Below, in pieces: positions 1 through 49,617 of a stretch of DNA of 49,617 nucleotides. Numbering within the stretch: position 1 is the first letter of the stretch; the number at the start of each line of letters is the position of its first letter. Both the position numbers and the translations under genes were made by a program. Source of the DNA: Bacillota bacterium (GTDB lineage: Bacteria; Bacillota; Proteinivoracia; UBA4975; VEMY01); NCBI GenBank assembly GCA_009711825.1, contig VEMY01000028.1, positions 1 to 49,617 on the forward strand, in the 5' to 3' direction. Under the pieces are notes generated by a model. The model was given only the letters and a program-made list of their open reading frames with translations, searched no databases and was not told the DNA's origin.

Positions 1-253
1 TCTAATATACATGGCACCTACATTATACCATGTGTTACCAATAAGGACAAGGGTTTTGCGCAGATTGTTGTGCCTACAGGTTTTTGGAATTTGTGCCTGT
101 AAAAATGACGAAAAGCCCTATGTTCCGAGCTTTTCAAGTTAAGGTTGTGCCTTTTTCAGCGATTTACTGTACAATGCAAGCCGGTATCCCGAGCTCAATG
201 GTCAAGAGTTAGACTCTCTCGCCGCAGAGCAAATTGGTGAAGTCAACCGCTGT
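1..253. other. Intergenic/relic DNA upstream of the first ORF
   Basis: I see no complete gene here. From about position 143 one frame stays open without a stop into the ORF at 254-514, but it has no ATG and no convincing ribosome binding site. The coding sense therefore probably belongs to a larger gene that has lost its 5' part. The first 140 bases hold no clear promoter or hairpin. Confidence 0.4.
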
Positions 254-514
254 ATGCTTACGGTCAATTTCCGTCGGGAGCCAATCTACCTATCTCATCA
301 GAAGTTAACTGAAGAGCGCTACAAAAAATATCAGCTGGCGGTTCGTAAAATTCCCGAGCTTGCCAGCTTGCGCGACCGGTTTATTGGCAGGGTGTTTCAC
401 CGCAATCCGGAACAGTGGCAACAAGATGTCTTGGCGCTCTTGCGATTTAACATTAATGCTGGGAGCGACGATGAGCAGTGGCTTAAGGGTTGGGAGGAAG
501 AATCTCCTTTATAA
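254..514 (+). CDS. Hypothetical protein, probable 3' remnant of a larger gene
   Basis: This is an 86-residue charged, helical-looking protein that I do not recognise. It contains no membrane segment, no metal-binding cysteine cluster and no known motif. The reading frame stays open about 110 bases upstream of the ATG, back to a TAA at 140-142, and the upstream residues look equally protein-like (around LYNASRYPELNGQE). No Shine-Dalgarno sequence precedes the ATG at 254. The simplest reading is the C-terminal piece of a truncated gene. A genuine short gene with a non-ATG start upstream is also possible. The next gene starts 36 bases downstream with its own strong ribosome binding site. Confidence 0.4.
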   Translation: MLTVNFRREPIYLSHQKLTEERYKKYQLAVRKIPELASLRDRFIGRVFHRNPEQWQQDVLALLRFNINAGSDDEQWLKGWEEESPL

Positions 515-549
515 CCATTTGAATATATATTTAAAGAGGAGGTGGTTTT

Positions 550-882
550 TTGGTCGGCTATAAGCATCCCTGCCGTTATTGTGACAATTTGGTCCCGACC
601 AACGCCAATGTATGCCCGGCCTGTGGCAAGGTAAATCCGACGGGGCCCCTGCGGTGCCCCCGGTGTCGCAGCCCGATTCGCGAGGGTTGGGCGGCCTGCA
701 GCCATTGTGGGCTTGAACTGAGAATAACCTGTCCGCAATGCGGTCAGTCCACATTCCTCGGCAACTATTGCACCCACTGTGACGCTTCACTGCAGGTGAA
801 CTGTCCGGAGCCAAAATGCGGGGTGACTCAGCCCCCGGGGAAAGTATGTGTTCAATGCGGGAAGCCACTTAAAAAAAACTGA
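550..882 (+). CDS. Multi-zinc-ribbon protein
   Basis: This 110-residue protein consists almost entirely of short zinc ribbons. Seven CxxC pairs and one CPEPKC pair are spaced about 12-15 residues apart, enough to bind about four zinc ions. There is no membrane segment and no catalytic domain. The start is a TTG at 550, chosen because GAGGAGG lies about 5 bases upstream and no ATG is suitably placed. It sits 15 bases before another zinc-ribbon gene and is probably co-transcribed with it. Double zinc ribbons of this kind usually mediate protein-protein or nucleic-acid contacts. The specific role cannot be read from sequence. Confidence 0.75.
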   Translation: MVGYKHPCRYCDNLVPTNANVCPACGKVNPTGPLRCPRCRSPIREGWAACSHCGLELRITCPQCGQSTFLGNYCTHCDASLQVNCPEPKCGVTQPPGKVCVQCGKPLKKN

Positions 883-897
883 CAGGAGGTTGTTAAT

Positions 898-1558
898 ATG
901 AGTATGCAGCCATTTACAAGTAACTTTGCCGATAACAGCACCGAGGCGGGGTTTCAATTTACATTTTACTGTGACCTGTGTCGGGAGGGGTACAAGATCA
1001 GGTTTATCGAATCCAAAACCCATAAAAAGGGGAAACTGGTCCGGGGGCTGGGCGGAATCATTAGCGCCGCATCCCACCGGCAACTACCGGGTGGGGTACG
1101 GGGTGCAGCGGGGCGCCAATGTCCTTACCGAGCGGCGCAGCGGCATGAGTCCGGAGTGGCATAAAGAGCATGAGAAGGCCTTCGAGATTGCCCAGAACGA
1201 AGCCAAGGGTCATTTTATTCGCTGCCCCAAATGCCGCAAGTGGGTGTGCGAGAACGATTGGAATGAGCAGGAAGGGCTTTGTGTAGAGGATGCCCCCAGG
1301 GAGAATGTCGAAGTGGTGGCGGCCCGGGCCAGCAAGCGCCAAGAAGATATCAAGCGCAAGGCCGCCGAGACCGATGTGTTCACCGGTACGGTAGATGCCC
1401 GGCAAACAACCTGTCCCCGCTGTGACAAGCCTGCGGGCGAAGGTAAGTTCTGCAACCATTGCGGCGCTAACCTCAGCCTGGTGGAATGTGACAAATGCGG
1501 CACCGAAAGCCCCCAGGGGACCCGGTTCTGTGGCGAGTGTGGCAATAAACTGTTCTAG
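898..1558 (+). pseudogene. Zinc-ribbon protein gene interrupted by a frameshift
   Basis: Translation begins at the ATG at 898 behind AGGAGG. It gives an N-terminal domain with a CDLC zinc-binding pair, then continues in the next frame (+1) from about 1076 to the TAG at 1556-1558. Joined, the product is about 219 residues: an N-terminal ribbon, a conserved middle around SGMSPEWHKEHEKAFE, a CPKC...C ribbon, and a C-terminal double ribbon (CPRC/CNHC, CDKC/CGEC). The two halves fit together as one conserved small family. The break lies in 1072-1077 near TCCCACC and corresponds to one extra base or two missing bases. It may be a real mutation, a sequencing error or, less likely, programmed frameshifting. 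It is probably in an operon with the preceding ribbon gene. Confidence 0.75.
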
Positions 1559-1567
1559 TTCATAAAC

Positions 1568-1598
1568 AAAGGCAGCTTCCAAGCCGGAAGCTGCCTTT
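1568..1598. terminator. Bidirectional intrinsic terminator
   Basis: A 13-bp perfect stem (AAAGGCAGCTTCC / GGAAGCTGCCTTT) encloses a 5-base loop. It lies between the convergent zinc-ribbon gene and lrgB, with A and T runs at the stem base, so it can serve both strands. The right arm touches the lrgB stop codon. Confidence 0.85.
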
Positions 1599-2286
1599 AA
1601 AATATCTGCATGAGCGGCGGTAGGAGCAGGGCTGTAAACAGCGCAGCCAAAATCAGGGCGACGCTGCCTAGGGCGCCCGCTGTTTCACCTTCCTGCATAA
1701 CTGTAGCGGTACCCAGGGCATGGGCCGCGGTGCCCATTGCCAACCCCCGGGCCAGCGGTGTTTTTACCCTGCCCAGAGACAGGAGCTGGAGGCCAAAGGC
1801 GCCGCCCAGATTGCCCGCGATAATTACCATCGCCACCGCCAGCGGCGCCGATGCGCCCAGCCCCGGCGCCAGCGCCAGGGCTACAGGCGTGGTCACTGAT
1901 TTGGTCAGCAGGGCAGCGGTCAATGGCCAGTCCAGGCCTGTCAGGCGGACCAGCAGGAAAGTAGAAACAAGCGCCGTCAATGTGCCGGCAAAGCTGGCCA
2001 GCAAAACCGCCTTCAAGTTCCGAATCAGGGTTTGGCGTTGGCGGTAAAGGGCAAGTCCAAGAGCAACTGTGGCCGGAGCAAGCCAAACATCGATTACCTG
2101 GCCGCCGGCCATAAAGCGCTCATGGGGAATCTGCAACCCCACCAGCAAAAGGATTAACAGCGCCAGCGCTGGAATCAGCGGAGGGACTTTGCGCAGCCGC
2201 GGATGGCTCACCAAACGGATCCCGGCCAGATATGCCAGGGGGACGCTGGCCGCGAAAAACCAAGCTTCAGCGCTCACTGCTGCCAC
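1597..2286 (-). CDS. lrgB: LrgB/CidB family membrane protein
   Basis: This 229-residue polytopic membrane protein has six or seven hydrophobic segments. It carries the LrgB-family signature region LLTKSVTTPVALAL, followed by the glycine/alanine-rich core AMGTAAHALGTATVMQEGE. LrgB pairs with LrgA to form a holin/antiholin-like system, which affects murein hydrolase export and, in some bacteria, pyruvate or glycolate movement. The start overlaps the end of lrgA by 20 bases, which indicates translational coupling. Length is normal for the family. The closest alternative is the CidB paralogue, which cannot be separated by sequence alone. Confidence 0.9.
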   Translation of the reverse strand: MAAVSAEAWFFAASVPLAYLAGIRLVSHPRLRKVPPLIPALALLILLLVGLQIPHERFMAGGQVIDVWLAPATVALGLALYRQRQTLIRNLKAVLLASFAGTLTALVSTFLLVRLTGLDWPLTAALLTKSVTTPVALALAPGLGASAPLAVAMVIIAGNLGGAFGLQLLSLGRVKTPLARGLAMGTAAHALGTATVMQEGETAGALGSVALILAALFTALLLPPLMQIF

Positions 2287-2605
2287 CTCCTGCCAGTTCG
2301 GCGACCCAGCCGGTCACTAAGATTGTCAAAGCAGTGGAAACCGAAATTACTAATAATACCGGCAGCAAATTGCGGCTCAAAAGCCCGAAGTGGTCAACAA
2401 TACCCAGGGCGGCGGGCAGGAAAAATAAGGTGAGGTGCCGCAGGAAAAAGTCGCCACACTTGCTGACCGTCTCTTCTTTGACAATGCCGGTAAACAGTGC
2501 CAATGCCAACAATATCAGGCCCGCCAGCGCACCGGGAAAGCCAGTAAATTTCCCAATCAGCACACCGAGGCCGGTAAAAACTAGAATAATCGTCAAACCA
2601 GTCAT
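2267..2605 (-). CDS. lrgA: LrgA/CidA family holin-like protein
   Basis: This is a 112-residue membrane protein with four hydrophobic segments and the LrgA-family core around GFPGALAGLILLALALFTG. I chose the internal ATG at 2605 rather than the upstream start at 2668, because the protein then begins directly with the first membrane helix (MTGLTIILVF), as family members do. The longer form would add 21 polar residues that run through the promoter/operator. It is the first gene of the lrgAB operon and overlaps lrgB. The neighbouring palindrome suggests repression by an unlinked regulator. Confidence 0.88.
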   Translation of the reverse strand: MTGLTIILVFTGLGVLIGKFTGFPGALAGLILLALALFTGIVKEETVSKCGDFFLRHLTLFFLPAALGIVDHFGLLSRNLLPVLLVISVSTALTILVTGWVAELAGGGSSER

Positions 2606-2623
2606 CTCATCACCAACCGTCTT

Positions 2624-2664
2624 TATACTGTTACCAGTATAGCATGGAGGCGGGCATTGGTGAA
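2624..2664 (-). promoter_or_regulatory. lrgAB promoter with overlapping palindromic operator
   Basis: On the minus strand a -35 like TTCACC (2659-2664) and a -10 TATACT (2636-2641) are separated by exactly 17 bases, upstream of the lrgA start at 2605. A perfect inverted repeat, TATACTG-TTAC-CAGTATA, occupies 2624-2641 and covers the -10 element. This arrangement is typical of repressor binding. The cognate regulator is not adjacent. Confidence 0.6.
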
Positions 2665-2734
2665 ACATGTCCTTTTGTTCGGGGTGGCGGGCTAAGGCAC
2701 GGAGATGTATAATTGTTGGAAGGGAGGAAAGTAT

Positions 2735-3493
2735 ATGGGGCCAATATATGAGTACATATTTAGTGACCTAAATCTTGAGGATAAGCTAGTTCTTGATGCC
2801 GCCACCGGCGCCGGAAGAGCGACCCGCGCCTGGGCAGAGGCTATACAGTTCCAAAGGGCCAGGGCGAAGATAATCTCTGTGGATCACGATCAGCCCCCGG
2901 AGTGGGTGGTTCAATTAACCGACTTGCTTGGCGATTTGGCTCAGTTTGTTGATTTCCGCGAGGCAGATATTTTCTCCTTGAGTCTGTTGCCAGACCAGTC
3001 TGTGGACATAGTCAATTGTGACAATACAATAGTTTTTCTTAATCCTCGTCCTCTCAGGCTGCTCGCTGCATTCCAGGAGTTCAAGCGTGTTCTTAAACCT
3101 GGAGGCAAGCTGATTGTTGTATCCGAGCTGCCGGTGGAAAATTCTCCTGAATGCCGTGGGCAGTGGCAGCGCTGGCAGTTGGCAAAATCAATCTGGGCCT
3201 TGAGTGGCGAGGTGTGGGCTGTGGAACCATTGCCAGAGGAAGTGGAGGCAGCATTGATGCAAATGGATTTTTCCGTTGTCGCTCAGCAGCAATTTCCTGG
3301 AGCCCGGCTTTGCAATTTCGAAGGGATAGTGAACGAGTGGCGTGAACGCATGTTGGATAAAATTGCAGGTCTGCCCTGGTCTGAGCTCAGGGAGCCGTTG
3401 CGTCGGGAGGTAGCTGCAGTCTGCGCGCGAATTGAGACAGATGGCTATCTTAGCGCTCCTGGGCGCTATGTTCTTAAGTGTGTCCGGCAATAG
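2735..3493 (+). CDS. SAM-dependent methyltransferase (class I)
   Basis: This 252-residue soluble protein has the Rossmann methyltransferase motifs. Motif I is LVLDAATGAGRATRAWAEA near residues 18-36, an acidic strand end (ISVDHD) follows, then DIVNCDNTIVFLNPRP and the post-II helix FKRVLKPGGKLIVVSELP. This matches the Methyltransf_11/25 class. The start is the ATG at 2735 behind GGGAGG; the upstream ATG at 2705 lacks a ribosome binding site. The substrate cannot be inferred. It is followed closely by a small membrane protein and a beta-propeller, possibly as one transcript. Confidence 0.82.
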   Translation: MGPIYEYIFSDLNLEDKLVLDAATGAGRATRAWAEAIQFQRARAKIISVDHDQPPEWVVQLTDLLGDLAQFVDFREADIFSLSLLPDQSVDIVNCDNTIVFLNPRPLRLLAAFQEFKRVLKPGGKLIVVSELPVENSPECRGQWQRWQLAKSIWALSGEVWAVEPLPEEVEAALMQMDFSVVAQQQFPGARLCNFEGIVNEWRERMLDKIAGLPWSELREPLRREVAAVCARIETDGYLSAPGRYVLKCVRQ

Positions 3494-3539
3494 AATCAGG
3501 AGCGTATATGTGAATGTATCTATCGAGGGGGAGTCTAGT

Positions 3540-3938
3540 ATGAAGTGGCCTCAAAGGCGCTCACCGTTATGGTTTATTGCAGGGGCTGTGCTTGCCCTGG
3601 CAGTCGCCGTTATTTTCGTTTTGTTTTATGGAGTCATTTTCAACCATAACCTGGGTAATCTCAATCTGTGTGGGATTGTGCTAATTTTTTTCCTGCTCTT
3701 TCAGTTAATTGCCCTGGCTGGTTTTTGGGGACGGAGAATCCTTGTGGTTTGCGCCACGCTGGGGATTATCTCTGGCTTGATCTTGTTTCTCAGCGTGATT
3801 GCGAGAAATGTCGGCGGCTTTGAGGGTCTTGTGGGCGCACTGTCCATGTTGATGCTGATTGCTGCCGGGTTTGCCCTGGGACTAATTCTCGAGCTGGCGC
3901 ACTTTCTCTGGTTGCAGGTAAAGCGCAAGCATAAATAA
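3540..3938 (+). CDS. Four-helix membrane protein, hypothetical
   Basis: This 132-residue protein has four predicted membrane helices, a basic N-terminus (MKWPQRRSP) and a basic C-terminal tail (VKRKHK). The ATG at 3540 is preceded by GAGGGGGA; a longer frame opening at 3432 overlaps the methyltransferase and has no ribosome binding site. No functional motif is recognisable. It sits between the methyltransferase and a YVTN beta-propeller gene, with short spacing that suggests co-transcription. Confidence 0.7.
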   Translation: MKWPQRRSPLWFIAGAVLALAVAVIFVLFYGVIFNHNLGNLNLCGIVLIFFLLFQLIALAGFWGRRILVVCATLGIISGLILFLSVIARNVGGFEGLVGALSMLMLIAAGFALGLILELAHFLWLQVKRKHK

Positions 3939-3955
3939 AATTGGAGGGGATTAAA

Positions 3956-4861
3956 ATGAAAGAGATGTTGCTTGTTCTCAATAAGGATGAACATACGGTT
4001 AGTTATATTGAAACGCAGACCGGTCAAACCTTAAAGACAATCTCTGTGGATCAAAATCCGCACGAAGTAGCAATTACCCGTGATGGACGCAGGAGCTATG
4101 TCACTAGCTCCGGTGGCAATTCAGTTAGCGTCTTTGATAATGAGACATTGGAAATGGTCGGACACATCACCCACCCTGAATTCAAGTTTCCCCATGGAGT
4201 GGGCCTGAACAGCAGTGAAGATACGCTTTGGATAGCTTCAACCTATGCAAATACAGTTTTTCTGATTGACACGAAAGAGTTTAAGGTGCGAAAAACAATT
4301 CCCACGTATCAGGAGCTCGTGCATATGATTTACTTTTCGCCTGATAGAAAAAAAGTCTATGTCCCAAATATCGGCTCCAATAACATAACTCTATTTGATG
4401 CAGAATCGGAATCAATTATCACTCATTTCCCGGTGGGCAGGGGCCCGGAGGGGGCGGCGGCGCATCCAGATGGCAAACGATTGTTTGTGGCGAATCAGGA
4501 TGAGGACAGCTTGCATATCTATAATTTAGACGATTTATCGCTTGCAGTTAAGCTCCGCCTGGGACGCTGTCCAATCCGCCTGATCTTCAGTCCCGATGGG
4601 CGTTATGCTTTGATTCCCAACCGCGAGGGCGACTGTGTAAGCGTGGTTGATACCAACCTCCAAAGGGAGATTAAGCGTATTCCAGTGGGGATCTGGCCCG
4701 GCGGTACAGTCTTTAATGCTGCCGGAACTGTTGCCTGGGTAGCCAATAACAAGACCAATGATATCTCTGTTATCGATGTCCAATCGCTACAAGAGGTTGA
4801 CAGGATTCCGGCGGGAATCCATCCCGATGGCATTGGTTATATTCCCGGCGATGGAGAATAA
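3956..4861 (+). CDS. YVTN-type beta-propeller protein
   Basis: This 301-residue protein is made of about seven repeats of about 42 residues, each carrying a variant of xVSVxDxxTxxVxxxIPVGxxPxGxxxxPDGxxxYVxN. Examples are NSVSVFDNETLEMVGHI, NNITLFDAESESIITHFPVG and NDISVIDVQSLQEVDRIPAG. These match the YVTN/YncE beta-propeller family. There is no signal peptide, so a cytoplasmic location is likely, unlike many exported relatives. The ATG at 3956 is chosen because GGAGGGG lies 6-7 bases upstream. Function in this family is often unknown and may be ligand or protein binding. A terminator follows at 4949. Confidence 0.85.
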   Translation: MKEMLLVLNKDEHTVSYIETQTGQTLKTISVDQNPHEVAITRDGRRSYVTSSGGNSVSVFDNETLEMVGHITHPEFKFPHGVGLNSSEDTLWIASTYANTVFLIDTKEFKVRKTIPTYQELVHMIYFSPDRKKVYVPNIGSNNITLFDAESESIITHFPVGRGPEGAAAHPDGKRLFVANQDEDSLHIYNLDDLSLAVKLRLGRCPIRLIFSPDGRYALIPNREGDCVSVVDTNLQREIKRIPVGIWPGGTVFNAAGTVAWVANNKTNDISVIDVQSLQEVDRIPAGIHPDGIGYIPGDGE

Positions 4862-4948
4862 ACCATTAGTATGGAAAAATTGTCAAATGCGCAAATTCCC
4901 AGTATATGCAGGAAATTATTTTTCTCTGGCGAATAATATGTAATAGCA

Positions 4949-4988
4949 GGTCCGATGGACAGAATAGTCCCCGGACCATTTTTTTTCG
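4949..4988 (+). terminator. Intrinsic terminator after the beta-propeller gene
   Basis: GGTCCG (4949-4954) pairs with CGGACC (4972-4977). An inner GGAC/GTCC pairing extends the stem, and a run of eight or nine T follows from 4979. It closes the methyltransferase/membrane protein/propeller cluster. Confidence 0.8.
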
Positions 4989-5033
4989 GCAGCGCAGGTC
5001 TTGGTAAGCAAATCATGTCAGGAGGTAAGAAGG

Positions 5034-5843
5034 GTGAATCTGAACCTATTTACCCGGGAGTTGGACTCGTTGCTGGACGTTGGTTTTTCCGACATAAGAG
5101 CACAGGCTGCCTCAGGACTCCAAAGCACTGCTGGTGGAGGAGATTGCCGAAACCGAGTTTTGACGGCTGAGAAAATTCTGGCTTTGGTTAGTTGTAATAC
5201 GTTGGCTGTGCCGGAGCCGGTGCTGGCGAAACTGCACAAGGCGATTTTTGACAGCTGTGCCGACGTACGCAGGCCGCTGATTCGGACTCTGTTCTATGTT
5301 GGCAATCAGACTTCGGTGCCGCCGCTTGATGAATTGGCCGCTTATATTCAAGATGCCGAAAGTGAAAGTTTAGCTGTCGACACTTCCCGGGCTGCTTGTG
5401 TTTCTCGGGGGCGAAAACTTTATGGCGATAGCAGTCGTTTCGCTCTAATTTCCGGAAATCTGCGGTTGGCAGATCTTTTAGTTGCCCTGGCCGAGGAAAA
5501 GGAGGCACTAATTCATTTTGCTTCGCCTCCCTATGAAGAATTGATTGATCTTGACTGGGATATTCAGATTATTGACCGACAATACATGGGTAGTCGGCAC
5601 TGGAATCAGTTCTGCGCTCATTTGCATGATGCAGACGATCAGACACCGTTAATTGTCATCGACCGAAAGCCCGGCGAATCAGAAGCATTTGCCAAGCCGG
5701 TGAAACATATCGATAATTTGTTTTACATTAATGAATCACAGGGTGATTTGATTGTCGAATTGGTCAGGGAGGTTCTGACCGGCGAAAAGATTCACTTCGC
5801 TGCTTCCTTGGGTAAGGTCTCACTGTTAAATCAAAAGATTTAG
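5034..5843 (+). CDS. Hypothetical protein, 269 residues
   Basis: I do not recognise this soluble, mildly acidic protein. The N-terminal 110 residues are helical and leucine-rich (KILALVSCN, LAKLHKAIF, VRRPLIRTLFY), which recalls HEAT-like packing. The C-terminal half alternates strands and helices (DWDIQIIDRQ, TPLIVIDRK, DNLFYINESQ) like a degenerate receiver fold, but it has no convincing phospho-acceptor set. The GTG at 5034 is chosen because AGGAGG lies 8 bases before it. The gene stands alone between two terminators, so it has its own transcription unit. Confidence 0.6.
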   Translation: MNLNLFTRELDSLLDVGFSDIRAQAASGLQSTAGGGDCRNRVLTAEKILALVSCNTLAVPEPVLAKLHKAIFDSCADVRRPLIRTLFYVGNQTSVPPLDELAAYIQDAESESLAVDTSRAACVSRGRKLYGDSSRFALISGNLRLADLLVALAEEKEALIHFASPPYEELIDLDWDIQIIDRQYMGSRHWNQFCAHLHDADDQTPLIVIDRKPGESEAFAKPVKHIDNLFYINESQGDLIVELVREVLTGEKIHFAASLGKVSLLNQKI

Positions 5844-5856
5844 CGAGTTTAGTTTA

Positions 5857-5886
5857 AATCAGCCCCACGTTTTCGTGGGGCTGATT
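5857..5886. terminator. Bidirectional intrinsic terminator
   Basis: AATCAGCCCCACG pairs with GTGGGGCTGATT around a TTTTC loop. It separates the convergent genes ending at 5843 (plus) and 5887 (minus). Confidence 0.85.
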
Positions 5887-6186
5887 CTACTTTTCTTGCT
5901 TATCGCAATACAGGTGCATTGCATCCCGCATGAACTTTGCCAGGCCGGGTTTGTATTTATCTATATTGGCGGAGGAACGGTTGTCGGAAACATAGAGATT
6001 AGCCAGCTGTCTGAACATCTCTAGGTTACATTTATAGAAGCGGTTATCGATTAGTTGATGCCAGCGAGCGATCGCTTTCTGGACTTCCTCCTCCGCCGGA
6101 TCGCGCTCGGTTAGTGCAGCCAGAGCGCGGAATATTTTTTCACTCTCCTTTCTCATTTCTATCCAATCCTGGTGGGTATTTTTCAC
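5887..6186 (-). CDS. Stand-alone TipAS-like ligand-binding half domain
   Basis: This 99-residue protein matches the C-terminal half of the TipAS antibiotic-recognition domain, seen in RWHQLIDNRFYKCNLEMFRQ, the LANLYVSDNR segment, the conserved NIDKYKPGLAKFM and the ending DAMHLYC. TipAS normally follows a MerR DNA-binding domain in TipA-type regulators; here that domain and the first part of TipAS are absent. The start is a GTG at 6186, directly behind AGGAGGG with good spacing, so the short form looks deliberately translated rather than a random relic. It could be a drug-binding or sequestering protein; that role is inferred. Confidence 0.72.
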   Translation of the reverse strand: MKNTHQDWIEMRKESEKIFRALAALTERDPAEEEVQKAIARWHQLIDNRFYKCNLEMFRQLANLYVSDNRSSANIDKYKPGLAKFMRDAMHLYCDKQEK

Positions 6187-6423
6187 TTTAATCCCTCCTC
6201 ATTAGAGTATATGGCTCCCGCCGCAGATTCGCTAAAAAGTGTACTTCCGACTGATTTCACCAGGAGTAAGGCGACAAAGAGGCAGCCCTTTAATCTAGAA
6301 AAAGACTGAAAATAAGTTATGGGTTTCACTTATGCTGATTTTTTGTTAAAATTGGACTTATAAAGTTAGCGTTCCAATATAATTACTGCTGGAGTGCGAA
6401 GATTCTAATTAGAAGGGGGTGTA
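6187..6423 (+). promoter_or_regulatory. Intergenic region with probable AOR promoter
   Basis: A consensus -10 TATAAT lies at 6378-6383. The best -35 upstream, TTGGAC, sits 20 bases away, which is long, so an activator or a different promoter geometry is possible. Transcription from here would give a leader of about 145 bases before the AOR start. I see no ORF in this stretch. Confidence 0.45.
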
Positions 6424-6530
6424 TTGCCCGGTCCGGCGCAGAAAGCGGGTTTTTATGGACAAGCTTTCTTACACATAGCTATGTGCCGCCTGCCTGTCTG
6501 GCAGGGAGAATGTCTTCTCGAACCGGGTGA
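6424..6530 (+). ncRNA. Putative structured leader RNA of the AOR gene
   Basis: TTGCCCGGT (6424-6432) can pair with ACCGGGTGA (6522-6530). That helix encloses four consecutive hairpins: AGAAAGC/GCTTTCT (6440-6469), CACAT/ATGTG (6472-6485), CCTGCC/GGCAGG (6489-6505) and GAGAA/TTCTC (6506-6519). The 3' arm of the closing helix contains the GGGTGA ribosome-binding region and a possible GTG start, so folding would hide translation initiation. A multi-stem junction before a molybdenum/tungsten-cofactor enzyme suggests a Moco/Tuco-type riboswitch. I could not match conserved positions, so identity is unproven. Confidence 0.45.
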
Positions 6531-6535
6531 AATTG

Positions 6536-8689
6536 ATGACATCTGTGGAAACAATCAAGAAGTCTCGTAATGTGTTGGCCGAGTACACCTATCAGCCTGC
6601 GGCCGCAGAGAAGGGCTATACAGGCAAGTCCCTGTATGTCAATCTCTCTGACGGCACTATTAAAGCAAAGACTATTACCGAGCAAATGAAGGACGTTTTT
6701 ATTGGCGGCAAAGGGTTTGGTCTCTGGTATCTCTGGAATGCAGTAACACCTGAAACCAAATGGAATGACCCTGAAAACGAAATAATTATTTCAGCCGGCC
6801 CGATTGGCGGTATCACCCAGTACCCGGGCTCCGGCAAATCGCTAGTGGTTACCCTCTCGCCTTTGACAGGTTCTGTTATGGACAGTAATGTCGGTGGCTA
6901 TTTTGGTCCTTATCTCAAGTTCTCCGGTTGGGATGCTCTGGAGCTTCAGGGTAAAGCTGAGCGTGATACCGTCCTTTTCATTGACGGTGACACCGGCAAG
7001 ATCACGTTGGAAGAAGTGGACCTGGACCCCTCCGCAAGTCATCTGACCAGCGAGTTGCTAACCGAAGCTTATGCCGAATCGGAAGCTGACCGCAAGCATA
7101 TCTCCGTTGTCTCAACGGGCAGCGGCGCCGATAACACTCTCATCGGTCTTCTGAACTTTTCCTTCTATGACAGCCGTCGCAAAGTTACCCGCCTCAAGCA
7201 GGCTGGTCGTGGCGGCATCGGCACAGTATTCCGGGATAAAAAGATTAAAGCGCTGGTGGTCCGTTATTCAAAAATGACGGGCAAAGATAATAACCCCGTA
7301 GATTACGATACAATTGCCCGCACCGGGCGGAAACTCCATAAAGAGATCAATCAGTTCGACGATGTGCAGTGCCGGATGCGGCAGGCGGGTACTGCTAACC
7401 TGATGACAGCAATGAATGATTATGACCTCCTGCCGGTAAACAATTTCAAGTATGGTTCCCATGTGGACGGTAAAAACATCTCCACCGAGGCCCTGATTGA
7501 ACGGTTCACTCAAGGCATGTACGACGGTTGCTGGTTCGGTTGTTCGATGTCCTGCTGTAAGGCAGTGGACGATTTTGAACTCAAGACCGGCCCCTTTAAA
7601 GGTGAAAAGGTTATCGTTGATGGACCGGAGTATGAGAACGCTGCCGGTTTGGGCGCCAACTGCGGCATTTTCGATTTGGATTATATTTTCGAGGCCAACT
7701 TCTATTGTGATACTTACGGCCTGGATACCATTTCCACCGGAACGCTGATGGCGTTTGCCATGGAATGTTATGAGAACGGCATCATCGACAAGGAAGTTAC
7801 CGGCGGCATGGAGCTGAAGTTCGGGAACAAGGATGCCGCCATGGAATTGCTACATCAGATGGGTCAGGGCCGGGGCTTTGGCAAAATCGCTGGTCAGGGT
7901 GTTCGCCGGATGAAAGAACTGTTCATCAAAGAATATGGCGCCGACCCCGAGTTCCTCCAGGATATTGGCATGGAGGCCAAGGGCCTGGAGTATGCTGAAT
8001 ACGTCAGCAAAGAATCGCTGGCTCAACAAGGTGGTTTCGGCCTGACCAATAAGGGGCCCCAGCATGATGAGGCCTGGCTGATATTCATGGACATGGTGAA
8101 TAACCAGATTCCTACCTTCGAAGACAAAGCGGAGGCGCTGCATTACTTCCCCATGTTCCGGACCTGGTTTGGTCTACAGGGGCTGTGTAAGCTGCCCTGG
8201 AATGATGTAGAACCGGAAGGAAACAGAGAATTGCCTGACGCTGCAAAAGTGCCTGAGCACGTGCAAAACTATGTCGATATTTTCAATGCTGTTACTGGAA
8301 AAAACATCGACAAAGAAGAAATGATCCGTCAGTCGGAACGGGTCTACAATTTCCAGCGGGTCTTCAACCTGCGGATGGGTTTCGGCAAGCGGGAGCATGA
8401 CGCTATCCCTTACCGCTCAGTGGGACCGGTAACTGTCGAGGAATACGAGTCCCGGGCCGAGCGTTATGACGGTCAGCTCAAAGAGCTTGGCCATTCCCCA
8501 GAGCAGATGAGCACAGAGGAAAAAATGCAAGTTCTCCGTAAACATCGCCTAGAAATGTACGAGACTCTTGTAGATACGGTTTACAAGCGCCGGGGCTGGA
8601 CCATGGACGGCGTGCCCACTCTCGAACATCTGCAAGCTTTAGGTATCGATTTCCCTGAAGTTGTGGAAGTGGTAAAGAAGCATCTTTAA
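6536..8689 (+). CDS. Aldehyde:ferredoxin oxidoreductase family enzyme (tungsten/molybdenum pterin)
   Basis: This 717-residue member of the AOR family oxidises aldehydes (or runs the reverse reaction) with ferredoxin, using a bis-pyranopterin W or Mo cofactor and one [4Fe-4S] cluster. The family N-terminus KGYTGKSLYVNLSDGTI begins near residue 26. QAGRGGIGTVFRDKKIKA, a cofactor-binding segment, is near residue 220. The cluster ligands appear as C332, C336, C340/C341 and C551 (GLCKLP). The first spacing is CxxxC rather than the usual CxxC. I chose the ATG at 6536, with GGGTGA upstream; a GTG at 6527 is in frame. A ThiS/MoaD-like gene follows 20 bases later. The physiological aldehyde is unknown. 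Confidence 0.9.
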   Translation: MTSVETIKKSRNVLAEYTYQPAAAEKGYTGKSLYVNLSDGTIKAKTITEQMKDVFIGGKGFGLWYLWNAVTPETKWNDPENEIIISAGPIGGITQYPGSGKSLVVTLSPLTGSVMDSNVGGYFGPYLKFSGWDALELQGKAERDTVLFIDGDTGKITLEEVDLDPSASHLTSELLTEAYAESEADRKHISVVSTGSGADNTLIGLLNFSFYDSRRKVTRLKQAGRGGIGTVFRDKKIKALVVRYSKMTGKDNNPVDYDTIARTGRKLHKEINQFDDVQCRMRQAGTANLMTAMNDYDLLPVNNFKYGSHVDGKNISTEALIERFTQGMYDGCWFGCSMSCCKAVDDFELKTGPFKGEKVIVDGPEYENAAGLGANCGIFDLDYIFEANFYCDTYGLDTISTGTLMAFAMECYENGIIDKEVTGGMELKFGNKDAAMELLHQMGQGRGFGKIAGQGVRRMKELFIKEYGADPEFLQDIGMEAKGLEYAEYVSKESLAQQGGFGLTNKGPQHDEAWLIFMDMVNNQIPTFEDKAEALHYFPMFRTWFGLQGLCKLPWNDVEPEGNRELPDAAKVPEHVQNYVDIFNAVTGKNIDKEEMIRQSERVYNFQRVFNLRMGFGKREHDAIPYRSVGPVTVEEYESRAERYDGQLKELGHSPEQMSTEEKMQVLRKHRLEMYETLVDTVYKRRGWTMDGVPTLEHLQALGIDFPEVVEVVKKHL

Positions 8690-8709
8690 TCTAAGCCGGG
8701 GGGATTTTC

Positions 8710-8907
8710 TTGATTGAAGTGAATGGCAGAAAAGTACCTTATGAAGAGGGTATGACCGTGAAAAAACTCTTGGATAAAATGAACTATACTTTTTCCATGA
8801 TTCATGTATGGGTGAATGGAGAATCGGTTCCGAAACAGGATTGGGAGACGTTTGTCATCCCACCACAGGCAAAGGTTCAGGCCCTGCATCAAATTGCAGG
8901 TGGCTAA
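8710..8907 (+). CDS. ThiS/MoaD-like ubiquitin-fold protein linked to AOR
   Basis: This 65-residue protein has the beta-grasp pattern (IEVNGRKVPYEEGMTVKKLL) and ends in Gly-Gly, the C-terminus that is adenylated and thiocarboxylated in sulfur carriers. Starting from the TTG at 8710 behind GGGGGGA gives the expected short N-terminus. ThiS/MoaD-like proteins next to AOR genes are a known arrangement and are thought to supply sulfur for the dithiolene cofactor. It is probably co-transcribed with the AOR and is followed by a terminator. No adenylating partner (ThiF/MoeB) lies in the window. Confidence 0.85.
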   Translation: MIEVNGRKVPYEEGMTVKKLLDKMNYTFSMIHVWVNGESVPKQDWETFVIPPQAKVQALHQIAGG

Positions 8908-8912
8908 ATTAT

Positions 8913-8946
8913 AAGCTCCGGCTTCGACGCCGGAGCTTTGTTTTTT
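8913..8946 (+). terminator. Intrinsic terminator of the AOR operon
   Basis: A 10-bp perfect stem (AAGCTCCGGC / GCCGGAGCTT) with a 6-base loop is followed by GTTTTTT. Confidence 0.9.
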
Positions 8947-8998
8947 GCGTTAAATAATTTCTAACCCGTTACAGATAATTGACAAATACTGATTCGTT

Positions 8999-9047
8999 TT
9001 GACACGCAGACAAAAAAGGATTACAGTGTTAATAATATTAACACCGT
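8999..9047 (+). promoter_or_regulatory. Promoter and palindromic operator of the flavodoxin-TetR operon
   Basis: A perfect -35 TTGACA (8999-9004) is followed 17 bases later by TACAGT (9022-9027). A large palindrome, GTGTTAAT-AAT-ATTAACAC (9026-9044), starts inside the -10 element. It extends by two further pairs, after one mismatch per side, to 9023-9047. The placement predicts repression by the TetR-family protein encoded in the same operon. Confidence 0.75.
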
Positions 9048-9079
9048 TAAAAATTTATATGTTTTGGAGGAAGATATTA

Positions 9080-9547
9080 ATGAAATCTGTTGTAATCTAT
9101 ACCACACGTTATGGAAGCACTGCCGAAGTCGCCGGCAAATTGGCCGGGGCCTGTAATGCGGACTTGATTGATCTTGCTAAAACCAATACTGTAAACTTGG
9201 AGCAATATGATGTCGTTTTTTTAGGTAGCCCAATATTTTCCAGCAATCTCGCCGGCAAGATGAAAAAATTCTGCGACGAAAATTCGACTGCTTTGCTAAA
9301 CAAGCGTTTGTATCTGTTCATATGCTGCGCCCATGAAGGTGAGGAGGCCCGGAAGCAGATAGACGTTGCCTGGCCGGAGCAACTGGTAGCCCATGCAGCA
9401 GACAAAACCGTTTTGGGTGGCGCCGTGATTCTGGAAAAATACAATTTCCTGATTCGGGCACTGATGAAGAAGCTTGGCATTAAGGAAAGTTTCACACGCA
9501 TTGATGAAGAAGCCATCGCCAAATTGGCCGGGAGTGTCAACGAATGA
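9080..9547 (+). CDS. Flavodoxin-fold protein
   Basis: This 155-residue protein has an N-terminal FMN phosphate-binding loop, VIYTTRYGSTAEVAGKL, and a later FLGSPIFSSNLAGKMKKF segment, both typical of flavodoxin/HemG-like domains. It is probably an FMN-binding electron carrier or small flavin oxidoreductase in the cytoplasm. The ATG at 9080 lies 9 bases after TGGAGGA; the longer frame from 8999 runs through the promoter and operator and is not used. Its stop overlaps the start of the TetR gene (ATGA), so the two are translationally coupled. Confidence 0.85.
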   Translation: MKSVVIYTTRYGSTAEVAGKLAGACNADLIDLAKTNTVNLEQYDVVFLGSPIFSSNLAGKMKKFCDENSTALLNKRLYLFICCAHEGEEARKQIDVAWPEQLVAHAADKTVLGGAVILEKYNFLIRALMKKLGIKESFTRIDEEAIAKLAGSVNE

Positions 9548-10140
9548 CAAATAAAGAGTTGCAACGGCAGCGGATGAGGGGTTATTTCATCGACGCAGCT
9601 ATTGAGCTCATCGACAATGAAGGGGTGGAAGCGGTAAGCGCACGCCGGGTCGCTGAGTTGGCCGGCTATTCCTACGCCACCATTTACAATTATTTTACCG
9701 ACATCAAGCATCTCTTATGGCATTGTCTGCCTATCTATATTGAGCGCATTAACCAACAGTTACAGCCGGAGCGGATGCCCGGACCTACCGGACTCGATAA
9801 ATTACGTCAGTCGGTACGGGCATATGCCAAATTCTTTGTCGATTATCCCCATAGCTTCCGCTTTATTTTTCTTACGGAGCTGGGAGATACACCTGAAGAG
9901 CTCATCAGCACCATGGAAAAGCCGACCTTCAATGAGACCTTAATGCGCATTCTCCAGGAATGCGTGGCTGAAGGGGTGCTGACACCGGAACAAGCATCGG
10001 CTCTCATAGGCATGATTGGCTTTACCGTCAACGGGGCATTGCTTTTTTATCTAAACAACCGTCTTGATGTGGACGAGGAAGAATTCTTTATCATGCTGGA
10101 TAAAGCACTTGATCCAGCGCTCAACTACGGAGGGAAATAA
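9544..10140 (+). CDS. TetR/AcrR family transcriptional regulator
   Basis: This 198-residue protein has an N-terminal TetR helix-turn-helix at about residues 10-55 (AAIELIDNEGVEAVSARRVAEL...YSYATIYNYFTDIKHLL). A helical ligand-binding domain follows, with the pattern KLRQSVRAYAKFFVDYPHSFRFIFL. It overlaps the flavodoxin gene and is followed after one base by the FMN-binding protein gene, so all three form one operon. It most likely represses its own operon through the palindrome at 9023-9047. The inducer is unknown; a redox or xenobiotic signal would fit its neighbours. Confidence 0.9.
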   Translation: MTNKELQRQRMRGYFIDAAIELIDNEGVEAVSARRVAELAGYSYATIYNYFTDIKHLLWHCLPIYIERINQQLQPERMPGPTGLDKLRQSVRAYAKFFVDYPHSFRFIFLTELGDTPEELISTMEKPTFNETLMRILQECVAEGVLTPEQASALIGMIGFTVNGALLFYLNNRLDVDEEEFFIMLDKALDPALNYGGK

Positions 10141-10141
10141 A

Positions 10142-10534
10142 ATGAAGAAGTCGGTAAAAATTGTTGGTATTGTCGTTCTGGTTCTGGCGATTGCCATAAG
10201 TGCTCTGGTTTTGCGCTTCGTTAGGGCGGCGGATGAGACGTCTGAGCTCCTCGCTGCCGCGTCGCTTGCCAATCCCGACCTCAGCATGGTTGGCGCCGGT
10301 GAATACTTTGGTGAGTTTAATACACCGGTACTTGCCGTTAAAGTCAAAGTCACGGTTGCCAATCAGCAAATTGTTGCTGTTGAAATCATCGAGCATGACC
10401 ATATGCGCGGCGGACCAGCGGAAGCGATAGTAAATACGGTAATCGAGCGCCAGGAACTGCTTGTCGACCATATTTCGGGAGCTACCCATAGTTCCAAGGC
10501 AATCCTTCTGGCTATTCAGGACGCACTTCAGTGA
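10142..10534 (+). CDS. Membrane-anchored FMN-binding domain protein
   Basis: This 130-residue protein has one N-terminal membrane segment (residues 5-27) and an extracytoplasmic FMN-binding domain. The D109-H-I-SGAT115-H-S motif resembles the ApbE-dependent flavinylation site, where FMN is attached covalently to a threonine. This suggests an extracellular flavin electron carrier. The start at 10142 has GGAGGG 6 bases upstream. Being in one operon with a flavodoxin and TetR suggests regulated flavin-based electron transfer across the membrane. No apbE gene is present in this window, so flavinylation would need one elsewhere. Confidence 0.85.
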   Translation: MKKSVKIVGIVVLVLAIAISALVLRFVRAADETSELLAAASLANPDLSMVGAGEYFGEFNTPVLAVKVKVTVANQQIVAVEIIEHDHMRGGPAEAIVNTVIERQELLVDHISGATHSSKAILLAIQDALQ

Positions 10535-10585
10535 GTTGTGATAGCTGTACCGTGCTTGCGAAAGGCACAATCGGTACCGAATCAA

Positions 10586-10594
10586 TGGTATAAT
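10586..10594 (+). promoter_or_regulatory. Extended -10 promoter before the exporter gene
   Basis: TGGTATAAT is an extended -10 (TGn plus a perfect TATAAT), 27 bases before the next ATG. No good -35 is seen at 16-18 bases, which is acceptable for an extended -10 promoter. Confidence 0.5.
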
Positions 10595-10620
10595 GTAGAC
10601 GCAAAATTGTTTCGGAGCTG

Positions 10621-11517
10621 ATGAAATTGTTTATTGGAATGCGCATTTTTAAGACTGCTGTGGCGGTAGCGATATCTGTGTATCTGGGTATTTTGATAAA
10701 TTTGGATTCCCCTTTCTTTGCCGCCATCGCTGCACTAATTACCCTCCAGGGGAATTTGGTCGACTCATTCAGTATGGCAAAATACCGATTGCTGGGAACG
10801 GTCTTCGGCGGGGGGTTTGGATTGATGGGCGCTACACTCGCCTGGAGTAATCCCCTGATGATTGGCCTTGGTATTGGAGTTATTATTTTCCTGGCCAACA
10901 AGCTGAAGTGGAACAAAGCAATTCCTATTGCTTCAATTGTCTATGTTTCCATCATGCTGGTTGAGGGAAGCAGCATTTACTACAGCCTGCACCGGGTTTT
11001 AGATACCTCTGTCGGGATTGCAGTCGCAGTGATTGTGAATATGGCGATTTACCGGCCGTACAGTCGTGATCGGGTTATGAAGGTTTCGATTGACTTGGTG
11101 GAAAAATTCCGGCGGACGATAAAGCTGTTTCTCTGCACCAAGGATGACCTCTGCATGACCGCTGTTGAGAAGGAGTTGGCTGTGCTGGAGGCCGAGCTGC
11201 CGGCTCTGAAAAAAGAAGCGCGCATGCATATTTATCGTGCCGAGGATGGAATTGATTTTGAGGCGGTAAAGGAACAATTTGACGCCCTGTACCAGAATCT
11301 CAGTATGTTGGCCGCTATGGGCCATGGCCTGCAACTGAAAACCGAAATGGTTCAGCGGCTTGAAGATCTCTACGGTTTAGAGCTGAATCCAGGAAGGAAT
11401 CTTAGCGACAAAGATATAGTCTTCAACTACCACCTGGAGATTGCCCTGGACTTACTATGTCAATTGAAGAAAACCTTTAATTTGCCTATTCATGAAAAGC
11501 AGACGGCAGAGGGTTAG
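10621..11517 (+). CDS. Aromatic acid exporter (ArAE/FUSC-like) family membrane protein
   Basis: This 298-residue protein has an N-terminal half of about six membrane helices (residues 5-145) and a C-terminal cytoplasmic helical domain. The segment GMRIFKTAVAVAISVYLG followed by PFFAAIAALITLQGNLVDSF matches the ArAE_1 (DUF939) family, whose members are half-size relatives of FUSC/AaeB exporters. The ATG at 10621 has GGAG 4 bases upstream. It likely exports organic acids or similar compounds; the substrate is unproven. An APH-like gene follows 16 bases later. Confidence 0.78.
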   Translation: MKLFIGMRIFKTAVAVAISVYLGILINLDSPFFAAIAALITLQGNLVDSFSMAKYRLLGTVFGGGFGLMGATLAWSNPLMIGLGIGVIIFLANKLKWNKAIPIASIVYVSIMLVEGSSIYYSLHRVLDTSVGIAVAVIVNMAIYRPYSRDRVMKVSIDLVEKFRRTIKLFLCTKDDLCMTAVEKELAVLEAELPALKKEARMHIYRAEDGIDFEAVKEQFDALYQNLSMLAAMGHGLQLKTEMVQRLEDLYGLELNPGRNLSDKDIVFNYHLEIALDLLCQLKKTFNLPIHEKQTAEG

Positions 11518-11533
11518 GCAAGGGAGCGGCGAG

Positions 11534-12346
11534 ATGGAGCAATCCCTAGAATTATTGACTGCGAAAATTGTTCCCGGTAGTCGGCTTTTGCGTTCCTGGC
11601 CCCTGGTCGGTGGGGTATCGGCAACAGTAACGGCCGTGGAGCTGACCTTGTCTGAGGGTGCGCTGTTAAAGTTGGTCATTCGCTGTCATGGCGAAGCCGA
11701 CAGGAAGAGAAATCCTAACATTGCGGCCGACGAATATAATTTGTTACATATTTTATATTCTGCCGGTTTGCCCGTTCCCCGCCCTTATTATGCTGGTTTC
11801 TGCACATCATTTCCCGCTCCCTGTCTGGTGATTGAATATATAGAGGGGAAGGCTGAATTTGCCCCGACCAATTTGCCCGCTTACCTCAGACAAATGGCTT
11901 CTGCCTTGGCGAGAATACATTCCCTAGATGTAGAGTTGCTTAATTTATCGTTCCTGCCCCGACAGTCTGAGGTTTTGCCGGCATCTGGTCGATTATCTCT
12001 GGTTCATGGCGATTATTGGCCGGGAAATATTCTCTGGCAGGAGCAGAAGCTGGCTGCAATTATTGATTGGGAAGATGCCTGTGTGGGCAGCCCCCTTTAT
12101 GACCTGGCAAACTGCCGCTTGGAACTGCTTTGGGCCTTTGACCAACATGTCATGCAGGCCTTTACTTCGGAGTACCAGGCCCTGTCTGGGCTCGATCTAA
12201 GCTTGCTCTCATGTTGGGATATTCATGTTGCGAGCAAATCTCTGCCTAAAGTAAAAGGCTGGGGTTTGCCACCGGCGCGCGAGCAGGAAATGGAAGTAAA
12301 GGGGCATTGGTTTATAGATTATGCCCGAAGAAAGTGTAAATTTTAA
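11534..12346 (+). CDS. Aminoglycoside phosphotransferase (APH)-fold kinase
   Basis: This 270-residue protein has the APH/choline-kinase catalytic loop HGDYWPGNIL (H158, D160) and the metal-binding IDWEDA (D178). An N-terminal lobe ends in a hinge around CLVIEYIEGK. Such proteins phosphorylate small hydroxylated molecules; an actual resistance role cannot be assumed. The ATG at 11534 has GGGAGC upstream; an earlier ATG at 11492 overlaps the exporter gene and lacks a ribosome binding site. It probably shares a transcript with the exporter. A terminator follows. Confidence 0.85.
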   Translation: MEQSLELLTAKIVPGSRLLRSWPLVGGVSATVTAVELTLSEGALLKLVIRCHGEADRKRNPNIAADEYNLLHILYSAGLPVPRPYYAGFCTSFPAPCLVIEYIEGKAEFAPTNLPAYLRQMASALARIHSLDVELLNLSFLPRQSEVLPASGRLSLVHGDYWPGNILWQEQKLAAIIDWEDACVGSPLYDLANCRLELLWAFDQHVMQAFTSEYQALSGLDLSLLSCWDIHVASKSLPKVKGWGLPPAREQEMEVKGHWFIDYARRKCKF

Positions 12347-12371
12347 CAAGCTCAGTTGCCGCCCGAATTAG

Positions 12372-12410
12372 AAACGCCGGATAAGTCCTAAAATCCGGCG
12401 TTTATTTATT
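12372..12410 (+). terminator. Intrinsic terminator
   Basis: AAACGCCGGAT pairs with ATCCGGCGTTT (11 bp), followed by a T-rich ATTTATTT stretch. It ends the exporter/APH unit. Confidence 0.8.
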
Positions 12411-12453
12411 TCCTTAGAATTTACTCAGCAAAAATTGTAAAAAAGGGAGGATA

Positions 12454-12566
12454 TTGTTGTCGCTTACCGAATTATTATAACAATCCGGCCGGGAGTGAGT
12501 CTGTGCTAGAACAGTTTGTCTTGCGACGGAAAGGAGGGACATTGCTTTATTAGACGTTGGCCGGAT
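12454..12566 (+). promoter_or_regulatory. Promoter and leader of the symporter operon
   Basis: A candidate promoter, TTGTTG (12454-12459), 16 bases, TATAAC (12476-12481), precedes the symporter genes. Within the leader, ATCCGGCC (12483-12490) is complementary to GGCCGGAT (12559-12566) over 8 bp, enclosing 68 bases that include a spare AAGGAGGG. The pairing may be chance or a regulatory fold. Confidence 0.4.
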
Positions 12567-12599
12567 GCCAGAGAAAATCAGAGAGGGAGGAATATTTGA

Positions 12600-12707
12600 A
12601 TGGAGTTGACCGCGGCAACTTGGTTTTGGCTGCTTGTTCCGATGCCCCTGCTGATTGTATGGGCTATCCTCAGCTACTTTCATGAGAAGAGGGGGGAAAG
12701 CAAATGA
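12600..12707 (+). CDS. Symporter small accessory membrane peptide
   Basis: This 35-residue ORF begins at the ATG at 12600, behind GAGGGAGGAA. It encodes one hydrophobic helix (WFWLLVPMPLLIVWAIL) and a charged C-terminus (HEKRGESK). Its TGA overlaps the ATG of the PutP-type symporter, giving tight translational coupling. Tiny single-helix proteins next to sodium:solute symporters are a known accessory type that probably assists assembly or activity. The position, ribosome binding site and composition together make it a real gene despite its size. Confidence 0.82.
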   Translation: MELTAATWFWLLVPMPLLIVWAILSYFHEKRGESK

Positions 12708-14212
12708 CCCCAACCTACATTACCTTTGGCTTCTATCTGGTTGCCATGATAACTGTCGGAATCATTACTTATCGCATGACTAATACGCTTTCAGACTACG
12801 TAATCGCCGGACGGAACCTTAATAAGTGGGTGGCTGCGCTTTCTGCTCAGGCCAGTGACATGAGCGGTTGGTTGCTCCTGGGCCTGCCCGGCGCTGCATA
12901 TGCTACCGGTCTCGGCGCCTGGAGTATCTGGATTGCAATTGGTTTGGCTACCGGGACATTGTTAAACTGGCAGTATGTGGCCAAAAGACTGCGGAGTTTC
13001 ACCGAAACCTTTGGCGATTCAATTACACTCTCCGATTATTTCGCCAATCGTTTTCAGGACAAAACCCATGTTCTTAGGATAGCTTCCGCTATTTTTATTC
13101 TTACTTTCTTCTTGTTCTACACTGCTTCCGGACTGGTGGCCGGCGGCAAACTCTTTGAAGCAGCCTTCGGCATGGATTACACAACTGCGCTGCTAATCGG
13201 TACATTTGTTATTGTCGCCTATACGTTTATGGGCGGATTCTTTGCGGTCAGTTGGAGCGACTTCTTCCAGGGTGGCCTGATGTTCCTTGCGTTGATCATT
13301 GCCCCGATTTTGACAATACAGTATGTTGGAGGTTTGGGTGCGGTGGCAGATGCCATCAGCAACGCCAACCCCGGTTTGTTGGATATTGGCGCCGATGTGG
13401 ATTACGCTATCGAGAACGGAGGACAATGGGTCTCACTTGGCTCCATGAGCGCTGTAGCGATAATCTCCGCTCTTGCCTGGGGGCTAGGGTACTTTGGCCA
13501 ACCTCATATTCTCGCTCGGTTTATGGCTATCCGTTCGCTTAAGGATGTGAAGGTCTCGCGCCTTATCTCTGTGGTCTGGGTAGTCCTCACCCTTTATGGT
13601 GCTGTATTTGTCGGCTTCATCGGCATTTCTGCATTTGGCCCCGGCAACGGGTTACCTGACCCCGAGTGGGTGTTCATGGAAGTTGTCCAACTGGTCTTTA
13701 ATCCTTGGATAGCTGGAGTATTGCTGGCAGCGGTTCTGGCTGCGATTATGAGCACCATCGACTCTCAGTTGCTGGTGTCTTCCAGCGCACTGACAGAAGA
13801 CTTCTATCACACGTTCTTCCGGCGCAATGCCAGCCAGAAGGAGCTGGTTTGGGTAAGCAGAGTTGCCGTGCTTGTTATCGCGGGGATTGCACTGATTCTT
13901 GCCTTCAGCGGCGGACAGGTTTTGGAATTGGTGGCATACGCTTGGGCCGGTTTCGGCGCTGCCTTTGGCCCTGCGGTACTGTTCTCCCTGTTCTGGCGGC
14001 GGATGACCAAGAATGGCGCCTTGGTCGGCATGATTGTCGGTGGACTCACCGTCATTCTCTGGGAATACACCGGCTCTGCCCTCTATGAAATCGTTCCCGG
14101 CTTCTTGTTCTCCTCCATCGCCATCGTTGTTGTCAGTCTGCTTGGCAAAGAACCTACTCCTGAAGTGCTCAAAGAATTTGACAATGCAGAGGAAATTGTC
14201 AAGGCAGGTTAG
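12704..14212 (+). CDS. putP: Sodium:proline symporter family protein
   Basis: This 502-residue polytopic protein is the same length as typical PutP and has about 13 membrane helices. The family signature LSAQASDMSGWLLLGLPG is at about residues 46-63. A GGFFAVSWSDFFQGGLMFLAL region follows, and GYFGQPHILARFMAI precedes the central helices. It imports proline (or a related amino acid) using the sodium gradient. Expression is coupled to the overlapping 35-residue accessory peptide. Proline as substrate is inferred from similarity; other members of the family carry different solutes. Confidence 0.9.
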   Translation: MTPTYITFGFYLVAMITVGIITYRMTNTLSDYVIAGRNLNKWVAALSAQASDMSGWLLLGLPGAAYATGLGAWSIWIAIGLATGTLLNWQYVAKRLRSFTETFGDSITLSDYFANRFQDKTHVLRIASAIFILTFFLFYTASGLVAGGKLFEAAFGMDYTTALLIGTFVIVAYTFMGGFFAVSWSDFFQGGLMFLALIIAPILTIQYVGGLGAVADAISNANPGLLDIGADVDYAIENGGQWVSLGSMSAVAIISALAWGLGYFGQPHILARFMAIRSLKDVKVSRLISVVWVVLTLYGAVFVGFIGISAFGPGNGLPDPEWVFMEVVQLVFNPWIAGVLLAAVLAAIMSTIDSQLLVSSSALTEDFYHTFFRRNASQKELVWVSRVAVLVIAGIALILAFSGGQVLELVAYAWAGFGAAFGPAVLFSLFWRRMTKNGALVGMIVGGLTVILWEYTGSALYEIVPGFLFSSIAIVVVSLLGKEPTPEVLKEFDNAEEIVKAG

Positions 14213-14227
14213 GTCAGTTAGAAACGT

Positions 14228-14252
14228 AGCCCCGGCGCAAGCCGGGGCTTTA
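14228..14252 (+). terminator. Probable terminator after putP
   Basis: AGCCCCGGC pairs with GCCGGGGCT around GCAA, a strong GC-rich 9-bp stem. Only three T follow, so it is a moderate candidate. Confidence 0.65.
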
Positions 14253-14313
14253 AAAAGCTAGTCTAGTTGATTTTACTTGTTTTTTGTTGTATGATGGTGT
14301 CGGAGGTGGTAAT

Positions 14314-15036
14314 ATGGCCAAAGATTTAATAACTGCTCAAGCACTTGCCGACACGCTTGACCTTTCGGTAGAAACAATTTGGCGGTACACCCGGACAAAG
14401 CGGATTCCCTATGTTGAATTGGGCAGCAGGCAATATCGCTATAATCTTGAGGCAGTGGTTGCCGCTTTGGCTGGCACTGCTGTTGGGGAAGAGTCAGGCG
14501 ATTATCGGACAACTCCCAGCAGGCCGGCGGCACAACAGGGAGGCAGGTATGAACTGCTTGCCGGCAAATCGGTTCTGACCCCGGCCCCGAGTATTCTACA
14601 CCAACGGGTAGCCCGGGAGTTGCAGTATTTGCTCATTACCTATTTTAGACAAATTGACCCCCAGGGCGAGGTTTTTAGCGCGCCTCTGGATGTGGCCCTG
14701 GCCGATGACACGATTGTATGCCCGGATATTATCTATGTTGCCGGCCCGCAACGGGACATACTTAAGGATACAAAAGTTGAGGGCGCTCCGACGTTGATAG
14801 CCGAAGTCATGTCCCGGGACAGCCGTCGTCGCGACCGGATTGACAAAATGGAGATTTACAAACAAGCGGAGGTTCAGCATTATTGGTTGCTGGACCCAAT
14901 CGAGAAAATCCTGGAGTGTTTTGTCTACGACAAAGGCTATTACAGCCGGCCGGCAGCGGGCATGGAAGCCGAAGTCGTGGAGCATCCCGATTTCGCGGGG
15001 CTAAACATTCCCCTGGCTAATCTCTGGTGGGAGTAA
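14314..15036 (+). CDS. HTH-Uma2 fusion: excisionase-like DNA-binding plus Uma2 nuclease-fold domain
   Basis: This 240-residue protein starts with an excisionase/MerR-like helix-turn-helix at residues 1-50 (TAQALADTLDLSVETIWRY...RIPYVELGSRQYRYNLEAV). A short linker leads to a Uma2 (DUF820) PD-(D/E)xK domain. Its motifs are PDIIYV (P137-D138), LIAEVMSRDSRRRDR (E164) and K178 before HYWLLDP. Most Uma2 proteins lack the DNA-binding head, so this one may target the nuclease fold to specific sequences. The ATG at 14314 is supported by CGGAGG. It is a single gene bounded by terminators at the start of the defence-rich region. The biological role of Uma2 proteins is not settled. Confidence 0.82.
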   Translation: MAKDLITAQALADTLDLSVETIWRYTRTKRIPYVELGSRQYRYNLEAVVAALAGTAVGEESGDYRTTPSRPAAQQGGRYELLAGKSVLTPAPSILHQRVARELQYLLITYFRQIDPQGEVFSAPLDVALADDTIVCPDIIYVAGPQRDILKDTKVEGAPTLIAEVMSRDSRRRDRIDKMEIYKQAEVQHYWLLDPIEKILECFVYDKGYYSRPAAGMEAEVVEHPDFAGLNIPLANLWWE

Positions 15037-15041
15037 ATCAA

Positions 15042-15076
15042 AAAGCCCGGACAGTTATAGTGTGTGTCCGGGCTTT
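15042..15076. terminator. Bidirectional intrinsic terminator
   Basis: AAAGCCCGGACA pairs with TGTCCGGGCTTT (12 bp). It separates the convergent Uma2-fusion gene and the Mrr-type gene. Confidence 0.85.
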
Positions 15077-15083
15077 ATTGCGC

Positions 15084-15674
15084 TTATGCTTGCTGAGGTT
15101 TTGCAGCGGCTTTATTTTTTGTCTCGGCCGCCTCCACAGTCTCTGTCCACATCTCCACTAATTCACAACCGTTAATCAGGCGGATATTCAAATCTGCTGC
15201 ATATTGTCTAGCGTTGGCTGTATAGTCAGAAGTCGTAACCACATAGCCACCCCTGGCCTTTTGCTTTAGCATCTGGGAGTGGATTATTGCAATCGGCTCG
15301 AAGCCAACCTTGTTATCTTCTTGATAACACTTAACCTGTCCCAAGTATAGTCCATCGGACTGATGCAGGCGCAGATCAACGCCATAGTCATTGCTAGCCA
15401 TTGTTACTTCTACAGAACAATTATAATACTGCTCAAGGACCCGGCCAACAAAACGTTCAAAATCCCAGGGGGTTTCTTCATCGTCATCACCATTGCCAAA
15501 ACGTCGGATTAATCCCTTGAGCAGAGTTATTTTCATGTCTTTATTGCAGCGGGTAAGCTGGGTGATGGTGGAATTTAGCAATGTGGTCTTCTGCCGATAC
15601 TCTTTTGCCCAGTAGATGCCGAATCCCAGAACTGCCAGCAAGGCCAAAAAGATTGCCGCTTCCACAAGCGTCAC
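15084..15674 (-). CDS. Membrane-anchored Mrr-type restriction endonuclease
   Basis: This 196-residue protein has one N-terminal membrane helix (residues 4-22) and a coiled linker. A C-terminal Mrr catalytic domain starts at WDFERFVGRVLE. The catalytic residues appear as D100 (in YGVDLRL) and Q113-V-K115 (in YLGQVKCY), the D...QxK form of PD-(D/E)xK seen in Mrr enzymes. Such nucleases cut methylated or foreign DNA; membrane anchoring suggests action on incoming DNA. The start is a GTG at 15674 with a weak TTGGA upstream, so the N-terminus is less certain. It lies downstream of the GDPD gene on the same strand. Confidence 0.8.
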   Translation of the reverse strand: MTLVEAAIFLALLAVLGFGIYWAKEYRQKTTLLNSTITQLTRCNKDMKITLLKGLIRRFGNGDDDEETPWDFERFVGRVLEQYYNCSVEVTMASNDYGVDLRLHQSDGLYLGQVKCYQEDNKVGFEPIAIIHSQMLKQKARGGYVVTTSDYTANARQYAADLNIRLINGCELVEMWTETVEAAETKNKAAAKPQQA

Positions 15675-15752
15675 TCCAATCTACTTTTTGACCTTCAGTA
15701 TTCCCAGCGAGGCTCCGGATATCCGGTTCAGGCCTGCTACAGTGGCTGAGTC

Positions 15753-16577
15753 TTATTTGCGTGGCGCTTCAAACCCCTCAAAAATCACATTGTCGAATAT
15801 TTGAATGTCCCGCTTGTAGCTCTCCATATCCTTGACAGTCCAGGTAAGCAGATATAGGCCTTTTTGCTTCAGGCGCTTTGCAAGCCACCCGGGCAGGGTG
15901 CCCGTTTCGTAGGCGACAAAAGAAGGTTCGCTGATCTTATTCAAAAGTAAGTAGCGTAAAACAAACTTCTTCCACCAGGCCAGGTCTTCGTTCTTAAAAT
16001 CGCTGGAAAGTTGTCCCCGAATATACTGGGGGGCATGTTTTTTTATGTACGCCAGCACAAACGGGTTAAAGGCCTGGATTGCAAAATCGCCTGTGTAATC
16101 CTGTAAATCATCGATTAGCGCCTGTTCCAACGGACCAACGGCGCCTTCATTTTTTACCTCAATCAATAGCGGTACTTTGCCATCAATGAGCGACAGTAGA
16201 TCTTTAAGCAGCGGAATTCCCTGATCGCCATCCAGCAGGCGCAAGCCCTCTAATTGATCCCAGGTAAGGTCCGCAGTGTTCATGTCTAAACCGATCATTC
16301 GTTTTAAATTATAGTCATGAAACACTATCACCCGTCCATCCGCCGAAAGCTGTACGTCAATTTCTATCCCGTAGCCCTTGTCAATCGCCCGGCGAAAGGC
16401 ATGTATAGAGTTTTCGGGAACATCCGCATCGTCAGTGTGCAGCCCTCGATGAGCGATGGGGACTTGCTTCAACCAGGCAGTTTTGTTCGATTGACGCACA
16501 TTTGGACCGGGATTGATATATATGCAGAGAGCGAGCGCCAGGAGCAATAAGACAAAGGGAACTAATATGTAGACCAA
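15753..16577 (-). CDS. Glycerophosphodiester phosphodiesterase with N-terminal membrane anchor
   Basis: This 274-residue protein has one N-terminal membrane helix and a GDPD TIM-barrel. The catalytic signature is clear: IAHRGLH, then PENSIHAF, GIEIDVQLSADG and VIVFHD. The family hydrolyses glycerophosphodiesters to glycerol-3-phosphate and an alcohol, in lipid turnover. I chose the TTG at 16577 because AAGGAGGT sits 6 bases upstream; the ATG options at 16613 and 16694 have no ribosome binding site, and the longer one overlaps the pseudogene upstream. The protein then starts just before the membrane helix. Length suits the bacterial membrane-linked subgroup. Confidence 0.87.
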   Translation of the reverse strand: MVYILVPFVLLLLALALCIYINPGPNVRQSNKTAWLKQVPIAHRGLHTDDADVPENSIHAFRRAIDKGYGIEIDVQLSADGRVIVFHDYNLKRMIGLDMNTADLTWDQLEGLRLLDGDQGIPLLKDLLSLIDGKVPLLIEVKNEGAVGPLEQALIDDLQDYTGDFAIQAFNPFVLAYIKKHAPQYIRGQLSSDFKNEDLAWWKKFVLRYLLLNKISEPSFVAYETGTLPGWLAKRLKQKGLYLLTWTVKDMESYKRDIQIFDNVIFEGFEAPRK

Positions 16578-16677
16578 ATCAGTACCTCCTTGGACAAGCT
16601 TATTACTAAGCATATGCCGAATACTCGCGCCGGTCAAGGCAAAGTGCGATAATGATGTCAAGCCTCTTTGTACGTAG

Positions 16678-17500
16678 TTATAGAAAATGGCCATTTTGTG
16701 GTGCGTTATTGATAATTACAGATGAACCCCCGGCGTAATTCGGCTTTACTTCTTTTAAAATCGTGGCAAAGCTGTCGAGATTATCATCAGGGATTTCAGC
16801 TATGCAAAGCCGGATACATTTAGCTGGGTCGACTCTAATAGTGCCCGGGACCCAATCCTCGGGAAAGCAATCCGCAGCCGACTGGACTATTATCCCCAGT
16901 TGCTTGAGTCTGTTGCTAAAGCTCTCAGCTTGTTGAGTGGGTAACTCCAGCCAGATGAAAATACCATGTTGAGGAACATGCCAGTTGAGGCCTGGGGGGC
17001 TTAGGGCCTGAAAAATTACCTGAGCCTTCTTTAGTTTAGTTGTATAGGCGCTTTTTATTTTACTGATATGTTTGGCATACAACCCGGACTTAATGAATAT
17101 GTCCAATGCTGCTTGGTGGAGGCCGGAAGTGTTAAGGTCGCTGAGGTGTTTAAGGTTGGTGACTTGCTCTTGTAAAGTATTATTGAGAACTGCTGCCCCA
17201 ATGCGCAATCCAGGCATAAACGTCTTCGAGAAGCTGCGGATGTAGGAGTTCTTTTGCTTGTGTCATAGTAATGGATTGGCAGTGACCCTTTCTTGGAGCC
17301 TAGGTCAGCCAGGTAGTCATCTTCGATGATCTGTATATTGTATTTGTTTGCCAGCCGAGCAATTGTCTGCTTGTCCTCTCGGAAAGGGTATAAGCTGTGG
17401 GATTTTGATGTCTGGGCATGACGTAAAATGCAAGAAACCGACCAGTGCTAAACAGAGATTCTAGTTCCCTGAAGCCGTATCCATGCTTAGTTCGTTCATG
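16678..17500 (-). pseudogene. Frameshifted MocR/aminotransferase-type gene
   Basis: On the minus strand an aminotransferase-like sequence can be read across three frames. The first segment is GFRELESLF...YVMPRHQNPTAYTLSE (about 17490-17380). The second is QTIARLANKYNIQIIEDDYLADLGS (about 17370-17240). The third is the open segment 17217-16678, starting in the PLP-lysine motif region (SFSKTFMPGLRIG). The order matches a class I/II aminotransferase domain as found in MocR/PdxR-type GntR regulators. At least two frameshifts break it and the N-terminal winged-helix part is missing. The upstream end abuts an IS256-type element at 17516. It is non-functional. Confidence 0.78.
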
Positions 17501-17515
17501 AGAGCGTAATAAAGA

Positions 17516-17772
17516 TTGTGTAAATGGGTATAACTACCAACTAAAGGAGTTGACCATTTATGCAAAAAGCCGAGAACAAAACCATCAAAGAATTAGCCCG
17601 TGAATGTGAAACTGTCGATGATGTCCATAACATGCTCAAAGACCTCTTTAAAGACACCCTACAGCAGATATTCGAGGGCGCTCGGGTTGCTCTCCAGCAT
17701 TGCCCTATCTGCCAGAAGGTAAGAGCCGATACTAGTCTAAACAAATCACTAGCGAATAAACCATTTACACAA
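17516..17772 (+). mobile_element. Internally deleted IS256-family element
   Basis: The 257-bp stretch is bounded by a perfect 12-bp inverted repeat, TTGTGTAAATGG (17516-17527) and CCATTTACACAA (17761-17772). Inside, an ORF from 17560 to 17778 begins with about 39 residues typical of the IS256 transposase N-terminus (KELARECETVDDVHNMLKDL, then FKDTLQQIFE). It then runs into unrelated sequence and stops. Most of the transposase is gone, so the element can move only if a full copy acts in trans. No clear target-site duplication is visible. It lies at the broken end of the MocR pseudogene. Confidence 0.75.
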
Positions 17773-17778
17773 AAGTAA

Positions 17779-17919
17779 TTACACTCCTTGCCCGACAATC
17801 TTGAGCGTGCATTTTATCGACACAACAGTTTGCTGAGTGAGGCTGTCATAGAATATGCGCACACTATAGTAAAACTCTGTGATATGATGATTGAGTCAAA
17901 TGTACAGCACTGGAGGTAA
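17779..17919 (+). other. Short unassigned open frame
   Basis: A frame without ATG stays open from 17779 to a TAA at about 17917 and encodes about 46 residues ending SNVQHWR. The composition is protein-like (LERAFYRHNSLLSEAVIEYA), but no start codon or ribosome binding site supports it. It may be the C-terminal relic of a gene cut by the adjacent IS element. The downstream gene's ribosome binding site (TGGAGG) overlaps its end. Confidence 0.3.
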
Positions 17920-17924
17920 AATAC

Positions 17925-19211
17925 ATGCCTGATGCCCATATTCTTATCGTCAATCCCCGGGATTTAAAAGTACTTCTGCTTAAACAACAAGTACACTGGA
18001 CTCTTCCTGTTTTTCCTGGCAATGAACGCCACTCCGAGGTGAACGGAATCACCCAGGCTATCCGAAAACAGCTGGGATTACGGGTTCATCTATTGCACTG
18101 TATTCAGGACCACCTCCGGGTTTACGCAGCCGAGAACCTCAGTGCAAATATTACTCCCCTTAACGGGCGCTGGTTTAGCAAAGAGGAACTGGGGAGCCTA
18201 GACTCGGAGCATTCTAAATTACTCGCAAAACATTCAATCGGCAAACTGTTGCCGATTACTCCACCTTGGGCCCGAATCGGTTGGTTTGAGAAGGCGGAAA
18301 AGTGGATACTGGAGAAGCTTGAAAAGAAGGGAACGCCAGCAACAGGGCCGATTGAGCACGTCAAAGTCTGGGGCCTGTCTTGCATACTGAGGGTTCCCAC
18401 TGACCAGGGCTGGGCCTGGTTTAAAGCTGTGCCCCCGGTCTTTTCCCGGGAGCCTGGGCTGGTCAGGCACTTGAACAAGAGATACCCGGGCTCAGTTCCC
18501 CGGGTTATATCCACCAACAGCGGTAAGGGTTGGCTGCTTACTAGGGATTTTGGTGGACGTGCGCTATGTGATTTTACCGATCCGGCTTACTGGGCCACTG
18601 TGCTCAAGTCCTATGCCCAGCTCCAGCAAGAGGAGGTCCCCTATGCTAAGCAGTTGGCTATTGACTTAGTCATTAGAGGCGGCTTGGATCGCCTGGAGAG
18701 TTGGGCTAGTTTACTGACTGAGTCATCAAATATGGCCACCCAGGGACTTATACCCGAAACAGCTGCAAAAGAATGGGGCAGGATTGTACCGGCGATTAAG
18801 CAGAAGTGTCGGCAACTTGCAGCATACAAAATCCCCGAAACCCTGGAGCACGGCGACCTGTATTGCGGCAACATAAACATCAATGATGACGGAGTGGTTT
18901 TCTTCGACTGGACCGACGGCTCTATTTCCCACCCCTTCTTCAGTCTGGATCCCTTCCTAAATGAATGTGAGTTCTCAGAAACAGACAAGGAGCACATAGT
19001 CTCTAGTTACTTGAAAAGCTGGGCCACGTACTTGGGCAGGGATATAGAGGATATTACAGCCGCTTGGGAATTGGCAAAACCTCTAGCCCTAGTCCATCAA
19101 ACTGTAATCTACTTTAGAATTAAGAGATCCTTGCAGCCCGAGGGCCGGTGGCAGATAGGAAACAGTCCAGAAAACTTGCTCCGCAAAACTATCGATGCCT
19201 TCAAAGATTGA
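17925..19211 (+). CDS. Nudix-like N-terminal domain fused to an APH-type kinase
   Basis: In this 428-residue protein the first ~110 residues resemble a Nudix fold (ILIVNPRDLKVLLLKQQVHWTLPVFPG... and a WFSKEEL segment). The canonical GX5EX7REUXEEXGU box is degenerate, so hydrolase activity is doubtful. Residues ~150-428 form an APH-type kinase with HGDLYCGNI (H309, D311) and FFDWTDG. The ATG at 17925 follows TGGAGG. The pairing suggests a small-molecule kinase with a regulatory or substrate-binding head. It is a single gene between decayed sequences. The substrate is unknown and resistance is not implied. Confidence 0.75.
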   Translation: MPDAHILIVNPRDLKVLLLKQQVHWTLPVFPGNERHSEVNGITQAIRKQLGLRVHLLHCIQDHLRVYAAENLSANITPLNGRWFSKEELGSLDSEHSKLLAKHSIGKLLPITPPWARIGWFEKAEKWILEKLEKKGTPATGPIEHVKVWGLSCILRVPTDQGWAWFKAVPPVFSREPGLVRHLNKRYPGSVPRVISTNSGKGWLLTRDFGGRALCDFTDPAYWATVLKSYAQLQQEEVPYAKQLAIDLVIRGGLDRLESWASLLTESSNMATQGLIPETAAKEWGRIVPAIKQKCRQLAAYKIPETLEHGDLYCGNININDDGVVFFDWTDGSISHPFFSLDPFLNECEFSETDKEHIVSSYLKSWATYLGRDIEDITAAWELAKPLALVHQTVIYFRIKRSLQPEGRWQIGNSPENLLRKTIDAFKD

Positions 19212-19328
19212 AGAAAACCATAACTTTTCGCAGGAGTCAGTTATTAAACGTCGAATAGTTTAACATCTAATCTCGTGAGCCTGTTTTGTGCTTGCGGGGT
19301 TATTTTTGTAAGAACGTAAGGGAGTCAA

Positions 19329-19814
19329 ATGTTAACTGTTTTAACATGGAATATGGACCACTGGAAGCGGAAACATGAACAGAGGCGAGAGGCCTGGGAA
19401 TACCTGACTGAAGTTATTCGATCGGATATTGCTTTGCTTCAGGAATGTGTGCCTCCTGACAACCTGCCAGGCTACCATGTAATTTACCGAGAAATAGGCG
19501 GCTCAAGGAAATGGGGCTCAGCAATACTTACCCGTTTTCCTGCAGAGGAAGTAGAATTTGACAACAGTCACCCGGGGGCTGTGGTAGCGGCTGAAGTCAC
19601 ATTGCCAGGCAGAAAGAATTTAACGGTTATCAGTTTGTACGGTGTGATGTCCAGACTCATCGTCATTCAAAAAGCGACTTCCCCTGGCAGGACGACTACA
19701 TCCATGTCAGCAAGAAACTGGCTGGAAAGCTGGTAGCCTGTGAGGTTCTTGTGGATGGAAACTGTCAGAATCTTAAGTGACCATAACCCTGTTGTAACCC
19801 GGTTTGAATTGTAA
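19329..19814 (+). pseudogene. Broken endonuclease/exonuclease/phosphatase-family gene
   Basis: The start at 19329 (GGGAG upstream) gives a good N-terminal half: VLTWNMDHW, SDIALLQECVPP and WGSAILTRFP, all conserved EEP motifs including the metal-binding asparagine and glutamate. After about 19650 the frame leaves the family pattern and stops at 19736. The other frames hold the end of the fold: DDYIHVSKKLAGKLVACEVL, and SDHNPVVTRFEL ending at 19814, the last being the catalytic D-H motif. About 60-80 residues of the middle are missing and at least two frameshifts are needed. It is a non-functional remnant. Confidence 0.8.
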
Positions 19815-19855
19815 AGCCGGCATCATGTGAGAAAATTAAGTGGAGGTGTTTTGAG

Positions 19856-20824
19856 GTGTGCAGGTATTTTAAAATTGTCACCTTGGGTGGTGACAAATAC
19901 TCGTCTTATTTAAAAGAGGAAATTGAACAAAAGGGAAGGGTCCATTTTGGCTGGGGGTGGCATGATCTAAGGCAACTGAAAAACTCCCAAAAGCTCAATG
20001 ACAGCGAGAAAGTTGTTTGGCGCTACTCCAAATTTATGTTAGAGAGGCTAAACAAAGGAGATCGCTTAGTTGTACAGTTTGAACGACCTCTAAGGAAGTT
20101 TATGATCGTCGAGGTTTCAGGTGAGTATGGCTACAATGATCCCCCAGGCGATGATTTTAATCATTTCAGACCATGTAGAACACTTACACCGTTAATTGAC
20201 ATTGACTCAGCCGTTGTGTCTCGCGCTCTTAGGCATGATTTATCAAAACGTGGGCATTATTACCAGATTTACAGTGAGGACACAATCCAGGAGCTGGATG
20301 AGTTAATCAAGGAAGAGAAGTGGAATGCTCCTCAGTACTCAGAGAAAAGAACGGTTGAAGCCGAGTGGGCAGATACCATAGAAACTGTAGTTCCGAGTAC
20401 ATTTGAGATAATAGGGCGTAAATGGAAGGCTACAAGCTTCGAGCAATTTGTGGCGAGGCTAGTAGAAAATATTCCCGGAATTGAGGTTTCACGTGCTGGC
20501 GATTCGCGAAAAGGGTGGGACATGCTAATACGTATTTTCGATCCACTCTCTGGAGAGATTATGTTTGATGAAGTGCCAGTGCAATGTAAAAACCATATTG
20601 GTATTGTGAATACTGAGCGACCTATCGAAGATTTGAAGAGATGCATAGAAAACTCTGGCAAAAGCATTGCATACCTATTCATTCTTGGGGATTTGCCAGA
20701 TCAGTTTACCTACAAAATAAATAATCTTCAACAGGCACTGACATCAAGGCTTAATCAGGAAATAAAGTTAGTTGTAGTTGACCAAGAACAGATAGCCAAA
20801 CTATTTATGCGATACTGGCAATAA
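19856..20824 (+). CDS. Probable type IV-like restriction nuclease: PUA-like sensor plus Mrr-type domain
   Basis: In this 322-residue protein residues 1-150 resemble a PUA/EVE-like base-sensing fold: GRVHFGWGWHDLRQL, then FMLERLNKGDRLVVQFERP. The C-terminal domain starts at TSFEQFVARLVENIPGIEV and has Mrr-type catalytic residues D222 (GWDMLIRI) and Q243-C-K245 (VPVQCKNHIG). A sensor plus nuclease architecture is typical of modification-dependent restriction enzymes. Translation starts at the GTG at 19856 behind GGAGGTG. It lies directly upstream of the type I RM genes but has its own terminator. The N-terminal domain assignment is tentative. Confidence 0.75.
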   Translation: MCRYFKIVTLGGDKYSSYLKEEIEQKGRVHFGWGWHDLRQLKNSQKLNDSEKVVWRYSKFMLERLNKGDRLVVQFERPLRKFMIVEVSGEYGYNDPPGDDFNHFRPCRTLTPLIDIDSAVVSRALRHDLSKRGHYYQIYSEDTIQELDELIKEEKWNAPQYSEKRTVEAEWADTIETVVPSTFEIIGRKWKATSFEQFVARLVENIPGIEVSRAGDSRKGWDMLIRIFDPLSGEIMFDEVPVQCKNHIGIVNTERPIEDLKRCIENSGKSIAYLFILGDLPDQFTYKINNLQQALTSRLNQEIKLVVVDQEQIAKLFMRYWQ

Positions 20825-20838
20825 GATGGATTTGATAA

Positions 20839-20867
20839 GCCCTGCATCCCTGCAGGGCACTTTTTTG
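20839..20867 (+). terminator. Intrinsic terminator
   Basis: GCCCTGCA pairs with TGCAGGGC around TCCC, followed by ACTTTTTT. Confidence 0.85.
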
Positions 20868-20948
20868 GCTAGGTCGACCTGCAGGATTGACGCGCATTGT
20901 CGTAGAATCATGTTAAGATAGCTCAGTATTGTGACGGAGGGGAAGAGT

Positions 20949-22976
20949 ATGAACAATTTCAATGACAAGGTAAACTTTATCTGGACCATAGCGGAACTGC
21001 TAAGAGGACCATACAAGAAAGAGCAGTATGGCGATGTAGTACTGCCAATGGCGGTTCTCCGGCGTTTTGATTGTGTCTTGGAAGATACAAAGGAAGATGT
21101 TTTAAAGCGGTATGAGGCATTGAAAAAGACCAATCTGCAAAATATTGACCCTGTCCTCAACAGTGTGTCAAAGCAGCAGTTTAACAATACAAGCCCCTAC
21201 GATTTCCAAAAGCTTCTTGCAGAGCCAGATAACATTGCCAGTAACCTGAGGAATTACATAAATGGTTTCTCAAAGAATGCTCGGGAGATTATTGAGCATT
21301 TTGACTTCGATAAGCACATCACTAAGCTTGATGATAACGACTTGTTGTATCTTATCGTATCTAGATTCGCAGAGATTGATCTTCATCCTGAAGTGGTCAG
21401 CAACCTGGAAATGGGTTATGTATTCGAGGAGCTTATCCGTAGGTTCTCGGAACATGGTGAAGCAGGTGACCACTATACCCCCAGGGAAGTTATTAAGTTA
21501 ATGGTCAATATTCTCTTGAATGGAGCAAATGAGGATTTAACCATGCCTGGTAAGGTTACTACGGTCTATGACTGTGCCGCAGGTACTGGCGGCATGTTGA
21601 GTGTTGCAGAGCAATACCTTCGGGAGCTTAATCCTGATATCCAGGTTGAGGTATTTGGCCAGGAGCTAAACCCTCAGTCTTATGCTATCTGTAAGGCTGA
21701 TATGATGATAAAAGACCACAACGCCAATAATATTGTTCTTGGCGATTCATTTACGAAAGATGGCCACGCAGATGAGAAGTTCCGTTATATGCTGGTCAAC
21801 CCTCCATTTGGTGTGGAGTGGAAGAAGGCCCAGAAGTTTATTAAAGAAGAGCATGAGACCAAGGGTTATAACGGCCGGTTTGGGGCAGGCTTACCCCGGG
21901 TATCTGATGGCTCTTTGCTATTCCTGCAGCATCTTATTTCTAAGATGAAGGAAGATGAGCAGGGGAGCCGTATCGGTATCATTTTTAACGGCAGCCCTCT
22001 TTTTACTGGTGATGCTGGATCCGGTGAATCTGAGATCCGTCGTTGGATAATCGAAAATGATATGCTGGAAGGCATTATCGCCTTACCAGACCAGTTGTTT
22101 TACAACACTGGTATTTCAACCTATGTCTGGATAGTAACCAACCGAAAAAACAATGATCCCAAGAATGGACCGATCCGCACAGGCAGAGTTCAATTGGTTA
22201 ATGCCGTAGAATATTATCAAAAGATGCGCAAGAGCCTTGGGCATAAGCGCCATGAAATCTCTGAAGAGCAGATTAACGAAATATCTCGGATTTATGCAGA
22301 GTTTAAAGATGTCGAGAACTGTAAGATTTTTGATAATGATGATTTTGGCTTCCACAAGGTTGTTGTTGAAAGGCCTCTCAGGTTAAATTTCCAAGTAACC
22401 GAGGAACGAATAGAAAGAGTAAAAGCGGAACGTGCATTTGAAAACTTAGCTGCTTCTAGAAAGAAAGGTCAAGCTGGGCAACAAGAGATTGAAGAAGGAC
22501 AACAATTTCAGGAACAGATTCTTAACGTCTTATATTCTATGGATAGTTCAGTGGTATACAAAAATAGGGACGAGTTTACTAAGGTGTTGAAGAAAGCGTT
22601 TAAATCTGAGGAAGTAGTTTTATCTGCTCCTGTGCTAAAAGCAATCTTAAGTGCTCTGTCCGAGCGAGACGAGACCGCTGACATTTGCACTGATTCAAAA
22701 GGAAACCCTGAGCCAGATACTGAACTCAGGGATACTGAGAATGTCCCACTTAAGGAAGATATTCAGGAATACTTCAAAAGGGAAGTAAAGCCACATGTTC
22801 CTGACGCTTGGATTGATGAGTCTAAGACTAAGGTGGGCTACGAGATACCATTGACCAGGCATTTTTATAAGTATGAACCCCTTAGACCTTCAGAGGAAAT
22901 CATGGGTGAGATTAAGGAACTCGAAAAAGACATCCTGGCTAAAATCAGGAAGGTGATGGGCAATGGCGAAATATAA
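20949..22976 (+). CDS. hsdM: Type I restriction-modification system, modification subunit HsdM
   Basis: This 675-residue N6-adenine methyltransferase has an N-terminal HsdM helical domain (FIWTIAELLRGPYKKEQYGDV). The SAM-binding motif DCAAGTGGM is at D208, and the catalytic NPPF motif is at residues 284-287. The C-terminal extension (about 480-675) is helical and probably contacts HsdS. The ATG at 20949 follows GGAGGGG. It overlaps hsdS by 14 bases, and hsdR follows, so all three subunits of a type I system are present. With HsdS it methylates the recognition site; all three together cut unmodified DNA. Confidence 0.95.
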   Translation: MNNFNDKVNFIWTIAELLRGPYKKEQYGDVVLPMAVLRRFDCVLEDTKEDVLKRYEALKKTNLQNIDPVLNSVSKQQFNNTSPYDFQKLLAEPDNIASNLRNYINGFSKNAREIIEHFDFDKHITKLDDNDLLYLIVSRFAEIDLHPEVVSNLEMGYVFEELIRRFSEHGEAGDHYTPREVIKLMVNILLNGANEDLTMPGKVTTVYDCAAGTGGMLSVAEQYLRELNPDIQVEVFGQELNPQSYAICKADMMIKDHNANNIVLGDSFTKDGHADEKFRYMLVNPPFGVEWKKAQKFIKEEHETKGYNGRFGAGLPRVSDGSLLFLQHLISKMKEDEQGSRIGIIFNGSPLFTGDAGSGESEIRRWIIENDMLEGIIALPDQLFYNTGISTYVWIVTNRKNNDPKNGPIRTGRVQLVNAVEYYQKMRKSLGHKRHEISEEQINEISRIYAEFKDVENCKIFDNDDFGFHKVVVERPLRLNFQVTEERIERVKAERAFENLAASRKKGQAGQQEIEEGQQFQEQILNVLYSMDSSVVYKNRDEFTKVLKKAFKSEEVVLSAPVLKAILSALSERDETADICTDSKGNPEPDTELRDTENVPLKEDIQEYFKREVKPHVPDAWIDESKTKVGYEIPLTRHFYKYEPLRPSEEIMGEIKELEKDILAKIRKVMGNGEI

Positions 22977-24309
22977 GCCTTATGAGAAATATAAGGATTC
23001 AGGTATTGAGTGGATAGGGCAGGTGCCGGAGCATTGGGGGGAAACGAAAATAAAGCACATTGCCAAAATCAATAAAAGAGCACTTCCAGAAAGTACACCC
23101 AATGATTATATAATTGATTACGTTGACATCGGTAGTGTAACGCCAGAGGGTAAAGTAAATAGTGTGCAAACTGTCACCTTTGAAAAATCCCCTAGTCGGG
23201 CGCGAAGAATTATTCTAGATGGGGACACAATTGTATCAACCGTTAGAACTTACTTAAAAGCAATTACTTGGTTTGATAGTCCCCCGAAGAATTTAATATG
23301 CTCTACCGGTTTTGCAGTTTTATCACCTACCGATTCAATCAGCCCCAAGTTCCTGTTTCGTCTAATGCAGTCAGAGCCTTATATAAATGAAATTGTAAGT
23401 CGGTCTACAGGTGTTAGCTACCCTGCAATCAATGCCTCTGAAATAGGTCAATTCCTTTGCTATCTGCCACTCTTGGAAGAACAACAAGCCATCGCCAACT
23501 TCCTAGACCAAAAAACATCCGAAATAGATGCCCTTATAGCTGATAAAGAAAAGCTCATCAAGATATTACAGGAGTACAGGCAGTCAGTTATCAGTGAAGC
23601 AGTAACAAAGGGGCTTAACCCTGATGTAAAGATGAAGGATTCAGGTGTTGAGTGGATAGGGCAGGTGCCGGAGCATTGGAAGTCCAGAAAGCTTAAGCAC
23701 GTTATGAAGTTGGTGTATCGTTACCCAACATATTATGGGATATCATATCAATCAACAGGTGTTCTTGAAATTCGAGGAGAAATGCTTTCTGAAGATGGAA
23801 CGATTTGTACGAAATCATGCGAGCCAAGATATATTTCAGAAGAGACTGCAAGTAAATTTCCTCGAACAAAACTTGAGGTTGATGATATTGTTATGTCTGT
23901 ACGTGGAACAATGGGTAAGGTTGGGATAGTTACCTTGAAAGAAGAAGGAAGTAATATAACAGCAAATCTACTTAGGTTATCACCCGATACAAATGCTATA
24001 TATTCTCAATGGCTTATCAAGGTTCTCAGAAGCTTCAATTTTCACCAAGAACTTGATAACTGCTGTGATAAAACTACAATTCAAACCGTTAGGGTCCCTA
24101 AACTCCTAGATATTTATATTCCTTTTCCTTCTCTAGGAGAACAACAAGCCATTGCCAACTTCCTTGACCAAAAAACCTTTGAAATAGATGACCTTATAGC
24201 TGATATCCGAAACAGTATCGATTCCCTTAAGCATTATCGCCAGTCCCTGATATCCGAAGCAGTTACCGGAAAAATAGACGTCAGAGGATATGATAGTGAG
24301 GGACATTAA
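22963..24309 (+). CDS. hsdS: Type I restriction-modification system, specificity subunit HsdS
   Basis: This 448-residue protein has two target-recognition domains, each starting with the same segment (DSGIEWIGQVPEHW at about residue 11 and DSGVEWIGQVPEHW at about residue 226). Each ends with a conserved helical region (EQQAIANFLDQKT...EIDALIAD). The symmetrical arrangement sets the two half-sites of the bipartite DNA target. It overlaps hsdM. The conserved segments are also near-identical at DNA level (22995-23037 with 23637-23679; 23479-23545 with 24139-24205), which could permit domain exchange. Both recognition domains look intact. Confidence 0.95.
   Translation: MAKYKPYEKYKDSGIEWIGQVPEHWGETKIKHIAKINKRALPESTPNDYIIDYVDIGSVTPEGKVNSVQTVTFEKSPSRARRIILDGDTIVSTVRTYLKAITWFDSPPKNLICSTGFAVLSPTDSISPKFLFRLMQSEPYINEIVSRSTGVSYPAINASEIGQFLCYLPLLEEQQAIANFLDQKTSEIDALIADKEKLIKILQEYRQSVISEAVTKGLNPDVKMKDSGVEWIGQVPEHWKSRKLKHVMKLVYRYPTYYGISYQSTGVLEIRGEMLSEDGTICTKSCEPRYISEETASKFPRTKLEVDDIVMSVRGTMGKVGIVTLKEEGSNITANLLRLSPDTNAIYSQWLIKVLRSFNFHQELDNCCDKTTIQTVRVPKLLDIYIPFPSLGEQQAIANFLDQKTFEIDDLIADIRNSIDSLKHYRQSLISEAVTGKIDVRGYDSEGH
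22995..23037 (+). repeat. Direct repeat A1 inside hsdS
   Basis: This 43-bp segment matches 23637-23679 at 42 of 43 positions. It marks the start of the first target-recognition domain. Confidence 0.9.
23479..23545 (+). repeat. Direct repeat B1 inside hsdS
   Basis: This 67-bp segment matches 24139-24205 at about 61 of 67 positions. It encodes the conserved helix EQQAIANFLDQKT. Confidence 0.85.
23637..23679 (+). repeat. Direct repeat A2 inside hsdS
   Basis: This is the second copy of the 43-bp repeat at 22995. It marks the start of the second target-recognition domain. Confidence 0.9.
24139..24205 (+). repeat. Direct repeat B2 inside hsdS
   Basis: This is the second copy of the 67-bp repeat at 23479. 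It marks the conserved helix after the second target-recognition domain. Confidence 0.85.
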
Positions 24310-24442
24310 ATACTTAAGGCTTAACGACTCTTCCGTTTAGGAGCTTCCTGGCGGCGACTTATTACCATATGCTCTGATGACGATTTAGAGAGGGCTAAAC
24401 CACTATTGAAACAGAGCTATGAAGGTAACTAGGAGGGATCTT

Positions 24443-27421
24443 ATGCCAACTCCATCCAAGCCAACGGAAAAGGGATTTGAAACTCAAATCGAAGAGCATT
24501 TGCTTTCTCATGGCTATGTTTCTGGCAATCCTACGGACTTCAATCGAGACTTCGCCATGGATACTCGGCTACTGTTCGAGTTCTTGGAAGATACTCAGCC
24601 CGTGAAGATGCAGAAGCTCAAGGAGATCTATAAGGAACAGTATCAATTTAAGATTGTTCGTCGCCTTCATCAGGAATTGAATAATCGGGGCATGATTGAC
24701 GTTCTGCGCCACGGCATCAAAGACTATGGCGTTTATTTGGACCTAGCATTTTTTAAGCCGGCCACCAGTATGAATGTTGAGATGCTAGAGCTGTACCAGA
24801 AGAACCGAGTATCAGTTACTAGGCAGGTGCATTATAGCAATGTTAATGAAAACAGCGTGGACATGCTTCTATCTGTTAATGGTTTACCGGTAGTTATACT
24901 GGAGCTGAAAAACCAGTTTACTGATCAGAATGTTAATAACGCCATGCGGCAGTTTCAAAAGGACAGAGACCCCAAGGAAATGTTTTTCCAGTTTAAAAAA
25001 AGGGCAGTAGTTTTCTTTGCCGTTGACACTGATGAAGTGTATATGACCACCCGTTTGGCAGGGGACAGCACTTACTTTCTACCGTTCAACAAGGGATATA
25101 ATGGTGGCAAGGGTAACCCGCCAAATCCAAATGGATTCAAGACAGCATATCTATGGGAAGATATTCTTGAAAGAGACAGTCTGTTGGATATCCTGAAGCG
25201 CTTCGTTTATCTGGAGAAGGAAGAAAAGAAGGATGAGAACGGCAAGCAGTATATCTCTGAGACATTGATATTTCCCCGTTACCATCAGCTAGCTTCTGTA
25301 CGTGAGCTAGAGGCGGCTTCCCGCTCAGAAGGGGCTGGGAGCAGTTATCTGATTCAGCACAGTGCAGGGTCCGGGAAAACTAATTCAATCTCCTGGTTGG
25401 CACATCGATTATCCAGTCTGCATGATGAATCTGATAAACCTGTATTTGATACAGTGATTGTTATTACCGACCGTCTTGTTCTGGATCGGCAGCTACAGGA
25501 CAGCATATATCAGTTGGAGCATAAGCACGGCGTCGTTGAAAAGATAGACAAGGACTCTGATCAGCTTGCCTCTGCTCTTGCCGGGGGGACCCGGATAATC
25601 ATTTCCACACTGCAAAAGTTCTCCTTTATCCTAGAGAAGGTAGGGCAGTTGGGTGATCGTAAGTATGCGGTAATTATTGATGAGGCCCATTCCAGTGCTG
25701 CAGGCAAGCATGCAGCATCCCTGAGGGAGGTGCTTTCAGTCGGCAGTCTAGAAGAGGCAGCAAAAGCTGATGAAGAAGCTGAGGCTAAAGCGTATGACCC
25801 GGACGAGGAAATACTGGACTCTATCACTCGACAAGGTAGACAGGATAATATAAGTTACTTTGCTTTTACGGCGACACCGAAAGCAAGAACACTAGAGATG
25901 TTTGGCACTCCGGGCGACGATGGCAAGCCCAGGCCTTTTCATCTGTACTCCATGCGCCAGGCAATTGAGGAAGGATTTATCCTTGATGTCCTCAAGCATT
26001 ATGTCACCTACTCAGTCTATTACAAGCTGGCGAAGCGGATTAAGGATGACCCCAAGTTTGAAAAGGGTAAAGCGGCCAAAGCATTGGCCCGGTTTGTTAG
26101 TTTGCATCCCCATAACATTGCTCAGAAGACAGAAATTATGATAGAACATTTCCGACAGGTTACTCGGCATAAGGTTGGCGGGCGGGCCAAGGCAATGGTG
26201 GTTACAAGTTCCCGGTTGCATGCTGTGCGATACAAGCTGGCCTTTGATGAATATATCAAGCGCAAAGGTTACTTAGATATGAAGACTTTGGTCGCGTTTA
26301 CCGGCACTGTGGATGATGAAGGTGTCTCCTACACAGAAACAGATTTTAACCAGTTTAAAGAGGCGGAAGTGCCCGCTAAGTTTGCTACCGATGAATACCA
26401 GGTTTTGCTGGTTGCCGAGAAATACCAGACGGGTTTTGACCAGCCATTGCTACATACGATGTTTGTCGACAAGAAACTTTCGGGAGTAAAAGCGGTTCAG
26501 ACCCTTTCTCGGTTGAACAGAATCCATAAAGGGAAGAAGGATACCTTCATCCTTGATTTCGTAAACAAAGCAGAGGACATCCAGGAAGCTTTCCGTCCGT
26601 ATTATGAGCAGACAGTCGTTGAAGAAGTGACCGACCCAAATACCCTTTACGATCTTCAGCATGAGCTAGATAAGTTTGGCGTGTATATTGACGAAGAGTT
26701 GAGCAAATTTACTGAAGCATATTTCGACCAAGCCAACAAAAAGCGCGACGGTATTCTGAATTACTATATCGACAACGCTGTTAAGCGATTTTGGAGGTTG
26801 GATGATGAGTTCCAGGATGATTTTAATCACCTAGGCAAGAAGTTTGTGCGACTCTATTCCTTCCTTTTGCAGATTACACCCTTCAAAGACGTGGACCTTC
26901 ACAAGCTTTACTTGTTCTTAGACCTGTTGCTGCGGAAAACCAAGCGGGGGGCCGGAGGGCAGTCTTTGAATTTAGCTGATGAGGTGGAATTACAATATTA
27001 CACAAGCAAGAAGACTTTCGAAGGCGATCTGTCGATTAAAGAAGGCGATGGCACTGAGATACCTGGGGGGATACCGGGGGGAAGCGGCAAGAAAGAAGAT
27101 GAAGAGGAAGAACTGTCGGCAATCATTGACCGGCTGAATCAGCGGTTCGGGACCAATTTCACCAAGGCAGATATGATATCCACCGATCAGTTGATTGAGG
27201 ATTTTGCTGAGGATGAGGAGCTGACCCAGAAGGCACAAAATAATTCTATTGATGATTTCCGATTTGCATTCGAGAATGCGTTTCTCAATAAGGTGGTAGA
27301 GCGTATGGAACAAAATGAAGCCTTCTTCACCCGAATACTGGATGATGAAGACTTCAAAAATGCACTGGCTGATTATATGTTGGTGAGGACGTATAAGCGT
27401 TTGCGACAAAGTGCAGGATGA
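24443..27421 (+). CDS. hsdR: Type I restriction-modification system, restriction subunit HsdR
   Basis: This is a 992-residue endonuclease/translocase. The N-terminal PD-(D/E)xK nuclease is seen at VDMLLSV...VVILELKNQ (E and K near residues 152-154). The superfamily 2 motor follows: Walker A AGSGKTNS near 305-314, IIDEAH near 410, then FTATPKA and the C-terminal RecA-like lobe containing QTGFDQPLL and LSRLNRI. An acidic, glycine-rich linker lies near residue 870. The ATG at 24443 has AGGAGG 8 bases before it; the track-style start at 24419 has none. The 133-base gap after hsdS holds no gene. All motifs look intact, so the system should be active. Confidence 0.95.
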   Translation: MPTPSKPTEKGFETQIEEHLLSHGYVSGNPTDFNRDFAMDTRLLFEFLEDTQPVKMQKLKEIYKEQYQFKIVRRLHQELNNRGMIDVLRHGIKDYGVYLDLAFFKPATSMNVEMLELYQKNRVSVTRQVHYSNVNENSVDMLLSVNGLPVVILELKNQFTDQNVNNAMRQFQKDRDPKEMFFQFKKRAVVFFAVDTDEVYMTTRLAGDSTYFLPFNKGYNGGKGNPPNPNGFKTAYLWEDILERDSLLDILKRFVYLEKEEKKDENGKQYISETLIFPRYHQLASVRELEAASRSEGAGSSYLIQHSAGSGKTNSISWLAHRLSSLHDESDKPVFDTVIVITDRLVLDRQLQDSIYQLEHKHGVVEKIDKDSDQLASALAGGTRIIISTLQKFSFILEKVGQLGDRKYAVIIDEAHSSAAGKHAASLREVLSVGSLEEAAKADEEAEAKAYDPDEEILDSITRQGRQDNISYFAFTATPKARTLEMFGTPGDDGKPRPFHLYSMRQAIEEGFILDVLKHYVTYSVYYKLAKRIKDDPKFEKGKAAKALARFVSLHPHNIAQKTEIMIEHFRQVTRHKVGGRAKAMVVTSSRLHAVRYKLAFDEYIKRKGYLDMKTLVAFTGTVDDEGVSYTETDFNQFKEAEVPAKFATDEYQVLLVAEKYQTGFDQPLLHTMFVDKKLSGVKAVQTLSRLNRIHKGKKDTFILDFVNKAEDIQEAFRPYYEQTVVEEVTDPNTLYDLQHELDKFGVYIDEELSKFTEAYFDQANKKRDGILNYYIDNAVKRFWRLDDEFQDDFNHLGKKFVRLYSFLLQITPFKDVDLHKLYLFLDLLLRKTKRGAGGQSLNLADEVELQYYTSKKTFEGDLSIKEGDGTEIPGGIPGGSGKKEDEEEELSAIIDRLNQRFGTNFTKADMISTDQLIEDFAEDEELTQKAQNNSIDDFRFAFENAFLNKVVERMEQNEAFFTRILDDEDFKNALADYMLVRTYKRLRQSAG

Positions 27422-27471
27422 TTGAAATGGTAGCAGGATTTTGGCACACAGTATCGAAATAGTCTGTAAAT

Positions 27472-28944
27472 ATGTTTTGTGTGGTGAGTGGTGTGCCAAT
27501 TGTAAACCTTGATCACTTTGATTTTATAGATAAACCGGAAATAATATTTGGTTTGGTTGGTGCGGTGGGAACTCCGCTGAAACAAGTTACTCAGATTTTA
27601 AAAGAACAGATGGAAATAAGGGAATATTCTTCGGAAGAGATTGAGCTGAGTAAGTTTCTTTGTGAAAATTTACCTCTAAGAAGTTCGGTTTGTCATGATG
27701 GTGGCGAATATTCTCGGATTGATAGCATGATGAATCGCGGGAATGAGCTCCGGGAAAGAACAGATGGTGGCGAGGTGTTGTCTTTACTCGCTGCTGCAAA
27801 AATACATGTAAAAAGATCAGAGGACCACCTGTATCTCAATGGTCAATCCTTTATCTTACGCCAATTAAAGCATCCTGAAGAAGTGTTCTGCCTGAGGAGA
27901 ATATATGGTTCCTCGTTCCATTTGATAGGGGTATATTCTTCGGAAGCTTCCCGAAGACAAAACTTGCTGAAACAAGGAATGAGTTCTGACCAGGTTGACC
28001 GTATCTTCGCAAGGGACGAGGGCGAGGAATTATTGTATGGTCAACAATTACGGGACACTTATTACTTGGCAGACGTCTTTGTTGCTGATGGGCCACAGTT
28101 AGAAGGTCAGCTGCAGCGCTATTTAAAACTTCTTTTTGCGGAAGAGGTAATAACCCCTTCTGCAGATGAATACGGTATGCATTTATCTTATAGTGCATCG
28201 CTTAAGTCGGGCGACCTGTCCAGACAAGTTGGTGCGGCCATATTGAATGAACATAGGGAAGTTATCTCTCTAGGAGCAAATGAGGTTCCTGCACCAATGG
28301 GAGGGCAATACTGGGAAGATTCGCCACTAGATTCTCGCGATTGTAGAAAAGGATATGACTCTAACGCTAAGATAAAAAGAGAAATAGTGGAAGATATAAT
28401 TAAAGCCCTCCAGCTGTCGGACGATGTAGAGCAAGTATCTTACAAATTAAAAAACACTCGGTTAATGGATATCACGGAATTTGGAAGATGTGTCCATGCT
28501 GAGATGGAGTCAATATTAGGAGCTGGAAGGGTGGGGATATCCTGTAGACAAGGCACCCTATATACAACGACATTTCCATGCCATAATTGTGCCAAACACA
28601 TTGTTAATGCGGGGTTACAACGCGTAGTATATATTGAGCCTTACCCCAAGAGCATGGCCAAGGATTTACATGACGATGCAATTGCCTTTACTGAAGATGG
28701 GGAAGGCGAAGAAACCGAAAAAGTAATCTTTGAGCCTTTTGTGGGTGTTGCTCCACGAAAATATTGGATTTTATTCTCCATTTATACTGCTGATGGCAGG
28801 CGGTTAAAAAGAAAAGATGACGAAGGAAATTTGGTGGATACGCCTTTGGGCTTGCGCCTTGCAACTTCCACTTTGACCTATATCGAAAGGGAAAGAGTGG
28901 TTGCCGCTGCTGTATCAAGAATAAAAGAGCTCTTACTAAAGTGA
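27472..28944 (+). CDS. Anti-phage dCTP deaminase (AvcD-like) with P-loop N-terminal domain
   Basis: In this 490-residue protein a P-loop kinase-like region starts at IIFGLVGAVGT (G27-x-x-G30-A-V-G33-T34). A C-terminal zinc deaminase carries H342-A-E344 and P369-C370-x-x-C373. This architecture defines the anti-phage dCTP/dCMP deaminase family, which drains the deoxycytidine nucleotide pool during phage infection. The ATG at 27472 lacks a good ribosome binding site; GTG at 27493 is an alternative. It follows hsdR by only 50 bases, which leaves no room for a long upstream antitoxin RNA like that of Vibrio AvcI. A 50-codon ORF follows it. Confidence 0.85.
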   Translation: MFCVVSGVPIVNLDHFDFIDKPEIIFGLVGAVGTPLKQVTQILKEQMEIREYSSEEIELSKFLCENLPLRSSVCHDGGEYSRIDSMMNRGNELRERTDGGEVLSLLAAAKIHVKRSEDHLYLNGQSFILRQLKHPEEVFCLRRIYGSSFHLIGVYSSEASRRQNLLKQGMSSDQVDRIFARDEGEELLYGQQLRDTYYLADVFVADGPQLEGQLQRYLKLLFAEEVITPSADEYGMHLSYSASLKSGDLSRQVGAAILNEHREVISLGANEVPAPMGGQYWEDSPLDSRDCRKGYDSNAKIKREIVEDIIKALQLSDDVEQVSYKLKNTRLMDITEFGRCVHAEMESILGAGRVGISCRQGTLYTTTFPCHNCAKHIVNAGLQRVVYIEPYPKSMAKDLHDDAIAFTEDGEGEETEKVIFEPFVGVAPRKYWILFSIYTADGRRLKRKDDEGNLVDTPLGLRLATSTLTYIERERVVAAAVSRIKELLLK

Positions 28945-28966
28945 GTATTTGGGAGGAGTGAGATTT

Positions 28967-29119
28967 ATGAATAGAGAGAGCACTTTAAAGTGGGTAGAAA
29001 CTGAGGAGTCGAAGCACTTTTGGGAGCAAATCGAGCAGGCAGCATCGAAAGCACCTAGAGAAATTGTTGAAAAGATAATTGAAGATATTGACCAAAAAAT
29101 GCAATCTAAAAAGGATTAG
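28967..29119 (+). CDS. Small protein downstream of the deaminase (50 residues)
   Basis: This short ORF has a strong ribosome binding site (GGGAGGAG) 8 bases before its ATG. It encodes a charged, helical soluble protein (LKWVETEESKHFWEQIEQ, then PREIVEKIIEDIDQKM and a lysine-rich end). It starts 22 bases after the deaminase stop and precedes a terminator, so it is almost certainly co-transcribed with the deaminase. I recognise no family. A role in controlling or sensing for the deaminase is possible but is inferred only from position. Confidence 0.7.
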   Translation: MNRESTLKWVETEESKHFWEQIEQAASKAPREIVEKIIEDIDQKMQSKKD

Positions 29120-29132
29120 GTATGATTATTTA

Positions 29133-29160
29133 TAACTGTCATTCGGCAGTTATTTCTTTA
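29133..29160 (+). terminator. Terminator after the deaminase/small ORF unit
   Basis: TAACTGTC pairs with GGCAGTTA (8 bp with one G-U pair) around ATTC, followed by TTTCTTTA. Confidence 0.65.
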
Positions 29161-29194
29161 TGACAATATAGCCACACAATATGCTACATCATCA

Positions 29195-29203
29195 TGATAT
29201 AAT
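29195..29203 (+). promoter_or_regulatory. Extended -10 promoter of the two-component operon
   Basis: TGATATAAT (TGn plus a perfect -10) lies 16 bases before the ATG at 29220, with no clear -35. Transcription would start about 29210, almost on the first in-frame start codons (GTG 29211, ATG 29214, ATG 29220), so the mRNA may be leaderless. Confidence 0.55.
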
Positions 29204-29219
29204 ATCCCCGGTGATGCAT

Positions 29220-29933
29220 ATGCAGAAGTTACTGCTCGTTGAAGACGATAAAACAATAGCCCTGGGTCTCGAGTATTCCCTGGGCCAGGAGGGGTTTGCG
29301 GTTACTGTCTGTTATGACGTGACTTCAGCCCTTTCTGTGCTTGAGGAATCCTTCGATTTAATCATCCTAGACCTTGGTTTGCCGGACGGGAGCGGCTATG
29401 ACATTTGCCGTACTGTGAAGGAGAAGTCCGATGTGCCTGTCATCTTCTTGACGGCTGTTGACGATGAGGTCAATGTTGTCATGGGCCTGGATATGGGCGC
29501 CGATGATTATATCACCAAACCGTTTCGGGTTCGGGAGCTGGTGTCTCGGATTAAGACAGTCTTACGGCGCTACCGGAAGACCGAAGGCGGTTTGAGTGGG
29601 ACTGGGGAGAAAGGTGACCGATCAGAGCTCCGCCTCGGGGATGTGCTGATTAACACGGCCCAGGCCAAGGTATATAAGCGTGATGTTGAGATTCAGCTCA
29701 CTGCCTTGGAGTATCGGCTGCTGTTGACCTTTGTGAATAACGAGGGCCAGGTGCTTTCCCGGTCGCAGCTGCTGGAGGGCATCTGGGATATTGCCGGGGA
29801 CTTCGTGAATGACAATACCCTGACTGTCTACATCAAGCGGCTACGGGAGAAGATTGAAGACGATCCCCAGCATCCTGCCTTAATCCATACTGTGCGTGGG
29901 CTGGGCTACAAAGCGGGTGAGTGGGATGCTTAG
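29220..29933 (+). CDS. OmpR/PhoB-family response regulator
   Basis: This 237-residue protein has a receiver domain with acidic pocket E8-D9-D10, phospho-acceptor D51 (IILDLGLPDG), T79 and K100 (DYITKPF). The C-terminal winged helix ends with TVYIKRLREKIEDDP and HTVRGLGYKA. It controls transcription after phosphorylation by the kinase whose gene overlaps it. The ATG at 29220 gives the normal N-terminus MQKLLLVEDD; no Shine-Dalgarno is present, consistent with a leaderless transcript. The downstream ABC genes are its likely targets. Confidence 0.92.
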   Translation: MQKLLLVEDDKTIALGLEYSLGQEGFAVTVCYDVTSALSVLEESFDLIILDLGLPDGSGYDICRTVKEKSDVPVIFLTAVDDEVNVVMGLDMGADDYITKPFRVRELVSRIKTVLRRYRKTEGGLSGTGEKGDRSELRLGDVLINTAQAKVYKRDVEIQLTALEYRLLLTFVNNEGQVLSRSQLLEGIWDIAGDFVNDNTLTVYIKRLREKIEDDPQHPALIHTVRGLGYKAGEWDA

Positions 29934-30912
29934 AATGTTTCGGAATCGTGAAGTTTTGCTTGTGCTATCTGTTATGCTGTTGGTTTCTTTGGTTGGTATA
30001 ATCGTTGGTTCTTCAGTCAGCGCCGCCGGGATTGTTGCTGCTGTTTCGGCGGCTTTTGTTCTGCTCTTTTTAGGGTTCACCTGGTGGCGTTATCGGGAGC
30101 TGGACCGGCTTGCCGAATATCTGACCCGGGTAGTTGAGGGCAACTATGGCCTGGACATCCGGGATAATGCCGAGGGAGAGTTGTCGATTCTCAAGAGCGA
30201 AATCTATAAGGTTACAGTTATGTTGAGCGAGCAGGCAGCGGCGCTGCGTAAAGAGAAGGGCAATCTGGCCGATGCCCTATCAGATATCTCCCATCAGCTA
30301 AAGACGCCGCTGACCTCAATGTTTGTGATGACGGATTTATTGTGTGGCGACTTGCCAGAGGAGAAGCGGGTGGAGTTTACCGGCAAGTTGCGGCGACAGC
30401 TGGAGCGAATTGAGTGGTTGGTTACTTCGCTATTGAAGCTCTCGCGGCTGGATGCGGGCACAGTGGAGTTTCGCAAGGCTGCTGTTTCGGCTGAGCGCTT
30501 GGTTTCCGCGGCCTGCGAGCCGCTGCTAATTACAATGGAGTTAAAGGAACAGAAGCTGGTTGTGGACTGTCCGGAGTTTGAGTTTGTCTGTGATTTGAAC
30601 TGGACGGTGGAGGCGCTGGTTAATATATTGAAGAACTGTGTGGAGCATACGCCGGCGGGCGGGGAGATTCGGATTAGTTGTAGGGACTATCCATTGTATA
30701 CCGAGATTGTGATTGAGGATAATGGTACAGGCATTGACAAGGCGGATTTACCCTATATCTTCAACCGCTTTTATAAAGGGAAGAATGCCGGCGATGATTC
30801 AATCGGCATCGGCCTGGCCATGGCCAAGAGCATTGTCGTGGCTCAGGGCGGGAGCGTAGACGTGCGCAGCAGTGATTTAGGTAGTAAGTTCATGCTCCGG
30901 TTTTTTCGATAA
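29926..30912 (+). CDS. Sensor histidine kinase, intramembrane-sensing type
   Basis: This 328-residue protein has two N-terminal membrane helices (about 8-28 and 33-53) joined by only a few residues, so there is almost no extracellular sensor. That is typical of kinases that sense through a partner ABC transporter. The phospho-acceptor is H123 in ISHQLKTPLTS. The ATPase motifs are NILKNCVEHTP (N box), IEDNGTGID (G1) and GIGLAMAKSIV (G2). It overlaps the response regulator by 8 bases. The ABC genes that follow probably act as its sensor and its output. Confidence 0.9.
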   Translation: MLRMFRNREVLLVLSVMLLVSLVGIIVGSSVSAAGIVAAVSAAFVLLFLGFTWWRYRELDRLAEYLTRVVEGNYGLDIRDNAEGELSILKSEIYKVTVMLSEQAAALRKEKGNLADALSDISHQLKTPLTSMFVMTDLLCGDLPEEKRVEFTGKLRRQLERIEWLVTSLLKLSRLDAGTVEFRKAAVSAERLVSAACEPLLITMELKEQKLVVDCPEFEFVCDLNWTVEALVNILKNCVEHTPAGGEIRISCRDYPLYTEIVIEDNGTGIDKADLPYIFNRFYKGKNAGDDSIGIGLAMAKSIVVAQGGSVDVRSSDLGSKFMLRFFR

Positions 30913-30951
30913 GTGACTAAACTGTCACTTTTTTTGTCACTGACTGGTCAC
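30911..30951 (+). promoter_or_regulatory. Hairpin plus GTCAC direct repeats before the ABC operon
   Basis: AAGTGAC-TAAACT-GTCACTT (30911-30930) is a 7-bp inverted repeat followed by a run of T, so it can act as a terminator for the kinase mRNA. GTCAC also recurs at 30924, 30936 and 30947, 12 and 11 bases apart, close to the helical spacing used by OmpR-type regulators. It may be the regulator's binding site. Confidence 0.5.
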
Positions 30952-30995
30952 CTGGGGAGAGTAAACTGAAACCATAAATCGAAGGAGGAAGAGTG

Positions 30996-31676
30996 ATGGA
31001 AATTTTGCGGGTGGAGAATTTAAGCAAGGTTTATGGTTCCGGGGAGACGGCAGTGCGGGCGCTGGATGACGTTTCTTTCTCTGTGGATAAAGGTGAATTT
31101 GTGGCGATAGTCGGGCCCTCGGGCTCGGGCAAGTCTACACTATTGCATATCCTGGGCGGGGTGGACCGACCCAGTTCCGGGCATGTGTTCATTGATGATG
31201 TAGACATTTATGGCCTGAACGAAACGCGACTGGCCATCTTCCGCCGCCGGCAAATTGGTTTGATCTATCAGTTTTACAACCTGATTCCCGTCTTGAGCGT
31301 GGAAGAGAACATTACCTTGCCGCTGCTTTTGGATGAGCGCAAGGTGGACAGCAGTCGTTTAGGCGAGATCATTGACACACTGGGGCTTGCTGACCGTTTA
31401 GGACATTTGCCGAACCAGCTCTCCGGTGGGCAGCAGCAGCGGGTATCCATCGGTCGGGCGCTGATCAACAACCCGGCGCTTGTTCTGGCCGATGAGCCCA
31501 CTGGCAATTTGGATAGCAAGAATAGCGCCGAGATCATCGAGCTGTTGAAGCTCTCGAATAAGAAGTACAATCAGACATTGTTGGTCATTACCCACGACCA
31601 GGACATTGCCATGCAGGCCGACCGGATCATCAGTCTTGAGGACGGGCGGATTGAGCGGGATGAGGTTCGGCGATGA
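30996..31676 (+). CDS. ABC transporter ATP-binding protein (MacB/LolD/BceA type)
   Basis: This 226-residue ATPase has Walker [10 protein letters not shown] (residues 40-48), Q-loop [11 protein letters not shown], signature LSGGQQQR (142-149), Walker [14 protein letters not shown], and the switch histidine in ITHDQ. The subfamily pairs with FtsX-type permeases that export or detoxify peptides. The ATG at 30996 has AGGAGGA 6 bases before it. Its stop overlaps the permease start (ATGA), so they are coupled. The kinase/regulator pair upstream presumably controls this transporter. Confidence 0.93.
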
Positions 31677-34297
31677 ATGTTATCAATAAGCTGACGTTAC
31701 GCCATTTGTTGCTGAACAAAAAACGGACGCTGGTGACAATCATCGGGGTAATTTTATCCGTTTCGATGATTACTGCCGTCACCACCTTTGTGGTTTCCGC
31801 TCAGGATATGATGATTCGGGATGCAATTCAGGGCCGGGGATATTGGCATGCAAATTTCTCAGATATCGAGGCGGATAAGGCCGATGTGTTTTTGGATTCG
31901 CCCCATGTTGAACAGGCAATGTTCATGCATAACCTTGGATATGCCGAGCTTGAGGGAAGCACAAATGAATTTAAGCCGTATCTGTTTGTTCAAGAATTTG
32001 ATGCTGCCAGTATGGAGAATTTGGCCCTAGATTTGATAGATGGGCGTTTTCCGGAGCGCAGTGATGAGCTGGTTGTCTCTGAACATATCGGTTACAATGC
32101 CGGTGTTGAGATTGCTGTAGGGGACACACTGGAGCTTGCCATCGGCCAGCGCTATTTTGAAGGTAAGCGGCTGGGGCAGGATAAGCAATTCATGCTCTCA
32201 GATGACCGGGTTGTGCAGGAAACTCTAGAGATTGAGTTTGTCCGCGAGTATACTGTGGTCGGGGTAGTGGCACGTCCTACACTTGAGAACCGTTCGGCGC
32301 CGGGCTATACCGTGTTCAGTTACTTCGATCGGGACAATCTGGCCACAGCTGGGGTGTTGGATGTCTGGATGACATTTGCCAATGTTAGCGGGGCGATTTA
32401 TGAACAGGGCCAGGAACTGGCTGCGGCTGCTGGGGTGCAGGTTTATCATGACGATCCTTTGTCTGGAGAGCGTACCTATTTTGTGCGCTATAATAGTAAT
32501 CTGCTCTCAATGTATGGAGTGACAGACAATCCCCTGATTGGCAATGTGTTAAACACCTTTGCCTTAATTGCAATTGTGATCATCATGGTCGGCTCAGTGG
32601 CGCTTATCTATAATGCTTTTGCTATTTCTATATCTGAGCGCTCCCGTCAATTGGGGATGCTGGCCAGTGTAGGGGCGACGCGACGGCAGAAGAAGAATTC
32701 TGTGTTTTTTGAAGGTCTGGTTATTGGTCTTGTGGGGATACCGCTTGGTCTGTTTGCTGGTATTGGCGGCATGGGAGTGACTTTCTATTTTGTCGACCCG
32801 ATTATTGCCAATCTGATGGCCATGCCAGTAGAATTGCGTCTAGTGGTTTCATCGGTATCTGTCGCCGTAGCGGTACTCTTTTCTGCCCTGACAATCTTAA
32901 TTTCGGTCTGGATTCCAGCGCGGCGGGCGGCGAAGATAACGCCAATCGAGGCAATTCGGCAGACCCGGGATGTAAAGCTATCTCGCCGGGACGTACGCAC
33001 ATCCTGGCTAACCCGGTGGCTCTTTGGTTTTGAGGGCGAGTTGGCGCTGAAGAATCTGAAGCGCAATCGGCGCCGCTATCGGGCGACAGTGGTCTCCTTG
33101 ACTGTGAGTATTGTGTTGTTCCTGACCGTGTCCAGCTACGCCAACTTCGCCACAGTGGGAAGTAACATGTATACACAGGGGCTAAATTACGATCTGAGCA
33201 TCTACCTGGGTAATGTTTCTGTTGAGGAACAGCAGGAGTTTTACAGGCAAGTCATGGGTATGGAAGCAGTGGCAGAATATTTGTATGAGCAGACTCTGTA
33301 TGCTTCAATGGAGCTGCCTCCGGAACGCGTCAATGAGCTTGTGCGTGAACATTGGGAACCCGAGGATGGTTTGTATACGTACTCTGTATATCTTCATTCG
33401 CTAGACGATGCAGCGCTTGCGAATTATGCCCAGGAAGCGGGAGTGCCTCTGTCGGTGTTCAGTGACGATAGTTTTGGGGCTATTGCCTTCAATCTATTCA
33501 GAGCACATTGGGATGATATGATAGTGGAAAGTGAAGCTATTAAAGCCCGAGTCGGCGATGTGCTGGAAATAGACTTGATTGGTTTCGGGGAGGAATCACA
33601 TTTTGAAGAAGTGGAGCTGGTCGCGTTTACCGGTCATGCGCCCATGGGTTCCTCGGCCTGGGGGCGTCCCAATGCTCTAACTTTGGTGGTTCAGGAGACT
33701 GTGTTTGATGCAATGGTTGCCGGATTACCGGAAAATACCTTTGCCAACGACCGAAGGACATTGTATGTGAACAGTCCGGAGCCGATCGCTCTGGAAGCAC
33801 AGTTGCGGGAGCTTCTGGGGGAGCAGTTTGCGGGTGATTTGCATATTAACAACCAGGCGAAGGCGGCCCAAGAGGAGCGACAGTTTGTGTTGCTGGTAAT
33901 GATTTTCATCACCGGGTTCATCGTCCTGATAACCCTGATTTGCATCGCCAACATCTTTAATACTGTTTCCACCAGCATTGGCCTGCGCCGGCGGGAGTTT
34001 GCAATGTTAAAGTCCGTGGGCATGACCCCGGAAGGCTTTAACCGAATGATTCGCTATGAGAGTGTGTTTTACGGCATCAAAGCTTTGTTGTTCGGGCTGC
34101 CCATTGGCTTCGGGATTAACTACCTGTTGTATATGGCGATGAGTGAAGGATTCTTATTTGCCTTCACCATGCCGTGGCAGAGCTATATTGTTGTGGTGGT
34201 GGCAGTGTTTGCAGTGGTGTTTACTACCATGCTCTACGCCAGCGCCCGAATTAAGAAGGAAAATATTATCGACGCGTTGCGTGATGAAAATATGTAA
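31673..34297 (+). CDS. FtsX-family ABC transporter permease
   Basis: This 874-residue protein has two FtsX-type membrane units. Helix 1 is near residues 17-38, then comes an extracytoplasmic domain to about 290, then three helices (about 295-430). A second half follows, with a helix near 475, a second extracytoplasmic domain to about 740, and a final three helices with the FtsX loop RRREFAMLKSVGMTPEGFNRM. The matching loop in the first half is RSRQLGMLASVGATRRQKK. This eight-helix layout differs from four-helix MacB and ten-helix BceB. It works with the ATPase just upstream, probably moving lipid-like or peptide antibiotics. Confidence 0.9.
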   Translation: MNVINKLTLRHLLLNKKRTLVTIIGVILSVSMITAVTTFVVSAQDMMIRDAIQGRGYWHANFSDIEADKADVFLDSPHVEQAMFMHNLGYAELEGSTNEFKPYLFVQEFDAASMENLALDLIDGRFPERSDELVVSEHIGYNAGVEIAVGDTLELAIGQRYFEGKRLGQDKQFMLSDDRVVQETLEIEFVREYTVVGVVARPTLENRSAPGYTVFSYFDRDNLATAGVLDVWMTFANVSGAIYEQGQELAAAAGVQVYHDDPLSGERTYFVRYNSNLLSMYGVTDNPLIGNVLNTFALIAIVIIMVGSVALIYNAFAISISERSRQLGMLASVGATRRQKKNSVFFEGLVIGLVGIPLGLFAGIGGMGVTFYFVDPIIANLMAMPVELRLVVSSVSVAVAVLFSALTILISVWIPARRAAKITPIEAIRQTRDVKLSRRDVRTSWLTRWLFGFEGELALKNLKRNRRRYRATVVSLTVSIVLFLTVSSYANFATVGSNMYTQGLNYDLSIYLGNVSVEEQQEFYRQVMGMEAVAEYLYEQTLYASMELPPERVNELVREHWEPEDGLYTYSVYLHSLDDAALANYAQEAGVPLSVFSDDSFGAIAFNLFRAHWDDMIVESEAIKARVGDVLEIDLIGFGEESHFEEVELVAFTGHAPMGSSAWGRPNALTLVVQETVFDAMVAGLPENTFANDRRTLYVNSPEPIALEAQLRELLGEQFAGDLHINNQAKAAQEERQFVLLVMIFITGFIVLITLICIANIFNTVSTSIGLRRREFAMLKSVGMTPEGFNRMIRYESVFYGIKALLFGLPIGFGINYLLYMAMSEGFLFAFTMPWQSYIVVVVAVFAVVFTTMLYASARIKKENIIDALRDENM

Positions 34298-34301
34298 TCC
34301 A

Positions 34302-34335
34302 AAACCCCTGGGGATATCGCTATCTCCAGGGGTTT
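34302..34335. terminator. Bidirectional intrinsic terminator
   Basis: AAACCCCTGGGGATA pairs with TATCTCCAGGGGTTT (15 bp, one G-U) around TCGC. It separates the convergent permease and LRR-lipoprotein genes. Confidence 0.88.
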
Positions 34336-34356
34336 CGGGTGATTAGAAAAGAGGTT

Positions 34357-35211
34357 TTATCGGTGATAGGCAATTTCTATACCTTTGCCTTCTAGGATTG
34401 CTACGTGGTCAAAGATTAGATGTTTGACATCGTGGTCCAGGTAAATTCTCAGTTCTTGTAGGTTGGCCAGGTTTTCCAATGGTTTGAGATTATATACCGG
34501 GTTGTAGGACAGGGTGAGGTTGTATAATCGTTCGGCGCTGGCCAGGACGGAAATATCTGACACATTGTTACTTTGTAGGTCGAGGACTTCCAGGGATTTT
34601 TTATTTTCTAGGGCTTCAATCGAACTGATGTTGTTGCGGGCGAGATTTACTTGTCTTAGGTTGTGCAGGTCGGAAAGCGCGTCGATATTTTCGATGTAGT
34701 TACTGCTCAGGGTTAATTCCTCAAGGGCAGTAAAGTTTTCTAGGAAATCTATCTCGCTAATGTTCGAGTCGATGATGCTCAAGCGGATTAAACTTGGTAA
34801 CTCCCCTAAGTGCACAGGCTGCTGTTCAATTTCCGAGTATGAGATTGTGATATAGGTCAGGGAGTTGATGTTGCTGATTGGCTCTAGCGACTCGATATCG
34901 TTTTTGTTGATGGAAAGACTGTAGAGATTGGTGGCATATTCCAGGCCATTAAGGTCTTTGACGTTGTCTTCTTTAATGCGTATTTCATAGAGCATTTGCA
35001 TGTCTGTGGACAGGATGTCGCCTTCGGGCATAAACAGTTCCTCTCTGACAATTCGCTCCAGCTCTGGACAGGTAAAAATGACGACTGTTTCTTCTTCGTT
35101 CCCGGGCATGTCAGGTTTAGTATGATCGTCTATATCTGTTTGCTTGTTGCCAGCAGTGCAGCCGCATATGAGTAAGAACGCCAGGGTAAAGACCAGCACT
35201 TTTATTTTCAT
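34357..35211 (-). CDS. Leucine-rich-repeat lipoprotein
   Basis: This 284-residue protein has a lipoprotein signal (MKIKVLVFTLAFLLICGC, lipid-modified Cys at 18). About nine 22-residue leucine-rich repeats of the internalin/SDS22 type follow, for example LEELTLSSNYIENIDALSDL and LRQVNLARNNISSIEALEN. It should sit on the outer face of the membrane and bind a partner protein. The start is supported by AGGAGGA 12 bases upstream. It is a single gene. The ligand is unknown. Confidence 0.88.
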   Translation of the reverse strand: MKIKVLVFTLAFLLICGCTAGNKQTDIDDHTKPDMPGNEEETVVIFTCPELERIVREELFMPEGDILSTDMQMLYEIRIKEDNVKDLNGLEYATNLYSLSINKNDIESLEPISNINSLTYITISYSEIEQQPVHLGELPSLIRLSIIDSNISEIDFLENFTALEELTLSSNYIENIDALSDLHNLRQVNLARNNISSIEALENKKSLEVLDLQSNNVSDISVLASAERLYNLTLSYNPVYNLKPLENLANLQELRIYLDHDVKHLIFDHVAILEGKGIEIAYHR

Positions 35212-35384
35212 GCTCTTCCGATTCCTCCTGAGGGTTCAATTTGCCTTTCATTATCCATTGTAGCAACCGGACTTCAAATGGGTATCACCCTTAGAGGTGA
35301 TTTTTGATTATTTATTTCTGCTCTAAATTTCTCGTATTTGCTATTAGTTCATAAAGAGTTCACAAATTTTGATTATAATCGGTG

Positions 35385-35439
35385 TTGACTCGCGAAGCGG
35401 GGAGTTATACAATAGCAACATCTGACCGACCGGTCGGCC
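35385..35439 (+). promoter_or_regulatory. Promoter and TetR-type operator of the RND pump
   Basis: TTGACT (35385-35390), 17 bases, then TACAAT (35408-35413). Just downstream, at 35426-35437, is the perfect 12-bp palindrome CCGACCGGTCGG, part of GACCGACCGGTCGGCC, a form often bound by TetR/AcrR regulators. The TetR gene at 38598 is the likely repressor. Confidence 0.78.
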
Positions 35440-35465
35440 GGATGAATTGTCGACAAGGAGCTGAT

Positions 35466-38400
35466 ATGGTGTTCTCAAGTTTTAGTGTTAAAAAGCCTTA
35501 TACCGTGGTCGTCGCGGTAGTGATTGTATTAATCTTGGGCGTAGTCTCATTGATGAATATGACTACCGATTTATTGCCCAGTATGAACTTACCCTATGCT
35601 GTGGTCGTTACATCTTATGGCGGGGCCAGCCCGGAAGAGGTGGAGTCGGTTGTCACCAGTTCGGTTGAGCAATCAATGGCATCCCTCGCCAATATCCGCA
35701 ATATAAGTTCGATATCGCGAGAGAACATGTCCATGGTTATCTTGGAGTTTTCCGCCAATGTGAACATGGATAGCGTGTTTGTCGAGATGCGGGAAAGTCT
35801 CGATATGATTATGACTTACATGCCCGACGAAGTGGGCACGCCGATGATGTTGAAACTGAACCCGGACATGCTGCCGGTTATGGTCATGTCTGTGGCGATG
35901 GAAGGGCAGGAGATCAGTGAGTCCTCACAATTTATCTCCGACAACATCCTGCATGAATTCGAAAGCATCGAGGGTGTTGCTTCGGTTTCCGCTTCTGGCC
36001 TGGTGGATAACAGCATCCACGTGATTATCAATGAAGAGAAGATTGAAGAATTGAATGCTGAACTGGCGTTGATGCTTCAGACCTTTGGGTTAGATCAGGA
36101 GTTTCCGGAGATTGCTATCGACCGGGATATGGTGGCCGGAATTCTCCAGGGCCAGAACTTCAGCATGCCGGCCGGTTATATTACTGAGGATGGTGTGGAT
36201 TACTTGGTTCGGACCGGGGAAAAGATTGGTGATGTTGATGAATTAAAAGAACTGGTTGTCATGCCGTTGCCAATCCCCGGCGTTGACCCGGTGAAGATTG
36301 AGGATGTCGCTGATGTTGTTGTCACCGACACATCCGGCACCATGTATTCGCGCTTAAACGGCAACGCAGCCGTAACTTTAACAATCCAGAAACAGGCGGA
36401 ATACTCGACAGCCGATGTCGCCAGCCGTATCAGGGAGCGCATGGACTCGGTTGAGGAGCGCCATGAAGGTGTGGAACTTGTCGCCCTGATGGACCAGGGA
36501 GTCTATGTGGACATGGTCGTGGGCTCGATTACAACTAACTTGCTGATTGGCGGAGCCCTGGCGGTGCTGATCCTGCTCTTGTTCCTCCGGGACATCCGGC
36601 CGACAATCGTTGTTGCCTTTGCGATCCCAATCAGTCTCGTCACGGCTTTGGTTCTGATGTACTTCAGCGGCGTCACACTGAACATCATCTCCATGGGAGG
36701 ACTCGCCCTTGGTGTGGGGATGTTGGTGGATAACTCGATTGTTGTGATTGAAAACATCTACCGCATGCGGGGCGAAGGCAAGAGCGCCAAGGAGGCTGCC
36801 GTCAAGGGGGCAAAGGAAGTGTCGGGCGCAATCGCTGCTTCGACCCTGACAACGGTATCCGTTTTTGTGCCGATTCTCTTTACCCAGGGCTTTACCCGGC
36901 AGATCTTTGCCGATATGGGGTTGACCATTGCCTTTTCGCTGTTGGCCAGCTTGCTGGTGGCGTTGTCCCTGGTGCCGATGATTGCCTCGCATATTATTAC
37001 TAAAGAAGTTAAGCGAGAAGAGAAGAAACTTGATGCAGTGAAGGCCTGGTACACCAAGGTGCTGGAATTTTCCCTGCGGCGCAAGTGGATTGTGCTGGCG
37101 ACAGTCGTAATTCTGTTTGTCGGCAGTATAGTCGGCGCCTTTAGCATGGGGACCGAATTTTTCCCGGCTTCCGATACCGGGCAGTTGATGGTTGACATTC
37201 GCATGCCCGAGGGAAGTGAGTTTGATGAGACAGTAGCCGTTGCCGATGAAGTTGCTGCAATAATTGGCGACATCGATTATGTGGACCACGTCGGCGCTTC
37301 CCTGGGCGGGGCCGGCGGAATGATGGGCATGGGCTTTGGCGGCGGTGGTGGCTCTACCGAGCGGGTCTCCATTTATGTGCTTGTCGATGAGGAAAATATC
37401 AACCGTACGTCGGATATTGTACGGGAGATTCGGGAGCAAACCGAGCATATTACCGCTGAGGTATCTGTAGGCGACTCCGGCGCCGACATGAGCGCGATGA
37501 TGGGTAGCGGTGTTTCTATCAGTGTCAGCGGCCGTGACTTTGAAACTCTGGAAGCCGTGGCCCATGATATCGCCGAAATCGTTGCATCGGTGGAAGGAAC
37601 TACAGAAGTTTCCGATGGCATTGACCGGAGTGAGCCGGAAATTCGGGTGATTGTCGACAAGGAGAAAAGTATCCAGCACGGACTGACAGTTGCCCAGGTG
37701 TTCATGGAACTTTCCGGGCTGCTGCAAGAAGATGGCGTCGATACCACCATCAGCGTTGGCAACATTGACTACGATGTGCGGGTAAAGGACAGCGCTGAAG
37801 AGCAGTCTCTGACCCGGGAGGATATTGAGAACCTTGTTATATCGACGCCCCAGGGCGAAGCAGTTGCCCTGAGCGAGATTGCTTCAGTCGAGAGTGGCGT
37901 CGGTTATCGGGCAATCAACCGGGAAAACCAGCAGCGGACTTTAACCGTCACGGCTGACTTGGAAGAAGGCTATAACATTGGCCTGGTTAGTCGGGAGATC
38001 AGTGATAACTTGGATGATTACAACGTTCCAGATGGTTACCGGGTGCGAATCGGCGGCGAACAGGAAATGATCAACGATACCTTTAGAGATCTGTTCCTGA
38101 TGTTGGCCATGGGCGTTGCCTTCATCTACCTGATTATGGTCGCCCAGTTCCAGTCCCTGCTCTCACCTTTCATCGTCATGTTCACCATTCCCCTAGCCTT
38201 CACCGGCGGATTCCTGGCCCTGATTGTCACGGGCAGCCCGGTCAGCGTCGTGGCCTTTATCGGGTTGATCATTCTCACCGGTGTGGTCGTGAACAACGGG
38301 ATTGTGTTTGTTGACTATATCAACATTCTCCGGGAATCCGGCCTGCCGAAAAAAGAGGCGATTGTCCGGGCAGGCAACGTGCGTTTGCGGCCGATTGTCA

Positions 38401-38597
38401 TGACCGCCCTCACTACAATTATTGCTCTGTCTACCATGTCGGTGGGCATGGGCACAGGCACTGAAATGATTCAGCCCATGGCTGTTACTGCCATCGGCGG
38501 CCTGATCTATGCTACCTTCCTCACCTTGATTTTAATTCCCGTCCTCTACGATATAATGAACAGGAAGGAAATAATTGTGCAAGAGGAAATGTCCTAA
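35466..38597 (+). CDS. RND-family efflux transporter (HAE1/AcrB-like)
   Basis: This 1043-residue protein has the standard RND layout. A first membrane helix (VVAVVIVLILGVVSLMNMT) is followed by a large extracytoplasmic loop, helices 2-6, helix 7, a second large loop, and five final helices. The helix-4 region GGLALGVGMLVDNSIVVIENIYR contains one proton-relay acidic residue. A glycine/methionine-rich insert (GGAGGMMGMGFGGGGG) lies near residue 620. The ATG at 35466 follows AAGGAG. No membrane fusion protein or outer-membrane factor is nearby, as is usual in Gram-positive hosts. It likely exports lipophilic compounds. Confidence 0.93.
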   Translation: MVFSSFSVKKPYTVVVAVVIVLILGVVSLMNMTTDLLPSMNLPYAVVVTSYGGASPEEVESVVTSSVEQSMASLANIRNISSISRENMSMVILEFSANVNMDSVFVEMRESLDMIMTYMPDEVGTPMMLKLNPDMLPVMVMSVAMEGQEISESSQFISDNILHEFESIEGVASVSASGLVDNSIHVIINEEKIEELNAELALMLQTFGLDQEFPEIAIDRDMVAGILQGQNFSMPAGYITEDGVDYLVRTGEKIGDVDELKELVVMPLPIPGVDPVKIEDVADVVVTDTSGTMYSRLNGNAAVTLTIQKQAEYSTADVASRIRERMDSVEERHEGVELVALMDQGVYVDMVVGSITTNLLIGGALAVLILLLFLRDIRPTIVVAFAIPISLVTALVLMYFSGVTLNIISMGGLALGVGMLVDNSIVVIENIYRMRGEGKSAKEAAVKGAKEVSGAIAASTLTTVSVFVPILFTQGFTRQIFADMGLTIAFSLLASLLVALSLVPMIASHIITKEVKREEKKLDAVKAWYTKVLEFSLRRKWIVLATVVILFVGSIVGAFSMGTEFFPASDTGQLMVDIRMPEGSEFDETVAVADEVAAIIGDIDYVDHVGASLGGAGGMMGMGFGGGGGSTERVSIYVLVDEENINRTSDIVREIREQTEHITAEVSVGDSGADMSAMMGSGVSISVSGRDFETLEAVAHDIAEIVASVEGTTEVSDGIDRSEPEIRVIVDKEKSIQHGLTVAQVFMELSGLLQEDGVDTTISVGNIDYDVRVKDSAEEQSLTREDIENLVISTPQGEAVALSEIASVESGVGYRAINRENQQRTLTVTADLEEGYNIGLVSREISDNLDDYNVPDGYRVRIGGEQEMINDTFRDLFLMLAMGVAFIYLIMVAQFQSLLSPFIVMFTIPLAFTGGFLALIVTGSPVSVVAFIGLIILTGVVVNNGIVFVDYINILRESGLPKKEAIVRAGNVRLRPIVMTALTTIIALSTMSVGMGTGTEMIQPMAVTAIGGLIYATFLTLILIPVLYDIMNRKEIIVQEEMS

Positions 38598-39185
38598 ATG
38601 TCTAAGGACAAAAAAACTCTCATATACGAGGCAGCTTTAAGCCTCGTATATGAGAATTATGACATGAGCCGGATTAAAGTCGCCGACATTGCCGAACGGG
38701 CAAGCATCGGCAAGGGGACTGTCTACGAGTATTTTGACAGCAAAGAACAAGTGATTGGCGAAGCTTTAATCTATATGTTTGAGAAGGGCGTTGAGGAGTT
38801 TCAGTTTGACGAAAACGTGGGTTTTAAAGAGACCTATCTTGGGTTTTTAAGGAACATCAGCTCAATGATTAACAGAAATATGTTTGAGTTTATGACGCTA
38901 AATAAACAGGACTTAGATTCCCATGCGACGATTAAGGCAATTATTGTCGAGCTGATTGAACAGGTCAGGCAAAGATATATCGAAATCTTTGAGCAGTTGG
39001 TGGACAAGAGCGTGCAAGAAAGGATTGTTAAGGAAAAACCCAGCCGCTTTGATTGGGAGATTGCCGTACTCAGCTCGATGAATTGTATATTTCTCTACAA
39101 ACAATACGGCGGCAAGTTTTATCAGTTGAATAATGAAGAAGTGTTGGAAAAGGGATATAACACCTATGTTAAGCTTTTGAATTAG
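38598..39185 (+). CDS. TetR/AcrR family regulator of the RND pump
   Basis: This 195-residue protein has an N-terminal TetR helix-turn-helix (YDMSRIKVADIAERASIGKGTVYEYFDSKEQVI) and a helical ligand-binding domain. It begins immediately after the RND stop codon with no separate promoter, so it is the second gene of that operon and probably binds the palindrome at 35426-35437. The first 20 codons contain a 15-bp perfect inverted repeat, and a smaller inverted repeat straddles the start codon, so mRNA folding may limit its translation. Confidence 0.9.
   Translation: MSKDKKTLIYEAALSLVYENYDMSRIKVADIAERASIGKGTVYEYFDSKEQVIGEALIYMFEKGVEEFQFDENVGFKETYLGFLRNISSMINRNMFEFMTLNKQDLDSHATIKAIIVELIEQVRQRYIEIFEQLVDKSVQERIVKEKPSRFDWEIAVLSSMNCIFLYKQYGGKFYQLNNEEVLEKGYNTYVKLLN
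38618..38655 (+). repeat. 15-bp perfect inverted repeat inside the tetR coding region
   Basis: TCTCATATACGAGGC (38618-38632) and GCCTCGTATATGAGA (38641-38655) are exact reverse complements around AGCTTTAA. A second inverted repeat, TGTCCT/AGGACA (38590-38595, 38605-38610), flanks the start codon. Confidence 0.9.
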
Positions 39186-39188
39186 AAA

Positions 39189-39238
39189 TGGGCTGCCCGA
39201 GATTCAGTGTAAACTGACCTGGGCAGCCCAATTTTTTG
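39189..39238 (+). terminator. Intrinsic terminator of the RND-tetR operon
   Basis: TGGGCTGCCC pairs with GGGCAGCCCA. An inner CAGT/ACTG extends the hairpin, and AATTTTTT follows. Confidence 0.88.
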
Positions 39239-39251
39239 CTTGGTATTTTGT

Positions 39252-39365
39252 TTAGGCAGTCAGTAATACCGCTTCTACATAGGCGGAAACAGCCAATAGC
39301 ACAAGGCCGAGGGCCAGGAGTAGTTTCTCGCTTGCTTGCCAGTCAAGTTCCTTGAGCTTGCGCAT
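39252..39365 (-). pseudogene. Short membrane-protein remnant (SpoIIM/DUF95-like C-terminus?)
   Basis: A minus-strand frame open from about 39427 ends at 39252. From the ATG at 39365 it encodes 37 residues with one helix: LKELDWQASEKLLLALGLVL, then LAVSAYVEAVLLTA. Upstream in-frame residues (SRFPAKQWAQ) and a GGGAGG without a start codon suggest that the N-terminal part was deleted. The pattern recalls the last helix of SpoIIM-like membrane proteins, but this match is weak. Confidence 0.4.
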
Positions 39366-39688
39366 CTGTGCCCACTGTTTGGCGGGGAAACGGCTTGAAA
39401 CCAAGCCAGAGCAGAGCGGTCCTTTTGATTACCTCCCTGTTAAGCAATGGTTTCAGTATTTTGATCTGGATCACCCTTTCAAATACGTATGTTATGAATG
39501 GCTACATTAGTATTGTAGCTCTAACTTGATTGACTGGCAATTATATCCTATGGGTTGGATAATCGATTTTCGGGTGCATCATTTTCCATTAGTGTATTTC
39601 TGGTGCAGGAATACACTGTTGCTGTTACGAATATGTCAATAAGAAATGGGAGAGAAGTACATATGAGCTTCTTGTCCGAAGGAGGATG
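39366..39688 (+). other. Intergenic region before the M3 peptidase
   Basis: Apart from the remnant reading frame up to 39427 and the hairpin at 39591, I see no gene. AT-rich promoter-like words occur (a TTGACT near 39530), but no well-spaced -35/-10 pair is convincing. Confidence 0.5.
39591..39617 (+). repeat. Long inverted repeat upstream of the peptidase
   Basis: AGTGTATTTCTG (39591-39602) pairs with CAGGAATACACT (39606-39617), 12 bp with one G-U and a GTG loop. It is not followed by a T run, so it is more likely an operator or an mRNA-stabilising hairpin than a terminator. Confidence 0.65.
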
Positions 39689-41503
39689 ATGAATTTGCAA
39701 AAGAGACTGACCCGTGCCGAGGTTCCGGAGCATCTGACCTGGAATCTCAAGGACTTGTTCCCGGACAAAGATGCCTGGGAGCAGGAATTGGCTGCTGTGC
39801 CCGAGGCGATTTCCAGCGTCACTAGATTCAAGGGCCGGTTGGGAGACGGAGCTTCCGAGCTCTTGGCCTGTCTGGAAGCGGCAGAAAAGCTCCAGGTCCG
39901 GTTTTTCCGGGTCATGGGGTATGCATATTTGCTCCAGGCCGGTGACGGCACTGATTCTGACAATCAGGTGGCCATGGGCAAGGCCGCGGCCATGGGCGCT
40001 CGGCTGCAAGCAGAAACTTCGTTTATCCGCTCAGAAGCGTTGGCGCTGCCTGAGGGCACCCTCGAACAGTATCTACAGGCAGAACCCGGTCTCAAGGATT
40101 TTGAGCGGATGCTGGAGCAGATGATTGAGCAAAAGCCCTACACGCTGCATCCCGAAACCGAGAAAGCATTGGCCTCGCTAAGTGAGGTTTTGGACTCGCC
40201 CTCGCTGATTTATAACCGTTCCAAGGCAGCGGATATGAGCTTCGAGCCAATCCTGGATGGTGAAGGAAACAGCCACGAGATGTCCTTCGCTGTCTACGAG
40301 GAAGTGTTCGAGAAGTCACCTGATCCAGTGCTCCGGCGCAATGCCTGGAAATCCTTTAGCGAAGGTTTGAAGAAATATCAGAATACGTACGGCGCCACCT
40401 GGGGTACCGAGGTAAACAAAAAGGTGGTGTTGGCCAAGTTACGGGGCTATAAATCTGCAACTGAGATGATGCTCCACGGCCAGGAGGTTAGTCTAGAAGC
40501 TTACAACAACCTGCATGACATCATTCTTAAGGAACTTGCCCCCCATATGCGCCGTTACGCCAAGCTGCGCAAAGAGGTTCTGGGGCTGGATAAGCTCTAT
40601 TACTGTGATATCGAGGCGCCCCTGGATCCGGATTTCAACCCGCCGGCCGATTTTGACGCCGCTTCTGAGTTGATTCTTAAAGGTTTGGAAGTGCTGGGGA
40701 CGGAGTACACCGACATCATGGCCCAGGGCCTGAAGAACCGCTGGATTGACTTGGCGGACAATGTGGGCAAGTCCACAGGCGCTTTCTGTATGTCTGTGCC
40801 TGAGGCCCATCCCTATATCCTCGTGACCTGGAAGGACAGCATGCGCAACGTTCTGATTCTGGCCCACGAGCTTGGCCACGCCGGCCATGGGGAGCTGTCC
40901 CTGCGCTACCAGCGTCCCAGCAACGCCCGGGGCTCCCTGTTCTTTGTCGAGGCCCCTTCGATAATTAACGAGCTTTTGGTGGGGAATTACATTGCCTCCC
41001 AGTCCGATGATCCGCGCATGCGCCGCTGGTTGAATATGCAGTTCCTGATGACTTATCACCACAACTATGTTCGCCATCTTATCGAGGGCGAGCTTCAACG
41101 CCGCATCTATGTCCTGGCGGAACAGGGTCAGCCGATCACCGCCAACATCCTGAGCAAAGTGCAGGGCGAGATTCTCGACGAATTCTGGGGTGGCGAAGTG
41201 GAGATAGACGAAGGCGCCCGCCTGACCTGGATGCGTCAGCCCCACTACTACATGGGTCTCTATCCCTACAGCTACTCCGCCGGTCTGACCATCGGCACCG
41301 CTGTTGCCAAAGCGATTCGGGAAGAAGGGCAACCGGTTGTGGATAAATGGCTGGATGTCCTTAAGGCAGGTGGCACTAAGCCGCCGGTTGAGTTGGCAAA
41401 GATGGCCGGCGTCGACATGACCAAACCCGATGCAATCCGCACGGCTGTTGCTTATGTTGGCTCGCTAGTGGATGAAGTGGTAGCCAGTTTTAAATCTGAG
41501 TAA
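39689..41503 (+). CDS. pepF: Oligoendopeptidase F-like metallopeptidase (M3B)
   Basis: This 604-residue cytoplasmic peptidase has zinc motif HELGH (H393, E394, H397) within LILAHELGHAGHGELS and the downstream FVEAPSIINELL supplying the third ligand. An N-terminal helical region starts LTRAEVPEHLTWNLKDLFPD, as in PepF relatives. It degrades short peptides. Two adjacent ATGs (39686, 39689) follow GGAGG very closely, and an in-frame TTG at 39695 has the best spacing, so the exact start is uncertain by two or three residues. Length is typical. Confidence 0.93.
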   Translation: MNLQKRLTRAEVPEHLTWNLKDLFPDKDAWEQELAAVPEAISSVTRFKGRLGDGASELLACLEAAEKLQVRFFRVMGYAYLLQAGDGTDSDNQVAMGKAAAMGARLQAETSFIRSEALALPEGTLEQYLQAEPGLKDFERMLEQMIEQKPYTLHPETEKALASLSEVLDSPSLIYNRSKAADMSFEPILDGEGNSHEMSFAVYEEVFEKSPDPVLRRNAWKSFSEGLKKYQNTYGATWGTEVNKKVVLAKLRGYKSATEMMLHGQEVSLEAYNNLHDIILKELAPHMRRYAKLRKEVLGLDKLYYCDIEAPLDPDFNPPADFDAASELILKGLEVLGTEYTDIMAQGLKNRWIDLADNVGKSTGAFCMSVPEAHPYILVTWKDSMRNVLILAHELGHAGHGELSLRYQRPSNARGSLFFVEAPSIINELLVGNYIASQSDDPRMRRWLNMQFLMTYHHNYVRHLIEGELQRRIYVLAEQGQPITANILSKVQGEILDEFWGGEVEIDEGARLTWMRQPHYYMGLYPYSYSAGLTIGTAVAKAIREEGQPVVDKWLDVLKAGGTKPPVELAKMAGVDMTKPDAIRTAVAYVGSLVDEVVASFKSE

Positions 41504-41597
41504 AGCGACTAATTCTTGTTTCCGGCAGTTTATCACCCTGGTATGGTCTTAACTGTACAAACAAGGGCCAGCGTGCTGGGCCTGAAGGAGGGATAGA

Positions 41598-42494
41598 TTG
41601 AGAGTTATTAGTGGCAATCAAGTAATATATGCCCTGGGCGAGGACAAGGCGCCGGTGGCGGAGGTGCAGCCGGGCGAATTGGTTGTGTTTGAGACCATCG
41701 ATGCCTTTGGCAACCAGATTCAGACCGAGAAGGATTTGTTTGAAAGCGCCGACTGGTCGACGGTGAATCCGGCCACCGGGCCTGTGACCGTCAAGGGGGC
41801 GCAGCCGGGTGATGTGCTGGTTGTTGATATCCTGGATATAGAGGTTGCCGATACAGGCGTGATGGTTGCTGTTCCTGGTATGGGAGCGCTGGGCCATATC
41901 ATTCAGGAGTCGGAATCCCGGATACTTAAAATTGAACACGGCTTTGTGCAATTCAACGATGCAATCCGACTGCCGGTGGATCCGATGATTGGTGTTATCG
42001 GGACAGCACCAGCTGACGAACCGGTCCCCACCGGCACCCCCGGGCATCACGGCGGCAATATGGACACCAAGGAGATCAAAAAAGGCGCCCGGCTCTATTT
42101 GCCTGTGTTTAAAGAAGGCGCGCTGCTGGCTATGGGTGATTTCCATGCAGTGATGGGTGACGGCGAAGTCGTGATCTGCGGTGTAGAAGTTGCTGGCCGG
42201 GCGACTGTTCGCATTGACCTGGTAAAAGCAGTCGACTTAGCGACTCCGATTGTGGAGTCCAAAGACCATTGGTTTATTATTGGCACCGGAGCGGACCTGG
42301 ACGCGGCTGCGCGTTACACCCTGGACCAGACCTATAAATTTCTCAATGATAGGCTGCCGCTCACTAAGAATGAAATCTGTATGTTGATGAGTGTGATTGG
42401 CGACTTGCAAATCAGCCAGATAGTTGATCCCCAGATTACCTGCCGTATGGCAATCGCTAAAGTGCACTTGGCCCGATATGGATTAAGATTCTAG
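41598..42494 (+). CDS. Acetamidase/formamidase family protein
   Basis: This 298-residue member of the FmdA/AmdA family hydrolyses short amides such as formamide or acetamide to acid and ammonia. Family landmarks are ADWSTVNPATGPVTVKGAQPGDVLVV, MIGVIGTAPA, TGTPGHHGGNMDTKEI with a metal-type HH, and GALLAMGDFHAVMGDGEV. It starts at the TTG at 41598 behind AAGGAGGG. It lies 94 bases after the peptidase gene and ends with its own terminator. Together with the downstream aminotransferase and permease it suggests amide or amino-nitrogen use. Confidence 0.92.
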   Translation: MRVISGNQVIYALGEDKAPVAEVQPGELVVFETIDAFGNQIQTEKDLFESADWSTVNPATGPVTVKGAQPGDVLVVDILDIEVADTGVMVAVPGMGALGHIIQESESRILKIEHGFVQFNDAIRLPVDPMIGVIGTAPADEPVPTGTPGHHGGNMDTKEIKKGARLYLPVFKEGALLAMGDFHAVMGDGEVVICGVEVAGRATVRIDLVKAVDLATPIVESKDHWFIIGTGADLDAAARYTLDQTYKFLNDRLPLTKNEICMLMSVIGDLQISQIVDPQITCRMAIAKVHLARYGLRF

Positions 42495-42525
42495 TTAGTG
42501 CTAACTGGAACTGAAAGACCTTCTT

Positions 42526-42555
42526 TCCCTCAAACAGAGTTTGGGGGATTTTTTT
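42526..42555 (+). terminator. Intrinsic terminator
   Basis: TCCCTCAAAC pairs with GTTTGGGGGA (10 bp, one G-U) around AGA, followed by TTTTTTT. Confidence 0.88.
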
Positions 42556-42685
42556 GTACTTAAAAAGGGTTGTACAAATTTCCCCTTGCAAAGAGTCATT
42601 ATTGAGCATTTTTTGCATAGGGATTGAATAGGCATTTAGCGCACCGAAATAAATCACTATTTTCGGGAGAAAGGATGATTGCAGC

Positions 42686-43831
42686 GTGAACAACAAAAAG
42701 TTGGTGATGATTCCAGGACCGACTCCGGTTGTAAGGTCAATTCAGGATCAAATGGGCCGCGAAACCACTGCTTTTGGCGACCCCAGCTTCGTCAAGGACT
42801 TTAAGGAGCTACTGGTCGACCTCAAGGGGCTGTGGCAGACAGTAGGGGAAGTATTTGTTGTTGCCGGGACCGGCACTATGGCAATGGAAATGGCCATCGC
42901 CAACACCCTCAAGCGGGGAGACAATGTGTTAATTGTCAGCCATGGTTTCTTTGGCGATCGTTTCATCGATCTCTGCGAGCGCAAAGGGTTGAATGTAGAT
43001 GTTCTCGCCAGCGAGTGGGGGACCGCCGTACCTGTGGAAGAGATTGAGAACAAGTTGAAAGAAAAGCCATACCAGGCCCTGACAGCTACCCATGTGGACA
43101 CCTCCACCGGTGTCAGTGCTCCTATCAAAGAGATCGGCGAGATGATGCAACAGTTTGAAGACACTCTTTACATCGTTGACGGCGTTTGCGCTACCGCCGG
43201 GGAAGAGGAATATGTCGATCCGATGAATATCGACGTTTTGCTCACGGGCACACAAAAGGCCTTTGGTGTTGCCCCTGGTCTAGGGATACTCTGGGCGGGC
43301 CCCCGGGCAATGGCCCGAAGAAGCACATTGGGGTTGATTCCTGAGTTTTACGTCGACTTTGACAAGTGGCTGCCGATCATGAACGACCCGACAAAGTATT
43401 TTGCTACCCCGGCCGTTAACCTAGTCTGGGCGCTCAAAGAGTCGGTGGCGATTATCAAGGAGGAAGGTTTGGAAAACCGATATGCAAGGCATCGACGTGC
43501 GGGCCGGGCGATGCAGGCCGCCCTGGAAACCTTGGGCTTAAAAGTGCTCGCTGAAGAGAATTGCCGGGCTGTTACACTCTCCAATTTAATCTACCCTGAG
43601 GGTGTCAGTGACGTCGAGTTCAGAAAGTCTCTTTATGCTGACGGAATCATCGTCGCCGGCGGCCTGGGGGCCTATGCCGGCAGGATGTTCAGGTTAGGCC
43701 ATATGGGCAATATCGATATGCATGATTTGGTGGCGGTAATTGCCGGTATCGAGCGGGCACTGTTTAAGGCCGGGCAGAAGCTGGAGCTTGGCAGCGGTGT
43801 GGGCGTCTTGATGAAGGAGCTGTTAACTTAA
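42686..43831 (+). CDS. Class V aminotransferase (alanine/serine-glyoxylate type)
   Basis: This 381-residue PLP enzyme of the alanine-glyoxylate/serine-glyoxylate/ureidoglycine-glyoxylate group has an N-terminal MIPGPTPV, the cofactor loop VVAGTGTMAMEMAI, a VDGVCATAGEE aspartate and the PLP lysine K191 in LLTGTQKAFG. The C-terminal small domain has GGLGAYAGRMFRLGHMGN. The start is a GTG at 42686, with AAAGGATG upstream. The cupin and GntP-type permease genes follow in the same direction with short gaps. The exact amino donor cannot be told from sequence. Confidence 0.92.
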   Translation: MNNKKLVMIPGPTPVVRSIQDQMGRETTAFGDPSFVKDFKELLVDLKGLWQTVGEVFVVAGTGTMAMEMAIANTLKRGDNVLIVSHGFFGDRFIDLCERKGLNVDVLASEWGTAVPVEEIENKLKEKPYQALTATHVDTSTGVSAPIKEIGEMMQQFEDTLYIVDGVCATAGEEEYVDPMNIDVLLTGTQKAFGVAPGLGILWAGPRAMARRSTLGLIPEFYVDFDKWLPIMNDPTKYFATPAVNLVWALKESVAIIKEEGLENRYARHRRAGRAMQAALETLGLKVLAEENCRAVTLSNLIYPEGVSDVEFRKSLYADGIIVAGGLGAYAGRMFRLGHMGNIDMHDLVAVIAGIERALFKAGQKLELGSGVGVLMKELLT

Positions 43832-43840
43832 CAGCTCCTT
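43814..43840 (+). repeat. Inverted repeat across the aminotransferase stop codon
   Basis: AAGGAGCTGTTAA and TTAACAGCTCCTT (13 bp) face each other with a one-base centre. The left arm codes for the last residues. No T run follows, so full termination is doubtful; it may be an attenuator or an mRNA-processing hairpin. Confidence 0.75.
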
Positions 43841-43868
43841 CGGATAAATTTGGTCAAGGAGGACTTGT

Positions 43869-44228
43869 ATGATCACGAGAGCAGAGAAGTTGAAAGTTGA
43901 TGTGCACCCGCAATTTCTGGGAGGTAAAGGAACGTTAACCAATATTCATTTTCTGGACAAGGAGAACGCGGCCGGTAGCGGCAGGCTTTTCGCCAAGAGC
44001 ATATTGCCCCCGGGAAGCTCCATTGGTTATCACACCCACGAAGGAGATTTTGAGGTCTATTACATTCTTGCCGGTAAGGCGCTGGTGAATGACAACGGTG
44101 AGGAACATACTTTGGAGCCGGGAGACGCGATTCTAACCAAGAACGGCTGTGGCCACTCGATTGAGAATGTCGGGGATACAGATCTGGAATATATTGCTCT
44201 GATTCTCTACGACAAGGAAAGCTGTTAG
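43869..44228 (+). CDS. Cupin-domain protein
   Basis: This 119-residue single-domain cupin carries metal-binding residues H55, H57 and E62 (GYHTHEGDFEVYYILAGKA) and H96 in the second motif (CGHSIENVGD). Such proteins can be isomerases, lyases or small-molecule sensors. It has AAGGAGGA before the ATG. Its position between the aminotransferase and the permease suggests it acts on the same substrate, but no specific reaction can be assigned. Confidence 0.9.
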   Translation: MITRAEKLKVDVHPQFLGGKGTLTNIHFLDKENAAGSGRLFAKSILPPGSSIGYHTHEGDFEVYYILAGKALVNDNGEEHTLEPGDAILTKNGCGHSIENVGDTDLEYIALILYDKESC

Positions 44229-44322
44229 CTTCTGCAGTGAGTATGAGAGCAGGGGGTGAGAAATGAGCCATGTACTGAGTATTAGTAGTCAGCGAGAGTA
44301 CATTTCTAAGGAGGATTAACGA

Positions 44323-45681
44323 GTGGAAGCAGGTTTGGGTTCATTAATTGTTATGGTGCTTAGCATCTTCGCTTTGGTTTTTATGATTATGAAACTCAAG
44401 GTTCACCCGGTATTTGCCTTGGTCTTGGTGGCAATCCTTGCAGCTTTGGGGTTCCGGTTTCCAATTGAAGAGGTATTTCCAACTGTAACAAGCGGTTTTG
44501 GCAGTACAATTGGGAATATCGGGATTGTGATTGTTCTTGGGTGTACCATCGGAGTAATTTTGGAGGAGACAGGCGGCGCCCTGGTCCTTGCCAACTCAGT
44601 TCTTAAGTTTGTTGGCAGGAAACGGTCCAAGCTGGCCATGGGCCTGACCGGTTATCTGGTTTCAATTCCGGTATTCAGTGACTCAGCGATTGTCATTATG
44701 TCGCCTGTAGCTAGGGCACTTTCCGCCCGGGGTGGCATACCGCTGGTGGCGCTCCTGGGTGCGTTAAACGCTGGAATTATGGCCACCCATACCATGGTGC
44801 CGCCGACACCCGGCCCGATTGCAGCAGCCGGCACTTTGGGGGCAGACTTGGGGTTTCTGATTGTTTTGGGCCTTATTTCATCAGCTGCTTATACAGCGGC
44901 AGGCACCCTCTGGTGCAGCAGCAGGTATATGGTGAGCAAGTATCCGGATTTGGCCCAAGTGGCCAATGTAGAAACAGCTACCGATGAAGATTTGTCTCTG
45001 GGGAATGCCGATGAGCTTCCCAGCGCATTTTTGGCCTTCGCCAGCATTCTGGTGCCGGTTCTCTTGATTTGTGTCGCTTCTTTCAGTTCGTTATTCTTGG
45101 ATGAAGGCGCGGCTATCCTGCCCTATTTGAACTTTATCGGACATCCGATTTTTGCTCTGTTTATTGGTGTTATCCTTAGCTTAATGATGGGCGGCGCCCA
45201 GTGGAGTTGGGCCCAGTGCTATAAGTGGTTCAGCACTTCCGTGGAGAAGTCTGGCTTCATCATTCTTGCCACTGGTGCTGCCGGTGCGTTTGGAGCAGTT
45301 TTACGTGCGTCCGGCGTGGGTACTTATCTGGGTGAATTAATCGCCCAGACTGCTCTGCCTGCAGTATTCATTCCGTTCCTTATTTCTTTGATGCTCTCGG
45401 TTGCCAACGGCTCGGCAACGGTCTCACTGTTGACCGGCTCGGCGATTGTGCTGCCGTTGATGCCGGCCCTGGGACTTTCACCAGTCATTGCGACCTTGGC
45501 AGTTGCGGCCGGTTCATCTTTCTTCTACCATGCCAACGCCAGCCATTTCTGGGTTGTCCTCAAGGCCAACGGCGACCTGCCGATGAAGCAGGGTCTGGAG
45601 CTGGTCTCGGTGGGAACCGCCATCGGCAGCCTGGCGGCCATGGCGGTTGTCTGGGCGATGTCTCTGTTTATCTTCGTCTAA
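44323..45681 (+). CDS. GntP-family permease
   Basis: This 452-residue membrane protein has about 12 helices and a strong GntP-family pattern: VHPVFALVLVAILAALGF, then IGVILEETGGALVLANSVLK, and MVPPTPGPIAAAGTLGADLG, with a late SFFYHANASHFWVVLKANGDL. The family imports gluconate or related hydroxy acids and, in some members, amino acids such as D-serine, with protons. The GTG at 44323 has AAGGAGGA 6 bases upstream. Given its neighbours, glycerate, a related hydroxy acid or an amino acid are candidate substrates; this is inferred. Confidence 0.92.
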   Translation: MEAGLGSLIVMVLSIFALVFMIMKLKVHPVFALVLVAILAALGFRFPIEEVFPTVTSGFGSTIGNIGIVIVLGCTIGVILEETGGALVLANSVLKFVGRKRSKLAMGLTGYLVSIPVFSDSAIVIMSPVARALSARGGIPLVALLGALNAGIMATHTMVPPTPGPIAAAGTLGADLGFLIVLGLISSAAYTAAGTLWCSSRYMVSKYPDLAQVANVETATDEDLSLGNADELPSAFLAFASILVPVLLICVASFSSLFLDEGAAILPYLNFIGHPIFALFIGVILSLMMGGAQWSWAQCYKWFSTSVEKSGFIILATGAAGAFGAVLRASGVGTYLGELIAQTALPAVFIPFLISLMLSVANGSATVSLLTGSAIVLPLMPALGLSPVIATLAVAAGSSFFYHANASHFWVVLKANGDLPMKQGLELVSVGTAIGSLAAMAVVWAMSLFIFV

Positions 45682-45694
45682 AATTGTAGAAAGG

Positions 45695-45731
45695 CAAGGG
45701 GCTGTCTGGCGACAACCCCTTGTTCGTTTTG
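45695..45731 (+). terminator. Intrinsic terminator after the permease
   Basis: CAAGGGGCTGTC pairs with GACAACCCCTTG with one mismatch around TGGC, followed by TTCGTTTT. Confidence 0.75.
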
Positions 45732-45768
45732 GAGGTAGCCGTTAAGATTGACATGAGGAGGGGTTTTT

Positions 45769-46446
45769 ATGCGCAAATCTAAACTGATACTTATAGATGG
45801 CATCACCGGTTCCGGGAAGTCCACCACCGGACGCTTCCTGGCGGAACAACTGAAGGCCAATAATATCGCCCATCGCTTATATGAGGAAGAAGAACCGGGG
45901 CACCCCCTGAATTACACCGCAGCCGATATCGAAGAACTAGGCCCGGAGGAGGTGGAGAACTTTATCATCGCCATGCCGCCGTTATGGCAAAGGTTTGTCC
46001 ACTCGGCTCTGGATTCGGATGAGGTGTTCATTATCGAAAGCTATATCTTTCAGGACACGATTCGGATATTGTTCCAAAATAATGTGGCCCGGGAGCGCAT
46101 TTTCGCCTTTGCTCATCGTCAGCTGGAGATTATTCGACCTATGAACCCGGTATTAATCTGGCTTTGGACCCGGGATGTCAACCAGTCAATCCGCAGGATC
46201 TGGGCGACCCGGGGCGAGCAATGGAAGCAGTGGTTTATTCGGGTGGACACGGCTACGCCCTATGCACTTGCTAATCACCTTCAGGGGGAAGAGGGCGCTA
46301 TCACTCTCTGGGAGCATTACCAGGATTTGACCAAAGAGCTGTTTGATTCCTATGATATTGCCAGACTGGCGGTAGAGGTTTCTCCGGAGGCCTGGGAGCG
46401 TAACCAGGAAGAGATTATACGGTTTCTGGGTTTGTCAGAAATATAA
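45769..46446 (+). CDS. P-loop nucleoside/nucleotide kinase-like protein
   Basis: This 225-residue protein has a Walker A loop GITGSGKST (residues 11-19), then EEEEPGHPL and a strand-turn FIIESYIFQD, reminiscent of thymidylate/deoxynucleoside kinases. The rest is helical, with RPMNPVLIWLWTRDVNQSIRRIW. It lacks a clear family-specific lid motif, so the substrate is open. It stands alone between two terminator-like hairpins, with GAGGAGGGG before the ATG. Confidence 0.72.
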   Translation: MRKSKLILIDGITGSGKSTTGRFLAEQLKANNIAHRLYEEEEPGHPLNYTAADIEELGPEEVENFIIAMPPLWQRFVHSALDSDEVFIIESYIFQDTIRILFQNNVARERIFAFAHRQLEIIRPMNPVLIWLWTRDVNQSIRRIWATRGEQWKQWFIRVDTATPYALANHLQGEEGAITLWEHYQDLTKELFDSYDIARLAVEVSPEAWERNQEEIIRFLGLSEI

Positions 46447-46455
46447 TAATGTCAG

Positions 46456-46480
46456 TATGGCCGGCTAAGGCTGGTCATAT
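46456..46480 (+). terminator. Weak terminator-like hairpin
   Basis: ATGGCCGGC pairs with GCTGGTCAT (9 bp with two G-U pairs) around TAAG, then ATTTTG. Confidence 0.45.
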
Positions 46481-46520
46481 TTTGTATGGAAGTAACTTGG
46501 TACATTTGCGCTGCAGAAAA

Positions 46521-46574
46521 ATGACAAGCTTGTCATGTGACAAGGTTGTCATTTCTCTGCGCCTGTGATAATAT
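46521..46574 (+). promoter_or_regulatory. Tandem operators and promoter of the TetR-ABC operon
   Basis: ATGACAAGCTTGTCAT (46521-46536) is a perfect 16-bp palindrome. It is directly followed by GTGACAAGGTTGTCAT (46537-46552), a second copy with small changes. The latter contains a -35-like TTGTCA (46546-46551), 17 bases before TAATAT (46569-46574). The TetR gene starts at 46596, so autoregulation is predicted. Confidence 0.8.
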
Positions 46575-46595
46575 ACCAATAAAGGAGGTGACAGA

Positions 46596-47198
46596 GTGCC
46601 AACAGACACGTTCTATAACCTGGATGCGGTAAAAAAACAAAGCATATTTGATGCCGCAGTCAGTGAGTTTGCCGCTCGTCGCTTCAGTGAAGCTTCCATC
46701 AATCAAATAGTTAGAGATGCCGGCATTTCTCGGGGCAGTTTCTATCAGTATTTCGACGGCAAGGAAGATCTTTATCTGTACGTTTTGGGTGAAATCGGTA
46801 AAGAGAAGATGAGTTTTGCGTTTCCCGAGCAGACGCCTGAAGATGCCGACTTTTATACTGCTTACATTAAAATGGTCAAGAACATTTTAGCCTGGGCCCG
46901 GGAAAGACCGCTATTTTATAAGATTGGTGCTCTAATGGAGAAAGATGATAGTGCTTTCATAGCTAGGCTCCAGGCCCGGGTGCCCGATGCCTGGAGCAAC
47001 TTCCGGCAGTTAATTGAGCGGGATAAGGAATTAGGCCGGATTCGCCGGGATGTAGACAGCGATTTAATGATTCATATGCTCATTGCTCTGAACATGTATT
47101 TTCTCCGTGATTTTTACGAGACTGGCGATGAAGAGACCATGCTCCGGCAGGTGGAAGATCTGCTAAAAATTATCTGGGGAGGGATTGCAAATGTTTAA
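46596..47198 (+). CDS. TetR/AcrR family regulator of the ABC operon
   Basis: This 200-residue protein has a TetR helix-turn-helix (RFSEASINQIVRDAGISRGSFYQYFDGKEDLYLYV) and a helical ligand domain. It starts at the GTG at 46596 behind AAAGGAGGTG and overlaps the ATPase gene by 8 bases. It probably binds the two palindromes just upstream and controls the whole four-gene operon. The natural ligand is unknown; export of a drug-like or lipid compound is the usual setting. Confidence 0.93.
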   Translation: MPTDTFYNLDAVKKQSIFDAAVSEFAARRFSEASINQIVRDAGISRGSFYQYFDGKEDLYLYVLGEIGKEKMSFAFPEQTPEDADFYTAYIKMVKNILAWARERPLFYKIGALMEKDDSAFIARLQARVPDAWSNFRQLIERDKELGRIRRDVDSDLMIHMLIALNMYFLRDFYETGDEETMLRQVEDLLKIIWGGIANV

Positions 47199-48042
47199 GG
47201 TCAGCGATTTAAAGTTTAGGTATCCCAAGAACGAGGAGTATGCGGTCAACGGAATTGATTTTGAGATTAAGGAAGGAGAGATTTTTGGCTTCCTTGGGCC
47301 CAGCGGCGCTGGCAAGAGTACGACGCAAAAACTGCTGATCAAGCTGCTCAAGGATTTTGAGGGGGAGGTGCTCTATCAGGGTAAGCCCCTGGCAGAGTAT
47401 GGAGACGATTTCTACCAGGACATCGGTGTCTCCTTTGAAATGCCCATTTCTTTTTCCAAACTTACGGCCATGGAAAACCTGGAATTCTTTAAACGCCTGT
47501 ATAAGAGTACCGATGACGTCGAGCCGCTTCTAAAGCGGGTTGGCTTGTGGGACAGCCGCAACAAAAAGGCAGGCGAGTATTCCAAGGGGATGAAGATTCG
47601 CCTGAACTTTGTGCGGGCGCTCCTTAACAACCCAAAGATGTTGTTCCTGGATGAGCCGACCAACGGCATTGACCCTGTAAACGGCCGGATTATGAAGGAC
47701 ATGATCCGTGAATTCCGGGAGCAGGGCGGGACGGTCTTCCTTACCAGTCATATTATGAGCGATGTGGATGAGCTTTGTGACCGGGTGGCGTTCATTGCTG
47801 ACGGGAAGTTGCGGGAAGAAGATTCCCCTCGAAATCTCAAGCTCAAATATGGCAAACGCACTGTCAAGGTGGAATACCGGGAGAATGGCGATGTGGTGGC
47901 CAAGGAGTTTACCATGGACGAAATTAAAGAGCCCGCGTTTTGCGAGCTTTTACGCACCAAGGACATTGAGACATTGCATAGTGGTGAAACCACTTTGGAG
48001 GATATCTTCATTAAGGTAACCGGGGTTGCGCTCCATGAGTAG
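47191..48042 (+). CDS. ABC transporter ATP-binding protein (drug/lipid exporter type)
   Basis: This 283-residue ATPase has Walker A GPSGAGKST (residues 36-44), a signature reading YSKGMKIRL (130-138) instead of LSGGQ, Walker B MLFLDEPTNGIDP, and switch histidine LTSHIMSD. A C-terminal extension of about 70 residues is typical of the two-permease exporters. The ATG at 47191 lies within the end of the TetR gene, with GGGAGGG upstream. It pairs with the two membrane proteins that follow. Confidence 0.92.
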   Translation: MFKVSDLKFRYPKNEEYAVNGIDFEIKEGEIFGFLGPSGAGKSTTQKLLIKLLKDFEGEVLYQGKPLAEYGDDFYQDIGVSFEMPISFSKLTAMENLEFFKRLYKSTDDVEPLLKRVGLWDSRNKKAGEYSKGMKIRLNFVRALLNNPKMLFLDEPTNGIDPVNGRIMKDMIREFREQGGTVFLTSHIMSDVDELCDRVAFIADGKLREEDSPRNLKLKYGKRTVKVEYRENGDVVAKEFTMDEIKEPAFCELLRTKDIETLHSGETTLEDIFIKVTGVALHE

Positions 48043-48760
48043 GCTAGGATTTCTGGTCAAGGGGGAACTGGATCGGCTGAACAAATACAATCTGTTCACC
48101 GCCACCTCCGTGGTATTGCTGATATGGATCGGTTTGGCATGGTTGTTAGACGTCGATGAGCTGATGATGTTTATCCCAATTATTCTGCTCATGGACACGA
48201 CGATGATGACGATTGTCTTGGTTGGTGCAACTATGTTCTATGAGAAAAAAGAGCATACCGTTAACTCGATTCTGGTCTCGCCGGTGCGGGAAGATGAATA
48301 TCTGATTTCGAAAGTTATCGTCAACATAATCAATTCAATGATTACCCTGATTGCTCTGTCAATAGCAGTGTACTTTATGAAGGACGTAACGTTTAACTAT
48401 TTGCTGGCAACAGGCGCAGTGGTGGTAATCACTGCGGTGCACACAGTGATTGGTATATGGCTCACTTACTACGCCAAAAAATTCTCATCCATGCTAGTGA
48501 ACTATATCATCTATATATTTGCTTTTCTTGTCCCGACAGTTTTGGCGATGTTGGAAGTAATTGGCGAACAGGCTGCTAATTTCCTGATAATTTTGCCGCC
48601 GGACGCTTCTTTGACCCTGCTCAATGCTATTTTCAACGATGTGGAACCCTGGCGGGTGATTTTCGGTTTTGCTTACCTATTGGCTTTGACGGTGATAATC
48701 TATAAGTTTGTTGTCAAGCCGAAGCTCAACGATTACGCTATGCGGGAAACGGGGGTATAA
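48035..48760 (+). CDS. ABC transporter permease subunit 1
   Basis: This 241-residue protein has six membrane helices in the ABC-2 pattern, with the conserved element ATMFYEKKEHTVNSILVSPV after helix 2. The ATG at 48035 overlaps the ATPase stop by 8 bases, so translation is coupled. It and the next gene form the membrane heterodimer driven by the preceding ATPase. Confidence 0.9.
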   Translation: MSRLGFLVKGELDRLNKYNLFTATSVVLLIWIGLAWLLDVDELMMFIPIILLMDTTMMTIVLVGATMFYEKKEHTVNSILVSPVREDEYLISKVIVNIINSMITLIALSIAVYFMKDVTFNYLLATGAVVVITAVHTVIGIWLTYYAKKFSSMLVNYIIYIFAFLVPTVLAMLEVIGEQAANFLIILPPDASLTLLNAIFNDVEPWRVIFGFAYLLALTVIIYKFVVKPKLNDYAMRETGV

Positions 48761-48762
48761 AC

Positions 48763-49488
48763 ATGCTTTCGACTTTCATTAAGCATGAACTGAAGAATAT
48801 CCTCCGGGAAAAAATGACTGTGGTCATGTTGATTTATCCCTTAATCCTTGGTGGCGTCGGGCGTCTTCTTGTCCATCAGGAGATTGTGGAAGGACAGGGC
48901 ATTGGGATTACTGCTTTGTTGATGACTCTGTTTGCTGGGTTTATCTTCGGGGCCATGGCCGGCTTTTCGCTGCTGGATGACAGGGATGATCAGGTGCTGT
49001 CCTCGATTCAAATTTCTCCGGTGCCGGTGCAGTGGTATATCTGGTTTAAAATTATCTTTGCGTTCATCCTTGCGATTTTTGCCGGGCTGTTCATGATTTT
49101 GTTTACAGATGTATTGGAGCTGAGCTTTGGGCATGTTTTGCTCTTGACCACGCTCAGCGCCCTCCAGACACCAATTGTCGCCTTCTTCATCAACGCCTTC
49201 TCCCAAAATAAAGTTGAGGGGTTTGTGACCATGAAGGGGTTTGGTTTTACCTTGCTCTTCCCGGTAGCCGGATTTTTCTTCACCGACGCCGTAGAGTGGG
49301 TGTTTGGCATTGCCCCTGCTCACTGGGCGGCCAAGGCGGTACAGTATTCACTCATGGAGCCGCTAATTGACATGGGTATGGCAGAGATGAATCTGGGCTT
49401 TTATCAGTATATCGGGATTGGCTTTATCTACAATTTAGTGCTTGTGGCCGTTGCTTATAATTTCTTCCGCAAGAAGAACGATTTGTAA
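48763..49488 (+). CDS. ABC transporter permease subunit 2
   Basis: This 241-residue ABC-2 type permease with six helices is the same length as the preceding subunit. The family motif after helix 2 is AGFSLLDDRDDQVLSSIQISPV. The start lies 2 bases after the preceding stop. It probably forms a heterodimeric channel with subunit 1. A strong terminator ends the operon. Confidence 0.9.
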   Translation: MLSTFIKHELKNILREKMTVVMLIYPLILGGVGRLLVHQEIVEGQGIGITALLMTLFAGFIFGAMAGFSLLDDRDDQVLSSIQISPVPVQWYIWFKIIFAFILAIFAGLFMILFTDVLELSFGHVLLLTTLSALQTPIVAFFINAFSQNKVEGFVTMKGFGFTLLFPVAGFFFTDAVEWVFGIAPAHWAAKAVQYSLMEPLIDMGMAEMNLGFYQYIGIGFIYNLVLVAVAYNFFRKKNDL

Positions 49489-49494
49489 TCTCTT

Positions 49495-49522
49495 ACCGGG
49501 CGTTCATGCGCCCGGTTTTTTT
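49495..49522 (+). terminator. Intrinsic terminator of the TetR-ABC operon
   Basis: ACCGGGCG pairs with CGCCCGGT around TTCATG, followed by seven T. The remaining sequence to 49617 holds no visible gene. Confidence 0.92.
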
Positions 49523-49617
49523 GTGGCAAACCATACATAACGAATGTATCTCAATTCAGTTACATAGCTCCCAACTCAACATGGTTTCTTTACCATATTA
49601 AAGTAATGATTTTGGCT

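What the first reader, a model, noticed from the sequence alone, without database searches (positions are those of the whole stretch)
27472..29119. AvcD-like anti-phage deaminase paired with an unannotated 50-codon gene
The deaminase has the P-loop plus HAE/PCxxC architecture of anti-phage dCTP deaminases. Only 50 bases separate it from hsdR, so a Vibrio-type upstream antitoxin RNA does not fit. A small ORF with a strong ribosome binding site follows in the same transcript. It may be the missing regulator, giving a protein-controlled variant.
Basis: partly seen in the sequence, partly recalled or inferred. Interest (0 to 1): 0.8.

Follow-up and report, generated by a model that had tools for sequence, protein, structure and literature searches.

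The report
Anti-phage deaminase with small protein partner
The gene is an anti-phage enzyme that destroys a DNA building block, and the tiny gene behind it is a real partner that follows the same enzyme in about ten bacterial phyla, so a large branch of this defence family probably has a protein regulator where only an RNA regulator was known.

Summary
Window 27472-28944 is an anti-phage dCTP deaminase (NF041025, above its cut-off). A 50-codon ORF with a GGAGG site follows at 28967-29119. Most share an invariant W-P-x-W motif; the window belongs to a four-member clade with a divergent version. The small ORF is under purifying selection and is fused to the deaminase in Methylocucumis. In 30 whole genomes its profile finds essentially only deaminase neighbours, including two second deaminases found blind. 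A separate AvcID-like clade lacks the downstream ORF, and another has an N-terminal domain instead. Pfam, NCBIfam, PADLOC and the PDB do not know the family, and no open paper found describes it. Unexpectedly, phage proteins without any deaminase carry the same module, which suggests phage-encoded mimics. That the small protein inhibits the enzyme is inference: structure prediction did not settle docking, and nothing was tested at the bench. I file it as a new, protein-partnered variant of a known defence family. The partnership is near certain; an antitoxin role is likely but unproven.

The parts
24419..27421 (+). hsdR, type I restriction subunit; upstream neighbour (hsdM about 20946-22976 and hsdS 22963-24309 before it)
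   Evidence: Pfam HSDR_N, SWI2_SNF2; PADLOC REase_I, MTase_I, Specificity_I
27422..27471 (+). 50-nt gap between hsdR and the deaminase; no room for an upstream antitoxin gene
   Evidence: sequence; no Rfam match; fold z-score -0.31
27472..28944 (+). anti-phage dCTP deaminase, 490 aa (true start may be GTG 27493)
   Evidence: NF041025 434.5 bits, cut-off 400; PADLOC dCTPase E 3.8e-157; Pfam dCMP_cyt_deam_1
28495..28503 (+). HAE catalytic motif (residues 342-344)
   Evidence: invariant in 39 aligned homologues
28576..28590 (+). PCHNC zinc-binding motif (residues 369-373)
28950..28957 (+). Shine-Dalgarno-like sequence (gggaggag) of the small ORF
   Evidence: sequence
28967..29119 (+). small partner protein, 50 aa, divergent member of the WPxWK partner family
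   Evidence: conserved position in 65 of 94 homologous loci; beats 1000/1000 shuffles against L013 and L014; hhalign to the WPxWK profile E 0.011
29132..29153 (+). terminator-like hairpin directly behind the small ORF (number found not above chance)
   Evidence: 1 found, shuffles mean 1.7

Best explanation
A two-gene anti-phage module. The first gene is a dCTP deaminase (P-loop-kinase-like N-half, dCMP-deaminase-like C-half) that, when active, drains deoxycytidine nucleotides and starves phage DNA synthesis (inferred from characterised relatives). The second gene, directly behind it, makes a roughly 50-aa two-helix protein of a family defined here (WPxWK family; the window's copy is divergent) that acts on the deaminase, most likely by binding and holding it inactive until infection (inferred). 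This branch would be a protein-controlled counterpart of the RNA-controlled AvcID system. Shown: identity of the enzyme; conservation, coding nature and specificity of the partner; a natural fusion. Inferred: binding, inhibition, trigger.
For: Family assignment. 65 of 94 homologous deaminases carry the ORF; the label needs 6 changes on the tree against 25.1 when shuffled. Starts overlap or abut the deaminase stop, often ATGA, with ribosome sites of their own and in all three relative frames. WPxW invariant in 30 aligned partners. pN/pS 0.12-0.49 in nine groups. Specificity in 30 whole genomes: one strong hit each, and two extra hits turned out to lie behind a second deaminase. Natural C-terminal fusion in Methylocucumis, L088. 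Distances of the two proteins covary, Mantel r 0.62, 0 of 2000 permutations. Window copy linked by clade-mates. Phage-encoded copies fit an inhibitor that phages would gain from carrying.
Against: No assay. Docking undecided: the tail is confident in the fusion (pLDDT 93-94) but nearly as confident alone (89-92). A permanent fusion is also what an activator or sensor subunit would look like. The window's own copy lacks WPxW, and the WPxWK profile alone does not pick it out. Co-variation and fusion show partnership, not the sign of the effect.
Confidence: 0.6

Rival explanations
1. The small protein is a required activator or phage-sensing subunit, not an inhibitor: it links a phage signal to the deaminase.
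For: Natural fusion to the deaminase C-terminus and tight co-conservation fit an obligatory subunit; enzyme-first gene order.
Against: Two related clades do without it (15-member N-domain clade, AvcID-like clade), so the chemistry does not need it. Stand-alone copies in phages are harder to explain if the protein switches the defence on.
Confidence: 0.25
2. WPxWK is a general docking module for some host or phage factor; both the deaminase partner and phage proteins use it, and it tethers the enzyme there without controlling activity.
For: Module occurs in several unrelated phage protein contexts and anonymous PHROGs 38465, 29728, 30995.
Against: In 30 bacterial genomes it is essentially confined to deaminase neighbours.
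Confidence: 0.12
3. The window's small ORF is a chance or decaying ORF; the real regulator is RNA or absent.
For: It lacks WPxW and scores within shuffles against the WPxWK profile; a decayed copy with a stop exists elsewhere.
Against: Same position, strong ribosome site, intact frame, and similarity to three clade-mates beyond shuffles. No RNA signal upstream.
Confidence: 0.03

Closest known systems
AvcID (AvcD deaminase + AvcI RNA antitoxin), type III toxin-antitoxin of Vibrio and E. coli (PMC10511110; PMC12409362)
   Same: Homologous dC deaminase as effector; a small regulator encoded next to it
   Different: Here the partner is a protein encoded downstream; AvcI is an RNA (encoded upstream, from my own knowledge). 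The presumed AvcID-like clade is separate on the tree and lacks the downstream ORF
Anti-phage dCTP deaminases, NF041025 / PADLOC dCTPase (single-gene model)
   Same: Full-length family match above curated cut-off
   Different: The library entry names one gene; a conserved second gene is found here
Type II toxin-antitoxin systems and phage antitoxin mimics such as the one countering DarTG (PMC11481870)
   Same: Small protein next to a harmful enzyme; phage copies of the small protein
   Different: No neutralisation shown; the small family has no convincing match in the protein-family, defence or PDB libraries

Membership tests
Anti-phage dCTP deaminase (NF041025) | Whole-protein score above curated cut-off | tested here: met
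   434.5 bits against 400
Anti-phage dCTP deaminase (NF041025) | HAE and PCxxC zinc-deaminase motifs | tested here: met
   residues 342 and 369; invariant
Anti-phage dCTP deaminase (NF041025) | P-loop-kinase-like N-terminal domain | tested here: met
   fold matches 3h0k and 3lw7 on the homologue L088 model; Walker A lysine absent
Anti-phage dCTP deaminase (NF041025) | Deaminates dCTP/dCMP and protects from phage | not testable with these tools
   bench assay needed
AvcID type III toxin-antitoxin | Antitoxin RNA gene directly upstream of the deaminase | tested here: not met
   50-nt gap after hsdR, no Rfam match, no unusual fold; an RNA embedded in hsdR cannot be excluded
AvcID type III toxin-antitoxin | Deaminase falls in the AvcID-like clade | tested here: not met
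   separate clades; the clade's identity with AvcID is inferred, since the characterised AvcD sequences were not placed on the tree
WPxWK small partner family (defined here) | Short ORF directly behind a dCTP deaminase, same strand | tested here: met
   22-nt gap
WPxWK small partner family (defined here) | WPxW motif | tested here: not met
   window has KAPREI at that place; the whole four-member clade lacks the first W
WPxWK small partner family (defined here) | Sequence homology to members | tested here: met
   chain window-L013/L014 (0/1000 shuffles), L015-L026 (0/1000); hhalign E 0.011
Type II toxin-antitoxin | Small protein binds and neutralises the enzyme | not testable with these tools
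   AF2 fusion model against tail-alone control not discriminating

The most novel reading that the evidence does not exclude
Anti-phage dCTP deaminases are controlled mainly by small proteins: a WPxWK-family lock in most lineages, and in the AvcID-like clade an upstream-encoded 56-62 aa protein that always ends in tryptophan. Phages (jumbo phage Kaldavass, T5-like KEY and AAS21, phiTE, Peat1) carry stolen WPxWK copies as counter-defence.
Probability: 0.3. Interest if true: 0.85.

Novelty: new variant of a known kind. Interest (0 to 1): 0.7.

Why it matters
How nucleotide-depleting defences are kept quiet is open outside the few RNA-controlled AvcID systems. A small protein family across about ten phyla, with a natural fusion and phage copies, gives a directly testable answer. 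It also means that deaminases of this branch cloned without the second gene may have been tested as incomplete systems.

Tried and rejected
AF2 of the natural fusion against the tail alone: not discriminating, so docking is not claimed. Upstream antitoxin RNA: no Rfam match, fold z -0.31. Programmed frameshift making one long protein: rejected, because the small ORFs lie in all three relative frames with their own starts. Searching the window's small protein directly in relatives or plasmids found nothing convincing: it is too divergent and short, which is why synteny was needed. A viral scan with the WPxWK alignment failed for lack of a conserved stretch; a degenerate DNA pattern was used instead.

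Full report
1. What is there. The coordinates are right. The 490-aa protein passes the NCBIfam equivalog 'anti-phage dCTP deaminase' (434.5 bits, cut-off 400) and matches the PADLOC dCTPase model (E 3.8e-157), and has HAE and PCHNC. It lies directly behind a type I restriction operon. The start may be GTG 27493 rather than ATG 27472, by comparison with L014 and L015. No Walker A motif exists; a fold search with the model of a homologue finds dCMP deaminases for one half and adenylate-kinase-like P-loop proteins for the other.

2. Is the small ORF conserved? Direct searches with the 50-aa protein find nothing convincing. I therefore fetched deaminase homologues and read the DNA behind each. Nearly every locus outside two clades has a short ORF, mostly 46-80 aa, starting between about -29 and +10 of the deaminase stop (one at +102), often as ATGA overlap, usually with a ribosome site. 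Most share the pattern F...A...V..WP.WK; W, P and W are invariant in 30 aligned members and K nearly so. The relative frame takes all three values, so this is a gene, not a readthrough tail.

3. Distribution. On a tree of 94 deaminases, 65 carry the ORF, and the label needs 6 changes against 25.1 in shuffles. The window sits in a supported clade (99% SH-aLRT) with a Bacillota, a Verrucomicrobiota and a Gemmatimonadota sequence, all with a divergent partner (W..AA...P). Two supported clades lack it: six sequences from E. coli, Klebsiella, Photobacterium and Vibrio plasmids and a phage record (AvcID-like by my reading), and fifteen nearly all with an extra N-terminal domain. L077, scored as lacking the ORF in the tree, has a variant with RPQWQK, so 65 is slightly conservative.

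4. Is it coding and specific? pN/pS is 0.12-0.49 in nine groups. With the partner profile, 30 whole genomes give one strong match each, at the deaminase, 14 of them not used to build the profile. Of three further matches below 1e-3, two lie directly behind a second deaminase in the same genome (L236, L237), which was not known when the search was made; the third is in a prophage-like gene of Cohnella. Partner and enzyme distances correlate (Mantel r 0.62, 0 of 2000 permutations); this shows co-inheritance, not binding.

5. The window's own copy. Its membership rests on position, on clade-mates (0/1000 shuffles against L013 and L014, 2/1000 against L015), and on the clade-mate L015 matching L026 of the WPxWK family (0/1000); hhalign between the two groups gives E 0.011. 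The WPxWK profile alone does not separate it from shuffles, so for this copy the family link is indirect.

6. Fusion and structure. In Methylocucumis oryzae the module is fused to the C-terminus of the deaminase (L088). AF2 of this natural fusion is confident (pLDDT 93, pTM 0.92; tail 93-94), but the tail alone, as two helices joined at WPxW, is almost as confident (89-92). I therefore claim the two-helix shape, not the docking.

7. Phages carry it too. Erwinia phage Kaldavass, phage 15G, the T5-like phages KEY and AAS21, phiTE and Peat1 encode the module with no deaminase annotated beside it where annotation exists, as do about ten IMG/VR contigs and three anonymous PHROGs. In Peat1 the gene is within the first 1.4 kb of the genome, an early region where counter-defence genes are common in this phage group (my own knowledge). 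This fits phage-encoded antitoxin mimics, as known for DarTG (PMC11481870), but is inference.

8. Mechanism. Characterised relatives drain dCTP/dCMP during infection and, in AvcID, are held inactive by an RNA (PMC10511110; PMC12409362). The window's enzyme has 50 nt upstream with no RNA signal and a partner protein downstream. The most likely reading is a protein inhibitor lost, displaced or not replenished on infection; an activating or sensing subunit is the main rival.

9. Known or new. No Pfam, NCBIfam, PADLOC or PDB entry convincingly covers the small family, and no paper in the open library that I found describes it. Subscription papers were outside that library, and the two original 2022 reports were not read. 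In E. coli the small gene is annotated as a hypothetical protein (WP_000021256.1).

Noticed in passing
L242 (Kaldavass) 801-917; L114 (KEY) 1812-2288; L115 1312-1788; L241 (phiTE) 639-917; L240 (Peat1) 585-911; L243: Phage proteins without a neighbouring deaminase carry the WPxWK module, in Kaldavass as a stand-alone 38-codon gene: candidate deaminase inhibitors.
   Followed up: partly
L103:2648-2818, L104:705-887, L105:2736-2921, L106:124-306, L108:857-1027, L110:2671-2844, L113:1555-1743: All seven AvcID-like loci have an upstream 56-62 aa ORF that always ends in Trp, where the literature reports an RNA (AvcI); pN/pS mostly 0.5-0.9, so coding is likely but not proven.
   Followed up: partly
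L056, L059, L060, L069-L071, L076, L082, L084, L086, L090, L091 and others (about 590 aa): A clade of 15 deaminases mostly has a conserved N-terminal domain (..F.GS.EEL...GG.WDESQPNKKVLRLNGGVMNWFESTG..) and no small partner: perhaps a built-in regulator.
   Followed up: no
L238:1552-2325 (-): Cohnella panacarvi prophage-like gene with WPDWKKAVY, identical over nine residues to the same genome's deaminase partner (L089).
   Followed up: no
L111:1841-3536: E. coli P4-like satellite carries the deaminase + WPxWK pair beside its integrase; a convenient laboratory model.
   Followed up: no
L246 about 2232-2312: Decayed copy of a window-type small ORF (stop inside) with no deaminase match within 4.5 kb, in the genome that also holds the L015 pair.
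   Followed up: no
window 19856-20824: Mrr-like / PDC-S02-like gene (weak matches) next to the type I restriction operon: the region looks like a defence island.
   Followed up: no
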